Positions 1-64,000 of a DNA stretch of 64,000 bases are shown here, in pieces. The stretch's first letter is position 1; every line of letters begins with the position of its first letter. The position numbers and the translations under genes were made by a program. A model generated the notes under the pieces. It was given only the letters and a program-made list of their open reading frames with translations, was not told the DNA's origin and searched no databases. The DNA comes from Acidobacteriota bacterium (GTDB taxonomy: Bacteria > Acidobacteriota > Terriglobia > Bryobacterales > Bryobacteraceae), in assembly GCA_016213775.1 (NCBI GenBank), contig JACQZR010000146.1, positions 1-64,000 on the forward strand. The letters run 5' to 3'.

Positions 1-1
1 C

Positions 2-358
2 ATCGGCCCTGTGGATGTGCCCGGCAAGAATGAACTGTTCGCCCGCGCCAAGGCGCTGCTGCACCTCAATACCATCCCTGAACGGTTTGGATTAGTGCTG
101 GCCGAAGCCAATGCGGCGGGTGTTCCGGTGATCGCCATGGATCTCGGCTCCTGCCGCGAAGTCATCGAGGACGGAGAAACAGGATTCCTGGTTCAGAACG
201 TGAAACAGGCTGTGCGGGCCTTGCCGCGCCTGGCGGAAATCGACCGCGCCGCCTGCCGCGCCAACGTCGAACGCCGCTTCTCCCTCAACACGATGGTGCA
301 AGCCTACGAGCGCGTCTACGAGACCATCTTCCAAATCGAAACCAGGAAGCAATCGTGA
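2..358 (+). CDS. Glycosyltransferase family 4 protein, C-terminal part (cut by window start)
   Basis: This is the C-terminal half of the second Rossmann domain of a GT-B fold glycosyltransferase, which transfers a sugar from a nucleotide-sugar donor. The frame is open to the window edge, so the N-terminus is missing. The segment 'PERFGLVLAEANAAGVPVIA' is the family's donor-binding signature (E-x7-E type), followed by 'GSCREVIEDGETGFLV', typical of GT4 enzymes. Its stop overlaps the GTG start of the GH130 gene by 4 bp, so the two are translationally coupled and probably act on the same glycan. Acceptor and linkage cannot be told from this fragment. Confidence 0.85.
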   Translation: MGPVDVPGKNELFARAKALLHLNTIPERFGLVLAEANAAGVPVIAMDLGSCREVIEDGETGFLVQNVKQAVRALPRLAEIDRAACRANVERRFSLNTMVQAYERVYETIFQIETRKQS

Positions 359-1290
359 AACCAGACATCGTTCGCCGGTATTCCGGCAACCCGATCCTTA
401 CCAAAGCCGATATCCCGTACCCTGTGGAAACCGTTCACAACGCCGGGGTGGTCAAGTATGGCGGCGAATACATCATGCTGTTCCGATCCCATCTGCGAAC
501 GGGCCGGTCCATCATCGGCCTTGCACGAAGCGCCGACAGCTTCCACTTTACCCCAGCTTCGGAACCCTTTCTCGTTCCCGCACGCAGCGGGGCGTTTGCC
601 GCATACGAAGAGTTCGGCGTCGAGGACCCGCGCATCACGCCGCTCGACGGCGATTTTCTTATCACTTACAGCGCCTACTCGCGCAATGGCGTCCGCATCG
701 CCCTGGCGCGCACGAAGGACTTCACTAGTGTTGACCGGGTGTCGCTGATCACTCAGGCCGACTATCGCAACCTGGTAATCTTTCCGGCCAGGTTCGACGG
801 CCTCTACGCGCGCCTCGACCGGCCGCATTCGGAAATCTCCCCGTGGTCCATCTGGATTTCCTACTCGCCGGATCTTCGCTATTGGGGCGATTCACAACTG
901 GTGATGAAGCCGGAACCGTATCACTGGGATGAGATGAAGATCGGCCCGGGAGCGCCTCCCATCCGGACCGCGGAGGGCTGGCTCTCCATCTATCACGGTG
1001 TGTTCAAGACGATGGATGGTTCGGTCTACCGCTTAGGAGTTGCGTTGCACGACTTGCGCGATCCCGTCAAAGTGATCGGCGTAAGTAACCAGTGGATTCT
1101 GCAACCCGAGGACCCCTGGGAAGTCACCGGCTATGTGCACAATGTGGTTTTTTGCTGTGGCGCGGTTCCCGAACCCGACGGTACCGTGAAGCTCTACTGG
1201 GGTGGTGCGGACACTGTGATGTGCGTCGGCGAAGCAACCATTTCCGATCTGGTGGCCCTTTGCCTGGAACATGGCAGGCCGGCTGTGTGA
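355..1290 (+). CDS. Glycoside hydrolase family 130 protein (mannoside phosphorylase-like)
   Basis: A 311-residue cytosolic protein with no signal peptide and the five-bladed propeller motifs of GH130. These enzymes phosphorolyse or hydrolyse beta-mannosides such as beta-1,4-mannooligosaccharides. Recognisable blocks are 'NAGVVKYGGEYIMLFRS', 'EEFGVEDPRI' (with the catalytic Asp region), 'KIGPGAPPI', 'YHGVF' and 'LYWGGADTVM'. The GTG start is fixed by the 4-bp overlap with the upstream glycosyltransferase stop. The pairing suggests a small sugar-recycling or glycan assembly unit. The exact substrate within GH130 cannot be assigned. Confidence 0.9.
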   Translation: MKPDIVRRYSGNPILTKADIPYPVETVHNAGVVKYGGEYIMLFRSHLRTGRSIIGLARSADSFHFTPASEPFLVPARSGAFAAYEEFGVEDPRITPLDGDFLITYSAYSRNGVRIALARTKDFTSVDRVSLITQADYRNLVIFPARFDGLYARLDRPHSEISPWSIWISYSPDLRYWGDSQLVMKPEPYHWDEMKIGPGAPPIRTAEGWLSIYHGVFKTMDGSVYRLGVALHDLRDPVKVIGVSNQWILQPEDPWEVTGYVHNVVFCCGAVPEPDGTVKLYWGGADTVMCVGEATISDLVALCLEHGRPAV

Positions 1291-1295
1291 CATAC

Positions 1296-1427
1296 CTCGC
1301 TGCCGGCTCCACCGGCAACTCCGTGCGGCGGCTCCGATCATGAAACGACCGTCGCTTGCAGCGTGTTCGCGGCTTCCAGTTTCCCGTCCTTTTCCAACAA
1401 CGTGTTGTACGGTACATTGCGCGCGCA
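1296..1427 (-). pseudogene. Relic of the 3' end of a rhodanese gene, with internal deletion
   Basis: Read on the minus strand, this stretch matches the 3' part of the intact rhodanese gene at 9025-9894. The first block corresponds to about 9651-9730 (shared 'gtacaac', then a run of about 20 identical bases across 'ttgttggaaaaggacgggaa'). The second corresponds to about 9840-9890 and encodes 'RRTELPVEPAA', as in the intact gene. About 105 bp between them, including the active-site Cys codon, is missing. It has no start and cannot give a working enzyme. It is an inverted, partial duplicate of a gene about 8 kb away or of a lost paralogue. Confidence 0.85.
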
Positions 1428-1463
1428 TGGCCTGCGCTACCACTACTAGCGAGGGAAGGTCGG

Positions 1464-1469
1464 TATGAT
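1464..1469 (+). promoter_or_regulatory. Putative -10 element (TATGAT) of hicBA, leaderless arrangement
   Basis: TATGAT lies 8 nt before the hicB ATG, and no Shine-Dalgarno sequence is visible between them. Transcription would start at or next to the start codon. No convincing -35 hexamer is seen. Confidence 0.4.
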
Positions 1470-1477
1470 GGGATCAT

Positions 1478-1687
1478 ATGAGTGAACTTGTCTTTGAGGT
1501 CCTGCAGGAGGCGGACGGCGGCTACTGTGCCGAATGTCTGACTGAGAGCATTTTCACGCAGGCTGATTCCTGGGAGGAACTACGGCGGAACGTCATTGAA
1601 GCCGTGAACGCATTCTATTACGACAAGTCTGTGCCTACAAGCGTTCGCCTTCACCTGGTGCGCGATGAGGTGCTGTCGGTGGCGTGA
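1478..1687 (+). CDS. hicB: HicB-family antitoxin
   Basis: A 69-residue protein with the partial RNase H-like fold of HicB antitoxins: 'VLQEADGGYCAECLTESIFT' then 'SWEELRRNVIEAVNAFYYD', the helix usual in the UPF0150/HicB family. It lacks the C-terminal helix-turn-helix or ribbon-helix-helix of long HicB forms. It should bind and neutralise the mRNA-cleaving toxin encoded immediately downstream, whose GTG overlaps its stop by 4 bp. Antitoxin-first order is less common than hicA-first but is well known. Confidence 0.8.
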   Translation: MSELVFEVLQEADGGYCAECLTESIFTQADSWEELRRNVIEAVNAFYYDKSVPTSVRLHLVRDEVLSVA

Positions 1688-1923
1688 AACTCCCCCGGGA
1701 TTTGTCTGGACGAAAACTCGCGGAATCACTCTGCAGGAACTGGGGGTACTCGCAGGTTCATTACGTTGGAAGCCACATGATTCTGGAGACGGCGGCGCCA
1801 TCGCACCAACGAATAGCAGTGCCGTCGCATCAGGCGCTGCGCATCGGCACGCTGAACGCCATCCTGAGATCGGTTGCCCAGCACAAGGGAGTGACACGGG
1901 AAGCCATTGTGCAATCGCTTTAA
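1684..1923 (+). CDS. hicA: HicA-family mRNA interferase toxin
   Basis: A 79-residue protein of HicA type, a double-stranded RNA-binding fold that cleaves mRNA independently of ribosomes. It shows the family order: 'SGRKLAESLCRNWGYSQVH' for helix 1 and strand 1, then 'GSHMIL' with the conserved Gly-Ser-His that carries the catalytic His, a basic strand, and 'GTLNAILRSVAQHKGVTREA' as the C-terminal helix. GTG start, coupled to hicB. It looks intact in length and key residues. Confidence 0.82.
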   Translation: MKLPRDLSGRKLAESLCRNWGYSQVHYVGSHMILETAAPSHQRIAVPSHQALRIGTLNAILRSVAQHKGVTREAIVQSL

Positions 1924-2156
1924 CGACGCCAGCGTGGAGCAAGTGCAGGTGTTTGGAACGGGCCCGGATGAATATGGGTATCGATTTCGGACAAATACCC
2001 ATTGCGAGGGGGGTTCTTGTCGAAATCAAGCTGACCATTAACCAGGTCTGCCTGTGCTTGAATCAGGAGTTTGATTTCGGCGAGGTTGCCGTTGTGCAGT
2101 GCCCCGACCAAATCGGCCCGCTTCAGTGGTCTAGAAAGCCAACTCAGAATGCTCAT
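1920..2156 (-). CDS. Small ankyrin-like protein, probably a gene remnant
   Basis: A 78-residue reading frame with one ankyrin-type helix pair, 'DLVGALHNGNLAEIKLLIQ'. The following text does not continue into further repeats, and the protein ends after a poorly structured tail. Real ankyrin proteins carry several 33-residue repeats, so this looks like the N-terminal stump of a longer gene. It overlaps the hicA stop by 4 bp on the opposite strand. No clear ribosome binding site precedes the ATG; upstream ATG/GTG codons would add at most 13 residues. A real small protein cannot be excluded. Confidence 0.35.
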   Translation of the reverse strand: MSILSWLSRPLKRADLVGALHNGNLAEIKLLIQAQADLVNGQLDFDKNPPRNGYLSEIDTHIHPGPFQTPALAPRWRR

Positions 2157-2227
2157 CGAGAGGATGGGTAATCGAGGACACAATGTGAGTGGCATCCCCG
2201 CGCGCGCACGAGGATGCCTTTATTGTT

Positions 2228-3394
2228 TTATTTATCCGAGAGTGCAGCCACGCCGGGCAGCGTGATGCCGGAAAGGAATTCGAGCGATGCGCCCCCGCCG
2301 GTGGAGATGTGGGAGATTTTGTTGGAGACGCCGGCGGCCTTGACGGCTTTTTCGGAATCGCCACCACCCACCACTGAAAGGACACCGGATTCGGCAACGG
2401 CTTTCGCGATCGCCACGGTGCCTTTGTCGAAGGGGGGCTTCTCAAAGACGCCCATCGGACCGTTCCAGATGATGCTCCTGGCATTGGCGACGACGCCGGC
2501 GAAAGCGGCCACAGTGGCAGTGCCGATGTCGAGACCCATGGTGCCATCGGGGATCACGGTGACGTTCTGATTCTCGGCGCCCTCCTTGAGTTCAGTGGCC
2601 ACCACGTGATCGGTGGGGAGCATCAACTTGTCGCCGCTTTCGGCCATGAGGGTGCGGGCGAGATCGAGTTTGTCATCTTCCACCAGCGATTTGCCGACGG
2701 GCTCGCCTTTGGCCTTGAGGAAGGTGTAGGCCATCGCGCCGCCGATGATCACTTTGTCGACGAACTTGAGCAGGTTCTGGATGACTTCGATTTTGTCGGA
2801 GACCTTCGCGCCACCGAGAATGGCCACGCAGGGACGCGGTGGGTTGTTTGTGACCTTGGTGAGATACTCGAGTTCCTTGTCCATCAACAAGCCTGCGGCA
2901 GCCTGCGGCATGAACTGGATCATACCGACAGTGGAGGCGTGGGCACGGTGGGCAGTGCCGAAGGCGTCGTTGACATAGACGTCGGCGAGAGCGGCCAACT
3001 GCTGCGAGAAGCCAGCGTCGTTCTTCTCTTCTTCGGAGTGGTAGCGGAGGTTCTCCAGCAGAAGGATTTGACCGGGGGCGGGACGAAGTGCGGCAACTTC
3101 GGCGCCAATGCAATCGGGAGCCATTTTTGCTGGTTTTCCCAGGAGTTCAGCCAAACGTACGGCGACGGGCTTGAGACTCATCTCGGGGTTCGGCTTGCCT
3201 TTGGGACGCCCGAGGTGGGAGGCGAGGATAAGACCCGCGCCTTGCTCCAGAGCGTACTGTATGGTGGGCAAAGAAGCGCGAATGCGCTTGTCCGAGGTGA
3301 TCTCCTGACCACCAGGCGCAAGCGGGACATTAAAGTCGACGCGAATGAAGACAACTTTGCCTTTGAGATTTAAATCACGGATGGATAATTTCAT
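2228..3394 (-). CDS. pgk: Phosphoglycerate kinase
   Basis: A 388-residue cytosolic glycolytic enzyme that moves the acyl phosphate of 1,3-bisphosphoglycerate to ADP. Motifs in order: '[11 protein letters not shown]' (substrate-binding N-domain signature), 'SHLGRPKG', '[15 protein letters not shown]', '[11 protein letters not shown]', '[17 protein letters not shown]' and '[10 protein letters not shown]' (nucleotide loop of the C-domain). The length is normal for bacteria and nothing key is missing. An AGGTCC-like element precedes the ATG. The M20 peptidase gene stops 15 bp upstream on the same strand. Confidence 0.97.
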
Positions 3395-3408
3395 GGGATA
3401 GGTCCTGG

Positions 3409-4722
3409 CTAAAACTCCGATTTTAGCAAGTCGTGGAAGATGCGAACACCGCGGTGGAACTCGGAAACGGGGATGCGCTCCTCGTCGCTGTGCATGGTGG
3501 CAACGGTGGCGGCGTCGACAACCATCGGCGAAATGCCATAGGCAATGACACCTTTCATGCGGAGGCGCACAGAATCCGTGGCATACGGTATGAGGATGGG
3601 CGTGACGACTGCGGTGGGGTGCTGTTTGAGGATGGACGCGCGGAGGGCGCGGAAGAGCGGCGTATCCATGTTGCTAACGCCGGGGTCGGCGGGGTCACTG
3701 ATCTGTTCGACGGTGACGCGCGGGTCGTTGATGCGGGCGCGCATTTCGCTGAAGAATTCGGCGGGGTTGACACCGGGCATGAGGCGGCAATCGAGAGTGG
3801 CAACAGCGGTGGAGGGGATCACGTTGACTTTGACAGGCGAGCCGACGCCGGAGGAGAGCGTGGTGAGCGACATGGTGTTGCCTTGAATGGCGCGGATGAA
3901 TTTGTTGTCGGAGAATTGGCCCTGTAGGTTGGTGCGCATGGCTTCGACAACGGGGTTGGGCTTGCCGCGATCGGGCGTATTGAGAGCCTTGCGGATGGCT
4001 TCCAGGATGATCGTGTTGGCGTTTTCCGGGATGGGCTGCGAGCCGTGCGCGGCGGTGCCTTTGGCGGTGATGCGCACCCAGGCGGCCTGCTTTTCGCCGA
4101 CGGAAATTCCGAAGACAAGCTTGTTGCTGGAGTACACGTCACGACTGCCGAAGCCGCCTTCATCGAGCACGTACTCGGCGTCGATTTCCTTCCAGTGGTT
4201 CTGGATCATGTAGCGGATGCCGTTGATGCCGTTGGTTTCTTCATCCGCGGTAGAGAGCATGACGATATCGCGCGCGGGGGTGATGCCGGATTGCTTGAGA
4301 AGAATGAGCGCGAAGAGGTGCATGACACCAGTGCCCTTCATGTCCATCGCGCCGCGTCCCCAGATCCAGCCGTCCTTGACGATGCCGCCGAAGGGATCGA
4401 GGCGCCACGCTTTGGGATCGACCGGGACGACATCAAAGTGGTTGAGGAGGAGGAGCGGTTTTTTGGTGCGGTCGCGGCCAGGGAGACGGACGAGGAGGTT
4501 CACCATGCCGTCCTTGACCGGGTAGAGTTTCGGGGCGAGGCCGTTGCGTTCGAGCTCGGCTTTGAAAAGCTCCGCTGCCTTACCCGTGTCGGCAGGCGGG
4601 TTGATGGAAGGGATGCGGATGTAGCTCTGAAGGAAGGCGAGGGCGCGGCGATCGACATCGGCCCAATCGGGTTCGGCTGCCGGTGTGGCGAGGGCCAGGA
4701 GGAAAGGAAGAAGCAGTTTCAT
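3409..4722 (-). CDS. Secreted M20 family metallopeptidase
   Basis: A 437-residue di-zinc exopeptidase/amidohydrolase of the M20/ArgE/DapE group. A signal peptide spans about residues 1-16 ('[14 protein letters not shown]'), so it should act in the periplasm. Metal and catalytic positions are visible: His95 and Asp97 in 'NHFDVVPV', Asp127 in 'RGAMDMKG', and Glu161-Glu162 in 'STADEETNG'. A central dimerisation domain follows from about residue 210. Its ATG overlaps the stop of the upstream BadF-type kinase gene by 4 bp, so it is part of that chain. The substrate is probably a peptide or N-acyl amino acid but cannot be defined. Confidence 0.9.
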
Positions 4723-5672
4723 TTTTCCGACTCCGGAACGTTGGTGAGAGTGACGCTAAGTTTGGCGGCGCGGTACGCCTCAAGCAGTGCGCCGGTGGCG
4801 GGCGAGTAGGTGGGCGGACCGGCCGCGTTGCCATCTGTTAATTCGACGAGGGTGGTGAAACGCTCGCGCAGCCAGTTGCTCTTCCACACACCGCCGATGT
4901 AGGCGACACGAACTGGTTCGGCGGGCTGGAACAACTGCCCGCGCACGGCGCATGTGTAGGAGGCGAGTTGATGGGCCGCGTTGCCGAGGATCTCGAGGGC
5001 CACGGGATCGCCGTCGATTGCGGCTTGATCGACGAGTTTGGAAAACGAGGCGATCCGGGGGCGCGGGAAATCGATGGTGTAGAAGGCGTGCAGGAGGTGG
5101 TTAGCGTCGGGCTGTCCGGTGGCCTCGAGAAAGAGTTGACGCAGGGCGGTGGGCGGACCCCAGCCCTCTTCCATCCGGAGGGCGGCGCGGAGCGCCTGGC
5201 GGGTGAGATCGTACCCGCCGCCTTCATCGCCGAAGGCGAAGCCCCATCCTCCGGCCCGCGCGCATTTTCCGGCAGCGTTACGGCCATAAGCGATGGAACC
5301 GGTGCCGGCGATGATGATGATGCCGGGTTGGCCCGCGGTTGCGCCACTGAGGGCGATGAGTGCGTCGTTGGTGACGTGGATGTGATCGGCGTGGAGGATT
5401 TCGTCGAGGAGCGATTCTTTGTCGGCGGGTCCGCCACTGAAGCCGAGAAAGGCGTGGGAGATGCGAATGGTGTTGGGATCGAGGCCGGCCTGGGCGAAGG
5501 CGGGAGTGAGGCAACCGTGCATTGCGCCGAGGAATTTGGCGCGGCCTTCGCTGGCTTGCACATGATTGCAGGGACCGCCGCGGCCGTAGCCGAGGATGCA
5601 GCCGGTCTCGTCGCCAATTAGAGCGGTGGTGCTCGACTGGCCGCCATCGACGCCGAGAAAGTAGGTGCTCAT
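4719..5672 (-). CDS. BadF/BadG/BcrA/BcrD-type ATPase, probable N-acetylglucosamine kinase
   Basis: A 317-residue protein of the ASKHA fold. The phosphate-1 motif 'GVDGGQSSTTALIGD' is at residues 7-21, the phosphate-2 region 'IIIAGTGSIAYGRN' lies mid-protein, 'GWGFAFGDEGGGYDL' is characteristic of GlcNAc/glucosamine kinases of this family, and an adenosine motif ('AYIGGVWKS') sits near the C-terminus. It likely phosphorylates an amino sugar on cell-wall or glycan salvage. It overlaps genes on both sides by 4 bp, so it is co-translated with a membrane glycosyltransferase and an M20 peptidase. Confidence 0.85.
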   Translation of the reverse strand: MSTYFLGVDGGQSSTTALIGDETGCILGYGRGGPCNHVQASEGRAKFLGAMHGCLTPAFAQAGLDPNTIRISHAFLGFSGGPADKESLLDEILHADHIHVTNDALIALSGATAGQPGIIIIAGTGSIAYGRNAAGKCARAGGWGFAFGDEGGGYDLTRQALRAALRMEEGWGPPTALRQLFLEATGQPDANHLLHAFYTIDFPRPRIASFSKLVDQAAIDGDPVALEILGNAAHQLASYTCAVRGQLFQPAEPVRVAYIGGVWKSNWLRERFTTLVELTDGNAAGPPTYSPATGALLEAYRAAKLSVTLTNVPESEK

Positions 5673-7909
5673 TGGGGGCTCCCTTCAATGTAATAGAGGC
5701 GCGAGCCGTTGACCTCGCGCACAAGTCTGAGGCCCCACATTGCGGCGTTGAGACGGTAGTCGGCTGCGCCGGCATCGCCAGGGCTGGCGAGAAAGTAGCG
5801 GATGCCCTGGGCGCGGAGGGCATCCATCGCGGCTCGGCGAAGGCCGCGCATCCTGGGTACTTCGCTCGCCTTGCCTTGGCCGCCGAGGCGGTGCCAGAAG
5901 CCGATGGCATCGAGTCCGTAGAGCTCCACCTCGGCGTTGGCTTGATCCTCGGTCTGCTCCAATACCACAGCGTCGACCGGGCGTGGACCCCCAAGGTCGA
6001 GTTCGAGGATCATGCCGGGCTTGAGCGCTTCCCAACTGCGCCAGCGAGTGGCGGGATTGTTGTCGAAGGCGAGTTGCACATCCCAGGGATTGGGCCACGC
6101 ACGGGCACGCCAATCGGGGGAGCGGGGGACTTCCCTGCCCTTGTACATCACACGCAATTCGTTGCAGGACCATTGCTCACCGAGGCTCGACTTGGTTTGG
6201 CGCAGGCGCAACCGGCGGAACTTCGCCTCAGGGAATTCGAATGTCAGGCGGCGCTTGGGCGCTTCGCCTCCGAAGAGGCCTGTCCAGATGGAGTGGCCGA
6301 GGTTGTTATTGGACGCGGACTGGTAGGCAACACGAATGTGGCGGGTGGTGTAGGCTTCGGGGATGCCGGCGAAGGTGAACACGCTCTCGCCAGGGGGAAC
6401 AAAGTCCTCGACCATGCGGGCGACGAGGTATCCGCCGAATTTTTCGGTGAGGTATTTCTCTTCGTTGGTGAGGCGAAGGGCGGCGGCAACGGGGAGGCGA
6501 TCCAGACGCCACGCGTAAGGCGCGCAATAGAGCTTCAGCACGTGTGGCCACGAGAGGACGGCGTGCGCCAGGACAAGGAATGGGAGGGCGCCTTTGCTGC
6601 GCGCGCAGGCGAGTGCCATGGCGAGGGCAAAGAACGGCAAGGAGGGCAGAAGGAATCGCGCACCGATGTTGTTGAGGTATGGGAGCGCGAGGACAAAGGC
6701 GGGAAGCAGGAGGCGGCGGCCTTCGCGGAATCGCAGCGACAGCATGGCGAGCGGCAGGAAGACGAAAATGGGGCCGTACATGCCGGAGAGCATCCCACCG
6801 TGGAGCGTCAGATCACCGGGGATTTCCCAATAGCTTTTGGGATCCCCGTAGTGGCGCATCTGCTCGATGTACTCCTGTTCGAAGGCGATAGTGACGCCGC
6901 TGTTGGGGAAGAAACGATTGGCGAACGGAGAGAGCGGATTGCCGATGGTGATCCAGTTTTTGGCAAGCCACGGGAGTACCATGATCGCTACGCAGGCGGA
7001 GAAGATGAGAATCGGCCTGATGCGAAAGGAACGCCTCTGGCGCCACAGGATGATGGCGGCAAAGAGCGGAATGGCGAGAGCGGCAGTGTATTTGGTGGCG
7101 AAGCCGAAGCCCGCGAGTAGTGCCGCGGGGATGAGGGCGGCGGGTTGTGCGTCTTCAATATAGATGCAGAGCAGGTGGAAGGCCGCGAAGATGACGGAGG
7201 TGGTGACAAGGTCGTTATAGGCGGTGGTGCCGTCAGTGCCAGTGATCGGCGCGCAGAGTGCGAAGATGGCCGCGGCTACACCGGCGCCGGCGAATCCGAA
7301 ACGGCGGGCGTGCGCGATCATCAGCCAGGGCAGGGTAAGGGTGAAGGCGCAATGCACCAGCGACGTCGCCGAGTGCCGTCCGAACGAGAAAGCCATCGCG
7401 TAGAGCATTTCGGCTCCTTGCGAGAGGTTGGCGTACATGTTGGTGTGCGGCAGGTTGGTTCGCGACAGGGAGAAGCCATGCTCGCGGAGATAGCGCGAAA
7501 CGAGGCCCAGATGATACGCGCTGCCGTCGGGACTCATTTCGGGGGCCATGGCGTTGGAGACGTAGAGGAAGGCGTAGGCGGCGAAGACCGCGATCCAGGC
7601 AACGCGCCAGAAACCCTGTAGCGGCGGGAATGATGGGAGGTCGGATTTGCGGAATGCGCCTCGCAGCCAGGCGTAGCCGATGATCGCAAGCCCGGTGCAG
7701 AGGAAGACGCCTTTGCGCGCCACCTGCGCGGTCATGATGGCGAAGATGATCAGGTGGAGCAGCGAGGCTCCGCAGACGAAGGCGAGCCAGCGGTGTTCTT
7801 CGCGGTGGAGGCGCAGGCGGAGGCGTTCGAACAGAACGAAGCCAATCGCATATGAGGATGCGATGGCGAGGGCCGCGCCGAACAGAATGGTGATTGCCTG
7901 CGGGATCAT
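5669..7909 (-). CDS. Multi-spanning membrane glycosyltransferase (GT39/GT83-like) with C-terminal discoidin-like domain
   Basis: A 746-residue protein. About residues 1-470 form ten or more hydrophobic segments typical of GT-C fold, polyprenyl-phosphate-sugar-dependent transferases (ArnT/PMT-like). The first large periplasmic loop carries 'MAPEMSPDGSAYHLGLVSRY', where the acidic residues usual for catalysis fall. The C-terminal part is soluble and includes a stretch resembling an F5/8-type galactose-binding domain ('AFDNNPATRWRSW', 'LELDLGGPRPVDAVVLE'), presumably periplasmic. It is overlapped by 4 bp by genes on both sides. Acceptor and sugar are unknown. Confidence 0.75.
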   Translation of the reverse strand: MIPQAITILFGAALAIASSYAIGFVLFERLRLRLHREEHRWLAFVCGASLLHLIIFAIMTAQVARKGVFLCTGLAIIGYAWLRGAFRKSDLPSFPPLQGFWRVAWIAVFAAYAFLYVSNAMAPEMSPDGSAYHLGLVSRYLREHGFSLSRTNLPHTNMYANLSQGAEMLYAMAFSFGRHSATSLVHCAFTLTLPWLMIAHARRFGFAGAGVAAAIFALCAPITGTDGTTAYNDLVTTSVIFAAFHLLCIYIEDAQPAALIPAALLAGFGFATKYTAALAIPLFAAIILWRQRRSFRIRPILIFSACVAIMVLPWLAKNWITIGNPLSPFANRFFPNSGVTIAFEQEYIEQMRHYGDPKSYWEIPGDLTLHGGMLSGMYGPIFVFLPLAMLSLRFREGRRLLLPAFVLALPYLNNIGARFLLPSLPFFALAMALACARSKGALPFLVLAHAVLSWPHVLKLYCAPYAWRLDRLPVAAALRLTNEEKYLTEKFGGYLVARMVEDFVPPGESVFTFAGIPEAYTTRHIRVAYQSASNNNLGHSIWTGLFGGEAPKRRLTFEFPEAKFRRLRLRQTKSSLGEQWSCNELRVMYKGREVPRSPDWRARAWPNPWDVQLAFDNNPATRWRSWEALKPGMILELDLGGPRPVDAVVLEQTEDQANAEVELYGLDAIGFWHRLGGQGKASEVPRMRGLRRAAMDALRAQGIRYFLASPGDAGAADYRLNAAMWGLRLVREVNGSRLYYIEGSPQ

Positions 7910-8439
7910 TGCTCGAATCCAGCACGTTGGAGCATGAAGCCGAGTTTGGTGCCGTCATGCTCGGATTGATAGAACTTGTCCACTGTGATGAGCGCGACGA
8001 CTGGGGTGATGGCGTCGAACTGCGCCGGGTCGACCGGGACGATCCAACGCTTCTGGCCGGGCTTGTCGACAGTCATGGTGGCGGCGGGTTGTCCGTTCAG
8101 CGCCAGGCTCATGTTGACTGGTCCGGTGATGTCGAAGGTGGAGTGTGGGATGACAAACTCGAGGAGGAAGCGGACGGGCTTGATGTCCCCGAGTTGAAAC
8201 CGCAGCTCGACTTTTTCGTTGGCCCATCGCCATGAGGAGCCACGGTCGCCGGGGAGAACGCCGGATAGGACGTAGTTTTCGATGAAGGTGTCGTCCATGG
8301 AAACGATTGAGCCGACGACGCGCGGTTCAGCGCTGGGGTTGAAGGCATACTGCACGGGCAGCGAATACCATTCCGGTCTTGTGCCGCACGAACAGATGAG
8401 GAGCGTCAGCAAGGCGAGCGGAGGGAGTCGGAGAGACAC
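7906..8439 (-). CDS. Putative lipoprotein of unknown function
   Basis: From a GTG start this encodes 177 residues beginning 'VSLRLPPLALLTLLICSCGT', a compact lipoprotein signal peptide with the lipid-accepting Cys near residue 18. A longer frame starts at 8487, but it would put charged residues before the signal and would cross a TATACT element that sits 9 nt before this GTG. The mature part is beta-rich with no recognised motif; its layout (jelly-roll-like strands, a 'NMSLALNGQPAATMTVDKPG' segment) resembles carbohydrate-associated domains only loosely. It overlaps the membrane glycosyltransferase by 4 bp and heads that four-gene chain. Confidence 0.6.
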   Translation of the reverse strand: MSLRLPPLALLTLLICSCGTRPEWYSLPVQYAFNPSAEPRVVGSIVSMDDTFIENYVLSGVLPGDRGSSWRWANEKVELRFQLGDIKPVRFLLEFVIPHSTFDITGPVNMSLALNGQPAATMTVDKPGQKRWIVPVDPAQFDAITPVVALITVDKFYQSEHDGTKLGFMLQRAGFEQ

Positions 8440-8448
8440 AGATAGGCG

Positions 8449-8454
8449 AGTATA
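8449..8454 (-). promoter_or_regulatory. Putative -10 element (TATACT) of the minus-strand lipoprotein operon
   Basis: TATACT read on the minus strand ends 9 nt before the GTG at 8439. No Shine-Dalgarno is present, so a leaderless transcript is likely. It lies within 35 bp of sequence that also holds the plus-strand element. Confidence 0.4.
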
Positions 8455-8459
8455 GCGCG

Positions 8460-8465
8460 TATAAT
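8460..8465 (+). promoter_or_regulatory. Putative -10 element (TATAAT) of the NIPSNAP gene
   Basis: A consensus TATAAT ends 9 nt before the ATG at 8475 with no Shine-Dalgarno between, consistent with a leaderless mRNA. The -35 region is weak. Confidence 0.5.
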
Positions 8466-8474
8466 AGGCGCGAT

Positions 8475-8936
8475 ATGAAGAACTCACTTCCTGATGCGAT
8501 CACCATTCTGCGCGTTGCCGGACTGGTGGCTTTTGTCTTTGTGGCCGGATTCTGGATTGGGCAGGAGCGCGGAAAAGCCGCGGCCTCAAACCGTGTGTAT
8601 GAATTGCGCACCTATTACACGCACGACGGCAAGCTGCCGGATCTGCTGGCGCGGTTCCGGAATCACACGACGAAGCTTTTTGAGAAGCACGGCATGAAGA
8701 ACGTCTGGTACGGGGTGCCGCAGGATCCGGCGAAGGCGGAAGGGCCGGGGAAAGAGAACACGCTGATCTACCTGCTGTCGTTTGAGAGCCGGGAGGCGGC
8801 GAAAAAGTCGTGGGACGGGTTTCGCAACGATCCGCAGTGGAAACAGGTGGCAGCGGAATCGGAGAAGAACGGGAAGATCGTGAAGAAGGTGGAGTCAGTG
8901 TATCTCGATCCCACCGATTTCTCCGCCATGAAGTAG
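8475..8936 (+). CDS. Membrane-anchored NIPSNAP family protein
   Basis: A 153-residue protein with an N-terminal hydrophobic anchor (about residues 14-30, 'VAGLVAFVFVAGFWIG') followed by a dimeric alpha+beta-barrel of NIPSNAP type. 'RVYELRTYYTHDGKLPDLLA' opens the domain, and 'TLIYLLSFESREAAKKSWDG' with 'FRNDPQW' closes it. NIPSNAP proteins are common in Acidobacteria and are often extracytoplasmic, but their biochemical role is not established. It is transcribed divergently from the lipoprotein operon, with 35 bp between start codons. Confidence 0.85.
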   Translation: MKNSLPDAITILRVAGLVAFVFVAGFWIGQERGKAAASNRVYELRTYYTHDGKLPDLLARFRNHTTKLFEKHGMKNVWYGVPQDPAKAEGPGKENTLIYLLSFESREAAKKSWDGFRNDPQWKQVAAESEKNGKIVKKVESVYLDPTDFSAMK

Positions 8937-9024
8937 AGGCGGTGCGGTACCGGAGTGACCTCACGCTATTCAAATTTATCTCGTCGGGATGGGCGGCCTA
9001 CAATGAAGGAGAGGTGCTATCCCA

Positions 9025-9894
9025 TTGAACCCTGGCATGCTACTGATTCTTGCCGCCGCGCCGCTGCTTGCGCAGCCGGCCAACCCTTTGCTACTTGTGT
9101 CCGCCGACTGGCTTGCGGCGCATTTGAACGACCGCGGACCGGTGATGCTTCACGTGGGCACGCGGAAGGGTTACGAGGAGGGGCACATTCCGGGGGCGCG
9201 ATTGGTGACGCTGGCGGACCTTTCGGTAACCGGAGAGGCGGGACTGCGGCTGGAGTTGCCGCAGGTGCCGGTGTTGGAAGCGGCATTGCGGAAGTTGGGA
9301 GTTGGCGAGGCCGGGCGGGTGGTGGTGTATCCGGGTGCGGAGTCAAATGTGCAATCGGCGACGCGCGTCTGGTTCACGCTGGACTACCTCGGATTGGGTA
9401 ACCGGGCAGCGTTGCTCGATGGCGGGTTGACGGCCTGGAAGGCGGCGGGTGGGAAAGTGACTCAGGAAGCGACGCCGGAAGCCTCAGGGAATGTTACGGC
9501 AAAGGCCGCGCCGGAACGCGTTGTGGATGCGGGGTGGTTGCGCACGCGGCTCAACGATCCCAAAGTGCAGGTGTTGGATGCGCGGCTTGCGGAGTTCCAT
9601 TCCGGGGCCAACGCGGGCGGCATGCCTCGCGGAGGGCGCATTCCCGGCGCGCGCAATGTGCCGTACAACGCTTTGTTGGAAAAGGACGGGAAACTGAAAG
9701 CCACGAATGCGCTGCGACGGGCACTGCAGCCGCGCGACGGCGCGGTGACGGCGGTGTATTGTCACATCGGCCAGCAGGCGACGGTGCTTTATTTTGTGGG
9801 GCGGTATTTGGGGCTGGATGTGCGATTGTATGACGGGTCGTTTCAGGATTGGAGCCGACGGACGGAGCTGCCAGTGGAGCCGGCTGCGAAGTAG
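9025..9894 (+). CDS. Secreted tandem-domain rhodanese (sulfurtransferase)
   Basis: A 289-residue protein with two rhodanese domains (about residues 25-145 and 165-285), as in thiosulfate/3-mercaptopyruvate sulfurtransferases that move sulfane sulfur to a thiol acceptor. The second domain carries the active-site Cys in 'VYCHIGQQAT'; the first, as usual, is inactive. A signal peptide ('MLLILAAAPLLAQPA') puts it in the periplasm. The TTG start is preferred over the ATG 12 nt later because AAGGAGAGG lies 10 nt before the TTG. A truncated, internally deleted copy of its 3' end lies at 1296-1427 on the other strand. A TACAAT at 8999-9004 may be its -10. Confidence 0.88.
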   Translation: MNPGMLLILAAAPLLAQPANPLLLVSADWLAAHLNDRGPVMLHVGTRKGYEEGHIPGARLVTLADLSVTGEAGLRLELPQVPVLEAALRKLGVGEAGRVVVYPGAESNVQSATRVWFTLDYLGLGNRAALLDGGLTAWKAAGGKVTQEATPEASGNVTAKAAPERVVDAGWLRTRLNDPKVQVLDARLAEFHSGANAGGMPRGGRIPGARNVPYNALLEKDGKLKATNALRRALQPRDGAVTAVYCHIGQQATVLYFVGRYLGLDVRLYDGSFQDWSRRTELPVEPAAK

Positions 9895-10048
9895 GACAGC
9901 GCTGTCATGAGGGGTTCCTGCCGCCGGGGGGCACGGAGTTCAGCGGGGCTACTGCTCCGCGTCCGTAAGCGCCAGCTCTCGAAATTGTTGGCGTTCGGGC
10001 TCGCGCGCACGGCGGGTTTTGGCCGCCAAGGCCGATTACCATGAAAAG

Positions 10049-10429
10049 ATGGCTATCAGCCGAAGCCGCAAGGCCCGTGCGGCCAGGAGGCGCAAGCGCC
10101 GCATGGATCGTGTCGAGCACGACCTCAGCGACGAGCAATGGACCGCACTTCAGGATGCGTGGGGTGGATGCGCGTACTGTGGAGCAGTCGGCAAACCCTT
10201 GCAGCGCGACTGCGTCCTGCCCATCTCCCGTGGCGGACGCTACACCCTCGACAACATCGTGCCGGCCTGCACCTCCTGCAATACCAGCAAGTGCAATGAC
10301 GAAGTCACCGGCTGGCTGCGGCGAAAGCGCCTGAAGGAAAGCGTGTTCCTTCTGCGCTATTCGCAGATCAAGGCAGCGCTCACGATTCAGTTTGCCCACA
10401 ACAACGACGGTCCGCCGGACTGCGCGTGA
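10049..10429 (+). CDS. HNH endonuclease family protein
   Basis: A 126-residue basic protein. Its N-terminal 20 residues are almost all Arg/Lys/Ala/Ser, likely DNA-binding. It is followed by the HNH fold: zinc ribbon knuckles 'CAYC' and 'CTSC' bracket 'RDCVLPISRGGRYTLDNIV', then 'NTSK'. In the standard motif the first residue of the pair after Asp is His (DH); here it is Cys (DC), so the general-base His of a canonical beta-beta-alpha-metal site is replaced. A TTG 30 nt upstream would add ten residues. It may be a degenerate or altered-specificity nuclease. The next small gene overlaps its stop by 4 bp. Confidence 0.72.
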   Translation: MAISRSRKARAARRRKRRMDRVEHDLSDEQWTALQDAWGGCAYCGAVGKPLQRDCVLPISRGGRYTLDNIVPACTSCNTSKCNDEVTGWLRRKRLKESVFLLRYSQIKAALTIQFAHNNDGPPDCA

Positions 10430-10707
10430 GGATTCTCTTACGTCCTGCTCGTCCACCAGAGGCGGCGAAGCGTCATCCGGATTCAGTGGTGCCTGTCACG
10501 GGGTGGCTCACTGTGATTGCAGCCGCGGAATGCGGCAGTCTCATGTACGTGCGGAAATTCTACCCCAGCGCGGACCGGGCCGGCAAGACGCTCGTGCGGC
10601 GGCTGTTCTTCTGTGCGCTACCGACTCATGCCGAGTATGACCGGGTGAATGTGGAGGCCCTATGCCGTGCGAAACGGATTGGCACGCGAGACCGCTTCTC
10701 TTCTTAA
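10426..10707 (+). CDS. Small hypothetical protein coupled to the HNH gene
   Basis: A 93-residue frame whose GTG overlaps the HNH stop (GTGA). The protein is basic, with no recognised domain; the middle ('VTGWLTVIAAAECGSLMYVR') is mildly hydrophobic. A stem-loop with a T-run follows just after the stop, which suits the end of a real transcript. Coding status rests on the overlap and the terminator only. Confidence 0.4.
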   Translation: MRILLRPARPPEAAKRHPDSVVPVTGWLTVIAAAECGSLMYVRKFYPSADRAGKTLVRRLFFCALPTHAEYDRVNVEALCRAKRIGTRDRFSS

Positions 10708-10712
10708 GCCTG

Positions 10713-10732
10713 GCCAGCGCTAACTGGCTTTT
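10713..10732. terminator. Intrinsic terminator between convergent genes
   Basis: GCCAG (10713-10717) pairs with CTGGC (10724-10728) and is followed by TTTTAATTT. It sits in the 28 bp between the small hypothetical gene and the oppositely oriented dehydrogenase gene, and could serve both. The stem is short. Confidence 0.5.
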
Positions 10733-10735
10733 AAT

Positions 10736-11701
10736 TTAATACCCAAGGCTCTTGTCCACCAAATTCTCCAGCGGCTTCCCGTCTATGAAGCGGAGGCAGT
10801 TGTCAACAAAGAACTGCATCGATTCTTCCAGCCACCCCGGCGTGTGGTCGGCGCAGTGCGGCGACAGCAACACATTGTCGAGCTTATAAAAAGGGTGGCC
10901 CTCGGGGAGCGGCTCGACGTCAAACACGTCCAGCGCGGCGCCTTTGATGCGGCGATCCACCAGCGCAGTCACAAGGGCGGCTTCGTCAATCACCGGGCCC
11001 CGGCCGAGGTTGATGATCACAGCGTCAGGCTTCATCACGTCGAATTGCGCTGTGCCGATCATCCCGCGCGTCTCCGGAGTGTTGGGGGCGCAGGCGAGGA
11101 TGTAATCACACGCCGCGAGCATCTCATTCAATTGCGGAGGCGCGAAGACCTGGTCGATGCTAGGATCGGCGGCGCAGCGCTCCGGATGGCGGCGCATCGC
11201 GAGCACCTTCATCCCCATGGCCTTGGCGCGCCGCGCGGCCGCGCGGCCGATTCCCCCGTACCCTACGATCCCGAATGTCCTGCCAGTGAGTTCCTCCACA
11301 TCGAACGGGTCCCACTTGCCGGCCTGGCGGCTCGCGATCATGCGCGGAAAATCCTTGGCGAAGAACAGCGCCGAGGCAATCGCGAATTCGCCCAGCGAAC
11401 GTCCGAATACGCCTTTCGCATTCGAGACCGGAATGTCGCTTTCAATCAGCGCCGGAAACAGCACGCTTTCCATCCCGGCGGTGAAGGAATGAACCCATTT
11501 CGCCTTGCTGATGATCGGCCACAGGTCGCGCAAAAGTCCCCCTTGACCGATGCCCGCAAGCACGGCATCCGGGGCCGGAGACCGCTCAAATGCTTCGGCG
11601 AGGTTGCCGACGATGATGGTGGTTTCGCGAGGCAACTGTTCCAGAAGGCGCAAGTAGCTGGCCGCCGGATTCGACAATACCCACAATGTAATCTCTGTCA
11701 T
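10736..11701 (-). CDS. D-2-hydroxyacid dehydrogenase
   Basis: A 321-residue NAD(P)-dependent dehydrogenase of the 2-hydroxyacid family, interconverting 2-oxo acids and D-2-hydroxy acids. The nucleotide-binding loop is 'GIVGYGGIGRAA' (around residue 145). Catalytic Arg, Glu and His are expected in 'INLGRGPVID', 'DVFDVEPLPEGHPF' and 'LSPHCADHTPG', and all are visible. The frame extends 47 codons upstream, but the extra residues are unlike the family and overlap the divergent gene; 'MTEITLWVLSN' is the natural start. The substrate (glyoxylate, hydroxypyruvate or other) is undetermined. Confidence 0.88.
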   Translation of the reverse strand: MTEITLWVLSNPAASYLRLLEQLPRETTIIVGNLAEAFERSPAPDAVLAGIGQGGLLRDLWPIISKAKWVHSFTAGMESVLFPALIESDIPVSNAKGVFGRSLGEFAIASALFFAKDFPRMIASRQAGKWDPFDVEELTGRTFGIVGYGGIGRAAARRAKAMGMKVLAMRRHPERCAADPSIDQVFAPPQLNEMLAACDYILACAPNTPETRGMIGTAQFDVMKPDAVIINLGRGPVIDEAALVTALVDRRIKGAALDVFDVEPLPEGHPFYKLDNVLLSPHCADHTPGWLEESMQFFVDNCLRFIDGKPLENLVDKSLGY

Positions 11702-11727
11702 GGACTCAATGAACTTAACACACTCGA

Positions 11728-11733
11728 TATACT
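11728..11733 (+). promoter_or_regulatory. Putative -10 element (TATACT), leaderless arrangement
   Basis: TATACT ends 6 nt before the GTG at 11740, with no Shine-Dalgarno between. The transcript would begin at the start codon. Confidence 0.42.
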
Positions 11734-11739
11734 GAGTAC

Positions 11740-12381
11740 GTGCCCTCCTTTTGTACCTGTGGTGTAGAATTGCCTCCCGACGCGCGATTCTGCCACAAAT
11801 GTGGAAAGCCCCTGTTCGAACTGGTCGCCCAGGACGAAACACCCGCCACGCCGGTAGTGGATAGCGTAGCCACCCCGCAGCAACCCGCGCCTCCGCCCGA
11901 GATCAGCTTTCATAATGCGGTGGCGGTCCGTACGGCATTGCTGACATCGATTGTCGGCTCGGTCTTGTGGCAGTTGCCGATTTCCCCGCAGTTGGTCTGG
12001 CTGCTGGCTTCGTTGACGCTGGTGGGCTTTCTCGCAGTGTTCTTCTATCAACGGCGCACCGGGCAGACGCTCAGTGTGCGGTCCGGCGCCCGCATGGGTT
12101 GGATCACCGGAGTGTTCAGCTTTGTGATCGCGCTCATTCTCTTCACCGGATTGATGCTCGCGCTGAGCGATGCGCAGGGCTTTGCTGCCTTTCAGAAGGA
12201 GATGCGCGCGCAGTTGGGCCAGTCGCAGGATCTGGACCGTGCCATGGAGGCGATGAAGGAACCCGGCATGATGAGCATTGCCATCGTCACAGGACTGGTG
12301 ATGCTCTTTGTCATGTTTACCGTGTTTCCGACGCTCGGCGGCGTGATCGGGGCTAAAGTACTGGAGAGGGACCGCGCGTGA
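11740..12381 (+). CDS. Zinc-ribbon domain membrane protein of unknown function
   Basis: A 213-residue protein. Its N-terminus carries a zinc ribbon with two CxxC-type knuckles ('FCTCGVELP' and 'FCHKCGKPLF'), followed by a Pro-rich linker and four hydrophobic segments (about residues 65-85, 85-105, 125-145 and 180-205). This is the layout of many acidobacterial proteins of unknown role. The GTG start follows a TATACT by 6 nt. Its stop overlaps the start of the PfkB kinase gene by 4 bp, so the two are co-translated. Confidence 0.75.
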   Translation: MPSFCTCGVELPPDARFCHKCGKPLFELVAQDETPATPVVDSVATPQQPAPPPEISFHNAVAVRTALLTSIVGSVLWQLPISPQLVWLLASLTLVGFLAVFFYQRRTGQTLSVRSGARMGWITGVFSFVIALILFTGLMLALSDAQGFAAFQKEMRAQLGQSQDLDRAMEAMKEPGMMSIAIVTGLVMLFVMFTVFPTLGGVIGAKVLERDRA

Positions 12382-13310
12382 TTCTGACCTTGACTGCCAA
12401 TCCTGCAATTGACCGCAACATCACTGTCGATGAACTGGTGTTTGAAGACCGGGCTTATATACAGGACACGGTGGAATCGGCCGGCGGACGCGGCATCAAC
12501 AACTCCTGCGTGATCCATTCGTTTGGCGGCAAGACCGCGGCGGTGGTGACGGCGGGAGGAGAGAACGGCGAGAGGCTGAAGTCGCTGCTGGGCTGCTGCT
12601 CGTTCGATGTGGACGCCGTTGCGGTGAAAGCCAAAACCCGGACGAATCTCAACATCATGGACCGTCACGGCCTCACGGTCAAGTTGAATGAACGCGGCGA
12701 GCCGTTGACCAGCGAGGAGTGCGCGGCGATTGAGCGCGCCCTGGCGGCCCGATTGCCGCAGGCGAAGTGGATGATGCTGTGCGGCAGTTTGCCTCCCGGC
12801 GTGCCTGCCGATTTCTATGCGCGCCAGATCGAGACGGCGAAGGCGCTCGGAGTCAAGACGCTACTCGACGCCGATGGCGAGCCGTTGCAGCTTGGTCTGG
12901 AGGCGGGACCGACCGTGGTGTCGCCCAACCAGCAGGAAGCCGAGAGGCTGCTGAACAAAGCCCTGCTCACGCGGATTCAGATGCTGGAAGCGGCGGAGCG
13001 CATCCGTATGATGGGCCCCGATATGGTTGTCCTGTCGCTGGGCAGCCGTGGTTGCGTCGGCGCTAGGGAAGGCCAGTTGGTGGAGGCCGTACCGCCCCGC
13101 GTCGATGTGGTCTCGCCCATCGGCGCCGGCGATGCACTCGCGGCGTCTTTCACGTGGGCGATGCGCCGCAACGACGATTTCGTCGACGCGCTGCGATGGG
13201 GCGTGGCCGCGGGAACCGCATCGGCAACCCTGCCGGGCCTCAAGTTCGCCAGTTTCGACCAGACAAAGGCGATCTACACTCAGGTGCAGATCCGCGACAA
13301 TCCACGGTAG
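12378..13310 (+). CDS. PfkB-family hexose kinase (1-phosphofructokinase-like)
   Basis: A 310-residue kinase of the FruK/LacC branch of the ribokinase superfamily, phosphorylating a sugar phosphate. 'LTANPAIDRNITVDEL' is the branch signature at the N-terminus, 'GGRGINNS' the substrate loop, 'GSLPPGVP' the middle signature, and 'IGAGDALAASFTWAM' holds the anion hole and catalytic Asp near residue 250. The length is normal. Whether the substrate is fructose-1-phosphate, tagatose-6-phosphate or fructose-6-phosphate cannot be told, as no PTS gene is nearby. The start overlaps the upstream stop (GTGA). Confidence 0.85.
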   Translation: MILTLTANPAIDRNITVDELVFEDRAYIQDTVESAGGRGINNSCVIHSFGGKTAAVVTAGGENGERLKSLLGCCSFDVDAVAVKAKTRTNLNIMDRHGLTVKLNERGEPLTSEECAAIERALAARLPQAKWMMLCGSLPPGVPADFYARQIETAKALGVKTLLDADGEPLQLGLEAGPTVVSPNQQEAERLLNKALLTRIQMLEAAERIRMMGPDMVVLSLGSRGCVGAREGQLVEAVPPRVDVVSPIGAGDALAASFTWAMRRNDDFVDALRWGVAAGTASATLPGLKFASFDQTKAIYTQVQIRDNPR

Positions 13311-13319
13311 GATTTCTCA

Positions 13320-14078
13320 ATGCGCATGAAAGACCGGGTTGTAATTGTGACAGGCGGCGGCACTGGAATCGGCCGCGGCATTTCAGAAACGTTTGCCAGG
13401 GCGGGCGCCACTGTGGTTGTGAACTATGCTTCCTCCAAAGACGCGGCCGAACAGACTGCCGCTGCCATCAATGCGGATGGCCGTTCGGCGATTCCCTATC
13501 AGACGAGCGTCACCGACGAGGCGCAGGTCAAGGCGATGTTCGTTGACGTGAACGAGCGGTTCGGGCGCATCGACGTATTGGTGAACAATGCCGGCTGGAG
13601 CAAACGCACGCCGCATCATCTGCTGGATGATCTGACCGAAGAGATTTGGGATCGCACCATGAACACGAATCTGCGCGGTGCCTTCTACTGCATGCGCGCC
13701 GCCGCGCCCTATCTCAAGAAACAGCTCGGGGCGTCGATCGTCAACATCGTCTCTATTGCGCCCTACAGCGGGCAGGGGAGTTCGATCGTCTACGCGGCGT
13801 CCAAGGCGGGGTTGATTTCGATGACCAAGTCGTTTGCACGCGTGCTGGCTCCCGAGGTTCGAGTGAATGCCGTGGCGCCCGGCTTTGTGCGCACGCGCTT
13901 TGCCGGATGGCCGCCCGAGACGTTTGATGAAGCTGCCAAGACCGCGCCGCTGGGTCGCCTTGCGACGCCCGAAGAGATTGGCGAGGCCGCCTTATTCCTG
14001 GCTTCTGGCGGCACCGGAATCACCGGCGAAACCATCAATGTGGATGTCGGGATCACGTCCATCGGACGGCGGGTGTAG
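13320..14078 (+). CDS. Short-chain dehydrogenase/reductase (FabG-like)
   Basis: A 252-residue classical SDR. The cofactor loop 'TGGGTGIG' is at residues 11-18, 'VNNAGWS' follows, and the catalytic Ser/Tyr/Lys appear in 'SIAPYSGQGSSIVYAASKAG' near residue 157. The C-terminal 'NVDVGITSIGRR' resembles FabG. A second ATG lies two codons downstream; a GTAGGATT element precedes the first. It sits 9 bp after the kinase gene and just before an aminotransferase, so it probably shares their transcript. The substrate is unknown. Confidence 0.88.
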   Translation: MRMKDRVVIVTGGGTGIGRGISETFARAGATVVVNYASSKDAAEQTAAAINADGRSAIPYQTSVTDEAQVKAMFVDVNERFGRIDVLVNNAGWSKRTPHHLLDDLTEEIWDRTMNTNLRGAFYCMRAAAPYLKKQLGASIVNIVSIAPYSGQGSSIVYAASKAGLISMTKSFARVLAPEVRVNAVAPGFVRTRFAGWPPETFDEAAKTAPLGRLATPEEIGEAALFLASGGTGITGETINVDVGITSIGRRV

Positions 14079-14083
14079 CCGGC

Positions 14084-15220
14084 GTGTTCTCGCGCAGAAT
14101 CGCCTGGTCACTCGAACAGAACGAATACTCGCGTCTGCTCGCGCAGCGCCGCGCCGCCGGCGCGATGATTCTCGATCTGACGGAATCCAACCCGACGCGT
14201 GCCGGCTTTGCGTATCCGCACGAGATTCTCACTGCGTTTCATGATCCGCGCGCGCTCACTTACGAGCCTGCGCCCTGGGGCTTGTTGGCCGCTCGTCAAG
14301 CGGTGGCGCGCGAGCATCAGGTGGATGTCAGCCGTGTGATGCTCACCGCGAGCACCAGCGAATCGTACGGCTACCTCTTTAAACTGCTGTGCAACCCCGG
14401 TGACCTCGTGCTTGCCCCGCGGCCGTCGTATCCGCTGTTCGATTTTCTCGCCAAGCTGGAATCAGTGGATATCGCCCAATATTCGCTGCGCTACGACGGT
14501 GTGTGGCACATCGACTTCGCCACGCTCGAGCAGCAGATCACGCCGCGCACGCGGGCGATTCTGCTCGTTAATCCGAACAATCCGACGGGGTCGTACGTCA
14601 CCTCCCGCGAGGTGGAGCGGCTCGCCGTGATTTGCGTGCAGCACGGGTTGGCGCTAGTGAGCGATGAGGTGTTCTTCGGGTATCCGTTTGGGGCAATGCC
14701 ATCCATGGATTGGAGCCCGGTGGCGGAACGATCGCTCGTCTTTCAGTTGAACGGGCTGTCGAAGATGGCGGGCCTGCCGCAAATGAAGGCCGGGTGGATC
14801 ATCATGGATGGTCCGGAGTCTTTGCGGGCGGAAGCCGCCGAGCGGCTCGAACTGATCGCCGATACGTTTCTATCGGTATCGACGCCGGTGCAGCATGCGT
14901 TGGCAGCGATGCTACGTCACGGGACGACGGTGCGCGAGCAGATTCAGCAGCGTACCCGCGACAATCTGGCATGGCTTTCGACGGTCGCCCACCCGATGCA
15001 CACACAGGCGGGTTGGTACGCCATCCTCCGTCTGCCGCACGGCTTGGATGACCAGCAGTTCGTCTTGGATCTGCTGCGTGAGGACGGGGTTCTGGTGCAG
15101 CCTGGATTCTTCTACGACTTTGAGCACGACGGCTACGTGGTGCTGAGTCTGCTCACCAGACCTGAGGACTTTCGACAAGGTGTCGAGAGACTGCTCGCCC
15201 GGTCAAGCTCCATTTCCTGA
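14084..15220 (+). CDS. PLP-dependent aminotransferase (class I/II)
   Basis: A 378-residue fold-type I aminotransferase. Visible features are 'TASTSESYGYLFKLLCNPGD' (phosphate-binding region), 'LVNPNNPTGSYV' (the Asn that holds the PLP ring), 'LVSDEVFFGYPFG' (Asp to the pyridine nitrogen), and 'NGLSKMAGLPQMKAGW' with the Schiff-base Lys near residue 227. A proper GTG start follows the SDR stop by 5 bp with no separate Shine-Dalgarno, suggesting coupling. The amino acid substrate cannot be deduced. Confidence 0.88.
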   Translation: MFSRRIAWSLEQNEYSRLLAQRRAAGAMILDLTESNPTRAGFAYPHEILTAFHDPRALTYEPAPWGLLAARQAVAREHQVDVSRVMLTASTSESYGYLFKLLCNPGDLVLAPRPSYPLFDFLAKLESVDIAQYSLRYDGVWHIDFATLEQQITPRTRAILLVNPNNPTGSYVTSREVERLAVICVQHGLALVSDEVFFGYPFGAMPSMDWSPVAERSLVFQLNGLSKMAGLPQMKAGWIIMDGPESLRAEAAERLELIADTFLSVSTPVQHALAAMLRHGTTVREQIQQRTRDNLAWLSTVAHPMHTQAGWYAILRLPHGLDDQQFVLDLLREDGVLVQPGFFYDFEHDGYVVLSLLTRPEDFRQGVERLLARSSSIS

Positions 15221-15312
15221 GTACTGCTAAGGCGAAATCCGGCTTATTTTCTGATATCCACCTGATAGTTTGAGCGACTCCGATCCGCATATTAGCTACT
15301 GAAGGAGTCCGA

Positions 15313-17622
15313 ATGCGCCTTGTTCCAGCCCTAAGTCCACTACTACTCGCCCAGTTGTCCTTCGCACAGGTGATCGCCATCTACCCCGCTCCCACTTCAG
15401 TCGAGAGAGGGACAACCCGGCAATTCTCGAAATATGTGGCTGTGTCGCCTGATACCGCGACATGGTCGGTGAACGGAATCCCCGGTGGCAACAGCACCTA
15501 CGGGACCATCACATCCAACGGTCTGTACGCCGCTCCGGCGGTGATTCCGATGGACAACGTGGTGAAGGTGCGGCTCACCAGCACTCCGCAACCTTCGGTA
15601 TTCGGCGAATCTGTTGTCACCATCACTCAGCCGAAACCGTGGCTATGGTCCACCTATCCAAGTTCGTTTACCACGGGCACGGCGCGCTCCTTCAGTTTGA
15701 ATGGCAGTGGATTCATCCCCCAATCAGTTGTGCGCGTGAATGGCGTGCCGTGGCCCACCACATACGTCAATGGCACCACGCTGAAGACCATGGGCGATCT
15801 GCCAACGGCGGGTACCTTCCAAGTGACAGTGGCGCAGCCGGATCCAGGAGCGCTGGTCAGTTCCGCAGTGAACATAACGGTGAGTACCGCTCCGGCAACG
15901 CCGATTACCGTGACGGTCTCCCCATCGTCGACATCGTTGGCACTGACAGCCTCGGCGCAGTTCACCGCCTCTGTGGCGGGGACTTCCAACACCGCGGTGA
16001 CGTGGACCGCTTCTGCGGGAACAATTACCCAGGCCGGTCTTTATATAGCGCCGTCTACCATGCCCGCCAGTCCCACGGTGGTGGTGCGGGCGACGAGTGC
16101 CGCGGATACTTCCAAGTACGGGCAGGCTTCGATTACGCTGACATCGTCGGGTGGGGGAACAGGCGGCGGGACCCCTGGCAACAACGGCTCCGATCTGACA
16201 GCAGGACGGTTCCTGGAGCAGGCTGCGTTCGGACCTACTCCCGCCGAGATCGCCAACGTCAAGTCCCAAGGCATCAACGGCTGGTTGGACAACCAGTTCG
16301 CCATGCCGGAGACGGTGATCCCCATCCCCTCGCAGTCGGGCAACGTGCAATCGCAAACGCTGAACCGCCTCTCCACCGCTCCCGATCAACTGCGGCAGAA
16401 AATGGCCTGGGCCCTGGGGCAGATCATCGTCATCTCGATGAACAAGAACATCTACCCGAACGAGTACGTGCCCTACCTCCAGATCCTCTCCAGGAACGCG
16501 TTTGGCAACTACCGGACGCTGCTGGCCGATATCTCGATGAGTCCGCAGATGGGCAAGTATCTGGACATTGCCAACAGCATGAAAGCGGGCGTTGGGAGCG
16601 GCGCGAATGAGAACTATCCGCGCGAGCTGATGCAGCTCTTCACAATCGGGTTGTACCAGCTCAATCAGGACGGTTCGCAGAAGCTGGTGAACGGCCAGCC
16701 TGTGTCCACCTACACACAGAACGACGTGCGGCAAGTGGCCAACGCGCTGACGGGCTGGACCTATCCCACCGCGCCCGGCGGCAACATGAATATGAACAAC
16801 TGGGAGAATTTCTCGCAGCCGAGAATGGAGACACGGCAGGCGAATCATGACACCACGGCAAAGGCGTTCCTGGGATGCAATCTGCCGGCGAATCAGACGG
16901 TACAACAGGACATGGACGGCGTTCTCGACTGCGTGTTCAATCATCCCAACATCGCGCCGTTCGTAGCAACGAGGCTCATTCGAGCGATAGCGACCAGCAA
17001 TCCAACGCCGGGCTACATCCAGCGCGTTGCGGATGTCTTCGTCAACAACGGGGCGGGCGTCCGCGGCGACCTCAAGGCAGTGCTCAAAGCGATCCTCACC
17101 GATGCCGAAGCCCGCAACGACACCGCCACGGTGAACTCCGGCCGGCTCAAGGATCCGGTTTACTTCATCGTTTCCTTTGTGCGTACGATGGGCGGTTCAT
17201 TCCCGGCCACCACCCAGACTCCCTACATGTTTGTGCAAATGGGGCAGGCCATCAACAACCCGCCGTCCGTGTTCTACTACTACTCGCCGATGTACCGGCT
17301 CCCTCTCAATCCATCGCTCTATGGGCCGGAGTTCCAGATCTTTACGCCAACCGAATCCGTCGTGGAAGCGAACATGGTGTACCAGATGCTGACACAGCCG
17401 GGCAGCGACCCGAGCATCGATATCGCTCCGTTCACCGCCGTGGCTGGCAATACGCCGCAACTGCTCGACCTGCTGGATCAGCGCTTCTTCTACGGCCGCA
17501 TGGGAACGCAGATTCGCGGAGCGCTCGCCACCGCGATTGATGCCTCCTACGACAACACGCAACGCGTCCAGACCGCGATTTACCTCGCTGTTCTGTCCGG
17601 CCAATATCAGACCCAGTACTAA
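15313..17622 (+). CDS. Secreted DUF1800 domain protein with N-terminal Ig-like domains
   Basis: A 769-residue exported protein with a signal peptide over residues 1-19. About residues 20-290 form three immunoglobulin-like or IPT-like beta domains ('GSGFIPQSVVRVNGVPWPTT'), ending in a Gly-rich linker. The DUF1800 domain starts near 298 ('AGRFLEQAAFGPTPAEIANV') and runs to the C-terminus, with 'PRELMQLFTIGLYQLN' and 'ALTGWTYP' as family signatures. GAAGGAG precedes the ATG. DUF1800 genes almost always precede a DUF1501 gene, as here; the pair is abundant in Planctomycetes and Acidobacteria and its function is not established. Confidence 0.92.
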   Translation: MRLVPALSPLLLAQLSFAQVIAIYPAPTSVERGTTRQFSKYVAVSPDTATWSVNGIPGGNSTYGTITSNGLYAAPAVIPMDNVVKVRLTSTPQPSVFGESVVTITQPKPWLWSTYPSSFTTGTARSFSLNGSGFIPQSVVRVNGVPWPTTYVNGTTLKTMGDLPTAGTFQVTVAQPDPGALVSSAVNITVSTAPATPITVTVSPSSTSLALTASAQFTASVAGTSNTAVTWTASAGTITQAGLYIAPSTMPASPTVVVRATSAADTSKYGQASITLTSSGGGTGGGTPGNNGSDLTAGRFLEQAAFGPTPAEIANVKSQGINGWLDNQFAMPETVIPIPSQSGNVQSQTLNRLSTAPDQLRQKMAWALGQIIVISMNKNIYPNEYVPYLQILSRNAFGNYRTLLADISMSPQMGKYLDIANSMKAGVGSGANENYPRELMQLFTIGLYQLNQDGSQKLVNGQPVSTYTQNDVRQVANALTGWTYPTAPGGNMNMNNWENFSQPRMETRQANHDTTAKAFLGCNLPANQTVQQDMDGVLDCVFNHPNIAPFVATRLIRAIATSNPTPGYIQRVADVFVNNGAGVRGDLKAVLKAILTDAEARNDTATVNSGRLKDPVYFIVSFVRTMGGSFPATTQTPYMFVQMGQAINNPPSVFYYYSPMYRLPLNPSLYGPEFQIFTPTESVVEANMVYQMLTQPGSDPSIDIAPFTAVAGNTPQLLDLLDQRFFYGRMGTQIRGALATAIDASYDNTQRVQTAIYLAVLSGQYQTQY

Positions 17623-17640
17623 CCACAGAGGAACTCACTC

Positions 17641-18969
17641 ATGAATACCCGACGTAACTTTCTGAGAGCGGCCACTGTGGCCGGAATGGCGCGCTTTGGC
17701 GCGATCAATGCCCTCGCGCAGGCCGCCGACTATAAGGCGCTGGTCTGCATCTTCATGTTCGGCGGCAACGATGGGAACAACATGGTTGTCCCGCAAGCCA
17801 CCGCCGATTACAACGCCTACAAGGCGATCCGCGGGAATCTCGCGCTGCCGGGAACGGACGCCAAACTGCTCCCGGTTACCACCACGGGCGGCACTCCGTA
17901 CGCGCTGTCGGATGGCCTCCAATTGATCCACCCGTTCTGGGCGCAGGGCAAGCTCGCGGTTGTCGCCAATGTCGGCATGCTGGTGCAGCCCACCACGCGC
18001 CAACAGTTCACCACCAATGCCGTGCCGGTTCCCACTAACCTGTTCTCCCATTCGGATCAGACCGTGCAGATGCAGGCCGGAATCCCATCGAGTTCCGCGT
18101 CCACCGGTTGGGCGGGACGTGTTGCGGACGCGGTGAACGGCATGAACGCCGGCAAGAGTTTTCCGCCGTCGGTTTCCGTTTCCGGACCGGCGCTGTTCAC
18201 CAAAGGCAACGTGGTTCAGGCGGCGAGCCTCATCCCGGGCTTTAGCGCACAGCTCTACGGCTTCAACATCTGGCCGTCGTCCGCCGCTACCGCGCGCAAC
18301 ACCGCGCTCCAGCAGATCCTCACGTTCAACAGCGGTCTGACAATGGTGCAGGCCGCGGACAAGGTTCGCCAGGACGCGTTGACACTGAGCAACCTGTTAG
18401 CGAGCGCCGGTTCCGCCTCACCGCTCACGACGGCCTTCCCGGGCACCAGCATCGGGAATCAATTGAAGCAGGTGGCGCAGATTCTGCAACTCCGTCCGCA
18501 GATCGGCTTGAGCCGCCAGATCTTCTTTGCCTCGATTGGCGGATTCGACACCCATTCCTCGCAAGGCTGGCAGCACTGGGACCTGCTCAAGCAGGTTGCC
18601 GCCGCCATGCAGTCCTTCTATAACGCCACCGCGGAACTCGGGATGGCCGATAAGGTGACCACGTTCACCGAATCTGAGTTCGGCCGCACGCTCCAGCCGA
18701 GCGGATCAGGCAGCGATCACGGCTGGGGAAATCACCATCTCGTGCTCGGTGGAGCCGTGCGCGGCGGCAACCTGTACGGCCGCTTCCCAGTGATGGCCCT
18801 CGGTGGGCCGGACGATTCCAGTAATCGCGGAGCATGGATCCCCTCAACCTCCACCGATCAGTTCGGCGCAACTCTGGCGAAGTGGTTCGGGGTGGATGCG
18901 GCGGGCTTGAACACCTGCTTCCCGAATCTGCCGCAGTTCCCGGTGACGGATCTCGGCTTCATGGGTTGA
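17641..18969 (+). CDS. DUF1501 domain protein with Tat signal
   Basis: A 442-residue protein exported by the twin-arginine route: 'NTRRNFLRAATVAGMARFG' carries the RR motif. The remainder is the DUF1501 (sulfatase-like fold) domain, with 'FMFGGNDGNNMVVP' near the N-terminus and 'TFTESEFGRTLQPSGSGSDH' and 'GWGNHHLVLGGAVRG' near the C-terminus, where alkaline-phosphatase-superfamily metal ligands would lie. It starts 18 bp after the DUF1800 gene and surely shares its transcript. Use of Tat suggests folding with a metal before export. Confidence 0.92.
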   Translation: MNTRRNFLRAATVAGMARFGAINALAQAADYKALVCIFMFGGNDGNNMVVPQATADYNAYKAIRGNLALPGTDAKLLPVTTTGGTPYALSDGLQLIHPFWAQGKLAVVANVGMLVQPTTRQQFTTNAVPVPTNLFSHSDQTVQMQAGIPSSSASTGWAGRVADAVNGMNAGKSFPPSVSVSGPALFTKGNVVQAASLIPGFSAQLYGFNIWPSSAATARNTALQQILTFNSGLTMVQAADKVRQDALTLSNLLASAGSASPLTTAFPGTSIGNQLKQVAQILQLRPQIGLSRQIFFASIGGFDTHSSQGWQHWDLLKQVAAAMQSFYNATAELGMADKVTTFTESEFGRTLQPSGSGSDHGWGNHHLVLGGAVRGGNLYGRFPVMALGGPDDSSNRGAWIPSTSTDQFGATLAKWFGVDAAGLNTCFPNLPQFPVTDLGFMG

Positions 18970-18988
18970 TGGGGCTCCGTATGATGGC

Positions 18989-19231
18989 GTGGGCAGCGTA
19001 CTGAACCGCCACCACAAGGAGGATGGCGTTGTTGAGGCGATGGAGGACTTGAAAGCTGCGAAAACGAACTACACCCAGCGCAGCCTCGACCAAATGCTAA
19101 CCTGGCTGATTCTTGCGATTCATGACCTCATCGCCCATCCGCCGAGCGAGGAACTGAGGAGGGAACTGAACGCCGTCGTCCACGATTTTTACCGATGGGC
19201 TATGACTGGGGCGACCGGCTCACCCAACTAG
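18989..19231 (+). CDS. Small hypothetical protein upstream of a PIN toxin remnant
   Basis: An 80-residue, mostly helical protein ('RSLDQMLTWLILAIHDLIAH') with no family I recognise. It has a GTG start with a TATGAT only 3 nt before it. Its end overlaps a 41-codon antitoxin-like frame in another phase. It may be an accessory part of the toxin-antitoxin locus or an unrelated small gene. Confidence 0.4.
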   Translation: MGSVLNRHHKEDGVVEAMEDLKAAKTNYTQRSLDQMLTWLILAIHDLIAHPPSEELRRELNAVVHDFYRWAMTGATGSPN

Positions 19232-19320
19232 CCCACGAATATGAAGCAAGCGGTGGGAAGCTTCTCTCCCGAGATGAAATTCTGCGGGAAGTCGACGAGC
19301 GGCGGGGAGTAGCCGGGTAG
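19195..19320 (+). CDS. Small antitoxin-like protein paired with PIN toxin
   Basis: A 41-residue frame ending in 'LLSRDEILREVDERRGVAG'. This acidic, helical C-terminus is typical of short antitoxins encoded just before PIN toxins, where it wraps the toxin's active site. The stop is 8 bp before the toxin's GTG. The N-terminal DNA-binding half is absent or shortened, so the protein may be a trimmed antitoxin. No clear ribosome binding site is seen. Confidence 0.5.
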   Translation: MGYDWGDRLTQLAHEYEASGGKLLSRDEILREVDERRGVAG

Positions 19321-19328
19321 GCTAGCCT

Positions 19329-19747
19329 GTGGCCATACGTACATTTCTTGACGCGAATGTGCTCATCGAGGTTCACCGCGGCAAAGAAAAGAAGAGGTGC
19401 CTGGCAATCATCAACGATCGCCGTAGAATCTTTGTAGCCAGTCCTTTCCTTCAACTGGAAGTGATCCCAAAAGCCGTCTATTATCGCCAACAGCTTGAGA
19501 TCGAGTTCTATAAAACATACTTCGACAATGTGCGGATCTGGGTCAATGACCTTGAGGCCATCGTCAGTCTCGCTCGCCAGGAGTCCGAACGCTGTGGGCT
19601 GGCTGCCTTAGATGCCCTCATGTAGCCGCGGCTCACCTGGCCGAAGCTGAAGTCCTGTATACCTTGGAAGGTTCCACCAAGCCGATTCACCGCACATCAC
19701 TGGTGCGAGTCATCTTCGTGGATCCCGAAATCGACCCGTCAATCTAA
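19329..19747 (+). pseudogene. PIN-domain (VapC-type) toxin gene with a frameshift
   Basis: The first frame encodes 98 residues with the PIN start 'RTFLDANVLIEVHRG' (Asp8) and stops at 19625 right after 'CGLAALDALM'. One base further on, the reading continues as 'HVAAAHLAEAEVLYTLEGST' and ends at 19747, which restores the standard PIN motif 'LDALHVAAA' with its third acidic residue and the final strand ('VRVIFVDPEI'). A single missing base near 19620 explains both halves. The toxin ribonuclease is therefore probably inactive, unless this is a sequencing error. Confidence 0.85.
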
Positions 19748-19796
19748 CGCGAAGAGCTACACTGAGGCCATCCGGCCCATTTTCCCGGCTCAGACT

Positions 19797-21122
19797 ATGG
19801 ATGCACTTACACTTCATCGCCTCCACTTTGCTTTCACCATTACTTACCACTATTTGTTTCCGCAGCTCACCATGGGTCTTGCGCTGCTCATCCTGATTCT
19901 CAAGACCATCGCTCTGCGCACCTCCAACGATCATTACAACCAGGCGGCCCGCTTCTGGGCCAAAATCTTCGCCGTCAATTTCGCCATGGGGGTGGTCACC
20001 GGCATCCCGATGGAGTTCCAGTTCGGGACCAATTGGGCTCGATTTTCCAAGCTCGCCGGCGGGGTCATCGGCCAAACCCTCGCCATGGAAGGCGTATTCT
20101 CGTTCTTCCTGGAATCCAGTTTTCTTGGGCTCTTTCTCTTTGGGGAAAAGCGGCTCGGCCCCAAGGCGCACTGGGTCACCGGATTCCTTGTGTTCCTCGG
20201 TTCATGGCTATCGGGGTACTTCATCATCGCCACCGACGCCTGGATGCAGCACCCGGTGGGTTACGTGCGCGACGCCGCCGGCAATTTCCAACTCACCAGT
20301 TTTTCGGCCCTATTGCTGAACCCGTGGGTGGGATGGCAGTATCTGCACAACATGATCGGCTCGGTGATCACGGCTTGCGGTGTGATGGCGTCGATCGGCG
20401 CATTCTACCTGTTGCAGGATCAGCACCGCGAACACGCCAAAACATTTCTCCGCCTCGCTGTAATAACCGGCGCGGTGGCCTCGGTGTTGATGATCTTCCC
20501 CACCGGCGACGGTCAAGGGCAGAACATCGCGAAATACCAACCGGCGACGCTGGCCGCGATGGAAGGACTGTTCGATACCGAGCACGGCGCGCCGATTGCG
20601 ATTCTCGGCCAGCCGGATATGGAGAAACTGCGGTTGGACAACCCGTTGCTCATCCCTCGCGTGCTGAGTCTGCTCACCTATCAACGCTGGAACGCCGAGG
20701 TGAAGGGACTGAACGCATTCCATCGAGAGCAATGGCCCGACAACGTCCCGCTGCTCTATTACAGCTATCACGTGATGGTGGGGCTGGGCACGATTTTCGT
20801 GGCGGTGATGGGGTTGTCCGTGGCGCTGCTCTACACCGGACGGCTGTTCACAACCCGGACCTGGCTGTGGGTGTTAATGCTGATGCTGCCGTTCCCCTAC
20901 ATCGCCAACACCGCGGGGTGGATCACGGCGGAAGCGGGCCGCCAGCCGTGGGTGATCTACGGGCTGCTTCGCACCAGCGAAGGCGCGTCGATGAACGTGT
21001 CGGCGGGCAATACCCTGTTCACGCTCATCGGATTCATGGGGATGTACGCGCTGCTGAGTGTCCTCTTCCTCTTCCTGGCCGGACGTGAGATCGCTCACGG
21101 ACCGGAAGCCGGGCGCCCCTAA
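19797..21122 (+). CDS. cydA: Cytochrome bd ubiquinol oxidase subunit I
   Basis: A 441-residue inner-membrane subunit with about nine helices, carrying hemes b558, b595 and d. It oxidises quinol and reduces O2 with high affinity, without proton pumping. 'LHFAFTITYHYLFPQLTMGL' holds the N-terminal heme His, 'PMEFQFGTNW' the conserved segment of helix III, and 'EAGRQPWVIYGLLRT' the conserved GRQPW sequence of CydA. The Q-loop is short (about residues 250-320), so it belongs to the short-Q-loop class. cydB follows 12 bp later. Confidence 0.95.
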   Translation: MDALTLHRLHFAFTITYHYLFPQLTMGLALLILILKTIALRTSNDHYNQAARFWAKIFAVNFAMGVVTGIPMEFQFGTNWARFSKLAGGVIGQTLAMEGVFSFFLESSFLGLFLFGEKRLGPKAHWVTGFLVFLGSWLSGYFIIATDAWMQHPVGYVRDAAGNFQLTSFSALLLNPWVGWQYLHNMIGSVITACGVMASIGAFYLLQDQHREHAKTFLRLAVITGAVASVLMIFPTGDGQGQNIAKYQPATLAAMEGLFDTEHGAPIAILGQPDMEKLRLDNPLLIPRVLSLLTYQRWNAEVKGLNAFHREQWPDNVPLLYYSYHVMVGLGTIFVAVMGLSVALLYTGRLFTTRTWLWVLMLMLPFPYIANTAGWITAEAGRQPWVIYGLLRTSEGASMNVSAGNTLFTLIGFMGMYALLSVLFLFLAGREIAHGPEAGRP

Positions 21123-21134
21123 GGAGACTACATC

Positions 21135-22166
21135 ATGGAGACCATCTGGTTCTGTCTGGTTGCTTTGCTGCTGGCGGCGTATGCGGTCTTGGACGGGTTC
21201 GATCTGGGCGCGGGGATCATTCATATCGGGGTGGCGCGCAGCGATGCCGAACGTCAGTCGATTCTGCGAGCCATCGGTCCGTTTTGGGATGGCAACGAGG
21301 TATTCCTCCTGGCCGCCGGCGGCACTTTGTATGCGGCGTTCCCCACGTTATACGCTTCCTCGTTTAGCGGGTTCTATCTGCCGCTGATGATTGTGTTGTG
21401 GCTGCTGATTCTGCGCGGCATCGCCATCGAATTGCGGAGCCATTTGGACAACGGGCTTTGGCGGCAGCTTTGGGATGTAGTGTTCTGTTTCGCCAGCGGG
21501 CTGCTGGCCGTGTTTCTCGGGGCCGCGTTGGGCAACGTGATTCGCGGCGTGCCGTTGGACACCAACGCCGAGTTCTTTCTCCCGTTGTGGACCAACTTCG
21601 GAGTCCACGGCGAGGTGGGCATTCTCGACTGGTACACGATTGCCACGGGTCTGCTGGCCTTCTTCACGCTGACGATGCAAGGAAGCCTGTGGGTGGCGAT
21701 GAAGGCAACGGGCCCTGTGGAGTTGCGAGCGCGGCGAGTGGCGAGTATGGCTTTGGGCTTCACCGCATCGCTGACCGTGCTGGTCACCGCGGCGACGTGG
21801 AGCATCCAGCCGCAGGTGGCGCGCAATCTCGCCAACCACCCGTGGGGATATTTGTTCCCACTGCTCGCGATGGCGGGACTCGGCGGCGTGCTCCGGTTCC
21901 GGACGCGCAACGGTCTGGCGGCATTCGTGGCGTCGAGCCTGTTCATCGCCGCAATGCTGGCGAGCGCCGCGTTCGGCATCTATCCTTATGTACTGCCCTC
22001 GAATCAAACCCCGGGCCTGAGCCTCACGATTCACAACACCGCGGCGGGAGCATACGGTCTGTCCGGCGCGTTGTGGTGGTGGATTCCGGGAATGCTGCTG
22101 ACCGCAGGGTATTTCGCGTTTTTGTACCGCCATTTTCGCGGAAAGGTGCAGGCGGAGGAGCTATAA
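21135..22166 (+). CDS. cydB: Cytochrome bd ubiquinol oxidase subunit II
   Basis: A 343-residue membrane partner of CydA. The N-terminal 'ETIWFCLVALLLAAYAVLDG' with 'FDLGAGIIH' is the subunit's signature, followed by 'GPFWDGNEVFLLAAGGTLYA'. About eight to nine helices are visible. AAGGAG lies 9 nt before the ATG. No cydX or cydDC genes are adjacent. Together with cydA it gives a complete terminal oxidase for low oxygen. Confidence 0.95.
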   Translation: METIWFCLVALLLAAYAVLDGFDLGAGIIHIGVARSDAERQSILRAIGPFWDGNEVFLLAAGGTLYAAFPTLYASSFSGFYLPLMIVLWLLILRGIAIELRSHLDNGLWRQLWDVVFCFASGLLAVFLGAALGNVIRGVPLDTNAEFFLPLWTNFGVHGEVGILDWYTIATGLLAFFTLTMQGSLWVAMKATGPVELRARRVASMALGFTASLTVLVTAATWSIQPQVARNLANHPWGYLFPLLAMAGLGGVLRFRTRNGLAAFVASSLFIAAMLASAAFGIYPYVLPSNQTPGLSLTIHNTAAGAYGLSGALWWWIPGMLLTAGYFAFLYRHFRGKVQAEEL

Positions 22167-22167
22167 T
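22162..22167 (+). promoter_or_regulatory. Putative -10 element (TATAAT) overlapping the end of cydB
   Basis: TATAAT ends 6 nt before the GTG at 22174 and covers the last codons and stop of cydB. A GGAGGAG at 22153-22159 could instead act as a distant ribosome binding site on a read-through transcript. Confidence 0.4.
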
Positions 22168-22173
22168 CGAATC

Positions 22174-23613
22174 GTGCTCGGCCCGCATGTTCTCGTTGCG
22201 CTGGCGGTTTTGCCCGCCTTCCCTCAGGCGCAGCGTCCGATTGACCTGTACCATCCCGCCTCGGAATGGCAACCTTCTACGCAATTCGCGCCAGGCTCGA
22301 TCGTGAGTGCCCGTATAGGCTGTTCGCCTCCGCCGCAGGTGGTGGTTCGCAGTGGCGGAGTGGATTACACAGCAACGATAGCCAGGGAACCTTGCCAATA
22401 CCTGCTGCGGGTGCGTCTGCCGGAGAATCTCCCCTTGGGCGACGCCGCGGTCCTGATCAGCGCGGGAGGCATCAGCTACCGCACGGAAATCACGATCGTC
22501 CCGACGCGGTTCGGTTTCTTCTATGAAAGCCCGACGCTTGCGAATGGGCGCCGGATGGGGCTCACGCGTCCGGCGATTGCCGGTTCCATCATCACTCTGC
22601 GCGGCACCGGAATGGGCCGAGCGAAAGCGGATGACGTTCGTGCCTCAATTGAAGATCAGGTGCCCACCGTCGTGGCGGCCGGGCCTTCATCGGATCCAGG
22701 CGTCGATGAGTTCCGGTTGCGACTGCCCGCAACCTTGGCGTTCACCGGCTGCTACGTTCCACTGGAGGTCACCGTCGGCGGGGACCGTGTGGATGCGTTG
22801 AACCTCTCCATTGCGCAAACGAACCGCCCGTGCCGCCATCCGCTGGATCTTACGGACGAACAACTCGGAATTCTTGATGCAGGGCGGCCGCTACCCACAG
22901 GCATGATCGATACTGAGTCGCCAACCAGGTGGGCATTCTTCTCCGCCTACCCGGAGGCCGTTTCCTGGCTGGTGGGTCCCCAGCGCCGTCGCGCGCGCTA
23001 TCAATGTTGGATGAACACGGGTGAAGGCGCTTTCGCCCCGAGCGGCGGGCCGGACCTTGGACTCGACGCAGGCAAAGTATCTGTACTCAATCCGGCCGGC
23101 GAAACCGTTCCTCTCTACCCCGCTACGACGCCAGGCCCCTGGACTTTTCTGTTCTCCGGAGGCATCGATATTCCGTCCTTCGCCACCACCTTGCAGGTGC
23201 CCGCGATCCCTCAGTTGCTGGATTCGCCGTCGTTCCAGTATGGTGCGGATCAGGAGATCAGCCTCCGTTGGGACCCGACTCCCTACGACCCTCAGGATGA
23301 GCTCACCGTCACGATTGGCATCCCGGCGGTGGTCAAGGGTGTGCCGGGTGTGGCTATGTTTCCCTCGATGTCATGTATCGTGCCAGCGGGTGACGGCGTG
23401 CGCGCGATTCCCATCGGTGCATTGCTCCTGGCCGCACCTGAGCCGATTCGCGGTTCATGGCAGGCCATTCTCTATCTGACCGTTGCCCCCCGTTCCGGTG
23501 CAAACCCGACGTTCCGGTTCCGCTTGAGGAATGGAGTGGAGTCTTCCGGATATATCCGGCTCCCTGTAGTGTCCCAGACGTATACGATTCAGCTTCGCGA
23601 GGCATCGCAATGA
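22174..23613 (+). CDS. Secreted protein with TIGR03437-like domain, paralogue 1
   Basis: A 479-residue exported protein with a signal peptide over the first 19 residues. The segment from about residue 130 ('AGSIITLRGTGMGRAKADDV' and 'GVDEFRLRLPATLAFTGCYV') resembles the TIGR03437 beta-sandwich found many times in Solibacter relatives. Eight or so Cys residues suggest periplasmic disulfides. It shares a clear block with the next gene: 'HPLDLTDEQLGILDAGRPLP' here against 'HPLGLTNEQMQVLDRGGNIL' there. The role is unknown. The next gene's ATG overlaps its stop by 4 bp. Confidence 0.7.
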   Translation: MLGPHVLVALAVLPAFPQAQRPIDLYHPASEWQPSTQFAPGSIVSARIGCSPPPQVVVRSGGVDYTATIAREPCQYLLRVRLPENLPLGDAAVLISAGGISYRTEITIVPTRFGFFYESPTLANGRRMGLTRPAIAGSIITLRGTGMGRAKADDVRASIEDQVPTVVAAGPSSDPGVDEFRLRLPATLAFTGCYVPLEVTVGGDRVDALNLSIAQTNRPCRHPLDLTDEQLGILDAGRPLPTGMIDTESPTRWAFFSAYPEAVSWLVGPQRRRARYQCWMNTGEGAFAPSGGPDLGLDAGKVSVLNPAGETVPLYPATTPGPWTFLFSGGIDIPSFATTLQVPAIPQLLDSPSFQYGADQEISLRWDPTPYDPQDELTVTIGIPAVVKGVPGVAMFPSMSCIVPAGDGVRAIPIGALLLAAPEPIRGSWQAILYLTVAPRSGANPTFRFRLRNGVESSGYIRLPVVSQTYTIQLREASQ

Positions 23614-25004
23614 AGGCGATCCTGTTTCTGCTTGCAATGCCCGCGTCTGCACAGTTCCTGCAAACCTCCTCGTTCTATCCCGGCTCCTCGCAGACGTTCG
23701 CGCCTGGTTCGCGGATGCGGCTGTCGCCCGGTGGACAGAATTCCTGTCATCCCAGTCCGCAAGAGTACCGCCTCACTGCCTACCTGCTCGGATCGAACAC
23801 CGCCTTCCCCGTTCCATTGTTCCCCGACCAGCAGTGCTACCTCGACGCTGTGATTCCGATGGAGATTCCTCCAGGCCCGGTCGAACTGGTTCTCACCGGC
23901 GGCCGGGAGCCCATTGAATCAGCCACGGTCCATATTGTGCCCTCCGCCATCACTATCGACGCTGATTACGTCGGTTTGCTGAAAGAGTCGAAGCTGCTGC
24001 AGCCGGCTACACCCGGTTCGGTGATCGTGCTGCGAACCACAGGCGCGGGAGTCTTGCCCTCGCTCGCTGTTCGTCTGGGCGATGTGGATGTGCCGGTCAC
24101 GGATCTCAGCCGTTCGCCCGAGATGGAGGGCGTGGACGAAATCGAGTTTGTCATCCCGCCGGGCGTGCAACTGGCCGGATGCTACATTCCGCTGCGTGTC
24201 CTGAACGGCGATGCCGCATCGCCGATCGTGATGCTTTCCGTGATGCCCGAGAACAAGCCGTGCGTGCATCCGCTGGGACTCACCAACGAGCAGATGCAGG
24301 TGCTGGACCGTGGCGGCAACATTCTCATTGGGTCTCTCTCCATGGTGTCCGGGACATCCGGGGACTCCGCAGCGATGGCTGTCCAGCAACAGGACCGTTC
24401 TCTGGTGGCCGCCCGAGCTGGTCCGCAGGTGGCACCCGCTTTCGGTTGTAGCCTGGACCCGCCATTACAACGGCGCCTCATCTACGATCCCTTAGCGAGC
24501 AATACAATCGGAGTCCGGCAACTGCAACTCACCGGTCCGTCGGGCCAGGTGATCCCCCTTCCCCAGCCGTCTCCACCTGCGTTCGATTCTGAACCCAAAT
24601 CGTGGATTGTCCCTGGATACTGGACCCTCTCCGGCGCAGCCACTAACACCATCGATGCGATTCAATGGGAGTTCCGGATTCCTCCCCCTTTGCAGCCGGA
24701 TATCCGGATGGCTACAGGTCCGGCAAAGGCGGTGGAATGGGAGTGGCGAACAGAGGGCTACACGGCCGGGGACGTCATTTCGGGTTACGTCTGGAGCCCT
24801 GGCGGCTCGTTATATTGCCTTGCAGATGCTACCGTGGGGAAGTTCCGGTTCGAATTCCCCGCCGGCCTCGACGCGAGCCCGCTCTCCTTCCGGACGACCC
24901 TAACACGTCATGCCTCGGCGCCTATCCTGCGTCCCCTTCGACTCCGGAACGGGGAAAGCGGCGTCGGACTGGTGCACTATTCCATGCCGGTCATTTTCCG
25001 GTGA
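23610..25004 (+). CDS. Secreted protein with TIGR03437-like domain, paralogue 2
   Basis: A 464-residue protein starting at the ATG that overlaps the upstream stop (ATGA), with signal peptide 'MKAILFLLAMPASAQ'. A longer frame reaches back to 23457 but would overlap the upstream gene by 150 bp and bury the signal peptide. It repeats the domain order of its neighbour: an N-terminal Cys-containing region, a 'TPGSVIVLRTTGAG' sandwich, 'GVDEIEFVIPPGVQLAGCYI', then the 'HPLGLTNEQ' block and a C-terminal beta region. The two genes are a tandem duplication that has diverged strongly. Function unknown. Confidence 0.7.
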   Translation: MKAILFLLAMPASAQFLQTSSFYPGSSQTFAPGSRMRLSPGGQNSCHPSPQEYRLTAYLLGSNTAFPVPLFPDQQCYLDAVIPMEIPPGPVELVLTGGREPIESATVHIVPSAITIDADYVGLLKESKLLQPATPGSVIVLRTTGAGVLPSLAVRLGDVDVPVTDLSRSPEMEGVDEIEFVIPPGVQLAGCYIPLRVLNGDAASPIVMLSVMPENKPCVHPLGLTNEQMQVLDRGGNILIGSLSMVSGTSGDSAAMAVQQQDRSLVAARAGPQVAPAFGCSLDPPLQRRLIYDPLASNTIGVRQLQLTGPSGQVIPLPQPSPPAFDSEPKSWIVPGYWTLSGAATNTIDAIQWEFRIPPPLQPDIRMATGPAKAVEWEWRTEGYTAGDVISGYVWSPGGSLYCLADATVGKFRFEFPAGLDASPLSFRTTLTRHASAPILRPLRLRNGESGVGLVHYSMPVIFR

Positions 25005-25007
25005 CCC

Positions 25008-25883
25008 CTACTTCTTCTTCGCGTCCCGATGTACTTCCTTCACTGTGTACCCAGCCTTGTTCAGCCGCTTATGAATCTCCGCCGCCATCATCACCGACCG
25101 GTGCTGCCCCCCAGTACACCCGAACGATATGGTGAGATAGCTTTTCCCCTCCCGAATATAGTGCGGGAGCAGGTAAATCAACAGATCGGTGATACGCTTC
25201 ATGAATTCCTGCGTCTGCGGAAACGACCGTATGTAGCGCGCCACACTCGGATGTTTTCCCGTCAGATCCTTGAACTCGGGAATATAGTTTGGATTGGGCA
25301 GAAACCGCACGTCAAACACCAAGTCGCTATCCGACGGCACGCCATTGCGAAATCCAAAACTGGTGACACAGATCATCAGTTTGGCTTCTTCGCGCGTCCC
25401 CCGGAACTTCTGCGCGATGATCTGCCGCAGCTCGTGAACATTAAACCGCGCGGTGTCAATGGTATGATCCGCCAGTTCGCGGATCGGAGCCAGCAGCAGC
25501 CGTTCCTTCTTCAGACTCTTGGCAACCGACTCTTCCCGCCCCAGCGGATGCGGGCGCCTGGTTTCGCTGAACCGCCGGATGATCGTCGCATCATCAGCTT
25601 CCAAGAAAACCAGCGTCGTCGTAAGCTGGTGGCGCAACGACGCCACAACCTTGGGCAGTTCCTTCAGCCCGACGCCTTCCCGCACATCCACGCCAAGCGC
25701 CGCGCTCTTGATCGACGGCGACGACATCGTCAATTCCGCAAACTTCGGAATCAGCAGCGTCGGCAGATTGTCGACAGAGTAATACCCCAGGTCCTCCAGG
25801 CATTTGAGGACAGTGCCTTTGCCGGAACCGCTGATCCCGGTGACTATGATCAGTTCAGGAGGGCCTTCTCGCGGTTCCAGCAT
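25008..25883 (-). CDS. rapZ: RNase adapter protein RapZ / nucleotide-binding protein YvcJ family
   Basis: A 291-residue P-loop protein. The Walker A is 'GISGSGKG' (residues 16-23), followed by the family signature 'CLEDLGYYSVDNLP'. The C-terminal domain carries 'SFGFRNGVPSDSDLVFDVRF' with 'LPNPNYIPE' and ends with 'SFGCTGGQHRSV', the conserved metabolite-sensing region. In E. coli RapZ binds glucosamine-6-phosphate and directs RNase E to the GlmZ sRNA; outside Enterobacteria the role is less clear. It lies 12 bp after hpf in the rpoN-hpf-rapZ order found in many Proteobacteria and Acidobacteria, here without ptsN between. Confidence 0.93.
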   Translation of the reverse strand: MLEPREGPPELIIVTGISGSGKGTVLKCLEDLGYYSVDNLPTLLIPKFAELTMSSPSIKSAALGVDVREGVGLKELPKVVASLRHQLTTTLVFLEADDATIIRRFSETRRPHPLGREESVAKSLKKERLLLAPIRELADHTIDTARFNVHELRQIIAQKFRGTREEAKLMICVTSFGFRNGVPSDSDLVFDVRFLPNPNYIPEFKDLTGKHPSVARYIRSFPQTQEFMKRITDLLIYLLPHYIREGKSYLTISFGCTGGQHRSVMMAAEIHKRLNKAGYTVKEVHRDAKKK

Positions 25884-25895
25884 GCTTGCGGCGAA

Positions 25896-26489
25896 TTATC
25901 CTTCGATGAGATCCACGTGGCCGTCGCGCCGCTTCACCAATACATGCACACGGTCTGTTGTGGCGTCGCGGTATACCGTGTAGTCCCGTTTATCCAGATC
26001 CAGCATCGCCTCTTCCATCGTCATGGGCTTGCGAGAGGCGTGGTGATTGACGCGAAACACCTTTGTCGGCGAGTCTTCGCTCCCTATCTTCGCCGCCTTC
26101 GCCGATTTCACCGGTACTGCCTTTGCAGCCGCCTTCCTGCCGTTGCTTGCCGGCAGTGGCGTGCCCTCTGCCACCTTCGATTTGGCCGCCGGCCGCCGTT
26201 TGGTGTCACGCCATCTGTCCCGGTGCTTGATGATCTGACGCTCCAGTTTGTCGAGAGCGGCCATCATCGCCAGTGTGGCGTCAGTATTCGCCTCCGTCAC
26301 CACCAGCGGATGGTCGTAATAGTGCACGGTAATTTCCGCGCGTAGGAGGTGGCGCTCCGTCGTGAGTATCACGCGAGCTCCCTTCTCACCTCCGCGATCC
26401 AGAAGCTTTGACAGCTTCCCAAATCTGGCGTCCAGCTTCTTTTGCTGGGCGGGGGAGAAGGCTACCTGCCCGGTATAAGTGATTTTCAT
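25896..26489 (-). CDS. hpf: Ribosome hibernation promoting factor, long form
   Basis: A 197-residue protein with two domains. The N-terminal HPF/RaiA fold ('MKITYTGQVAFSPAQQKKLD' onward) binds the 30S decoding site. After an Ala/Lys/Pro-rich linker (about 105-140) comes the C-terminal dimerisation domain ('RKPMTMEEAMLDLDKRDYTV' with 'DGHVDLIEG'). Long HPF makes 100S ribosome dimers in stationary phase. The start is set by GGAGG 7 nt before this ATG; an upstream in-frame extension of 22 residues is not family-like. It sits 90 bp after rpoN. Confidence 0.93.
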   Translation of the reverse strand: MKITYTGQVAFSPAQQKKLDARFGKLSKLLDRGGEKGARVILTTERHLLRAEITVHYYDHPLVVTEANTDATLAMMAALDKLERQIIKHRDRWRDTKRRPAAKSKVAEGTPLPASNGRKAAAKAVPVKSAKAAKIGSEDSPTKVFRVNHHASRKPMTMEEAMLDLDKRDYTVYRDATTDRVHVLVKRRDGHVDLIEG

Positions 26490-26579
26490 CAGCTTTCCTC
26501 CATTCCATGGAAGGATGAACAACCATACATCGTCAAGTCCAAGCAGAGAATTCACATCCCCGCTGTGGTTGGTCCGCTA

Positions 26580-28175
26580 TCAGTCCTTCCGCCTGCGAAC
26601 ATGCGTCGAGGGGATTCCCATATCTTCGCGATATTTGGCCACGGTTCGGCGCGTGACCTGTATCCCTTCACCCTGCAGCCTTTCGGTGATGTGCTCATCA
26701 GTGAGCGGATGCGCGGAATCTTCTTCCTCGATCATCTTCTTCACCCTCCTTTTTAGGATCAGCAGAGGCGTACCACCACCTTGTGGCCCTTGCACTGCCT
26801 CAGAAAAGAAGAAACGCAGTTCAAAAACCCCTTGTGGCGTGTGCGCGAACTTATTCGCTACGGCGCGACTGACAGTGGAAGCGTGTACACCAATCTCTTC
26901 GGCAACATCCTTGATCATCATCGGACGCAATTGGTCGATTCCATATTCCAGGAACTCGGCCTGCCTCCCGATGATCGCCTGGCAGACCTTGAAGATCGTC
27001 TGCTTCCGTTGCTCTATGTTCTTCATCAACTGGAGCGCGGATTGGTAACGCTCCTTCATGTAATTCCGTACTTCCCTGCTCGGTTCCTCGTTGCGGTCGA
27101 GCAAGCGGCGGTAGTCAGGGTTCAACCGGATGACGGGCAAGTCTTCATCACTGATCTGGATGATGTAGTCCTCGCCGTCTTTGTAGATGTAAACATCGGG
27201 TTGGACAACTCGCGCCCCACCACCCGAATAACGCAGCCCCGGCCGCGGGTCCAGATGACGAATCACCTCGAGAGCAATCTGAATGTGCTCCGGCGGACGC
27301 CCCAGCACCTTCGCCAGATCCTTCCACTGCCGCGATTCCAGCAGCTTCATGTGATCGGCGATGATCTGCCACGCCACGCCACCCCGCCCACCGCGGCTCT
27401 CCAGTTGCAGCAGCAGGCACTCTCGCGGATCGCGTGCACCCACACCCGCCGGATCGCACGATTGCACCGCCTTCAGCGCCGTTTCCAGATCTTCTGCCTT
27501 GTGCTGCCCGGACGCCGCGAGATCATCCAGCGTCTCGGTCAAGTAGCCGTTCTCGTCCAGGTTGCCGACAATCGAATCGGCCGCGTCCCGCACGTCTTCG
27601 CTCAACACCATCAGAGCCAGTTGTTCGTCCAAATGCGAGCTCAACGTCACAGGCGACGACAGAAACGTCTCGAACCCGGGCTTGTCTGAAGACTCCGCCG
27701 CCGGCGTCTTGTACCCCGGATCGAGGTAATCGTCAAAGTAAGATCCGAAGTCGATCTCATCGAAGCTATCGGAGGATTGCGAGGCAGCCGCATCTTCCGT
27801 CGTGGCCGACGCCGTAGCCGCCGGCGCCGCCTCAATATTGTCGAATCCCGTCTCGCTTTCGAACGTGCTCGAGCGGTCAAAATCCGATGGCGCTTCATAC
27901 GCATCCGGCCGCGCCGCTTCCGTCACCGCTTCGGTAATTCCCGAATCCGCCGGATCGCCATTTCGCTCCGCTTCGAGCAGCGATTGCAACTCCTGCGGCG
28001 TAATCTCGTCGCCTTCCCCTTCCTCGAGAAATGGATTACTCGACATCTCCGTCGTGATCATGTCCTTCAACTCCAGCCTGTTCAACTGGAGGACGGTGAC
28101 CATCTGGACGAGCCCAGGTGTGAGGATCTGCTTTTGGGCTACCTTGATTTGCAGCCGTGGCGACAGTGTACTCAT
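26580..28175 (-). CDS. rpoN: RNA polymerase sigma-54 factor
   Basis: A 531-residue sigma-54. Region I is at the N-terminus ('LQIKVAQKQILTPGLVQMVT', then 'LQLNRLELKDMI'). Region II is a long acidic, Ala/Ser/Glu-rich linker (about residues 60-170). The core-binding domain follows from about 190, and the C-terminal RpoN box 'RRTVAKYRE' is near residue 510, recognising -24/-12 promoters. It should need an AAA+ enhancer-binding protein for open complexes; none is encoded in the window. It heads the rpoN-hpf-rapZ transcript. Confidence 0.96.
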   Translation of the reverse strand: MSTLSPRLQIKVAQKQILTPGLVQMVTVLQLNRLELKDMITTEMSSNPFLEEGEGDEITPQELQSLLEAERNGDPADSGITEAVTEAARPDAYEAPSDFDRSSTFESETGFDNIEAAPAATASATTEDAAASQSSDSFDEIDFGSYFDDYLDPGYKTPAAESSDKPGFETFLSSPVTLSSHLDEQLALMVLSEDVRDAADSIVGNLDENGYLTETLDDLAASGQHKAEDLETALKAVQSCDPAGVGARDPRECLLLQLESRGGRGGVAWQIIADHMKLLESRQWKDLAKVLGRPPEHIQIALEVIRHLDPRPGLRYSGGGARVVQPDVYIYKDGEDYIIQISDEDLPVIRLNPDYRRLLDRNEEPSREVRNYMKERYQSALQLMKNIEQRKQTIFKVCQAIIGRQAEFLEYGIDQLRPMMIKDVAEEIGVHASTVSRAVANKFAHTPQGVFELRFFFSEAVQGPQGGGTPLLILKRRVKKMIEEEDSAHPLTDEHITERLQGEGIQVTRRTVAKYREDMGIPSTHVRRRKD

Positions 28176-28279
28176 CTTCTGGCTTCATTCTAGCAGCGCT
28201 TCCGCTGGAATGGGACCGGAAAAAACGACATCAGTGAAAACACGCCTGCTGCTACACTGACCCCAGGGCTGGAATCGGA

Positions 28280-29974
28280 ATGCGCGCATTGGCTTTGCTT
28301 ATGCTGTTCGGCGGGCCTCTGCAGGCTCGCTGGTGGAAGGTGGATTCACCACCCCGCTCCGTGCTTTCCGAAGCAGGCGAACGCCAGGCCCGCGACATCC
28401 TCGCGAGACTCGAACTCGCCCATCGCGTCTTCTCACAGATCTTCCCCAACACCCGTCACGCGCCATTGCCCGTCACAGCTTACCTGCTTTCGAGCAACCG
28501 CTTCCGCTCCGTCCGCACCGATCACCAGACCGCCGGCTTCTACCAGAGCGGGCCCGACCGCGATTCCATCGTCCTGGAAATCGGCCGTCCCCCGCGCATC
28601 CTGTTTCATGAGTACGCCCATCTGGCCTTGCACCACAGCACCGGACCGCTGCCCAGTTGGATGGAGGAAGGGCTGGCCGAGTTCTACTCCACTATCGAGG
28701 TGGCTGGCACACGCGTCCGAATCGGAGCGCCCATTCCATCCCACATCGGCCTCCTCGCCGCCACCTCATGGATGAGCTCGACGGAGCTTTCCCAGGCCAG
28801 GACAGGCAACCGCCACGGCACCGCCAATCCTGTCTTCTACTCCCAGTCGTGGGCCATGGTGCACATGCTGCGCATGCACGAGACCTATCGGGCCCGCTTC
28901 GGCGAACTGCTGTCCGCTTTGGCCGCCGGCGAAGCCCAGCCCCAGGCCTTCCAGCGTATCTACGGCCGAGGTTTCCCCGACGCCTTGATCGATCTCAAAA
29001 CCTACGTCGCGCACGCCAGACTCCCCGTAATGGAGGTTGCCATTCCCTCCGCAGATCCAGCCGCCGTACGCAGCTTCGCCATGGCCGAAACTGACGGTGA
29101 AACCGAGTTCGCCCGCCTCGCCCTCCAGACCGGCCACGGCGCCGAGGCCGCCGCCCTCTACCGCAAGCTCACCGCTCTGCGGAACCCGTCCACTCGAGAC
29201 CTGGAGTCGATGGGACTGCTGGCCTTGGAGCAACGGGACCAGCCCGCCGCTCTCCGCCATCTGCGCCAAGCGATTGCCATGCCAGATGCCGGTGCCGTTA
29301 CCTATTTCGAATATGCGCTGCTGCTGCGCGAGCACCCTCCTCCCGATTGGACCAGCCGCCAATTGCGCGACGAAGTCACACGCTGCCTGGAAGAGGCCGT
29401 CCGCCGCAACCCCGCGTTCGCCGAAGCGCTTTTTCTCCTCGGCACCTTCGCCGCCAACGCCGCCTGTTATGCGGAAGCGGTTCCGCTGCTCCAGCGTGCC
29501 GCCGCTATCCTCCCGCGCCAGTCTTCCTTCTGGCACGCGCTCGCCCTCAGCTATCACGCGCTTCACGACGGGCCCAACACGCACCATGCCGCGCAACGAG
29601 CTCTCAACGCCGCCCAAACCGCTCAGGAAGTCGAAATGGCCCGTGCCGCTATGCGCCTCTCAGAACCGCAATCCGCCACGCCGCCAGTCCCCGAGCCCGC
29701 AATTCGCCCAGCTACCACAACTCGTGCCCAAGGCGTCCTCGAACGCGTCGATTGCCTTGGCAAACCCGCTCGTCTCCACGTCCGCGTCAACGGCAAGCCC
29801 ACCGCCTTCTGGGTCGACGACCCCGGCGCCGTTCTCCTTAAAAACCAGTCGAGCGTGACGTTCGAATTCCGTTGCGGCGTCATTGCCCCGGTCCCGATTG
29901 TTGTGGAGTACACCCCGCTCGCCGACGCAGATCGGCTTACCGTCGGATATGTGGTTGGATTGGAATTCCGGTGA
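28280..29974 (+). CDS. Secreted gluzincin-like peptidase domain protein with TPR repeats
   Basis: A 564-residue exported protein (signal over the first 16 residues). About residues 30-240 resemble the peptidase MA/DUF1570-type domain: 'ILFHEYAHLALHH' supplies the HExxH zinc motif near residue 113 and 'PSWMEEGLAEF' the downstream Glu ligand. Residues 270-460 form tetratricopeptide repeats ('ALFLLGTFAANAACYAEAVP'), and the last 80 residues are a separate beta domain. A TACACT at 28253-28258 may be its -10. Similar genes are frequent in Acidobacteria; the substrate is unknown. Confidence 0.75.
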   Translation: MRALALLMLFGGPLQARWWKVDSPPRSVLSEAGERQARDILARLELAHRVFSQIFPNTRHAPLPVTAYLLSSNRFRSVRTDHQTAGFYQSGPDRDSIVLEIGRPPRILFHEYAHLALHHSTGPLPSWMEEGLAEFYSTIEVAGTRVRIGAPIPSHIGLLAATSWMSSTELSQARTGNRHGTANPVFYSQSWAMVHMLRMHETYRARFGELLSALAAGEAQPQAFQRIYGRGFPDALIDLKTYVAHARLPVMEVAIPSADPAAVRSFAMAETDGETEFARLALQTGHGAEAAALYRKLTALRNPSTRDLESMGLLALEQRDQPAALRHLRQAIAMPDAGAVTYFEYALLLREHPPPDWTSRQLRDEVTRCLEEAVRRNPAFAEALFLLGTFAANAACYAEAVPLLQRAAAILPRQSSFWHALALSYHALHDGPNTHHAAQRALNAAQTAQEVEMARAAMRLSEPQSATPPVPEPAIRPATTTRAQGVLERVDCLGKPARLHVRVNGKPTAFWVDDPGAVLLKNQSSVTFEFRCGVIAPVPIVVEYTPLADADRLTVGYVVGLEFR

Positions 29975-29980
29975 GGATTT

Positions 29981-30056
<76 letters not shown>

Positions 30057-30097
30057 ACAGGATTCTTCTCAATGATATCATCTTTCCGTTGCGCCCC

Positions 30098-31675
30098 ATG
30101 AGACTCCTCCTGTCTATCTCCCTGCTACTCTCCGCCCTCCCCGCAGCCGCGCAGCAGAAAAAACCCAACTTCGTTATCATCTGGGGCGACGACATCGGAG
30201 TCTCCAACATCAGCGCCTACTCCCACGGCATGATGGGCTATCAAACCCCCAACATCGACCGCCTCGCCAAAGAAGGCATGATGTTCACCGACTACTACGG
30301 CGAACAAAGCTGCACCGCCGGCCGCTCCGCTTTCATCACCGGCCAAAGCGTCTTCCGCACCGGCCTCAGCAAAGTGGGCACACCCGGCGCAACCCTCGGT
30401 CTCCAGAAGCCCGACCCCACCATCGCCGAACTACTCAAACCCCTCGGCTACGCCACCGGCCACTTCGGCAAAAACCACCTCGGCGACCGCAACGAGTTCC
30501 TCCCCACTGTCCACGGCTTCGACGAATTCTACGGCAACCTCTACCACCTCAACGCGGAAGAAGCCCCCGAACACGCAGACTATCCTGCCGAGCCCGAGTT
30601 CAAGACCCGCTACGGCCCGCGCGGCGTCCTTCACTGCCTCGCCACCAGCACCGAAACTCCCGGCAGCGATCCCCGCTCCGGCCCATGGGGCAAGCAAAAG
30701 TGCACCGACACAGGCCCTCTCAACAAGAAGCGCATGGAAACCATCGACGACGACATCGCCGCCAAAGCCGCCGACTACATCGAGCGCCAGCACAAGACCG
30801 GCAAGCCCATGTTCGTCTGGGTCAACTTCACCCACATGCACTTCCGCACCTATCCCAAGCCCGAAAGCAAAGGCCAATCCGGCAAGTGGCAAAGCCTCTA
30901 TCACGACGTCATGATCGACCACGACCGCAACGTCGGAACGATCCTCAAAAAGCTCGATCAGCTCGGCATCGCCGGCGACACCTTCGTCATGTACAGCACC
31001 GACAATGGGCCGCATTCCAACACTTGGCCCGACGCCGCCACCACCCCGTTCCGCAGCGAAAAGAACACCAACTGGGAAGGCGGCTTCCGCGTCCCCGCGC
31101 TTGTCCGTTGGCCCGGCAAAATCAAACCCGGCAGCGTCACCCACGAAGTCGTCTCGCACATGGACTGGCTCCCCACCATCCTCTCCATGGCCGGCGCGCC
31201 AGACGCCAAGCGGCAACTCCTCTCCACCTACAAAGCGGGCGACCGCTCCTACCGCGTCCATCTCGACGGCTACGATCTCACCGCCTTCCTCACCGGCGAC
31301 GCTGCCGCCAGTCCGCGCAAGGAATTCGTCTACTTCTCCGATGACGGCGATCTCGTCGCCCTCCGCTACGACAACTGGAAGTTCGTCTACGCCCAGCAGC
31401 GCGCCGAAGGCCAGTTCGCCGTCTGGGTGGAGCCCTTTGTCAAAACCCGCATGCCGGTTATCTTCAACCTGCGCACCGATCCCTTTGAGCGCGCCCCCAT
31501 CACATCAAATACCTACTGGGATTGGATGCTCGAACGAACCTATCTCCGCGAATACTCGTCCCGCGTCATCCGCGAGTTCCTCAACACCTTCAAAGAGTAT
31601 CCGCCCCGCCAGAAGCCCGCCAGCTTCACCATCGACCAGTTACTCGACGCGCTCCAGAAGAGCCTGGCGAAGTAA
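30098..31675 (+). CDS. Secreted arylsulfatase
   Basis: A 525-residue type I sulfatase hydrolysing sulfate esters through a Cys-derived formylglycine. The signal peptide is 'MRLLLSISLLLSALPAAA'. The metal-binding 'NFVIIWGDDIG' comes early, and the modification motif reads 'CTAGR' (C-x-A/P-x-R type) in 'GEQSCTAGRSAF'. 'GHFGKNHLGD' provides the Lys/His pair and 'MYSTDNGPHSN' the C-terminal metal ligands. A TTG three codons upstream is also possible, but this ATG gives the better signal peptide. No sulfatase-modifying enzyme gene is adjacent. Confidence 0.92.
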   Translation: MRLLLSISLLLSALPAAAQQKKPNFVIIWGDDIGVSNISAYSHGMMGYQTPNIDRLAKEGMMFTDYYGEQSCTAGRSAFITGQSVFRTGLSKVGTPGATLGLQKPDPTIAELLKPLGYATGHFGKNHLGDRNEFLPTVHGFDEFYGNLYHLNAEEAPEHADYPAEPEFKTRYGPRGVLHCLATSTETPGSDPRSGPWGKQKCTDTGPLNKKRMETIDDDIAAKAADYIERQHKTGKPMFVWVNFTHMHFRTYPKPESKGQSGKWQSLYHDVMIDHDRNVGTILKKLDQLGIAGDTFVMYSTDNGPHSNTWPDAATTPFRSEKNTNWEGGFRVPALVRWPGKIKPGSVTHEVVSHMDWLPTILSMAGAPDAKRQLLSTYKAGDRSYRVHLDGYDLTAFLTGDAAASPRKEFVYFSDDGDLVALRYDNWKFVYAQQRAEGQFAVWVEPFVKTRMPVIFNLRTDPFERAPITSNTYWDWMLERTYLREYSSRVIREFLNTFKEYPPRQKPASFTIDQLLDALQKSLAK

Positions 31676-31711
31676 ACTCCTATTTCGCCACTTAGCAGAG
31701 TTCATCGGCGT

Positions 31712-33730
31712 TCATCGGAGTCCATTAGGTCCGTTTTTTCTGCCCGAACGCTGAAACTCCACCAGCGCATTCGCATACTTCGCCTCCCCCGGAGCCAGCG
31801 CCACAGCTAGCCTCGCAAACCCCAGCGCCTCGTTCAGGTCACGCCCCGCAACAATCACCGCGAGATTGTATGCCGCCGCAGCCATCTTCGGATCGGCCGC
31901 CAGCGCGTTCCTGAGCGCCGATTCCGCCTCAGCCGGCCGTGCCATCTCCGCAAGCAGCAGTCCAAGATTGAACAGCACCGCCGCATTGCGAGGCGCCTGT
32001 TGCAGCGCCTGCCGCAAAACCCGTTCCGCATCAGCCGGACGGTTCGCCCGAATGTACGCAATCGAGGCATTGGTCAAAGTGCCCACGCTATCGGGCCGCA
32101 ACCGGATGGCCCTCTCAAAAGCCTGCACCGCATCCGTCGTCTGCTGCCGCCGCAAATAAAAATTCCCGAGGTTCGTGAGCGACACGAAATCATCCGGCCG
32201 CGCGTTGTACGAAGCCAGCAACTCCTCCGTCGCCTCCGCCGATGCCGCAGCCCCCAGCGCGGCAGCCGCCCGAACCCGCACCAGCCGGTACTCGTCACGC
32301 GACGCATTCGCCAGCACACCCCGCGCCACTTCCGTCCCGTCCTCCGCAAGGCCCGCAACCGCCGCCGCCCTTACCAGCGGATGCGGATCACTCGCCTTGG
32401 CAAGATACACCGGCCGCTTCCGGTCATCCTGAGCAGCACGCAGCAACCGCAGCAGCGCCGTCGCGAAGACCGGGTCTTTCGATTCCTCAACCGCCGCCAC
32501 CATCGCAGGCATCCGGCTCCATTCCCGCCGCCGCGCCGCATCCACCAAAGCCGCCCGTTCCATCACTTCACTCTGATACCAGTTCCCATACCACGCCCGC
32601 GCCGCCCCGTCCGCCCACGCCGCACCCTTCTCCGTGTGGCAAAGGTTGCACGCATTCGGCGATTGATACCGCATCGTGGCCGCCGGCGTCGGCGCCCGCA
32701 TCGAATGGTCGCTCCGCGTCATGCTCGCAAACCGAGTCTTCGGCATGTGGCAATCGATGCACCGCGCCGATTTGTGATGCGTATGCGCCCCGGCTCGCGC
32801 CACCAAATCCTGATGACACCCCGCGCAAGCCGCGTCCGGATCGCCGGCCTGCCGGAACCGTCCCGAAGACGTGTGGCAATGCAGGCAATCCAACTGCCCA
32901 CCGCGCACACAAGCGCTCTGCAGCCAGCCAGTGTAAGTGTAGTTCTCGCCCAGGTCGCGCCCATCGGCGTAGAAATCCGTGCTCTCCAGCGTGATCAGAT
33001 CATAGTGGTCAAAGAACCGTTGCCCTGGCTCATAGCGTGCTCCAAGCGGATTCATCTTCGCATGACAAGGCGCGCACGTCTCGTTGCGCTCCCGCGTCCC
33101 AAGCTCAGACATCCTCACCCGGTGCGGATCGCTCCCGTGACACGTCTCGCAATTGATCCCCGCCTCGGCCCACTCCGTCCGATACGTATCACTCGCCGCA
33201 TCGTAATTCGCGCGAAGGTCACTTACGTGGCAGCTATAACAAGACGTGTTAAATGTGAACGCCGCATCGGTCCAAGGCAGCGGTGTAGAAACGCTCTCGG
33301 GATGCGGACGCACCCCACTCGCCGCAACGTCGTACCACCCTTTCCGGCCCACATCGAAAGCAATCGGCAGCACCTGCAATCGCCCGCGTTCCATCGGCGT
33401 CAACAGATAGTACGCGTTCTTCCCGCCCATCACATACGCAACCGGATAACGCCGCCCCCCGTTCTCCATCACAACGCCATCGCGAAACTGGTACGTCGCA
33501 CGCCCAATCCGGACAGCCGCGCCAGCTCCCCAATCGCGTCCCATCGCCGCGCTATAAGCCTGCATCGCCAAACCATGCCGCGATGTCGCCCACTCCTCGT
33601 AGAACGAAGGATGGCACCCCTTGCATTGCGCCGCCGTCAGCGCAGCCGGCTGCAGACGGCGCGAACACCCGGAGCCCAGCAGCGCGAAGATTGTCGCGAC
33701 AAGGAAGGTGCGGCGCCAAAATCGCGACAT
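31712..33730 (-). CDS. Multiheme cytochrome c (eight CxxCH) with HEAT-like and TPR C-terminus
   Basis: A 672-residue exported protein with an N-terminal signal that may be a lipoprotein type ('FALLGSGCSRR'). Eight heme c motifs are visible in order: CKGCH, CYSCH, CETCH, CAPCH, CLHCH, CAGCH, CIDCH and CNLCH, all within residues 36-350, in a cytochrome c554/octaheme-like module. After that come HEAT-like helices (about 390-480, 'HPLVRAAAVAGLAEDG') and at least three TPRs to the C-terminus. It probably passes electrons or binds partners in the periplasm. The donor and acceptor are unknown. Confidence 0.88.
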   Translation of the reverse strand: MSRFWRRTFLVATIFALLGSGCSRRLQPAALTAAQCKGCHPSFYEEWATSRHGLAMQAYSAAMGRDWGAGAAVRIGRATYQFRDGVVMENGGRRYPVAYVMGGKNAYYLLTPMERGRLQVLPIAFDVGRKGWYDVAASGVRPHPESVSTPLPWTDAAFTFNTSCYSCHVSDLRANYDAASDTYRTEWAEAGINCETCHGSDPHRVRMSELGTRERNETCAPCHAKMNPLGARYEPGQRFFDHYDLITLESTDFYADGRDLGENYTYTGWLQSACVRGGQLDCLHCHTSSGRFRQAGDPDAACAGCHQDLVARAGAHTHHKSARCIDCHMPKTRFASMTRSDHSMRAPTPAATMRYQSPNACNLCHTEKGAAWADGAARAWYGNWYQSEVMERAALVDAARRREWSRMPAMVAAVEESKDPVFATALLRLLRAAQDDRKRPVYLAKASDPHPLVRAAAVAGLAEDGTEVARGVLANASRDEYRLVRVRAAAALGAAASAEATEELLASYNARPDDFVSLTNLGNFYLRRQQTTDAVQAFERAIRLRPDSVGTLTNASIAYIRANRPADAERVLRQALQQAPRNAAVLFNLGLLLAEMARPAEAESALRNALAADPKMAAAAYNLAVIVAGRDLNEALGFARLAVALAPGEAKYANALVEFQRSGRKNGPNGLR

Positions 33731-33745
33731 TACCGCTCCGGCTCC

Positions 33746-34885
33746 CTAAATCGTCTGCACCAGCTTCGCCAGCAACGCCGCGCGGTCTGCAATCCGGTCG
33801 ATCAGAATACTCTCATGCGTGGCATGCGCGCCCTCGCCCACTCCGCCGAGTCCGTCCAATGTAGGCACCCCGAGCGCCGCCGTGAAGTTGCCGTCTGATC
33901 CACCGCCCGTCGACGATTCCTCAATCTTCACCCCAAGCTCGCCCGCCAGCTTCTTCGCCGTCTGAAACAACGCGACGACACCCGGCGTCCGCTCCATCGG
34001 CGGACGGTTCAACCCGCCTTCCACAATCACCTTGCATCGCTTGTCCGTCGCCTTCAGCGCCTGGAACTTCTTATCCAACCCCGGCTCATCCTTCAAACGC
34101 GCAACCCGGATATCCACAACCGCCCGCGCCTCCGCCGCAATCACGTTTGACCGCGTGCCACCCGAAATCACGCCAGGGTTCACCGTGAGGCCTTTTTTCA
34201 AATCGGTGAACGTCTCGATTTTCCCGATCTGCCTCGCCAGTTCCACAATCGCTGATGCGCCGGCAGCAAAGTCCACGCCCGCATGCGCCGCCACGCCTTT
34301 CACAATCACGTCATAGCTGCCCACGCCCTTGCGCGCAGTTTTGAGCTTCCCTTCCAACCCGGTGCCCGGCTCCAGAACCAGAACCGCGCTGCTCTTCTTC
34401 GCTTCCTTCTCCGTCACTGGCCGCGACGATTCGCTCCCCACCTCTTCATCAGAATTCAGTTGCAGCACCACCTTCCGCTTCACCGGAATGTCCAGGTCCC
34501 GCAGCGCTCGCATCGCGTAAAGAAAGAACGCCACGCCGCTCTTCATGTCGAGCACGCCCGGACCCCACAACCGCTCCTTATCGCGCCGGAACGGCATGCC
34601 CGCCAACGTCCCCATTCCCCACACCGTATCGGAATGACCCAGCGCCAGGATCTGCCCTTTCTTGCTCTTCCCCGGCAGCAGAAACTCCAGTTGCAGGTGC
34701 TTGCCATACTTGCCGCCCGGAATGGTGCGCGCATTGGCAAGCCCCGCGGCCTTGATCGCAACCAGATCAACAAACCGGTTGACTGCGGCAATGTTGTCAG
34801 AAGGCGACTCGCATTCCACCATCTCTTTGATGAGCTGGATGATGTCGTTCCGGTGGGTCGAAATGTACGAAAGGATAGGGTCCAT
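33746..34885 (-). CDS. Cytoplasmic M20 family metallopeptidase (carboxypeptidase G2-like)
   Basis: A 379-residue di-zinc peptidase without a signal peptide. Ligands and catalytic residues are His84 in 'ALGHSDTVWG', Asp113 in 'GPGVLDMKSG', and Glu147-Glu148 in 'NSDEEVGS'. The dimerisation domain spans about 180-290, and 'EESSTGGGSDGNF' near the C-terminus is the CPDG2-type signature. It likely cleaves C-terminal glutamate or a related residue. It is divergent from fabZ, with 41 bp between the start codons. Confidence 0.9.
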   Translation of the reverse strand: MDPILSYISTHRNDIIQLIKEMVECESPSDNIAAVNRFVDLVAIKAAGLANARTIPGGKYGKHLQLEFLLPGKSKKGQILALGHSDTVWGMGTLAGMPFRRDKERLWGPGVLDMKSGVAFFLYAMRALRDLDIPVKRKVVLQLNSDEEVGSESSRPVTEKEAKKSSAVLVLEPGTGLEGKLKTARKGVGSYDVIVKGVAAHAGVDFAAGASAIVELARQIGKIETFTDLKKGLTVNPGVISGGTRSNVIAAEARAVVDIRVARLKDEPGLDKKFQALKATDKRCKVIVEGGLNRPPMERTPGVVALFQTAKKLAGELGVKIEESSTGGGSDGNFTAALGVPTLDGLGGVGEGAHATHESILIDRIADRAALLAKLVQTI

Positions 34886-34909
34886 AATCTGGCTATTAGG
34901 GCTGCTTGA

Positions 34910-34915
34910 TATAAT
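34910..34915 (+). promoter_or_regulatory. Putative -10 element (TATAAT) of the fabZ-lpxA operon
   Basis: A consensus TATAAT preceded by TTGA ends 11 nt before the fabZ ATG. No Shine-Dalgarno is seen, so the leader would be 4-6 nt or absent. This is the only promoter candidate found for the fabZ-to-tonB chain. Confidence 0.5.
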
Positions 34916-34926
34916 AGCGAGTTTGC

Positions 34927-35373
34927 ATGCCTATCCTGGATATTATGGGGATCCGCGAGATCCTGCCGCATCGCTATCCGATGCTGTTGGTCGACCGGAT
35001 CGTCGAAATGGATCCCGACCGCATCGTCGGCTACAAGAACGTCACCGCCAATGAGCCCTTCTTCATTGGTCATTTTCCCCAGTATCCGGTGATGCCCGGT
35101 GTCCTCATCGTTGAGGCCATGGCGCAGGTCGCCGGTGTCCTTATCCTCAAAGACATCCCCGACAGCAAGAACCGCCCCGTCCTGCTCGCCTCCATCAACG
35201 AAGCCAAGTTCCGCAAGCAGGTGGTCCCCGGCGATCAGCTTCGCATCGAGATGAAGGTCATCAAGCGCCGCTCCCATCTCGCAGTCATGTCCGGCGAAGC
35301 CAGTGTCGACGGCAATGTCGTGGCGCAGGCGGAGCTGATGTGCGTCCTCAGTCCTCCGCAGGAAAAAGCCTAG
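34927..35373 (+). CDS. fabZ: 3-hydroxyacyl-[acyl-carrier-protein] dehydratase
   Basis: A 148-residue hot-dog fold enzyme removing water from beta-hydroxyacyl-ACP in fatty acid elongation. The catalytic pair is visible: His49 in '[15 protein letters not shown]' and Glu63 in '[11 protein letters not shown]'. '[16 protein letters not shown]' is the N-terminal signature. It is first in the operon and stands 6 bp before lpxA, the usual partnership, since both use beta-hydroxyacyl-ACP. An in-frame ATG six codons later is possible. Confidence 0.96.
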
Positions 35374-35379
35374 TCCACC

Positions 35380-36156
35380 ATGGGCGTTCATCCCACCGCG
35401 ATCGTCGATGGCGCCGCCCACGTGGCCGAATCGGCCGAAATCGGCCCCTACTGTATCATCGGCGCCGGTGTCACCATCGGCGAACGCACCCGCCTTTTGG
35501 CCCACGTCTACATCGAAGGCCCCACCACCATCGGTGACGACAACGTGATCTTCCCCTACGCCGTCCTCGGAGTCGCCTCCCCCGATCTCAAGTATCACGG
35601 CGAAACCGCCCACACCGCCATCGGACATCGCAACAAGATCCGCGAATATGTCACCATTCACCGCGGCACCGGCGTCGGCGGTGGACTCACCTCGGTCGGC
35701 GACGACAACCTCTTCATGGCCAATGCCCACGTAGCCCACGATTGCTCCATCGGCAATCACGTCATCATGGCCAACAGCGCAACCCTCGGTGGCCACGTCA
35801 CCGTCGAGGATTGGGCCATCGTCGGTGCATTCAGCGGCGTCCATCAATTCTGCCGCGTCGGCAAACACTGCATCATCGGCGGCTACAGCGTCATTACCCG
35901 CGACGTGCTGCCCTACTCCAACACCACCACGCCCCGCGATGCCAGAAGCTTCGGCCCCAACAAAGTGGGCCTCGAACGCCGCGGCTATTCCAGCGAAACA
36001 ATCCAGGCCCTCCACAAAGCCTTCCGCATTCTCACCCGCGCCAATCTCAACACAGCGCAAGCCATCGAACGCGTGCGCGCCGAACTGCCGGGGAACCGGG
36101 AAGTAGAGGAACTGATCAATTTCATAAAAAGATCCGAGCGCGGTGTCATCAAGTGA
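35380..36156 (+). CDS. lpxA: Acyl-[ACP]--UDP-N-acetylglucosamine O-acyltransferase
   Basis: A 258-residue trimeric left-handed beta-helix enzyme for the first step of lipid A synthesis. Hexapeptide repeats run from residue 1 to about 190 ('HPTAIVDGAAHVAESAEIGP'). The catalytic His lies in 'FMANAHVAHDCSIGNHVIM', matching His125 of the E. coli enzyme, and the C-terminal helical domain follows ('GLERRGYSSETIQALHKAFR'). Its stop overlaps the lpxI start (GTGA). The nearby Gfo/Idh gene raises the possibility that the natural acceptor is UDP-GlcNAc3N rather than UDP-GlcNAc; this is inference. Confidence 0.96.
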   Translation: MGVHPTAIVDGAAHVAESAEIGPYCIIGAGVTIGERTRLLAHVYIEGPTTIGDDNVIFPYAVLGVASPDLKYHGETAHTAIGHRNKIREYVTIHRGTGVGGGLTSVGDDNLFMANAHVAHDCSIGNHVIMANSATLGGHVTVEDWAIVGAFSGVHQFCRVGKHCIIGGYSVITRDVLPYSNTTTPRDARSFGPNKVGLERRGYSSETIQALHKAFRILTRANLNTAQAIERVRAELPGNREVEELINFIKRSERGVIK

Positions 36157-36974
36157 AGTACGGTCTCATTGCCGGCAACGGCCGCTTTCCGATCCTCGCC
36201 CTCGAGGAAGCGCGCAAACTCGGCCATCAGGTGGTGGCTATCGGAATTAAGGAAGAAGCCTCCAAGGAAATTGAAGCGCTCGCATGGCAGTGCCACTGGA
36301 TCTCCCTCGGCCAGTTGAGCAAACTGATTGACATTCTCAAAGCGGAAAATGTCTGCGAACTCATCATGGCCGGACAGGTGAAGCACGTCCAGATCTTCTC
36401 TTCCATCGCCCCCGATTGGCGGCTCGCGAAACTCCTATTCTCCTTGCGCGAAAAGAACACCGACGCCTTGATTGGCGGGGTCGCCAAGGTCCTCGAAGAC
36501 GAAGGCATCCACCTCCGCGACTCCACCGTCCTCCTCAAACCCCTCCTCGCCGCCGAGGGTCCCATCGCCCGCCGCAAACCAAACGACGACGAAGAGAAGG
36601 ACATCCGCTACGGCCGCCGCATCGCCAACGCGCTCGCCGGCTTCGACATCGGCCAGAGCGTCGCCATAGCCGAACGCGCCTGCCTCGCCGTGGAGGCCAT
36701 GGAAGGCACCGACGAAATGCTGCGCCGCGCCGCCTCGCTCGCCAATGGCCGCGGAATCCGGCTCGTCAAAGTCTCGCGCCGCCGCCGTCACATGCTCTTC
36801 GATGTGCCCGTAGCCGGCCCCCAGACCATCCGTACTATGAAGGAAACCGGAGCCACCGCGCTGGCCGTGGATGCAGGCCGCACGCTACTCCTCGATCGCG
36901 ACGAATTGCTCGCAATGGCGAACGAAGCTGGGATCGCCGTTTGTGGATATACACCGGAGGAAACCACTTCATGA
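36153..36974 (+). CDS. lpxI: UDP-2,3-diacylglucosamine pyrophosphatase LpxI
   Basis: A 273-residue protein of the LpxI (DUF1009) family, which replaces LpxH in many non-gamma-proteobacterial Gram-negatives and cleaves UDP-2,3-diacylglucosamine to lipid X. The start 'KYGLIAGNGRFPILALEEAR' is typical. 'MAGQVKHVQIFS' is the central signature, and 'DIGQSVAIAERACLAVEAME' with 'GTDEML' is the C-terminal catalytic region. The GTG start is set by a 4-bp overlap with lpxA; a longer frame to 35742 is an accident of phase. Confidence 0.93.
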   Translation: MKYGLIAGNGRFPILALEEARKLGHQVVAIGIKEEASKEIEALAWQCHWISLGQLSKLIDILKAENVCELIMAGQVKHVQIFSSIAPDWRLAKLLFSLREKNTDALIGGVAKVLEDEGIHLRDSTVLLKPLLAAEGPIARRKPNDDEEKDIRYGRRIANALAGFDIGQSVAIAERACLAVEAMEGTDEMLRRAASLANGRGIRLVKVSRRRRHMLFDVPVAGPQTIRTMKETGATALAVDAGRTLLLDRDELLAMANEAGIAVCGYTPEETTS

Positions 36975-37930
36975 AACGCATCGCTGTCATCGGCGCAGGC
37001 GCATTTGGCCGCAACCATCTGCGCGTCGTGCGCGAATCGGAACGCGCGCACCTCGCCGCCGTGTTCGACATCGACCCCGAACGCACCGCCGCCGCCGCAA
37101 AAGAATTCGGTTGCGAAGCCGCCCCAACACTCGAGTCCTTGTTCGGCCAGGTGGACGGCGCCATTGTCGCCACCCCCACCACTACGCACGCCGATGTCGG
37201 CTGTGCCCTGCTCTCTGCCGGCATCGACGTGCTGGTCGAAAAGCCGGTAGCCCAAGACCTCGCCTCCGCCCAGCGCCTCATCGATGCCGCCGGCACGGAT
37301 CGCATCCTCCAGGTGGGTCACCTCGAACGTTACAACCCCGCCGTACTCGCCCTACGCAAAATCGTCACCATCCCGCTCTTCTTTGAAATCCACCGCATGA
37401 GCGTGTTCACCCCGCGCTCCCTGGACGTCGACGTCGTACTCGATCTCATGATTCACGACATCGATCTCGTCCTCGATCTGACGAAACAAAGCCCCTGCGA
37501 AGTCCGGGCCGCCGGAATCTCTGTCCTGTCCAAAAAGGTGGATATCGCCAACGTCCGCCTCGCCTTCCCCAACGGCTGCGTAACCAATCTCACGTCGAGC
37601 CGCGTCTCAACTGAGAAGGTGCGCAAGATGCGTCTGTTCCAACCCGGCCAATACGTGTCCATCGACTACGGGCGTCAGGACGGAATCGCCGTCGCCGTCT
37701 CCCCTACTCAGCAAATCTCCTTTCAACCGCTCAGCACCACCAAAGTCGAACCCCTCAAAACGCAACTCGACACCTTCCTCGATGCTATGGAGACGCGCAC
37801 TCCCCCGGCGGCCGGTGGACCCCAAGGGCTGCACGCACTCCAGGTTGCCCTCGACATCCTTGATAAAATTGAAGAACACACGGCCCTTGTGGCCAGATCT
37901 CTGGAAACTCAATCTCCGGCATCACAATGA
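36971..37930 (+). CDS. Gfo/Idh/MocA family oxidoreductase (possible UDP-GlcNAc 3-dehydrogenase)
   Basis: A 319-residue NAD(P)-dependent sugar oxidoreductase. The Rossmann loop is 'VIGAGAFGRNHLR' (residues 6-18), the conserved 'EKP' is at residues 90-92, and 'LMIHDIDLVLDL' is the catalytic His/Asp region. It is locked between lpxI and tonB by 4-bp overlaps on both sides. In Leptospira and Acidithiobacillus an enzyme of this family (GnnA) oxidises UDP-GlcNAc at C3 for amide-linked lipid A. Position here fits that job, but no GnnB-type transaminase lies next to it, so the assignment is tentative. Confidence 0.85.
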   Translation: MKRIAVIGAGAFGRNHLRVVRESERAHLAAVFDIDPERTAAAAKEFGCEAAPTLESLFGQVDGAIVATPTTTHADVGCALLSAGIDVLVEKPVAQDLASAQRLIDAAGTDRILQVGHLERYNPAVLALRKIVTIPLFFEIHRMSVFTPRSLDVDVVLDLMIHDIDLVLDLTKQSPCEVRAAGISVLSKKVDIANVRLAFPNGCVTNLTSSRVSTEKVRKMRLFQPGQYVSIDYGRQDGIAVAVSPTQQISFQPLSTTKVEPLKTQLDTFLDAMETRTPPAAGGPQGLHALQVALDILDKIEEHTALVARSLETQSPASQ

Positions 37931-38985
37931 AGTCTGTGGCCGAACCTCCGGTAACTCCCGATCTCGATCTACTCCTCCACCTCGACCATCGCGAAGAAAA
38001 TCGCCGCCTGGTTTCCACCGCTTCTCTATCAGTAATCCTCCACATCGTTTTCCTCGGCTGGCTCTCCACCGTGCAGTTTGAGGCCACGCCGCCCCGCACG
38101 ATCCTCACGGAGATTCAAGCCAGGCGCGTCACCCCTTTGGTGGTCCCGCCCGACGTGAAAGACATCTTCACCCAGAAGGCGCCCAACACCCGCAAACCCG
38201 CCAAGGAGCTCGACGTCCAGGGCCTCGCCGCAAAGGAAGTTACCAAAGCTCCGCCCGCGCGCGCCGCCATCTCGCCGAAGCCCAAGCCGGGCACCCCCGC
38301 ACCATCATTACCGGACGCCCCGCAGATCGCCGCCGCCGCCCCAACTCCATCGGCCCAACTGCCGCCGCCCGGCATCGGCAATTCCAATCAACCCCCTCCG
38401 CCGCAAATCGAGCCCGTGGAAAAACCCAAGCTGACGTTTGAAAGGGTGACCGGCGCGGGCATGGGTTCCGGCTCCTCCAAGGGCGCGCAGTCATCGCCCA
38501 ACGTCCCCATCCCGCTGCCGAAAACCTCCGTCGCCGATTCCATGGCCCGCGTCATGAAACGCCCCGGCGGCGGTCTCGTCGTCGGGCAGGATCTGGACCC
38601 CGCGCCCTCCATCGGCGAAAGCCTCGGCCAGAAGCAGGCGCCCCCCCGCATGGGAAGTCAACTCGAACTCCTCAGCGATCCCCAAGGCGCCGACTTCCGC
38701 CCCTACCTGTTAAAGGTGCTCGCCGCTGTCCGACGCAACTGGTTCGCCGTCATCCCGGAAAGCGCGCGCTACGGCCGTCGCGGCAACGTCGTCATCCAAT
38801 TCAGCATCAGCCGCAATGGAGGCGTGCCAAAACTGGTCATCGCCATCCCCTCCGGCGCCGAACCCCTCGACCGCGCCGCCGTCGCCGGCATCAGCGCCTC
38901 CACCCCCTTCCCACCCCTCCCCGACGATTTCCGCGGCGACACCGTCCGCCTCCAGCTCTCCTTCGTCTATAACGGCCAGCGGTAA
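37927..38985 (+). CDS. TonB/TolA-type energy transducer
   Basis: A 352-residue protein with a short cytoplasmic N-terminus and one membrane helix (about residues 31-49, 'SLSVILHIVFLGWLSTV'). A long Pro/Ala-rich periplasmic spacer runs from about 55 to 250. The C-terminal TonB fold reads 'LLKVLAAVRRNWFAVIPESA' then 'GRRGNVVIQFSISRNGGVPK'. It couples the proton motive force, via ExbBD-like partners not seen here, to outer-membrane transporters. Its ATG overlaps the upstream stop by 4 bp. Its TAA is the first codon of the direct repeat that carries the nurA start. Confidence 0.85.
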   Translation: MKSVAEPPVTPDLDLLLHLDHREENRRLVSTASLSVILHIVFLGWLSTVQFEATPPRTILTEIQARRVTPLVVPPDVKDIFTQKAPNTRKPAKELDVQGLAAKEVTKAPPARAAISPKPKPGTPAPSLPDAPQIAAAAPTPSAQLPPPGIGNSNQPPPPQIEPVEKPKLTFERVTGAGMGSGSSKGAQSSPNVPIPLPKTSVADSMARVMKRPGGGLVVGQDLDPAPSIGESLGQKQAPPRMGSQLELLSDPQGADFRPYLLKVLAAVRRNWFAVIPESARYGRRGNVVIQFSISRNGGVPKLVIAIPSGAEPLDRAAVAGISASTPFPPLPDDFRGDTVRLQLSFVYNGQR

Positions 38986-39092
38986 CATGCGAGGGCACCC
39001 ATGAAATCCCGCCTCGACCCATGGCCTGCCGACTACGAAGCGCCCATCCAGCTTGACGACGACGCCCCCGCAATCGGCGCCACCGTCGACGA
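38983..39092 (+). repeat. Direct repeat copy A: duplicated 5' end of nurA
   Basis: About 108 bp starting at the tonB stop codon match the start of the intact nurA gene (copy C) with roughly six substitutions. They include the AGGG ribosome binding site, the ATG (39001) and the first 30 codons (only Ser for Leu at codon 3 changes the protein). Similarity ends exactly at 'gtcgac', after which a minus-strand vapC relic begins. The frame runs on for 140 codons of unrelated sequence. Confidence 0.92.
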
Positions 39093-39093
39093 A

Positions 39094-39275
39094 TTCGGAA
39101 ACCGAAATCCTTGTTCCACGAAATGCCGGTCGAACGCGAAAGCCACAGTTCTCGGGAGGTTCCGCATCGCAGCGAAACTTGTACAATCCACCAAACTCAG
39201 CTTCCGCCTTCGCCCGGAGAGCAAAGCGCCCATCGCAGTCGCGTGCAGCCGCGCGTCCACCCACTCAATGTTGGA
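39094..39275 (-). pseudogene. Relic of a vapC toxin gene (3' third only)
   Basis: The minus strand encodes 'LLSGRRRKLSLVDCTSFAAM' and 'VAFAFDRHFVEQGFRFP', nearly identical to the C-terminus of the intact VapC at 41342-41737 ('LLSARRRKLSLVDCSSFVVM', 'AAFAFDRHFVEQGFQFP'). The N-terminal two thirds are missing, and the natural stop is lost where the relic meets repeat copy A. It is a dead fragment of the same toxin family as the intact neighbour. Confidence 0.88.
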
Positions 39276-39463
39276 TCGTCCATTCCGGCTGCAAAGCGCC
39301 ACTACTCATAGAACGCTCCGGATCGACCGCTTGTACACCAGTCAGGCATCAACACAAAATCGCCGGCCTTTCGGCATCGTTGCCGCAGGCGTAATCTTCA
39401 ACGCGTTCGGCAAGACTTGGTGATATTCTATTGAACGATCGCCAGCAGTTCCTTGCTAAGCCA

Positions 39464-41083
39464 ATGGCAACGCGAACCCTCGCCAACGAGTTGGTTCTTC
39501 GGAGTTCGGCTCCGCCGTCCGCGCTTCCGCTCGATTTTGCCGAGCGAGGAGTTCGCCGCTTTGGCTGGCTGGCGCTCGGCTTCGCGCTCACGCAGGTCCT
39601 CGTTCTCATCATGGGCGCCAACGTTCAGCCGGGATGGGTTGACCCGTACTCCGCGCCGCCAATCTATCGTCTTGGCTTGGTGTTGGCTGCCCTTCTCGGC
39701 TCTGGCTTTTGCGCCCTGGCGTGGAGCCAGGCGATCGCGGCACCCCTGATGTTGGATCTGGCGCTGGTGTTCGAAGTGTTGGGCGGCCTCGGGATCGCGG
39801 TCGCGGAGAATGCGATATCCTGGCCGGGCGGCACGCCGATCCGCGGTGTGTCGTCCCTTGCGGTCTGGATTGTCTTCTTTGTGTTGGCGGTGCCCGCCAC
39901 GTCTGGAAAGAGTCTGCTCGCATCCACCTCAGCGGCGCTTATGGGTCCGGTTGGCCTTGCATTGAACATTGCAGGTGGACACGTGTTGAACCCGGCTCCG
40001 AGCCAGTGGATCACGCTGTTCCTCCCGACGATTGCGATGGCTATTTGCGCATCGGTCGTCGCGCGGTTCGTCTATCATCTGACGGGTCAGGTGAGCAAGT
40101 TGCGAGACTTGGGTAGTTATCATCTGACCGAAGAGCTCGGTGCCGGAGGAATGGGTGAAATCTGGATCGCCGAGCACGCCCTCCTCGCCCGGCGCGTGGC
40201 AATCAAACTGATTCGCCACGAGGCGCTCCAACGCGGCGACATCCGTGCCGTGAAACTCCGTTTTGAGCGCGAGGCTCAGGCGATCGCCAGCTTGAGTTCG
40301 CCCCACACGGTCGAGCTTTATGACTTCGGAGTAACGGAAGAGGGCACTTTCTATTACGTGATGGAGCTTCTGGAGGGTATGGACCTACAGAGGCTGGTGC
40401 GCGACTTCGGACCAATGCCGGCGGCGCGTGTGTTGCACGTGACGGCACAAGTGTGTGACTCCCTTGCCGAGGCCCACGCGAAGGGCATTGTGCACCGCGA
40501 CATCAAGCCCTCCAACATTGTCCTCTCCGTTCAGGGCTGCACATACGATTACGCCAAAGTCCTGGATTTCGGGTTGGCCAAGGCTGTGGTGGTGGAAGAC
40601 CACGAACCGCTCACCAAGCCTGGCACAACACCTGGCACACCCGCCTTCATGGCCCCAGAGTCAGCTATCGGCCTGGATAGCCTGGACAGCCAGGCGGACG
40701 TGTATTCGCTTGGGTGCGTTGCCTATTACCTGCTCACAGGGGGCCTGGTGTTTTCGGGAAAGGATGAGCTGGCGATGGCAGTGGCCCATGTGAACGAAAT
40801 TCCGGCGCCGCCATCCACGCGAACTGAACTACCCATTCCTCCCGAACTCGATGAATTGGTACTTCGATGCCTTGCCAAAGAACCTACTGCCAGACCTCAC
40901 GGCTGTCACGAGTTGGCGACCTTGCTTCTGCAATGTGGTGCCGATCGGCCCTGGACTCAGCAGGACGCCCGGTCGTGGTGGGAGACGAACCGGCCGCCGG
41001 TGGCCCATAGAAGCGAATTGAGGCTTCGGCATCGCGCCGACGCGGCCCTATCAGCACCGCGACAAGGCCAGGTTGAATCGTAG
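39464..41083 (+). CDS. Membrane serine/threonine protein kinase with N-terminal membrane domain
   Basis: A 539-residue Hanks-type kinase. Residues 30-205 contain about six hydrophobic helices with no known sensor fold. The kinase domain follows from about 220: Gly loop 'LGAGGMGEIWIAEH', Lys in 'RRVAIKLI', catalytic loop 'HRDIKPSNIV', 'DFGLAKAV', 'PEFMAPES'-type region reading 'TPAFMAPESA', and 'DVYSLGCVAYYLLTG'. The usual bacterial order is kinase first and membrane helix later; here it is reversed. A TTG 33 nt upstream is an alternative start. It lies inside the segment between repeats A and B, so it looks like cargo. Confidence 0.88.
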   Translation: MATRTLANELVLRSSAPPSALPLDFAERGVRRFGWLALGFALTQVLVLIMGANVQPGWVDPYSAPPIYRLGLVLAALLGSGFCALAWSQAIAAPLMLDLALVFEVLGGLGIAVAENAISWPGGTPIRGVSSLAVWIVFFVLAVPATSGKSLLASTSAALMGPVGLALNIAGGHVLNPAPSQWITLFLPTIAMAICASVVARFVYHLTGQVSKLRDLGSYHLTEELGAGGMGEIWIAEHALLARRVAIKLIRHEALQRGDIRAVKLRFEREAQAIASLSSPHTVELYDFGVTEEGTFYYVMELLEGMDLQRLVRDFGPMPAARVLHVTAQVCDSLAEAHAKGIVHRDIKPSNIVLSVQGCTYDYAKVLDFGLAKAVVVEDHEPLTKPGTTPGTPAFMAPESAIGLDSLDSQADVYSLGCVAYYLLTGGLVFSGKDELAMAVAHVNEIPAPPSTRTELPIPPELDELVLRCLAKEPTARPHGCHELATLLLQCGADRPWTQQDARSWWETNRPPVAHRSELRLRHRADAALSAPRQGQVES

Positions 41084-41244
41084 TTATGCGCCTTAGAACG
41101 TCACCTTCGGACTTTACACCCGGCCTGTTCGGCGGCTCCAATCGACCCGCAATTGGCGAGTTCCTCCCGACCTGTTCGCATCGGCACAACGACTTCCGTC
41201 GTAACACGTGCGCCTCCGCGCCTGCACTTAACCCGCGTCCGCGG

Positions 41245-41325
41245 CACTGCTGCGATTGCCAGCCGGGATGACGGGTCGTCAGGTACGAGCCGGAAGCAGA
41301 TGTCCGCAAACCCGAAGTAATCATT
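41245..41325 (+). pseudogene. Relic of a DUF433 antitoxin gene (3' end only)
   Basis: About 80 bp match the 3' end of the intact DUF433 gene (42550-42633): 'gattgccagccg' and 'caggtacgagcc' are shared, as is 'gcagatgtccgcaaac' with 'cgaagt' close behind. The relic ends where the partner toxin gene would start. Nothing upstream to 41085 resembles the rest of the gene, so only the tail of an older toxin-antitoxin module remains. The other bases between the kinase and vapC show no gene. Confidence 0.8.
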
Positions 41326-41341
41326 CACGCGCGGTTGCCCC

Positions 41342-41737
41342 CTATTTGGGAAACTGAAATCCCTGCTCCACGAAATGACGATCAAACGCGAACGCCGCCG
41401 AGCAGCGGTGTTTACGCATCACGACGAAGCTGGAACAATCCACAAGACTCAGTTTTCGCCGCCGGGCCGAGAGAAGTGCTGTAACGGAATCCGCATGAGT
41501 GGGAGCATCAATGCACTCCACCGATACCAGCGGCAGAAGATCGTCTAAAAGCGTGCTCACGGCATCCATCCCCAACCGGCTCTGGACCAGGGTACAGCTC
41601 TCCACAAGAACGTAGTTCGTAGTGAGCATCGGAGCCCCAGCTCCGACAAGGCGAAACCAACACAGCCTGGCGGCTGCATGATTGTTGTCACCGCGGTCCA
41701 GAATTGCGAAGAACGCCGATGTATCGACAAATATCAA
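41342..41737 (-). CDS. vapC: VapC-type PIN domain ribonuclease toxin
   Basis: A 131-residue PIN-domain toxin, full length. Acidic metal ligands are in place: Asp5 in 'IFVDTSAFFAILDR', Glu46 in 'TNYVLVESCTL', Asp100 in 'KLSLVDCSSF', and an Asp in 'FAFDRHF'. It would cleave tRNA or rRNA when free of antitoxin. The ATG overlaps the antitoxin stop by 4 bp. A truncated relative lies 2 kb away at 39094-39275. Confidence 0.9.
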   Translation of the reverse strand: MIFVDTSAFFAILDRGDNNHAAARLCWFRLVGAGAPMLTTNYVLVESCTLVQSRLGMDAVSTLLDDLLPLVSVECIDAPTHADSVTALLSARRRKLSLVDCSSFVVMRKHRCSAAFAFDRHFVEQGFQFPK

Positions 41738-41985
41738 CGCTTGGCTATTGCCTCAACCAGATACCGGTCATGATTGGCACTGATGTCCTTCGAGCCCGAC
41801 CGGTAGCGTCCGGCGGCCTGCTTGGCACGCGCTACGACTTCCGCTGGCCACTGCATCCGTTCCCGTTCAACCAACTGATCAACACTCTTCCGGATCAAAG
41901 CAGCCATTGACTCGCCTCGGGACGCGGAGATGCGCTTCAACTCAGATGCTTGATGCTCCGTCAGTTGAATTTGGGTTCTTACCAT
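41734..41985 (-). CDS. vapB: Ribbon-helix-helix antitoxin
   Basis: An 83-residue antitoxin. The N-terminal 'MVRTQIQLTEHQASELKRIS' with 'GESMAALIRKSVDQLV' is a ribbon-helix-helix DNA-binding domain. The C-terminal half ('PAEVVARAKQAAGRYRSGSK') binds the toxin. It is coupled to vapC by a 4-bp overlap. Two GATTACA copies just upstream are likely its autoregulatory operator. Confidence 0.87.
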   Translation of the reverse strand: MVRTQIQLTEHQASELKRISASRGESMAALIRKSVDQLVERERMQWPAEVVARAKQAAGRYRSGSKDISANHDRYLVEAIAKR

Positions 41986-41987
41986 GC

Positions 41988-42016
41988 GATTACAGTGTAG
42001 CAGACAGGTGATTACA
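41988..42016. promoter_or_regulatory. Putative operator of vapBC: two GATTACA direct repeats
   Basis: GATTACA occurs at 41988-41994 and 42010-42016, 22 bp apart, which puts both on the same DNA face. The first is 2 bp before the vapB ATG. A TACACT on the minus strand between them can serve as -10. Tandem sites at helical spacing are the usual binding mode for ribbon-helix-helix dimers. Confidence 0.55.
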
Positions 42017-42052
42017 TGATGTCACAGAGTATCGTCATCCCGCGGTATCCTG

Positions 42053-42176
42053 CTAACGTGCAAGGGCCCATGAAACTCCGCCTCGACCCGTGGCCCGCCG
42101 AACTACGAAGCGCCCATCCAGCTCGACGACGACTCCCCGCAATCGGCGCCGGAGTCGACCCCACTGTCGAATCCGG
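42053..42176 (+). repeat. Direct repeat copy B: degenerate duplicate of the 5' end of nurA
   Basis: This copy matches copy C from 'gctaac' through the ATG (42070) and first 30 codons, and further to 'gaatccggc'. It has a one-base insertion after codon 10 and small indels later, so its frame is broken and it is dead. It separates the kinase/vapBC segment from the DUF433/DUF5615 segment. The 138 bp after it hold only a possible TAAACT -10 before the DUF433 gene. Confidence 0.9.
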
Positions 42177-42314
42177 CTGCGCATTCTAGGGAGATTTGCG
42201 GACAACCGAACATTATGAGAGGAGCTGCCATCCATGGTAATCCCTGAAGTAATGAGAGCGGCCGCGCAGTCGTGTGCAATCTCGTAATGTAAACTGAGGT
42301 TGGGACTCGATCCT

Positions 42315-42629
42315 ATGAACCAGTATCTGGAAATGCGCAACGACGCCTACTACATTGCGGGAACGAGGATCGGCCTCGACGTGATCGTTCATGAGTTCCG
42401 CAACGGAACCTCCACTGAGGCGATCTTTGACGCCTACCCGGCCATCGGCTCACTCGCGAAACTATATGGCGCCATCACCTTCATACTGGAGCATCCCGGC
42501 GAAGTGAATGCCTACCTCTCTCGCCAGGAAGAGCGGTTCCGTGAGATTGCCGCAACCCATCCATTGCCAGCCGAAATGCTAGCGCGCCAGGTACGAGCCC
42601 GGGAGCAGATGTCCGCAAACACGAAGTGA
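42315..42629 (+). CDS. DUF433 domain antitoxin-like protein
   Basis: A 104-residue protein of the DUF433 family, helix-turn-helix antitoxins of the VapB45 kind. 'AGTRIGLDVIVHEFRNGTST' and 'AIFDAYPAIGSLAKLYGAIT' with 'FILEHP' give the family core. A TTG five codons earlier is less likely. The next gene's GTG overlaps its stop by 4 bp. Part of an older copy of this gene survives at 41245-41325. Confidence 0.82.
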   Translation: MNQYLEMRNDAYYIAGTRIGLDVIVHEFRNGTSTEAIFDAYPAIGSLAKLYGAITFILEHPGEVNAYLSRQEERFREIAATHPLPAEMLARQVRAREQMSANTK

Positions 42630-42904
42630 AGATTCGATTCCAGGCCGATGCCGATTTGAACCCACAAGTGCGGCGCGGCTTGCGTGTGCTGCGGCTGGCA
42701 GCGGCCGACAATCGCGTACTCGTCACGCGGGATGTCGCAACGATGCCCGAACACTTCCTCAACCTTGCCAGCCACAGCAACTCACCCGTCATCATTCTGT
42801 TGCCCTCGTCCCGGTCGATCGGGATGGTAATTGAAGGACTCTTCCTGATATGGCTAACGGAAGCAGCAGACGACTTCCGCAATCAAATCCGATGGCTTCC
42901 CTGA
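42626..42904 (+). CDS. DUF5615 PIN-like toxin with an internal deletion
   Basis: A 92-residue protein that begins like DUF5615 (Mut7-C/PIN-like) proteins ('MKIRFQADADLNPQVRRGLR') and then jumps to 'VLRLAAADNRVLVTRDVATM'. Family members usually have some 25-30 residues between these blocks, including a conserved 'GLEGLPDPE'-like segment that I recall from the family and that is absent here. The deletion is in frame, so a shortened protein could be made but is probably inactive. Its stop lies 27 bp before nurA. Confidence 0.72.
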   Translation: MKIRFQADADLNPQVRRGLRVLRLAAADNRVLVTRDVATMPEHFLNLASHSNSPVIILLPSSRSIGMVIEGLFLIWLTEAADDFRNQIRWLP

Positions 42905-42910
42905 CTGACT

Positions 42911-43047
42911 TGCTAACATGCAAGGGCGCCCATGAAACTCCGCCTCGACCCGTGGCCCGCCGACTACGAAGCGCCCATCCAGCTTGACGACGACGCCCCC
43001 GCAATCGGCGCCACCGTCGACCACACCGTTGAATCCGCCACCTGGCA
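42911..43047 (+). repeat. Direct repeat copy C: the functional 5' end of nurA
   Basis: The intact copy, holding the AAGGG ribosome binding site and the nurA start at 42932. The repeated unit begins at 'taac', 18 bp before the ATG, and extends about 30 codons in A and about 38 in B. A five-codon micro-ORF (ATG at 42914, TGA overlapping the nurA ATG) is present here and in copy A. Confidence 0.92.
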
Positions 43048-43855
43048 CGCCATCGCCCCCGAACCCGCCACCGCCACCGCCTGTTACTTCGTCGACGGTG
43101 TCCGCCGCGTCGAAGCCCGCGTCATGGGATCCTTCGACGGCATCCTCACCCACGGCCTCATGGGCTCTCTCTCCGCCGGCTTCGTAAAAGCCGAAGGCCC
43201 CCGCGCCCGGTTCGGCGACATCATCGTCAACCGCTACCTCATCCTCGGCAAGGGCCAGCGCGAAACCATGCTCGACTATGCCCCCCACTCCACCACCGAC
43301 AACACGCCCAACGCCGTCCTCGGCGAACTCCAGAGCCTCATGCGCACCGCCGAAACCCGCATGGCCGAACACGCCGCCGGCAAAGGTGGCTGCGTCTTTG
43401 TAGATGGCCCAAGCTACCGCGCCACCGGCGCCCAGGATGTCGTCGGCGTCATCAAGCGCATCTTCGAAGCCTACGTTTCCGACGACCGCTTCGCATTAGT
43501 GGAAACCCTCCGCCGCGGCGGACGCACCCCGCTCTTCTCCATCGCCGACGGCGTCTATGACCGTTACTCGTGCTTCCTCCGCCTCGCCGATCCGCGCCCC
43601 ATCGACCATCCGCTCGCCGGAATCGTCCGCGTCGAAATCGGCGCAGCCGTGGGCCTGCAACGTGCCCGCGAACTCGCCTCGCTCGCCGCGTCGCTGCTGC
43701 CCAGGTTCGCTTCCACCTCCCAGCGCGACCCGCGCGCGCCGCAAAACCTCCTCCCCGGCGGAGCCCTCGAACAGGAGATGCGCCGCCGCCTCGGCGATCC
43801 CGTCCTCCTCCGCCGTGGTATAGAGAAGAGTCTGCATGAGCAAAGAGATCGGTAA
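42932..43855 (+). CDS. nurA: NurA domain 5'-3' nuclease
   Basis: A 307-residue protein of the NurA family, a dimeric Mn-dependent nuclease that works with HerA to resect DNA ends. The RNase H-like core shows 'CYFVDGVRRVEARV' with Asp55 and, later, 'GGCVFVDGPSYR' with Asp158, the positions expected for metal-binding Asps. The middle and C-terminal helices read 'GVIKRIFEAYVSDDRFALVE' and 'DHPLAGIVRVEIG'. The first 30 codons are duplicated twice upstream. herA overlaps its 3' end by 20 bp, so the proteins are made together. Confidence 0.85.
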   Translation: MKLRLDPWPADYEAPIQLDDDAPAIGATVDHTVESATWHAIAPEPATATACYFVDGVRRVEARVMGSFDGILTHGLMGSLSAGFVKAEGPRARFGDIIVNRYLILGKGQRETMLDYAPHSTTDNTPNAVLGELQSLMRTAETRMAEHAAGKGGCVFVDGPSYRATGAQDVVGVIKRIFEAYVSDDRFALVETLRRGGRTPLFSIADGVYDRYSCFLRLADPRPIDHPLAGIVRVEIGAAVGLQRARELASLAASLLPRFASTSQRDPRAPQNLLPGGALEQEMRRRLGDPVLLRRGIEKSLHEQRDR

Positions 43856-45443
43856 GGTCCTCGGCACCGCCGACGCGCAGCCGCTGGACTTCTGGATTGC
43901 CACACCGCCCGAACAACTCGTCCAACTGGACGACGTAGTCCTCGTCCGCCGCGACGCCGGCAACGAGGGCAAAGTCACCCTCTACGGCATCGTCGATCAG
44001 GTGATCGCCCGCCATGAAGGCGCGCGCCTCGACACCGACGTCTTCCTCGCCGCCGATGGCGTCCTCCCTCTCACCCATTCCGTCAAAGCCCACGTCACTG
44101 TCACCCGCGTCGAGCCCGAGACCTTCGTCCCTCCGCTCCCCGGCGAAGCGGTCTTCCGCGCCACCGGCGACGATCGCAGCAAAGCGCTCTTCTTCGACGG
44201 CATGACGCGCAAGTTCCCCCTCGGCCTTTCCCGCGACGGCGAGCCCGTCTACGGCAACTTCGAATTCCTCGATGGCAGCCGCGGCGCGCACATCAACATC
44301 TCCGGCATCTCCGGCGTCGCCACCAAGACCACCTACGCCACCTTTCTCCTCTACGGCATCTTCCAATCGGACCTGCTCGGCGCCGAAGCTGCCAACACCC
44401 ACGCCCTCATCTTTAACGTGAAAGGCGAGGACCTCCTCTTCCTCGACAAGGCCAACGTCAATCTCAAGCCCGAACAGTCCGCGCTTTACGCAAAGCTAGG
44501 TCTCCGCCCCGGCGCATTTCCCGATGTCTCCATCTACGCCCCCGTAAAGAAGGATCAAATCGAAATGATCGCCGACACCGGCAAGCGCGGCGCCGGTGTC
44601 ACCGCCTTCTGCTGGAGTATCGAAGAGTTCTGCCGCCAGCGCTACCTGCGCTATCTGTTCACTGAAGCCGACGACGAAACCAACCAGATCTCGTTCGTCG
44701 CCGAACGCGTCGAACAGCAGCTCGCCCGCGAAGTCCCCCGTGTCGATACCTTCGAAGACCTCGCCGCCTACATCGCCCTGAGCCTCGACACGTGGGCAGG
44801 TGGATACACCGCCGGCACCCGCGCCGCCTTCGAGCGCCGCCTCCAAAGCGCCATCCCCCGCGTCGGCTATCTCATCCGCGGCAACGTAGCCAATCAGTAT
44901 GACCACACCATCAACTGGCAGCGGTCGCAACTCACCGTCATCGACATCCACAATCTCCACGACCGCGCCAAGCGCTTCGTCATCGGCGTCGTCCTCCGCC
45001 GCATGTTTGAGGACAAGGAGCAGCGAGGCTCCCGTACGCCTCTCGCGTTTGTCGTCCTGGACGAGCTCAACAAGTACGCCCCGCGCGAAGGCCGCAGCCC
45101 CATCAAAGAGGTCATCCTCGACATGGCCGAACGCGGACGCAGCCTCGGCGTCATTCTCATCGGCGCAGAGCAGACCGCCAGTCAAATCGAGCGCCGCGTC
45201 GTCGCCAACTCCAGCTTCCGCGTCGTCGGGCGTCTCGATCTCGCTGAAGCGCAGAACAACGAATACGCCTTCCTGCCGGCCACCAGCCGTGCGCGCGCCG
45301 GCATTCTCAAACCGGGCACCATCATTGTCAGCCAGCCCGAAATCCCAACCCCGCTGCTGGTCCAGTTCCCCTTCCCCGCCTGGGCCACGCGCTTTGAAGA
45401 GGCGGAGAAGCCCGCGGCCAAACGCAATCCAATCCCCAAGTAA
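43836..45443 (+). CDS. herA: HerA-like hexameric DNA translocase (DUF87/FtsK-HerA family ATPase)
   Basis: A 535-residue ATPase. An N-terminal HAS-barrel-like beta domain covers about residues 1-130. The RecA-like core has the P-loop region 'SGISGVATKTTYATFLLYG' near residue 158, where the Gly before the Lys is Thr, then Walker B 'FVVLDELNKYAP' near 408. 'GAEQTASQIERRVVANSSFR' holds the sensor and arginine positions. It should form a ring that pumps DNA to NurA. The stop is 2 bp from sbcD. Confidence 0.88.
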   Translation: MSKEIGKVLGTADAQPLDFWIATPPEQLVQLDDVVLVRRDAGNEGKVTLYGIVDQVIARHEGARLDTDVFLAADGVLPLTHSVKAHVTVTRVEPETFVPPLPGEAVFRATGDDRSKALFFDGMTRKFPLGLSRDGEPVYGNFEFLDGSRGAHINISGISGVATKTTYATFLLYGIFQSDLLGAEAANTHALIFNVKGEDLLFLDKANVNLKPEQSALYAKLGLRPGAFPDVSIYAPVKKDQIEMIADTGKRGAGVTAFCWSIEEFCRQRYLRYLFTEADDETNQISFVAERVEQQLAREVPRVDTFEDLAAYIALSLDTWAGGYTAGTRAAFERRLQSAIPRVGYLIRGNVANQYDHTINWQRSQLTVIDIHNLHDRAKRFVIGVVLRRMFEDKEQRGSRTPLAFVVLDELNKYAPREGRSPIKEVILDMAERGRSLGVILIGAEQTASQIERRVVANSSFRVVGRLDLAEAQNNEYAFLPATSRARAGILKPGTIIVSQPEIPTPLLVQFPFPAWATRFEEAEKPAAKRNPIPK

Positions 45444-45445
45444 CT

Positions 45446-46600
45446 ATGCGCTTCCTCCACACAGCCGATTGGCACATCGGCAAATCGCTCCGCGGCCGTT
45501 CCCGCATCGACGAACAGTCGCAAGCCCTCACGGAAATCCTCGACATCGTCCGCCGCGAAAAGATCGACGCCGTCCTCCACGCCGGCGACCTCTTCGATTC
45601 CTTCAGCCCACATGCGGAAGCCGAGCGCCTCGTCTACCACTTCTTCGGTGATCTCGCAAAACTCGGAATCCCCGCCGTCGTCATTGGTGGCAATCACGAT
45701 CATCCCCACCGTCTCGAAGCCTTGCGCCCCCTTCTGGAACCGCTCCACATCCACGTCCGCTCCGCCGTCAAAGGCCCGCAAGAAGGCGGCGTGATCCAAC
45801 TCGACATCCGCGGCGAACAGGCCCACATCGCCGTCCTCCCTTTCTTGCCCGAACACAAACTCATCACCGTCGAACAAATGATGAGCAACAAGCCAGCGCG
45901 CTTTGAAGGCTACTCCGACCGCATGGCCGACATCGTCGATTTCCTCTGCGCGGGCTTCTCCGCAAACACCGTCAACATCCTCCTCGGCCATTTGTTCGTC
46001 ATGGACGCGAAAGCCGCCGGCAGCGAGCGTCCCATCCATCTCACCAAGCCCTACGCCCTCTCCGCGCCCCGCTTCCCCACCACCGCCAGCTACATCGCCC
46101 TCGGCCATCTCCACAACCCGCAGGACGTCCCTGCCCCCAGCCCCACACGCTACGCCGGCTCCATCCTGCAAATGGATTTCGGTGAAGAAGGCCAGTCTAA
46201 ACGCGTCATCATCGTCGATGCCGCCCCGCGCAAAACCGCCCGCATGGACAGCATCGCCCTCACCAGCGGACGCCGTCTGCGCAGCGTCAACGCCAACCTC
46301 CTCGAAGTCCAGCAAAAGCAGAAGGAGTGGAACAACGGCGACCTCCTTCGCGTCACCATCCAAACCGAAAAGCCGCAGCTCGGTCTCGCCGACAAGGTCC
46401 GCGAAATGCTCCCCGACGCCGTCGAAGTGCGCGTCGAATTACCCAAGCTCGAGACCGCCACCGAAGAGCCGCTCCAAACCCTCAAACCCGAAGAAATCTT
46501 CGAGCGCTTCTACCGCGCCCGCAACGAAACCGAAATGCCCGACTCTGTCCGCCAGGCATTCGTCGAACTCTACGAGGAGACCTCCCGTGCGCCCCGTTAG
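45446..46600 (+). CDS. sbcD: SbcD/Mre11-type DNA exonuclease
   Basis: A 384-residue metallophosphoesterase nuclease that cleaves hairpin and protein-blocked DNA ends with SbcC. All five phosphoesterase motifs are visible: 'FLHTADWHIGKSLRG', 'HAGDLFDSF', 'VIGGNHDHPHRLEAL', 'NILLGHLFVMDAK' and 'YIALGHLHNPQ'. A capping domain and the C-terminal SbcC-binding region follow ('LKPEEIFERFYRARNETEMP'). The last 14 bp overlap sbcC. Confidence 0.95.
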   Translation: MRFLHTADWHIGKSLRGRSRIDEQSQALTEILDIVRREKIDAVLHAGDLFDSFSPHAEAERLVYHFFGDLAKLGIPAVVIGGNHDHPHRLEALRPLLEPLHIHVRSAVKGPQEGGVIQLDIRGEQAHIAVLPFLPEHKLITVEQMMSNKPARFEGYSDRMADIVDFLCAGFSANTVNILLGHLFVMDAKAAGSERPIHLTKPYALSAPRFPTTASYIALGHLHNPQDVPAPSPTRYAGSILQMDFGEEGQSKRVIIVDAAPRKTARMDSIALTSGRRLRSVNANLLEVQQKQKEWNNGDLLRVTIQTEKPQLGLADKVREMLPDAVEVRVELPKLETATEEPLQTLKPEEIFERFYRARNETEMPDSVRQAFVELYEETSRAPR

Positions 46601-49214
46601 ATTAGAGTTGGAAGGCTTCACCAGCTTCGCCGCCCGCAGCGAAATCGACTTCGCCAATCTCGATCTCTTCGCCATCACCGGCCCCACCGGCGCGGGCAAA
46701 ACCTCCCTCCTCGACGCCATCCTCTACGCGCTCTACGGCATCACCCCGCGCCTCGGCGAAAAGGAAGTCGAGCGCCTCATCCACATCGGCTCCAAGAGTC
46801 TCCACGTCTCGCTCACCTTCTCCATCCTCGGCCGGCAGCATCGCGTCACCCGCATTCGCAAGAAGGTTACGGAAGCCAAACTCGAAACCTGGGAAGACGG
46901 CGAATGGGTCTCCAAAGCCGGCGGCGTCAAAGACGTTCAGCGCCAGCTCGCCGAACTCCTCGGACTCGACTTCGAAGGCTTCACCCGCTCCGTCATCCTC
47001 CCCCAAGGCGAGTTCGACAATTTCCTCCGCAGCGATCCCAGGCAGCGCACCGAAATGCTGAAGGACCTCCTTGGCCTCCGCATCTACGAGTTCATGATGA
47101 AGCGCGCCAACGAAAAAGCCTCCGAAGGCAAATCGAAAGCCGAAGGCCTGGAGCAGGCACTCGCCGGCGTCTACGCCGCCGCCACCCCGGAGCTCGCCGC
47201 CCAACTCGCATCATCCGTCAAAACGCAAAAGGAGCAGCTCGCCGAATACGACGCCGGCTACGAGCGCCTCAACGAACTCGTCTCCCAGGCCGCCGAGCTC
47301 AAGCGTCTCCGCGCCGAAACCACCCTCCAGCAATCGCGCCTGTCCGATGCAAAGAAGGACCTCACCACCGCCCGCGAAGAAGCCGCCTCAGCCCTCCGCA
47401 CCCGCGACGAGTGCGACCGCCAGCTCGCCGGCATCGACAGAAGCCTTCAGGCCACCGGCTACAACGAAACCACCTGGACCGAGCTCACCAACTGCGTTCC
47501 CCTCGCCCGCCAGCAAACGCGTCTGCAAACCGAGCTGTCCGCCCACCGCAAAGAAAAACAATCGCGCGCCACCGAGCTCACCGCCAGTGAACAAGCCGCC
47601 TGCGACGCACAAGTCCTCCTCGACACCGCCCGTGCCGCGCTCGACGACGCTACCAACGGCGTCTCCACCGCCGAAGCCACGCGCGCCAACCTGCCCTCCA
47701 CCGATCTCCTCCGCAAGCAGCTCCGCGACCTCGCCGCCGCCGAATCCGCCCTCACAGCTCTTCCTCCCGCCGACGCGGTCACCACGCAGCTTGCCGCCGC
47801 CGAATCCGCCTACGAACACCTTCGCACCCTCCATTCAGCCGGCGAAATCCGCCGTCATCTTAAGGCCGGCGACCAGTGCCCCGTCTGCGAGCAGTCCATC
47901 AAGAAACTCCCCGCCGCCACCGCCCTCGGCGCATTGGATGATGCCCGCGGCGCGCTCGAACAAGCCCGCCGCCTCCACGCCGAATGGACCCAGGCGAACC
48001 GCCGCCTCCAGGACCTCCGCGCCGGCTCCGGCAACCTCACCGTCCAGGATCTCCACACCGCCGAATCACTCGACGCCGAACTCGCCGCGGCGCGCAAGCG
48101 CGCAAATTCCGCTCGTGATAACGAAGCCGCCGCCTCACGCGCCGCGCAGCAAGCCACGCATCAAAAGCAACTGCTCGAACAGCAGGTCGCCGCCGCCGAC
48201 GACCTCATCCGCAAAGCGCAAGAGCAATTCCGCGAAACCGCCCGCCTCCTTGCCGAATACCCCAACTGGGCCCCCCTCCCGCTCCTCGAATTGGAAGGCT
48301 CCCTCGACGAGCAGAATGCCGCCAAGTCCCGTCACCAGGCACTCCAAAAACAGCGCCACGATGCCCAAACGCGGCTTAACAAATCCCTCGTCGACACCGC
48401 CGATCTCAAGGGACGTGAGCTCTCCCTCGCCAACCGCATCACCGAGCTCGAAGCCTCCCTCGCCGCCGGCCACGAAACCGCCAAAAAGCTGGAGGACACC
48501 CTCGGCGTCAATGCCGATTGGGACCGCCTCCAGGCCAGCATTCGCCAGGTCGGCGCCATTCGCGACAAACTCCGCGGCGAGATCATCCAAACCGAAGGCC
48601 GCATCATTGAGACCAAGCGCCTCATGGAAGAGGGCGCCCAACGCCGCGAGGAGGTCGCGAAACTCCGCGCCGAAACCGCCGTCTATCACGAGCTAGGCCA
48701 ATTGCTCAAGGCCAACGAATTCATCGCCCACGTGCAGCGCGAAGCCCTCAAAGGCCTTGCCCGCGCCGCCAGCGAACAACTACAACAGCTCAGCGAAGGC
48801 AACTATACTCTCACCCTTGGAGAAGACGCCAACGAGTTCTACGTCGTGGATCATCGAAACGCCGGCGCCCAGCGCAGCGTCAAAACTCTTAGCGGCGGCG
48901 AGTCCTTTTTAGCATCGCTGTCCTTGGCGTTGGCCCTCTCCGAAGGGCTCGCCGGCGCGGCCGACGAGCGAGCTCGTGCGCGCCTCGATTCCCTCTTCAT
49001 CGATGAAGGGATTTCCTCTCTCGATCCCGAAACTCTCGACACCGCCATCACCGCCCTCAGTTCCCTCGCCGACGGCAAACGCATGGTCGGAGTGATCTCC
49101 CACATCACCGAGCTCGGCGAGCGCCTCCCCGCCCGCATTCGCGTCACCAAGGGTTCCAACGGCAGTACCGCCATCGTAGAATCAGCAGCGGCTACCCACG
49201 GCGCTGGAGGCTAA
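46587..49214 (+). CDS. sbcC: SbcC/Rad50-type SMC-like ATPase
   Basis: An 875-residue ABC-type ATPase. Walker A 'GPTGAGKTS' is near residues 32-40, and the Q-loop 'VILPQGEFDNFLRSDPRQR' follows. Two long coiled coils flank the zinc hook 'QCPVCEQS' at about 430. The signature 'TLSGGESFLASLSLALALS' is near 768 and Walker B 'DSLFIDEGISSLD' near 803. The GTG at 46587, 14 bp inside sbcD, is chosen because it immediately begins 'RPVRLELEGFTSFA', the family N-terminus, with GAGGAGA 8 nt before it; a much longer frame back to 45903 is out-of-phase sbcD sequence. Confidence 0.95.
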   Translation: MRPVRLELEGFTSFAARSEIDFANLDLFAITGPTGAGKTSLLDAILYALYGITPRLGEKEVERLIHIGSKSLHVSLTFSILGRQHRVTRIRKKVTEAKLETWEDGEWVSKAGGVKDVQRQLAELLGLDFEGFTRSVILPQGEFDNFLRSDPRQRTEMLKDLLGLRIYEFMMKRANEKASEGKSKAEGLEQALAGVYAAATPELAAQLASSVKTQKEQLAEYDAGYERLNELVSQAAELKRLRAETTLQQSRLSDAKKDLTTAREEAASALRTRDECDRQLAGIDRSLQATGYNETTWTELTNCVPLARQQTRLQTELSAHRKEKQSRATELTASEQAACDAQVLLDTARAALDDATNGVSTAEATRANLPSTDLLRKQLRDLAAAESALTALPPADAVTTQLAAAESAYEHLRTLHSAGEIRRHLKAGDQCPVCEQSIKKLPAATALGALDDARGALEQARRLHAEWTQANRRLQDLRAGSGNLTVQDLHTAESLDAELAAARKRANSARDNEAAASRAAQQATHQKQLLEQQVAAADDLIRKAQEQFRETARLLAEYPNWAPLPLLELEGSLDEQNAAKSRHQALQKQRHDAQTRLNKSLVDTADLKGRELSLANRITELEASLAAGHETAKKLEDTLGVNADWDRLQASIRQVGAIRDKLRGEIIQTEGRIIETKRLMEEGAQRREEVAKLRAETAVYHELGQLLKANEFIAHVQREALKGLARAASEQLQQLSEGNYTLTLGEDANEFYVVDHRNAGAQRSVKTLSGGESFLASLSLALALSEGLAGAADERARARLDSLFIDEGISSLDPETLDTAITALSSLADGKRMVGVISHITELGERLPARIRVTKGSNGSTAIVESAAATHGAGG

Positions 49215-49216
49215 AG

Positions 49217-49984
49217 ATGATCTATTCCGAACAAGACAGGCAGCACATCCGCACCGCCATCCTGGATCGCGCACGTCACGATGCGCGAATCACCGGCGCG
49301 GCAATCACCGGATCCGCGGCCGATGGCAAAGAAGACCAGTGGTCCGATATCGACCTCGCCTTCGGAGTTCGCGAAGACATGCCCGCCGTCCTCGCTGATT
49401 GGACCGCCTACATGTACGCCGAACACGCAGCCCTGCACCACCTCGACGTGCTCGCCGGCCCCTGGACCTACCGCGTCTTCCTCCTCGGCAACACCCTGCA
49501 AGTCGACCTAGCCTTCGTCACCGAAACAGAGTTCCGCGCCCTTGCTCCAACTTTCCGCCTCGTCTTCGGCGAAGCCCAACAACCCGGCAGTTTCCCATCC
49601 CAATCCCCAGAGTCCCTCATAGGCTTCGGCTGGCTCTACGCCGTCCATGCGCGCACCACCATCGCCCGCGGCAAAGTCTGGCAGGCCGAGTACATGATCA
49701 GCGCCCTGCGCGACACGGCATTTACGCTTGCATGCCTGCGCCACGGCCTCCCGGCCGCCCACGCTAAAGGCGTCGATCACTTGCCCCTAGAAGTAGCGGC
49801 GTCATTCGAAGCAGCATTGGTTCGCAGCTTGGACACCGCCGAATTATCCAGAGCGTTCCGCCATGCTGCCAACACCTTGATCCGCGAAATCCAAATAGTG
49901 GCGCCCCACCTCGCACCGCAACTCGCATCCAGCTTGGAATCCATTGCCTCCCCCGCTATCCTTAAAAAGGAAGGTGCATCATGA
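49217..49984 (+). CDS. Nucleotidyltransferase domain protein
   Basis: A 255-residue protein with the minimal nucleotidyltransferase motif 'GSAADGKEDQWSDIDLAFG' (G-S then D-x-D) at about residues 35-53, followed by a helical C-terminal domain ('EYMISALRDTAFTLACLRHG'). Relatives include aminoglycoside adenylyltransferases and the MNT antitoxins that AMPylate HEPN toxins. It follows sbcC by 2 bp and overlaps the next gene by 4 bp. The substrate is unknown, and no separate HEPN partner is seen. Confidence 0.78.
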   Translation: MIYSEQDRQHIRTAILDRARHDARITGAAITGSAADGKEDQWSDIDLAFGVREDMPAVLADWTAYMYAEHAALHHLDVLAGPWTYRVFLLGNTLQVDLAFVTETEFRALAPTFRLVFGEAQQPGSFPSQSPESLIGFGWLYAVHARTTIARGKVWQAEYMISALRDTAFTLACLRHGLPAAHAKGVDHLPLEVAASFEAALVRSLDTAELSRAFRHAANTLIREIQIVAPHLAPQLASSLESIASPAILKKEGAS

Positions 49985-50241
49985 TTCTCACCATCGAGAT
50001 CCCCGATCACAAGGCAGCCCGCTACAAAGACTACGCCGAAGCCCGCGGCCAAACCCTCGATGCATGGCTCCTCCAGCTCGCCGAGCAAAGCGTTCCCATC
50101 GAATCCTTCGCCCATCTCCAAACCACCAACCCCGAGGAATGGCGGCGCCGTTTCCTCGCCTGGGCCGACAGCCGCGATCCCAATGTCCCCGTCCTCCCCG
50201 ACGAAGCATTGACCCGCGAGAGCATCTACTCCGACGACTGA
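49981..50241 (+). CDS. VapB-like antitoxin
   Basis: An 86-residue acidic protein of the kind usually encoded before PIN toxins. 'LTIEIPDHKAARYKDYAEAR' starts like a swapped-hairpin or ribbon-helix-helix antitoxin, and the C-terminal tail 'PVLPDEALTRESIYSDD' is the flexible toxin-binding arm. AAGGA lies 8 nt before the ATG. The partner toxin gene begins 7 bp later but is truncated. Confidence 0.72.
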   Translation: MILTIEIPDHKAARYKDYAEARGQTLDAWLLQLAEQSVPIESFAHLQTTNPEEWRRRFLAWADSRDPNVPVLPDEALTRESIYSDD

Positions 50242-50248
50242 TAATCCC

Positions 50249-50466
50249 GTGCTGATAGACACCAGCGTACTTGCTCGAATCCTGCAGCCGCGTCATCCCG
50301 GCGACGCCCAGCTCCTCCGACAACTGCAGGCTCTCCCCATTCAGGGCACTGCCCTCTATATCGTCTCTCAAAACTTGATCGAACTCTGGGTTGTCGCCAC
50401 ACGCCCCATCGCGCAAAACGGACTGGGCCGCTCAATCCCTGAGGCGGCCGCCGCCCTGCACCAGGC
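50249..50466 (+). pseudogene. Truncated VapC-type PIN toxin gene
   Basis: A GTG start opens a clear PIN domain: 'LIDTSVLARILQPRHPGDAQ' (first Asp) and 'IVSQNLIELWVVATRPIAQN' (Glu). After about 72 codons, at 'PEAAAALHQ', similarity to the family stops. The remaining half, with the other acidic residues, is missing. The frame then runs on through 48 bp of unrelated sequence and antisense across the M56 gene to a stop at 50833. The toxin is almost certainly dead, leaving an orphan antitoxin. Confidence 0.78.
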
Positions 50467-50513
50467 TTCTCCAGATTCCCCAATCTCCAAGTCCTACACC
50501 CCGCCAGCCTCCC

Positions 50514-52157
50514 TTAATTCCCTTCCGGCCGCTCCACCCTCTCGATCACATACACCGGCACCACCCCTTCGCTCGACTCCAGCCGCAACCCCAACTGCCC
50601 CTGAATCGCCGTATTCAACGCCGGACCGCCCTCCGCCACCGGTGCTGCCCCTCCTGCCTTCTCGTCAGCCAGCGGACCACCGTTCCCCTCCGGTGTCCAT
50701 CTCATCCGAAACGCATAAGTCCCGCTCAGCCCGGTTTGATCCACCACACGCCGCCCCAATTGACCAGACAGATACGCGGCCAGGTTCTTCATCTCCACCT
50801 TCTCCGCCACAATCTGCCCCGGCATGCCGCTGATCCCATCGAACCCCTCCGTCGACGCCTTCAGCTTGTGCCCGTTCTTCTCCACCCGCAGCACGAGCAC
50901 CGCCGCCTCCTTGCGCTCCTCCCGAACCACCAAGCGAAACCGCTCCGCCAGCAGACTCCGCATTCGTGCCCGCATCAGCTTCAACCAGCGCTCCATCGCC
51001 GCTCCGTCGCCGGCCACCAACTCCTCCCCCTTCACCTCAATATCGAAGCCCTCCGTGTCCACCCACGACGGTCCCCCCACCACCTGGAACTTCTCCGCAT
51101 CGTAAGCCTGCATGATCAACTGCCGCAGCCGCGCATTCACAACCCGCTGCCCTCCGCCTGTCCGGAACTGAATCACCAGACCCCGCGCCCCAGGGTCCGA
51201 CCGCTTCACCGACACCACTTCGAAAGTCTCCGCCTGCCCCCGCAGCATACCCACCCCAACAGGCCCGACCACGGCCATCAGACCCAACACCACCAACCCC
51301 AACTTCCGCCCCCGCGACAGCCGCACTCCCATTCTCCCCGCCATAATCTCCCGAATCCTGCGTTTCAAATTCGACCCCGTTACCCCAGCCGCGCACCCCA
51401 GTGGCGACCGCAAGTAATACCGGCACACCGCCGCAATCCCCGCCGCGTACTCCCGTGGATCCAGTCCTTCCCCCATCACCGCCTCATCGCAAGCCCGTTC
51501 CCGCTCCTCCAACAACCGCAAGCCAATCCACCACACCGCCGGATGGAACCAGAACACCGTCGCCACCGCCATATGGACCGCGTACGTCAGGTTGTCCCAA
51601 CACCGTACATGACACAGCTCGTGCGCCAATACAGCCCGTAACTGTTCCCCCGGCAACACCCGCGTCAGTCCTTCCGGTACCAGCAGCAGCGGCCGCACGA
51701 TCCCGAATACTCCCGGCTCCGCCATCCGGTCAGTCACCCTCACTGGCACGGCGAAGTCGAATCCCGCGGGCGTCGAACCCACCGCCATCGTCCGTAACCG
51801 CAACCACGCCACAATCAACCGCACCGTCAGAACCACCACGCCAATACCCCACACAATAGCCAGCGCCAGCGGCCATTGCGACTCCTCCACCGTCACCGGT
51901 GCAACTACCTCGGGCCCCGGCGAAAACGTCGCCGTGATCGCCTGAACCGTCGCACCCGTCACCGCGCCCCGGACCGGAAAATCCACGCGGTCCCCCACCG
52001 CCACCAACAAGGAAAACGGCACCAGAAACTTTACCGACGCCGCCAGCCAAAGCCAGTACCGCGTCCTCGCGGCGTTGTCTCGCAGCAGCCGGCAAACCAC
52101 CGCCACTGCTACGGCAAACACCGTTGATTGCCACAAGTGGCTGACTACCTCCGCCAT
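50514..52157 (-). CDS. BlaR1-type M56 metallopeptidase fused to TIGR03435 domain (copy 1)
   Basis: A 547-residue membrane protein. Four hydrophobic helices surround an M56 gluzincin domain with zinc motif HELCH in 'RAVLAHELCHVRCWDNL' at about residue 210. Beyond the last helix (about 300) is a periplasmic TIGR03435 domain, 'FEVVSVKRSDPGARGLVIQF' to the C-terminus. BlaR1 proteins sense a ligand outside and cleave a BlaI repressor inside; here the penicillin-binding sensor is replaced by TIGR03435. The start 'MAEVVSHLWQSTVFAVAVAV' is family-typical and lies 2 bp after the upstream stop. Confidence 0.88.
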   Translation of the reverse strand: MAEVVSHLWQSTVFAVAVAVVCRLLRDNAARTRYWLWLAASVKFLVPFSLLVAVGDRVDFPVRGAVTGATVQAITATFSPGPEVVAPVTVEESQWPLALAIVWGIGVVVLTVRLIVAWLRLRTMAVGSTPAGFDFAVPVRVTDRMAEPGVFGIVRPLLLVPEGLTRVLPGEQLRAVLAHELCHVRCWDNLTYAVHMAVATVFWFHPAVWWIGLRLLEERERACDEAVMGEGLDPREYAAGIAAVCRYYLRSPLGCAAGVTGSNLKRRIREIMAGRMGVRLSRGRKLGLVVLGLMAVVGPVGVGMLRGQAETFEVVSVKRSDPGARGLVIQFRTGGGQRVVNARLRQLIMQAYDAEKFQVVGGPSWVDTEGFDIEVKGEELVAGDGAAMERWLKLMRARMRSLLAERFRLVVREERKEAAVLVLRVEKNGHKLKASTEGFDGISGMPGQIVAEKVEMKNLAAYLSGQLGRRVVDQTGLSGTYAFRMRWTPEGNGGPLADEKAGGAAPVAEGGPALNTAIQGQLGLRLESSEGVVPVYVIERVERPEGN

Positions 52158-52159
52158 GT

Positions 52160-52870
52160 TCAATTCTCCGTCGGCTTCTCCGCTTTCACGATCACCTGCA
52201 CATTCACCGGCCCCCTCTTCGATTCCAGCCGCATCCCCAACTGCTCCCGCACAGCCGTCTGAATCGTTGGACCCGGCCCCCCATCCCCTGTCCACTTCAG
52301 TTCATAATCAAACCTGCCCTCCGCGCCGGTCTCATCAATCACCGGCTGTCCCAGAATCATTCCCAACGTTGCCGCCAGATCTGGCGCCGTCACTCCACGT
52401 CCCCGCGACATCCCCACTCCGTCATTCCGGTTGATCGTCGTCGCCCCCGGCCCGGTCGGATTCGCAGTCAGTTTGCGACCGTTCCTCTCGCTCCGCAGTG
52501 CCAGTACCGGCATCTCCTTTGTCTCCTCCCGCAACACCAGCCCGAACCGCTCCGCCAGTAAGTCCCGCATCCGCAGCCGCGTCCGCCGGTCCCTCACCGT
52601 TAGCGGTTCGTCCGGCGCGTCGTACTTTGCAATCAGGTCATACCGGTCGTGCTGCATCCATGGTTGCGCCCCGCTTATCTGGAACCTGCGGATGTTATAC
52701 GCATACTCGATCAACCCGGTTAGACTCATGTTCCGGATCGTCACCCGGTCCTTGTCGGCATTCACCGTCGTCCCAATCGCCCCCGGAGCAGTCGGCCGGA
52801 TCGATGCCACCTCGAACTTCGGCGCCTCCGTTTGCCCCAATAACATCCCCGCCATCGCCACCAAAAACAC
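52160..52870 (-). CDS. TIGR03435 protein, remnant of an M56 fusion with an amber codon
   Basis: From a GTG this encodes 236 residues: a short hydrophobic leader 'FLVAMAGMLLGQ', then a complete TIGR03435 domain ('FEVASIRPTAPGAIGTTVNA' to 'VIVKAEKP'). In the same frame just upstream, an ATG at 52903 opens 'MGTVNHLWQ', a TAG at 52874-52876, then 'TVF'. The other two copies read HLWQSTVF or HLWQSTLF there. So this is an M56-TIGR03435 gene that lost its entire peptidase part by deletion and gained a stop where Ser was. It may still be expressed as a small secreted protein. Confidence 0.75.
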   Translation of the reverse strand: MFLVAMAGMLLGQTEAPKFEVASIRPTAPGAIGTTVNADKDRVTIRNMSLTGLIEYAYNIRRFQISGAQPWMQHDRYDLIAKYDAPDEPLTVRDRRTRLRMRDLLAERFGLVLREETKEMPVLALRSERNGRKLTANPTGPGATTINRNDGVGMSRGRGVTAPDLAATLGMILGQPVIDETGAEGRFDYELKWTGDGGPGPTIQTAVREQLGMRLESKRGPVNVQVIVKAEKPTEN

Positions 52871-52907
52871 CGTCTATTGCCACAAATGATTCACGGTTCC
52901 CATCGCG

Positions 52908-54539
52908 TCAGTTTTCCGTCGGCTTTGCCACACCCTCAATCACGTAAGTCTTCACCGGCCCCTTCTTCGACTCCAACCGCAGCCCAAGTTGCTCCTTCAA
53001 CGCCGTATAGATCGTCGGACCACCATCCCCCGCCCCATCCGCCGTCCACTTCATCTCCACCGCAAACAAACCCGCAAGCCCCGTCTCATCCACCACCGGC
53101 CTCCCCAGCTTCCCACTGAGCGTGACAGCCAGCCGCTCCATCGTCAGTCCATCGCCACGCAACACGCCGCTCCCATTGTTCTCGTTGACGTTCATGTTTC
53201 CCTTGCCATCCGGATCGGCCTTGAACTTATGCCCTCCCCGGTCCACCACTAATCCAAAAATAGGCAGCTCTTTCGTCTCCTCGCGAAGCTTCAACTGGAA
53301 GCGTTCCGCCAGCAAATGACGCAGCCGCGCCTTGATCCGCGCATCGCGCGACTTCTGTCTGCTCACTTCGCTCGCCGTGACATTGTCCTCGCTCGCATCA
53401 TAGTTGGCCACAATGTCATACCGCTCAGACAGCACCCACTCCGGCCCGCCGGTCAGTTGATACTCCTGCACACTGTACGCGAACAGCACCAACTGCCTCA
53501 GCGTCGTGTTGCTCGTCGTCATCCGAGCCTGACTGGTATGCATGCTCGAACTGCTCCCCCTCCCCGGCGCCGCCGGCCGTATCGACGCTACCTCGAACTT
53601 GAACCCGTCGGTCGCGGTCTGCCCTTGCAGTCCGCCAAGAATCAACGGCACCGCCACAACCACAGCCACTCCGCAACACAGCAGCGCCTTGCTCCAGCCC
53701 TTCAGCCCCGCAGGCATCGGATCTGTCAGGATCGCGGCTATCCGCTTCCGCAAATCCGCTCCGCTTACACCAGCGGCGCAAGGCAGCGGGCTTCCAACGT
53801 AGTGCTTGCAGACATTCAGAATCCCCCGTGCATACTCGGCGCGCGCCTTCCCCTCGGCCACTACCGCCTCATCGCAGGCACGCTCCCGCTCCTCCACCAG
53901 CCGCGCCCCGATCCACCAGATCAGCGGATGGTACCAAAACACCGCCGTCGCCCCCATGTGCAACGCCGCTGTCAGGTTGTCGCGATGCCGCGCATGCGTC
54001 ACTTCGTGCGCCAGTACCGCTTCCAATTGCTCCGGAGTCAGCTTACTCGCCAGACCCTCGGGAAGCACCAGCGCTTGCCGCCATATTCCGAATACCCCCG
54101 GTTCCACGTCGGCTCCTGTTTCATATACCGGCACCGGAATCCCCAGCCATACCCTTCGCGCCGTCCGCCGGATCGCGCGCAACCGGATCCATTCCCGCAG
54201 CCATCGCCCCGCTACAACAGCCGCTCCCACTACCCAGATCACTGGCCACGCCGGACGCCCCGTCGCCGGTGCGTCCTCCGTTACAACCAGCGCCGCCGGA
54301 GCAAACGTACTCGTAATCCGCTCCACCGTCTGCGCCTCTACTTGAGGTCGCGTCGTCGGCCTCTCCACGCGCTGCCCCAGGCTCACCAGCAGCGAAAACG
54401 GCAACAGAAACTTCACCGACGCCGCTAGCCATAACCAGTACCGCGTCCGTGCATGCGTGCCCCGCATTGCGAAACACAAGCAGCCAATTACCACCGCGAA
54501 CAACGTCGATTGCCACAGATGATTCAACAGCTCGCTCAT
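52908..54539 (-). CDS. BlaR1-type M56 metallopeptidase fused to TIGR03435 domain (copy 2)
   Basis: A 543-residue paralogue of the protein encoded at 50514-52157. 'LLNHLWQSTLFAVVIGCLCF' is the first helix, the zinc motif is HEVTH in 'EAVLAHEVTHARHRDNL', a fourth helix lies near residue 310 ('VAVVVAVPLILGGLQG'), and the TIGR03435 domain begins 'FKFEVASIRPAAPGRG'. It starts 2 bp after blaI and forms the classical regulator-sensor pair with it. The frame extends upstream through blaI, but only this ATG gives the family start. Confidence 0.88.
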   Translation of the reverse strand: MSELLNHLWQSTLFAVVIGCLCFAMRGTHARTRYWLWLAASVKFLLPFSLLVSLGQRVERPTTRPQVEAQTVERITSTFAPAALVVTEDAPATGRPAWPVIWVVGAAVVAGRWLREWIRLRAIRRTARRVWLGIPVPVYETGADVEPGVFGIWRQALVLPEGLASKLTPEQLEAVLAHEVTHARHRDNLTAALHMGATAVFWYHPLIWWIGARLVEERERACDEAVVAEGKARAEYARGILNVCKHYVGSPLPCAAGVSGADLRKRIAAILTDPMPAGLKGWSKALLCCGVAVVVAVPLILGGLQGQTATDGFKFEVASIRPAAPGRGSSSSMHTSQARMTTSNTTLRQLVLFAYSVQEYQLTGGPEWVLSERYDIVANYDASEDNVTASEVSRQKSRDARIKARLRHLLAERFQLKLREETKELPIFGLVVDRGGHKFKADPDGKGNMNVNENNGSGVLRGDGLTMERLAVTLSGKLGRPVVDETGLAGLFAVEMKWTADGAGDGGPTIYTALKEQLGLRLESKKGPVKTYVIEGVAKPTEN

Positions 54540-54541
54540 AG

Positions 54542-54928
54542 CTACCTCTCTGTTTCTTTGCGTGCCAGATCCTGAATGAGCTTCTCCGTTTCCCGGACAT
54601 CCTCCAAAGTCAACTTCCCGGTCTCCACCAGGTGCGCCATCACCGGCTGCGTCCGTCCCCCAAACCATCCCAACAACTCGTCAATCAGGCGCCCTCGTCC
54701 TTCCTTCCGCGTCAACACCGGTTCAAAGATGTGCGCATTCCCGATCTTCCGCGTCCGCCGCAGCGCACCCTTGTCCTCCAGCCGGTACACGGTCGTCTGA
54801 ATCGTCGTGTACGCCGGCCTCCCCTCAGCAGGAAAAGCCTCCTGGATCTCCCGAATCGAAAGCCGCCCGGTCTTCCAAAGCGCTTCCATGATCTGCAGTT
54901 CCAAAGGCGTAAGTTTACCGTGCTCCAT
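54542..54928 (-). CDS. blaI: BlaI/MecI-family transcriptional repressor
   Basis: A 128-residue winged-helix repressor. 'LTPLELQIMEALWKTGRLSI' and 'RPAYTTIQTTVYRLEDKGAL' form the DNA-binding domain; the C-terminal helices dimerise. BlaI proteins are cleaved after the M56 sensor is activated, which frees the promoter. A second ATG six bases earlier is possible; this one lies 8 nt after a TATAGT element. The palindrome upstream should be its own operator, so the repressor and the three genes behind it would be autoregulated. Confidence 0.9.
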   Translation of the reverse strand: MEHGKLTPLELQIMEALWKTGRLSIREIQEAFPAEGRPAYTTIQTTVYRLEDKGALRRTRKIGNAHIFEPVLTRKEGRGRLIDELLGWFGGRTQPVMAHLVETGKLTLEDVRETEKLIQDLARKETER

Positions 54929-54936
54929 CAGCATCT

Positions 54937-54950
54937 ACTATATACGTATG
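54937..54950 (-). promoter_or_regulatory. Putative BlaI operator and -10 region
   Basis: A perfect palindrome ATACGTAT (54942-54949) overlaps TATAGT read on the minus strand (54942-54937), which can act as -10. BlaI/MecI operators are dyads of TACA/TGTA type; 'acatacgtatatagt' is similar but not identical. Repressor binding here would block the promoter directly. Confidence 0.5.
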
Positions 54951-55088
54951 TTTTACAACGACGCAAGTCCAAAATGTCAGTCACGAGGATTTTCAGAAAA
55001 TTTTTCGCTTGTTTTCTTAGAGTTGCGGATAGAGTTGGAGTCGCTGCGAATTGGCGTTTCTCTAAAGTGGAACCAGAAGGGACACGAC

Positions 55089-55799
55089 ATGAAATTCTAT
55101 CCGATTCCTGATCCGCGCAGCGGCGCGGTCACCCCTCAAATGTTGGCGGACTTGCAGCAGATCGGCATTTTGCCGCGGAACATAGGCGCGTTTGCCAATG
55201 CGTTTCACTGGCAATCCGTATCTCCGGTCCTGCCTCCGTTGGAAGGCAGCGGCCCGAAGTTCTGGAGGGACAATGCAACCTTGTGGGATCAGCGGTCAAC
55301 ATACGACTATCTGATGCTGGCGCGCAACGCCGATGGCAGCTACGCGAGCCATCCAGTGGACTCCGTTCCAAATGGCGACATCTACTCGCTGCAGACGGTG
55401 AACTTCTACCGCGAGTATGGTTCGCACTTTTCGCGGATTCCGAGTTTTGTGGTGAAGACACTGGCACGCGAAGATGCCGGCCGGCTGAACTTCTCGGCGG
55501 GGCAGACGGTGGATTATCCGATTGGAATTTACCTGGACAACGATCCGACCGCGGCCAATGGACGCCGGGCGACTTTCCCGCCGAACATGGCGATGCGGTT
55601 CAATCCGCAGACTGGTCAGGCGGAAGCGTTCTTCGTGGAGGAGTATGTGAAGGCTCATCCACTCGATTACACGCCTCGTGATCCGAACGCGGGACGGCGC
55701 TTGAGTGACGGAGAATTGGTGAGCGCTGTTGGGCTTGTTCTGGGTACGACGATGGAGGTTGCGAAAAAGGCGGCGGCCATCCGGCAGTTGGCTGCCTGA
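55089..55799 (+). CDS. Hypothetical protein
   Basis: A 236-residue soluble protein without signal peptide or membrane helix. I do not recognise the family. It begins 'MKFYPIPDPRSGAVTPQMLA' and has a central aromatic-rich part ('NFYREYGSHFSRIPSFVVKT'). It ends with a helix. AGAAGGGA lies 7 nt before the ATG; the frame is open back to 54807, but that part crosses blaI. It is followed by the hairpin-rich noncoding region. Confidence 0.65.
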   Translation: MKFYPIPDPRSGAVTPQMLADLQQIGILPRNIGAFANAFHWQSVSPVLPPLEGSGPKFWRDNATLWDQRSTYDYLMLARNADGSYASHPVDSVPNGDIYSLQTVNFYREYGSHFSRIPSFVVKTLAREDAGRLNFSAGQTVDYPIGIYLDNDPTAANGRRATFPPNMAMRFNPQTGQAEAFFVEEYVKAHPLDYTPRDPNAGRRLSDGELVSAVGLVLGTTMEVAKKAAAIRQLAA

Positions 55800-55805
55800 C
55801 GAAAA

Positions 55806-55869
55806 CGGATCTCGGGACACGGGAGAGATCCGGCATGAGGACAGGGCGATCTTGGGCGGTCGCCTTGTC
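55806..55869. other. Two adjacent stem-loops after the hypothetical gene
   Basis: CGGATCTC (55806-55813) pairs with GAGATCCG (55825-55832) with an 11-nt loop. GACAGGGCGA (55840-55849) pairs with TCGCCTTGTC (55860-55869), with one G-U pair and a 10-nt loop. No T-run follows either. They are the first of ten hairpins in a 515-bp noncoding block. Confidence 0.6.
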
Positions 55870-55890
55870 TTACAACCTGACTTTTGGGTG

Positions 55891-56026
55891 ACGGTGCGCT
55901 TCTGAGAATCGGCGCACCGTTTCGCTGTCTACGTTCCGGCGGCAGCGATCATAGCAACCCGTGCGTTGGGGAGCGCGCGGGTTTTTGCAGGCGGGGCGGT
56001 TTGAGCGGCTGCCCCGCCTATTTTTT
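55891..56026 (+). repeat. Structured repeat unit, copy 1 (three hairpins)
   Basis: Hairpin 1 is ACGGTGCGC/GCGCACCGT (55891-55920). Hairpin 2 is CCCGTGCG/CGCGCGGG (55958-55981) followed by TTTTT. Hairpin 3 is GGCGGGGC/GCCCCGCC (55990-56018) followed by TATTTTTT. Hairpins 2 and 3 look like intrinsic terminators for plus-strand transcripts. The whole unit is repeated once, 149 bp later. Indels between copies (7 bp and 1 bp) are not multiples of three, so a coding role is unlikely. Confidence 0.8.
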
Positions 56027-56040
56027 CGAGTTTCTATTGG

Positions 56041-56180
56041 CGGTGCGTCTTCTGAGATTCGGCGCACCGTTTCGCTGTCTGACCGTTACGTTCCGGCGAC
56101 AGCGATCATGGCAACCCGCGCGTTGGAGAGCGCGCGGGTTTTTGCAGGCGGGGCGGTTTGAGCGGCTGCCCCGCCTATTT
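56041..56180 (+). repeat. Structured repeat unit, copy 2 (three hairpins)
   Basis: It has the same order as copy 1: CGGTGCG/CGCACCG (56041-56069), CCCGCGCG/CGCGCGGG (56115-56138) with TTTTT, and GGCGGGGC/GCCCCGCC (56147-56175) followed by TATTTT. In hairpin 2 the G-U pair of copy 1 is a G-C pair here, which keeps the stem. The spacer between hairpins 1 and 2 has seven extra bases. Possible roles are a duplicated terminator or a small structured RNA. Confidence 0.8.
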
Positions 56181-56239
56181 TGCCGGGCTACGTTCGAACT
56201 TGACGGCCATGACTTGAGGGAGACATGGCTGTCAATAGA

Positions 56240-56263
56240 CGTGCTTACTGGGGGGTAAGCACG
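56240..56263. other. Stem-loop with 9-bp perfect stem
   Basis: CGTGCTTAC (56240-56248) pairs with GTAAGCACG (56255-56263) around a six-base loop TGGGGG. No T-run follows. Confidence 0.65.
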
Positions 56264-56272
56264 GATCCGGCA

Positions 56273-56319
56273 CAGCGACGGTTCTGCGCGGTTGAGGCAA
56301 CTCCCCGGAACCGTCGCTG
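56273..56319. other. Stem-loop with 12-bp perfect stem before the methyltransferase stop
   Basis: CAGCGACGGTTC (56273-56284) pairs with GAACCGTCGCTG (56308-56319). The 23-nt loop itself holds GTTG/CAAC. It lies 9 bp beyond the 3' end of the minus-strand methyltransferase gene and may protect or end that transcript, although no T-run is present on the minus strand. Confidence 0.65.
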
Positions 56320-56327
56320 CCGATGGG

Positions 56328-57002
56328 TCACGATGCTTCACGACGCCAAGTCAAAGACAGGCGAAACCACGGGGCATGGCTGAGCACTTGCGCGCCGCGG
56401 CAATCCGCATGTCCGGCCAGACGCTGCAACTCCTCGCGGTGAAATCCTGCGTCCACCGAAACCGGTCCGTCATGGAGAGTAACGGGGCTCCATTGAAAGA
56501 ACCAATGCGAGGCCGTAAGGAATCGGCGAGCCGCCCAATGCCTTTCCAAATCAATGCAAATCACCGACTGGCGGCTTACGCGCCTCATCTCGCGCAGCAC
56601 CTCCACCACCTCGTGATCGGGGAAATGATGGAGCACAAGATTACAGCAGACCACGTCGAACGACCTCTCGGCGAACGGCAAGCGCAGCGCATCCGCGCCC
56701 AGACGGCAGCCGGCGCCGTGATGCAGATTGCGTATGCTTTTATCGGTTGAGACGATGTTCGCGCGGGGGTACCGTCGGGCCAGCGAAAGCTGCAGCGGGC
56801 ACGCACCAGAACCTATATCGAGCAGATGAAACCGGTCAGTCCGCCGATACCAGCGGGAGATCAGGGCGAGAAAAATACGCTCTCCACCGAGATAGCGATG
56901 GATCCGCAGCAGGTCCCGGAGATTGCCCTCCGCCTCGCTATCGGAAGCCGTATCAAGCAGTTCCTGTTGAATCCGCCGCCCATCCAAAGCGGTAAGCCCC
57001 AT
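56328..57002 (-). CDS. Class I SAM-dependent methyltransferase
   Basis: A 224-residue Rossmann-fold methyltransferase. Motif I is 'LLDIGSGACPLQLSLARRYP', motif II has the acidic 'IVSTDKS', and 'DALRLPFAERSFDVVCCNLV' with 'LHHFPDHEVVEVLREMRRVS' are motifs III-IV and the following helix, as in UbiE/type-11 small-molecule methyltransferases. It is transcribed away from tdk with 23 bp between start codons; a weak TACCAT lies 6 nt before its ATG. The substrate is unknown. Confidence 0.85.
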   Translation of the reverse strand: MGLTALDGRRIQQELLDTASDSEAEGNLRDLLRIHRYLGGERIFLALISRWYRRTDRFHLLDIGSGACPLQLSLARRYPRANIVSTDKSIRNLHHGAGCRLGADALRLPFAERSFDVVCCNLVLHHFPDHEVVEVLREMRRVSRQSVICIDLERHWAARRFLTASHWFFQWSPVTLHDGPVSVDAGFHREELQRLAGHADCRGAQVLSHAPWFRLSLTWRREAS

Positions 57003-57025
57003 GAGCCTATGGTAAGCTGTGCCGA

Positions 57026-57649
57026 GTGGATATTGTTACTGGCAATCTTGGCTGGATTGAAGTGGTCTGCGGGCCGATGTTCTCCGGCAAGAGTGAAGAG
57101 CTGATCCGAAGGTTGAGGCGCGGGATGATTGCGCGCAAGCGGGTGCAGGTGTTCAAGCCGGTTCTCGACGACCGCTATTCTCACGATGAGATCGTGTCGC
57201 ACGGCGCTCAGCGGCTGAAAGCGGAAGTTGTGGATGGCGCCCGCCGCATCCTGGAGAGGCTGGATTGGCGCACTCAGGTGGTGGGTGTGGACGAATCGAA
57301 CTTCTACGGCGAGGACCTGGTGGAAGTGGCGCAGCAACTCGCCGACAGCGGCAAGCAGGTGATCATCGCCGGTCTGGACACGGATTACATGGGCCGGCCG
57401 TTCCACCCGATGCCGGAACTGCTGTGCGTCGCTGAGGCCATCACCAAGACGCTGGCGATCTGCATGCGGTGCGGGAATCCGGCTAAGCATACGCAGCGGC
57501 TTGTCGAGAGTAACGATCTGATTGTTGTGGGCGCGGCCGGCATGTACGAAGCGCGGTGCCGCCGTTGCTTTGAACCCGGTATCCCCCGGCAGGAGACTTT
57601 CGAGTTCGCGCGCCCGCGGGTAACGGCGGCTCCCACTGAGAACGGCTGA
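57026..57649 (+). CDS. tdk: Thymidine kinase
   Basis: A 207-residue type II thymidine kinase for salvage of thymidine to dTMP. The P-loop is 'CGPMFSGKSEELIRRLRRG'. 'VVGVDESNFYG' holds the Mg-binding Asp and catalytic Glu region, 'VIIAGLDTDYMGRPF' and 'LCVAEAITKTLAICMRCG' follow, and the zinc site is CMRC near residue 148 with CRRC near 180. The GTG start has no Shine-Dalgarno; TAAGCT lies 7 nt before it. Confidence 0.94.
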   Translation: MDIVTGNLGWIEVVCGPMFSGKSEELIRRLRRGMIARKRVQVFKPVLDDRYSHDEIVSHGAQRLKAEVVDGARRILERLDWRTQVVGVDESNFYGEDLVEVAQQLADSGKQVIIAGLDTDYMGRPFHPMPELLCVAEAITKTLAICMRCGNPAKHTQRLVESNDLIVVGAAGMYEARCRRCFEPGIPRQETFEFARPRVTAAPTENG

Positions 57650-57719
57650 ACCTGCCACCGGACACGCGTGATACGATAGTGGTTGTTGGCCCTTTGAGCC
57701 TTCCCGAGGTCAAACCAAA

Positions 57720-58055
57720 TTGCGCAAGTTTATCTTTTGGGAGTTTCCGCGTTCCTCGTGGCAATATGAACTCGTTGTGACGTTGATCCTCGTCTTCATT
57801 TTCCTCATGCCCAGGGCTTGGTTCCGTGACCAGCCGCGAGCGAACAGCGTGATCCTGATGCCGTCCGGGAAGGGCCAGCCCCACTTCTGGATCGAGCCGG
57901 ATCTGCTCTTGGGAGTGGAAGGCGACGCTCGAATCGCCAAAGCCAATGAACTGTTTCGAACCAAGACGGGCAAGTCGCACAAAGTCACACGGGTGGAGCC
58001 ACTGTTGGATTCCGAACAGGAAATCCGTGGGTACATGGCCTACGTAACCGAGTAG
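57720..58055 (+). CDS. Small membrane protein of unknown function
   Basis: A 111-residue protein with one membrane helix (about residues 18-32, 'LVVTLILVFIFLMP') and a soluble, probably periplasmic, C-terminal part of 75 residues. It has a TTG start; a TACGAT about 50 bp upstream may be a promoter. It precedes a LolA-like gene by 26 bp, so it may belong to an envelope function, but no family is recognised. Confidence 0.6.
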   Translation: MRKFIFWEFPRSSWQYELVVTLILVFIFLMPRAWFRDQPRANSVILMPSGKGQPHFWIEPDLLLGVEGDARIAKANELFRTKTGKSHKVTRVEPLLDSEQEIRGYMAYVTE

Positions 58056-58081
58056 GAGCGGCGAACATCCCTCGTCATAGT

Positions 58082-58768
58082 ATGCGATTCGCCACCAAAG
58101 CCCCGATTTCTGTCTGCCTGATCCTTACTGCCTTCTCGATGCAAGCGGAATCACTTCCCGATGTGTTGAGTCGCATGGATAAAGCGGCAGCCTCCTTTCG
58201 TGGGCTTACGGCGAAACTGAAGCGAACCACCTACACTGCGGTGATCAAGGATACGACCGAGGAGTCCGGGATGATCGCGCTCAAGCTGGGCAGGTCGCGG
58301 GAAATGCAAGTGCGCGTGGACTTTACCAGCCCGGATGTCAAAACTTGGGCGTTCCGCGGGCGCAAGGCCGAGCTGTTCATCCCCAAGATCAACACGGTGC
58401 AAGAGTATGACTTGGGGAAACACGCCAAGCTGCTCGATCAATTCCTGCTGCTGGGATTCGGGTCGCGCAGTCAGGACTTGGCCAAGAGCTACACCGTGAA
58501 GTTGATCGGCGAGGAATCCGTGGACGGCCAAAAGGCATCTAAATTAGAGTTGACTCCCAAGAGCGCGGAAGCGCTGCAACACCTGAAGAGGGTGGAAATC
58601 TGGTTCCCGTCCGCGGCCGGAACGCCAATTCAACAAAAGTTTTATCTTGGATCGGGCGATTATATGCTGGTGCAGTACTCCGCTATGAAGCTGGAGCCCG
58701 AGCTGGCGGATTCAGCGGTCCGGTTGTCGCTTCCCGGTAATGTGAAGCGCGAATACCCTGGCAAATAG
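58082..58768 (+). CDS. LolA-like outer-membrane lipoprotein carrier family protein
   Basis: A 228-residue exported protein (signal over residues 1-22). The rest is the incomplete beta-barrel of the LolA/LolB superfamily: 'LPDVLSRMDKAAASFRGLTA' for the first helix, 'DTTEESGMIALKLGRSREMQ', 'WAFRGRKAELFIPKINTVQE' and 'RVEIWFPSAAGTPIQQKFYL'. Such proteins carry lipids or lipoproteins across the periplasm. The genuine lolA of this organism may lie elsewhere, and the cargo is unknown. Confidence 0.8.
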   Translation: MRFATKAPISVCLILTAFSMQAESLPDVLSRMDKAAASFRGLTAKLKRTTYTAVIKDTTEESGMIALKLGRSREMQVRVDFTSPDVKTWAFRGRKAELFIPKINTVQEYDLGKHAKLLDQFLLLGFGSRSQDLAKSYTVKLIGEESVDGQKASKLELTPKSAEALQHLKRVEIWFPSAAGTPIQQKFYLGSGDYMLVQYSAMKLEPELADSAVRLSLPGNVKREYPGK

Positions 58769-58811
58769 GCCCTACGTACGGTTTTAGGAAAGGCGAACGA
58801 GTAGTAGACGA

Positions 58812-59975
58812 ATGGAAGACAGATCGAGGGGCATGTTGCCCGAGAAACTAGCTGAAGGCCAAGAGCCCACCGAGACATCCATGAAGACGGAGTTGAAGAC
58901 GTCCGAAAAGAGCGGGCGGTTTGCATTCCTGGATTGGACACGTGGCTTGGCGGCGATCATCATGCTGCAGGGCCATGTGTTTCATTCCTTTACCAGGAGC
59001 GACCTGCGGGACCAGGACCTGTTCGTCCTTTCGCAGTTCGTTGGCGGGATGCCGCCGGCGATCTTCCTGTTTCTCACCGGTGTCACTTTGGCCTTCCTGA
59101 TGGAGAGCCGCGAGCGCCAGGGCATGGAAGCCTGGGGGCGCGTGCGTGCCGCGATGTCGAGGGCGGGCTACCTGTTCGGATTAGCGGTTCTGTTCCGGCT
59201 GCAATTGTGGTTCGTCTCTTACCCGCAGAGTGACTGGACGTCGTTGTTCCGCGTCGACATATTGAACAGCATGGGTATGAGCATCGCGGTGATGTCGATC
59301 ATGGCGGTATTCACGACGATGGAACGCGTAAGGCTGTGCGCGATTCTCGGGTTGGCCATCGCCGGAATCTCCCCGTTGATTTCGCTGCTCGATACCAGTG
59401 GGATTCATCCTTTTGTGCGCAACTACTTCGTGCCGAACGTGGAGAGTTTCAGCTTCTTTCCATGGGGCGCGTATCTGGCGTTTGGGATGAGCGCGGGCAG
59501 TGTATTGCGGCTGGTTCCGAAAGCCGAGCTACACCGGGTAGTGCAATGGGCGGCATGGTTTGGGCTGGTGCTTGTGATCGGCTCACAGTACTTCGCCAAC
59601 CTGCCCTATTCGATTTACCCGAAGACGGAATTCTGGCTCAACAGCCCGACGCTGGTGCTAATCAAAGTGGGCATCATCCTGATCATCAGTTCGTTCGCGT
59701 ACCTCTGGATGAACTACATGGTGACCGGTTGGAGCTGGGTGCGGCAATTAGGCACCACCTCGCTGTTGATCTATTGGGTACACACGGAACTGGTGTACGG
59801 GCGCTGGTTTGGACCCTGGAAGGACAGTCTCTCCACGGGGCAAACCGTGGCGGTTGCAGCCGTGGTAATCGGGTTGATGGTAGGCATTTCGCTGCTGCAG
59901 AGCCACTGGGCGCAGGTGAAGGAGTGGCTGGGGATCTCTCGCGAAGGCCGATCGCCGCTTCCGGAAGCTGATTAA
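58812..59975 (+). CDS. Membrane acetyltransferase of the HGSNAT/DUF1624 type
   Basis: A 387-residue integral membrane protein with about ten helices after a 35-residue cytoplasmic N-terminus. 'RFAFLDWTRGLAAIIMLQGH' with 'VFHSF' is the family start (catalytic His region), and 'PPAIFLFLTGVTLAFLMESR' follows. It resembles heparan-alpha-glucosaminide N-acetyltransferase and the OpgC-like acyltransferases, which move an acyl group across the membrane to a sugar. The acceptor is unknown. A later ATG could shorten the N-terminus by 23 residues. Confidence 0.8.
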   Translation: MEDRSRGMLPEKLAEGQEPTETSMKTELKTSEKSGRFAFLDWTRGLAAIIMLQGHVFHSFTRSDLRDQDLFVLSQFVGGMPPAIFLFLTGVTLAFLMESRERQGMEAWGRVRAAMSRAGYLFGLAVLFRLQLWFVSYPQSDWTSLFRVDILNSMGMSIAVMSIMAVFTTMERVRLCAILGLAIAGISPLISLLDTSGIHPFVRNYFVPNVESFSFFPWGAYLAFGMSAGSVLRLVPKAELHRVVQWAAWFGLVLVIGSQYFANLPYSIYPKTEFWLNSPTLVLIKVGIILIISSFAYLWMNYMVTGWSWVRQLGTTSLLIYWVHTELVYGRWFGPWKDSLSTGQTVAVAAVVIGLMVGISLLQSHWAQVKEWLGISREGRSPLPEAD

Positions 59976-60043
59976 CACATCGCCCTAAGAGTGTGGTTGC
60001 CCGTACCGATAAGAGGGACAGGCACGCACGCGGAGGGCATCGG

Positions 60044-60946
60044 ATGGAAGTAGCGACACCTAGCATTGGCAGAGCATTGGAAAAGCACAACGCGTGGCTG
60101 GAAAAGCGCGAGGGCGGCGTACGGGGTGATTTTAGCGGCCAGACGCTGAGTGCTACGAAGCTTCCAGGGGTTGTGTTTCGCAAGGCTCTGATGCGCCACA
60201 CCTATTTTCTGGAGTCGGAACTTACCGGATGCGACTGCTCGGAGGCTGCTCTCGAAGGGGCCGACTTCAGTAGTGCGAGTCTTGGTGGTTCTGATTTTTC
60301 GCAATCCGATCTCACCGATACCCGCTTCGACAAAGCGTGGCTTGCCGAAGCGAACTTTTGCGAGGCACGATTGCGCAACGCTGCTTTGCGGCGAACCATG
60401 CTCCGCCAGGCGCGATTTCAGGATGCGCAGATTGTGTCGTGCGACTTCGGTTGGGCCAAGGCGGAGAAGACGGCGTTCCACCATGCGCGGATCTTCGAAT
60501 CCGCGTTCGGGCAATCCGAGTTCAGCGCCGCGCTCTTCTATCACGCCAAGATTCAGCTTTCGCGCTTCGTGTCCGCCGAGTTGGAAGACTGCAATTTCTC
60601 GATGGCCCAGATTGTCGATTGCGACTTCTGCAATGCCTCGCTAGTGGACTGCAAATTCTCCAAGGCGGATCTGAGCAGGTCGGTGTTCATCCGCGCGCAG
60701 CTCTCGTTCTGCGACTTTCGTGAAGCAACATTGAAGGGGGCCAACTTCCGCGACGCCTCCCTCAACGGGTCGAGGTTCGGCGGCGCCAAGCTGTTTACGT
60801 GCGACTTCCGCGGGGCAAATCTGCGCGGGGCCCGCGAACTCACTCAGGAACAACTGGCGCAGACTCTCACGGACGAAGATACTGTGCTGCCGAACGGATC
60901 CACAGGGCCATACCTGAAGATGTCCGGCGCCGAGCGTCTACGGTAA
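60044..60946 (+). CDS. Pentapeptide repeat protein
   Basis: A 300-residue protein. About residues 35-270 form a right-handed quadrilateral beta-helix of A(D/N)LXX repeats: 'EGADFSSASLGGSDFSQSDL', 'RFDKAWLAEANFCEARLRNA' and many more, some 45 repeats. Cys is unusually frequent within them (CDCS, SCDF, DCNF, DCDF, DCKF). GGAGGG lies 7 nt before this ATG; a GTG 51 nt upstream has no ribosome binding site. Such proteins can mimic DNA or scaffold partners. No target is known. Confidence 0.85.
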   Translation: MEVATPSIGRALEKHNAWLEKREGGVRGDFSGQTLSATKLPGVVFRKALMRHTYFLESELTGCDCSEAALEGADFSSASLGGSDFSQSDLTDTRFDKAWLAEANFCEARLRNAALRRTMLRQARFQDAQIVSCDFGWAKAEKTAFHHARIFESAFGQSEFSAALFYHAKIQLSRFVSAELEDCNFSMAQIVDCDFCNASLVDCKFSKADLSRSVFIRAQLSFCDFREATLKGANFRDASLNGSRFGGAKLFTCDFRGANLRGARELTQEQLAQTLTDEDTVLPNGSTGPYLKMSGAERLR

Positions 60947-60950
60947 GGCC

Positions 60951-61874
60951 TTACCGCAATCCATCCACAATTTTCTTCGGCGCGCGGAAAGCGGTTCCGT
61001 GGCGCGTCCCTTTCGGAAAGTCGATCTGGCCCGATATGTCTTCCCAGTTCTTCAGATCCGTGGACCGCACGGCACCGTACTTGTGATCACGGTACTTGTC
61101 AAAATAGATGTACCAGGCGTTACCGATCTGAATTGGGGCCGGGCCCTCCGCCCAATAGTCGCCGGTGACCTTCGCGGTGGGGGGAGTCCACGGGCCGTTC
61201 AGGGAATCAGCGAAGGTGAGAAACAGATTCTTCGCCGGCTGCGGTGTTTGCGTTTCGTTCTTTACCACCATGGCGTAGCCGCGCCCGTGCGGAAAGATGG
61301 CCGCGTCGATCACCACAAAGGCAGGATCGTAGTAGAGTTTCGCGGGTGTGAAGGTCTGGAAATCCTTAGTCCTCACTTCGTAAATACGGTGGTTGTTCTC
61401 GCGACTGGCCGTTCCCAGGGTTTTGGGGAACCGTCCGCGAATGGTAGTGGCCCAGATGATGGTGAACTGCATCGATGGCTTGTCGTAGAACAACTCCGGC
61501 GCCCAGCAATTGAGGATGTCGTTTTCAGGAGCGTCAGTGCCGGCGAACACCTCGATGGCACGCTGCGGGGACCAGATTTTCAGGTCCCTGGAACTGGAGT
61601 AGCCGATAGTCTTGCCCTGCCACGATGTGGTCCAAACCATATGGAAGGTGCCGTCAGGACCGCGTAGAATCGAGGGATCGCGCATCAGCTTCGATTCGCC
61701 CACCACAGGCTTCAGTAGGGGTTTGTCGTTGTTGAGGGCACGCCACTTCAGGCCATCGTCGCTTGTAGCGAGATAGAGCCCATCCTCGCCGTTGTTGCGA
61801 AAGAACGAGAATACGAGCGGATCCGCGGCCAAGGCGGAGCTGACGCAGAGCATAAGCAAGGCAGAAGTGCGCAC
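60951..61874 (-). CDS. Secreted glycosyl hydrolase of the five-bladed propeller type (GH43-like)
   Basis: A 307-residue exported protein whose GTG opens the signal peptide 'RTSALLMLCVSSALA'. The frame extends far upstream, but that part overlaps the next gene and is not signal-like. The propeller motifs are 'LMRDPSILRGPDGTFHMVWT' (general-base Asp), 'ILNCWAPELFYDKPSMQFTI' (acid Glu region) and 'DYWAEGPAPIQIGNAWYIYF' (third catalytic acid). These match GH43/GH117-like beta-L-arabinofuranosidase or xylosidase folds. It ends 4 bp from the convergent pentapeptide gene. Confidence 0.8.
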   Translation of the reverse strand: MRTSALLMLCVSSALAADPLVFSFFRNNGEDGLYLATSDDGLKWRALNNDKPLLKPVVGESKLMRDPSILRGPDGTFHMVWTTSWQGKTIGYSSSRDLKIWSPQRAIEVFAGTDAPENDILNCWAPELFYDKPSMQFTIIWATTIRGRFPKTLGTASRENNHRIYEVRTKDFQTFTPAKLYYDPAFVVIDAAIFPHGRGYAMVVKNETQTPQPAKNLFLTFADSLNGPWTPPTAKVTGDYWAEGPAPIQIGNAWYIYFDKYRDHKYGAVRSTDLKNWEDISGQIDFPKGTRHGTAFRAPKKIVDGLR

Positions 61875-61903
61875 GAGGGCATTGTAGCGGAACGCGTCCC
61901 GGT

Positions 61904-62830
61904 TCACTTTCGCCGGGAAAGTCCGGAGCCGGCCAGACCGGCAAAGAGACCGAACAGCAGGAACGCCCCACCACCGGCGGCGAGAAACCAATCCTCGTCG
62001 CGAATCCCCGGTTCCAGCACTGCGTCCCAGGGATTGCCGGGATGATAGTGTACGGTTACGGTCTGGCCGGCTTTGAAGTGATAGCTGATGTCCGTTTCCC
62101 ACGTGTCGTGAGAGCTATCCGGCGGCGGGAAAGCGCGGCGCACCCCAAAGTAAGTCTTGCCGTCCACCACGAATTGGTAGATCAACTGCGGTTCTTTCGT
62201 AGTTGGCGTTTGGTGCGGAACGATGTGGCCTTCCACTGCCGTCCACTTCTGGCTGGACCAGCCCCGCCATAGGATCCGGCCACCGGGGATCAGCAAGGCG
62301 ATGCCTATGCAGCAGAACACGGTGACGAACATCAACAGTGGTCCCTGCATTCCGGCGGAAAGCCTGTTGTCCAGAACCAGCAGGCACGTACCTACTGCGA
62401 TCACCACAAGCACCAATCCGATGCCGACGAGAAGTACGACACCGGAGCCGATCCCCGGTTCCAGAACAGCGATGGCGGGATCCTCCGCGTCATAGTGCAG
62501 CTTCACTTTCGACCCTATGGGATGCCGCAACTGCAACATCGCGATCTCCCAATTCGCCAGGTCGCTGACAGTGACGCCGTAGCGCAAACGTTCTGACCGG
62601 TAGGGGAACTTATCCACTTCATACGCGAACTCCACCTCGCGAGGGAAGGCGCGAGGATCAGGGGCCCGATTCGCGGACAACTGAACCGTCGCGTCGACGG
62701 AGGGCCAACTCGCAGCCGCAAAGCCCCGCCAGGTTTGACGGACACCGGCGCCGATCAGGAGGAGCCCGGGAACGCCAAAGAATATGACGATCAGGGCCGC
62801 TGCGAATACCTTGACGTTCCAGCCGTGCAT
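61904..62830 (-). CDS. DUF3592 domain membrane protein
   Basis: A 308-residue protein with two similar halves. Each has a membrane helix followed by a beta-rich DUF3592 segment: 'SWPSVDATVQLSANRAPDPR' to 'GSKVKLHYDAEDPAIAVLEP', and 'KWTAVEGHIVPHQTPTTKEP' to 'GQTVTVHYHPGNPWDAVLEP'. Four to five helices lie in all, at about residues 8-28, 130-155, 170-190 and 285-300. The internal duplication is evident. Function unknown. Confidence 0.85.
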   Translation of the reverse strand: MHGWNVKVFAAALIVIFFGVPGLLLIGAGVRQTWRGFAAASWPSVDATVQLSANRAPDPRAFPREVEFAYEVDKFPYRSERLRYGVTVSDLANWEIAMLQLRHPIGSKVKLHYDAEDPAIAVLEPGIGSGVVLLVGIGLVLVVIAVGTCLLVLDNRLSAGMQGPLLMFVTVFCCIGIALLIPGGRILWRGWSSQKWTAVEGHIVPHQTPTTKEPQLIYQFVVDGKTYFGVRRAFPPPDSSHDTWETDISYHFKAGQTVTVHYHPGNPWDAVLEPGIRDEDWFLAAGGGAFLLFGLFAGLAGSGLSRRK

Positions 62831-62881
62831 AAAGGAAAAGGCCGAAGCGGGTGATGACCGGCTCCGGCCTGATTGAAAAAC

Positions 62882-62959
62882 TGGTACGCCCGAGAGGATT
62901 CGAACCTCTGGCCTTCTGCTCCGGAGGCAGACGCTCTATCCGGGCTGAGCTACGGGCGC
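62882..62959 (-). tRNA. tRNA-Arg (anticodon CCG)
   Basis: The minus strand gives acceptor GCGCCCG against CGGGCGT (a G-U at the first pair). The D-arm is GCTC...GAGC, the anticodon stem TCTGC/GCAGA holds CTCCGGA, and the T-arm is AGAGG-TTCGAAT-CCTCT. Discriminator A and encoded CCA follow. The anticodon CCG reads the arginine codon CGG. Confidence 0.94.
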
Positions 62960-63032
62960 GTTAGTTCCATTGTATACCACGCGGGGTTGCTGGACGTTGA
63001 CATGCGGCATGGCGGCACGTTCTCATATCCTC

Positions 63033-63338
63033 ATGCTCATAGTGCAGGTTTACGTTCGCGTGAAGCCGGAGTACGTGGAGGAGTTTCGCGCGGCCACTTT
63101 GGAAAACGCGCGGCAGAGCGTATTGGAAACGGGGATTGCGCGGTTCGATGTGCTGCAGCAGAGCGACGACCCGACGCGTTTCCTGCTGACCGAGGTGTAT
63201 CGTACGGCGCAGGCTCCGGCTGACCACAAGGAGACTGCGCACTACAAGGCGTGGCGCGATCGCGTGGCGGAAATGATGGCCGAGCCGCGCAGCAGCACCA
63301 AGTACGCAAACGTGTTCCCGGACGAGCAGGGCTGGTAA
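63033..63338 (+). CDS. Antibiotic biosynthesis monooxygenase (ABM) domain protein
   Basis: A 101-residue single-domain ferredoxin-like fold protein: '[20 protein letters not shown]' opens strand 1 and helix 1, '[20 protein letters not shown]' with 'EVYRT' is the core, and '[18 protein letters not shown]' the last helix. It is similar to LsrG/YgiN-type small monooxygenases or isomerases acting on quinones or autoinducer breakdown products. The frame extends 21 codons upstream, but that region is unlike the family. Its TAA is directly followed by the ATG of the alcohol dehydrogenase gene. Confidence 0.85.
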
Positions 63339-64000
63339 ATGCAATTCGAATTCGCCACCGCGGGACGAGTGGTGTTTGGCGCGGGGTCAGTGAAGAAACT
63401 GCCGGCGGCAGTGCGTGCGTTTGGACGAAGGGTACTAGTGGTGACGGGGCGTGATCCGGACCGCGCCGCTGGGGCGATGGAGTCGATGCGCCGCGAGTCC
63501 ATCACGTGCAGTCCCTTCGGCGTCAGTGGCGAGCCGGAGTTGGAGCGGGTGTCTGAGGGAGTCGCCACGGCGCGAAACGAGAATTGCGACGTAGTGGTGT
63601 CGATCGGCGGAGGCAGTCCGATTGATGCCGGCAAGGCGATCGCGGTGCTGCTGACAAATCCCGGTGGAGCGTTAGAGTATCTGGAAGTGATCGGGCGCGG
63701 GCGGCCATTGACGGAAGCGCCGGTGCCATTCATCGCGGTGCCGACAACGGCGGGCACCGGATCGGAAGTGACGCGCAACGCCGTTCTGGCTTCACGCGAG
63801 CATCAGGTGAAGGCGAGCCTGCGCAGTCCGGCGATGCTGCCGCGACTCGCCATTGTGGATCCCGAATTGACGAATGACCTACCGCGGTCACTGACTGCTT
63901 CCACCGGGCTCGACGCGTTGACGCAGTTGATCGAGCCGTATGTCTCCATTCGCGCCAACGCGATGACGGACCCGTTGTGCCGCGATGGGATTGCGCGCGC
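63339..64000 (+). CDS. Iron-containing alcohol dehydrogenase (cut by window end)
   Basis: The ATG follows the upstream stop with no gap. The first 220 residues are present: 'FEFATAGRVVFGAGSVKKLP' at the N-terminus, 'VVVSIGGGSPIDAGKAIAVL' (NAD(P)-binding GGGS), 'FIAVPTTAGTGSEVTRNAVL' and 'RLAIVDPELTNDLP' with 'STGLDALTQLIE', where the first metal-binding Asp falls. The His metal ligands lie beyond the window. Substrate specificity (lactaldehyde, maleylacetate, butanol or others) cannot be judged. Confidence 0.92.
   Translation, partial: MQFEFATAGRVVFGAGSVKKLPAAVRAFGRRVLVVTGRDPDRAAGAMESMRRESITCSPFGVSGEPELERVSEGVATARNENCDVVVSIGGGSPIDAGKAIAVLLTNPGGALEYLEVIGRGRPLTEAPVPFIAVPTTAGTGSEVTRNAVLASREHQVKASLRSPAMLPRLAIVDPELTNDLPRSLTASTGLDALTQLIEPYVSIRANAMTDPLCRDGIAR

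Follow-up and report, generated by a model that had tools for sequence, protein, structure and literature searches.

The window, by which we mean the whole 64,000-nucleotide stretch of acidobacterial DNA analysed here, contains between positions 55806 and 56319 a noncoding block that separates two convergent genes, an orphan gene on the + strand and a methyltransferase gene on the – strand. The block is packed with 13 separate hairpins, numbered H1 to H13 along the + strand:

55089-55799, + strand: orphan gene encoding 236 aa, with its stop codon at 55797-55799.
55806-55832, + strand: H1, an 8-bp hairpin; read on the – strand, TTTTCG comes after its stem, so that the hairpin may terminate the convergent gene.
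55836-55873, + strand: H2, a 14-bp hairpin with several G·U pairs (-23.1 versus -13.7 on the – strand).
55889-56027, + strand: first copy of the duplicated unit, with H3 (55890), H4 (55922), H5 (55954, U-tail) and H6 (55989, tail AUUUUUU).
55989-56019, + strand: H6 itself, a 13-bp terminator-like hairpin that includes GGUUUGAGC.
56039-56185, + strand: second copy of the duplicated unit, with H7 (56039), H8 (56072), H9 (56111, U-tail) and H10 (56146, tail AUUUUG).
56200-56235, + strand: H11, a hairpin with a UUGAGGG loop.
56240-56264, + strand: H12, a 10-bp hairpin with ACUGGGGGGU at its apex.
56269-56323, + strand: H13, a conserved motif hairpin, type c, backed by a covariance-model match and by covariation.
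56328-57002, – strand: convergent methyltransferase gene, which is no constant neighbour of the array across relatives.

Upstream in the same window, positions 50514-54934 encode a BlaI-like repressor and, after it, a BlaR1-type M56 peptidase fused to a DUF3738 domain, and the long – strand ORFs neighbouring this region look similar by eye.

A preliminary description of this DNA had already recognized a noncoding block of strong, closely packed hairpins between convergent genes, but had counted ten of them where we find 13. It had likewise seen that a unit is tandemly duplicated, although that unit comprises four hairpins rather than three and spans 55889-56027 and 56039-56185 rather than 55891-56026 and 56041-56180. 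The two copies differ in their loops, their linkers, the final bases of their T-runs and two stem positions. T-runs do follow the last two hairpins of each copy, as had been reported, and the replacement of a G·U pair by G-C (H5/H9) preserves pairing, as does a second such change, from U·G to U-A (H4/H8); both stem substitutions (n = 2) are thus from wobble to Watson-Crick. The indels between the copies, of 1 and 7 nt, are those first noted and both fall within loops, and because the 7-nt indel changes the reading frame between the copies, a coding origin of the block was set aside. If an intrinsic terminator is taken to be a G+C-rich stem directly followed by a U-run, then H5, H6, H9 and H10 carry the U-tail on the + strand and the other nine of the 13 hairpins do not.

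Both strands were folded, as the preliminary description had proposed, and both lie far beyond their shuffles: the minimum free energy is -298.6 kcal/mol (z = -12.2) on the + strand and -239.1 kcal/mol (z = -11.1) on the – strand, the + strand folding far better. The block holds six perfect stems of at least 8 bp, compared with 0.09 expected from shuffles, and these make up six of the 11 such stems in the whole 64-kb window. When folding energies were corrected for GC, the block ranked lowest of 20,910 segments of 300 nt taken from 1.37 Mb of its genome; the strongest other segments, as inspected, are coding, with the exception of one cluster (L032 1225-1413). That cluster is a smaller group of hairpins (GGCTGGCC..GGCCAGCC and others) and also lies between two convergent genes. 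The bias toward the + strand extends beyond the window, with folding energy lower on the + strand at eight of nine loci and G·U pairs commoner on it at all nine, and in the outer stem of the motif hairpin a U·G pair is retained at the inner end. This folding advantage, the excess of G·U pairs and the retention of U·G in the motif argue for an array that acts as RNA, transcribed codirectionally with the orphan gene.

The orphan gene itself lies very close to the array. The first hairpin starts 6 nt past its stop codon in the window, and in relatives the array starts less than 30 nt past it, spacing that leaves no room for a separate promoter before the first hairpin. Searches detected the gene in nine of 12 genomes from its genus, a group of soil bacteria, and nowhere among 225 further genomes representing the rest of the family. 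Its products (the window protein and those of L012-L019) form a family of about 230-242 aa with 50-98% identity and no recognisable domain. No match was found in Pfam, PHROG or PDB sequences; in NCBIfam, the window protein had no match at E ≤ 1 and its relatives gave only sub-threshold noise. A fold search came back empty (best E 1.4) with poor AlphaFold models (pLDDT 52 and 55), and viral contigs and phages yielded no copy of the gene. With a pI of about 5.7-6.6 among full-length members, the protein is not basic and is therefore no obvious RNA binder; it is a candidate binding partner of the array only through linkage.

Exact DNA comparison found no copy of the block in 60 relatives or elsewhere in its own genome, and the duplicated four-hairpin unit, which had been the main argument of the preliminary description for a novel RNA family, was not found in the relatives. 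Strong arrays, mostly unrelated in sequence, nevertheless lie downstream of the orthologous gene in seven of the eight congeners that carry it (L012-L016, L018 and L019, identical to L003-L006 and L008-L010). Segments with z ≤ -3 in L012-L014, L016, L018 and L019 fall just downstream of the gene and nearly all on the gene strand, L016 having one extra segment of this kind upstream of the gene; L015 is narrowly outside the cut. The exception is L017 (genome G007), where the orphan gene stands without an array, so the gene has no strict need of one. All these relatives are MAGs, the named ones from Bryobacterales, and they represent about three to four independent lineages, L012-L015 being closely related.

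On the far side of the array, the convergent partner is the methyltransferase in the window and TsaE in L012-L015 (as tested on the copy in L003); in L016 and L019 it is a gene that, judged from its ORF, is flavin-reductase-like. Because this partner varies between lineages, the constant neighbour is the orphan gene, and the convergent gene pair is unlikely to explain the block. Most relatives have two copies of a three-hairpin group in which the motif hairpin comes third; the counterpart of this group in the window is H11-H12-H13. In L016 and L018 the two modules are separated by a U-tailed hairpin, and a U-tail also follows the second motif hairpin in L012-L014. Five representative arrays have an excess of the 7-mer TTGGCGG (6 occurrences versus 0.8 expected), the window's copy lying outside loops, and the UUGGGC loop of H2 resembles, suggestively at most, the loop of the hairpin that precedes the motif hairpin in relatives. 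When whole modules were aligned (alignment A3), RNAalifold supported the motif hairpin only, and we make no family claim for the first two module hairpins, since these are recognised by position and loop alone.

The motif hairpin consists of a variable outer stem, a left bulge CGC, a GG/CC helix, a left bulge UU, a GAGC/GCUC helix, written GAG(C)/(G)CUC for H13, and a loop. Its 12 copies come from seven of the 12 genus genomes, namely the window's and those of six relatives, with one or two copies per array where it is found and always behind the orphan gene. Nine of its 20 pairs have changed on both sides, and its covariation score of 0.325 compares with 0.160 ± 0.022 for shuffles and 0.07-0.16 for slid structures, although four close relatives from one clade contribute heavily to these counts; covariation is similar when the window copy is left out. 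The inner part is nearly invariant, while the outer stem covaries and stays mostly paired. Compensatory changes that preserve pairing across homologues, the general mark of a conserved RNA and one that the preliminary description had proposed to look for along with conserved structure elsewhere, were thus found for this hairpin. The idea of a novel RNA family accordingly draws its support from the covarying hairpin at 56269-56323, which the window shares with its relatives, and not from the duplicated unit.

A covariance model built from the 11 copies of the relatives identified the window copy (56266-56324; 33.9 bits, E 8.5e-5) as its sole significant match in 421 kb, and it gave no other significant match when 0.96 Mb more was searched. 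Across the 12 genus genomes, with up to 150 candidates scored per genome, every significant match lies inside an array, and none was found in the genus genomes that lack the orphan gene; stricter filters applied to 237 genomes of the family returned no member outside the genus. Linkage to the orphan gene is thus exclusive within the genus. In L019 (genome G001) the motif hairpin was not recognised. H6 matches the model weakly (13.6 bits, E 3.8 in 421 kb), faintly suggesting that the duplicated unit, whose last hairpin (H6 or H10) carries GGUUUGAGC, may be a diverged or degenerate form of the motif group. A distant match at the level of the phylum (G513, E 9e-4 for one genome) was rejected, being a near-perfect long palindrome in which the conserved inner motif is missing. 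L114 886-946, from an acidobacterium belonging to a different family, is a long G+C-rich palindrome and a false match of the model, apparently a different hairpin element.

Two further features were observed around the orphan gene in relatives. No more than about 60 nt upstream of the gene in L012-L015, a leader hairpin just before the Shine-Dalgarno sequence carries GCGGTTGA, an 8-mer also present in the motif hairpin of the array behind the gene; the leader in the window lacks it. Judging from its presence at both ends, one factor could bind leader and array alike. Separately, L016 5107-5170 and its counterpart in L018, which separate the two modules, form near-identical hairpins whose loops are long and rich in pyrimidines; the L016 loop CCTTTCTCCTTTC is complementary to the Shine-Dalgarno sequence AAAGGA of the orphan gene.

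Since one type of hairpin recurs behind the same gene in six relatives with its pairing conserved, the block is probably a new structured RNA rather than a pile of stop signals. To the more specific reading, that it is the structured 3′ UTR of the orphan gene or an RNA derived from its 3′ end, with a functional motif, we give roughly an even chance. Transcription of the orphan gene would continue directly into the array, where the U-tailed hairpins H5/H6 and H9/H10 would terminate part of the transcripts; read-through transcripts would extend to H13, which could be reached by read-through only, because the terminators of the window precede it. The inner part of the motif, offered in repeated copies, may be what a protein or an RNA recognises, with the remaining hairpins serving as spacers, protectors and terminators. 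The hairpins might guard the 3′ end, be freed as a stable RNA or bind a factor, and we infer that such a binding partner would affect the stability or expression of the mRNA. An attenuator-like array, which had also been proposed, is unlikely because the array lies after the gene and heads into the convergent one.

Ordinary intrinsic terminators and stabilising hairpins, stacked between convergent genes and multiplied by tandem duplication with their loops functionless, give a possible though doubtful account of the block. The tandem duplication is plain, the four U-tailed hairpins on the + strand and the U-tailed H1 on the – strand are what such a stack would contain, and the smaller cluster at L032 1225-1413 occupies the same kind of gap in the same genome. 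Yet conserved inner bulges are needless for terminators, whereas the interior of the motif hardly varies and its stem covaries; the motif is limited to one locus per genome, arrays of this kind are rare in the genome, and nine of the 13 hairpins carry no U-tail on the + strand. It is unlikely, too, that the block consists of independent small RNA genes (one or several), in which every unit would have a promoter and a terminator of its own and which would only happen to sit behind the orphan gene. Although each unit copy in the window ends in a terminator and a U-tailed hairpin separates the modules in L016 and L018, a search for the sigma-70 consensus only found a single promoter-like site in the 4 kb around the block, on the opposite strand and at chance level, the stop codon is too near the first hairpin, and the linkage to the orphan gene survives changed neighbourhoods.

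Also unlikely is a reading in which orphan protein and array would together form a genus-specific RNA-protein system, the array being an abundant RNA whose repeated motif hairpins bind the orphan protein (or the leader of its own mRNA); by analogy, this would be OLE-like in kind and unrelated in origin. An element acting as DNA, such as a cruciform or recombination site, is very improbable: its palindromes are near-perfect, but the conserved innermost U·G pairs of the outer stem and the lower folding energy of the + strand at eight of nine loci speak against it, and no recombinase was seen among the flanking genes examined. Dispersed palindromic repeats (REP/BIME or MITE-like) accumulated in a permissive gap, the last of the earlier proposals, were rejected as more improbable still, for despite the many palindromes and tandem copies in a noncoding gap, neither its own genome nor 60 relatives yielded a second copy of the block, the motif hairpin is confined to the arrays, and the + strand bias with its G·U pairs points to RNA rather than to DNA symmetry.

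In the usual view, a bacterial 3′ UTR is a terminator and nothing else. Here a gene found in one genus only retains a structured tail of 0.5 kb: duplication renews the sequence of this tail, and compensatory changes preserve one hairpin motif in it. If expressed, the structured 3′ UTR favoured above would provide a compact test case for the function of long structured 3′ UTRs, and a new RNA family to seek in Bryobacterales transcriptomes.

Among known RNAs, the block had no match at the gathering score in Rfam release 15, its best sub-threshold hit being asX1 (E 0.3, 23.6 versus 70 bits), and the loci of the relatives had no match up to E 0.5. Of the candidate structured RNAs described from Acidobacteria (PMC2864571), Acido-1 and Acido-Lenti-1 have Rfam accessions and do not match the block, while Solibacter-1 has none and so falls outside this comparison. 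With intrinsic (Rho-independent) terminators the block shares G+C-rich, U-tailed hairpins at a gene end (H5, H6, H9 and H10), but it contains 13 hairpins, most without a U-tail, including one type with a conserved bulged interior that is specific to a single gene. In stringing together hairpins that might give one protein several places to bind, the block recalls the sequestering RNAs of the CsrB/RsmZ type (PMC5027483); the motif here, however, is not a GGA loop, and a CsrB-like sponge was rejected because no CsrA gene (PF02599) was detected in this genome (G000), control genomes being positive. The STAXI motif, a pseudoknot near genes for DNA-handling proteins, is also a small structured element in two to three tandem repeats (PMC2864571), whereas the elements here are bulged hairpins behind an orphan gene. 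OLE, ROOL and GOLLD (PMC12286853) are comparable in their elaborate structure over about 0.5-0.6 kb and in having no known function, but the array here is serial, without evident long-range architecture, belongs to one genus and is not phage-borne as far as searched. OLE RNA is bound by known protein partners (PMC12286853), and the consistent adjacency to one protein gene that characterizes OLE-like RNAs is seen here too, in seven of the eight congeners that carry the orphan gene.
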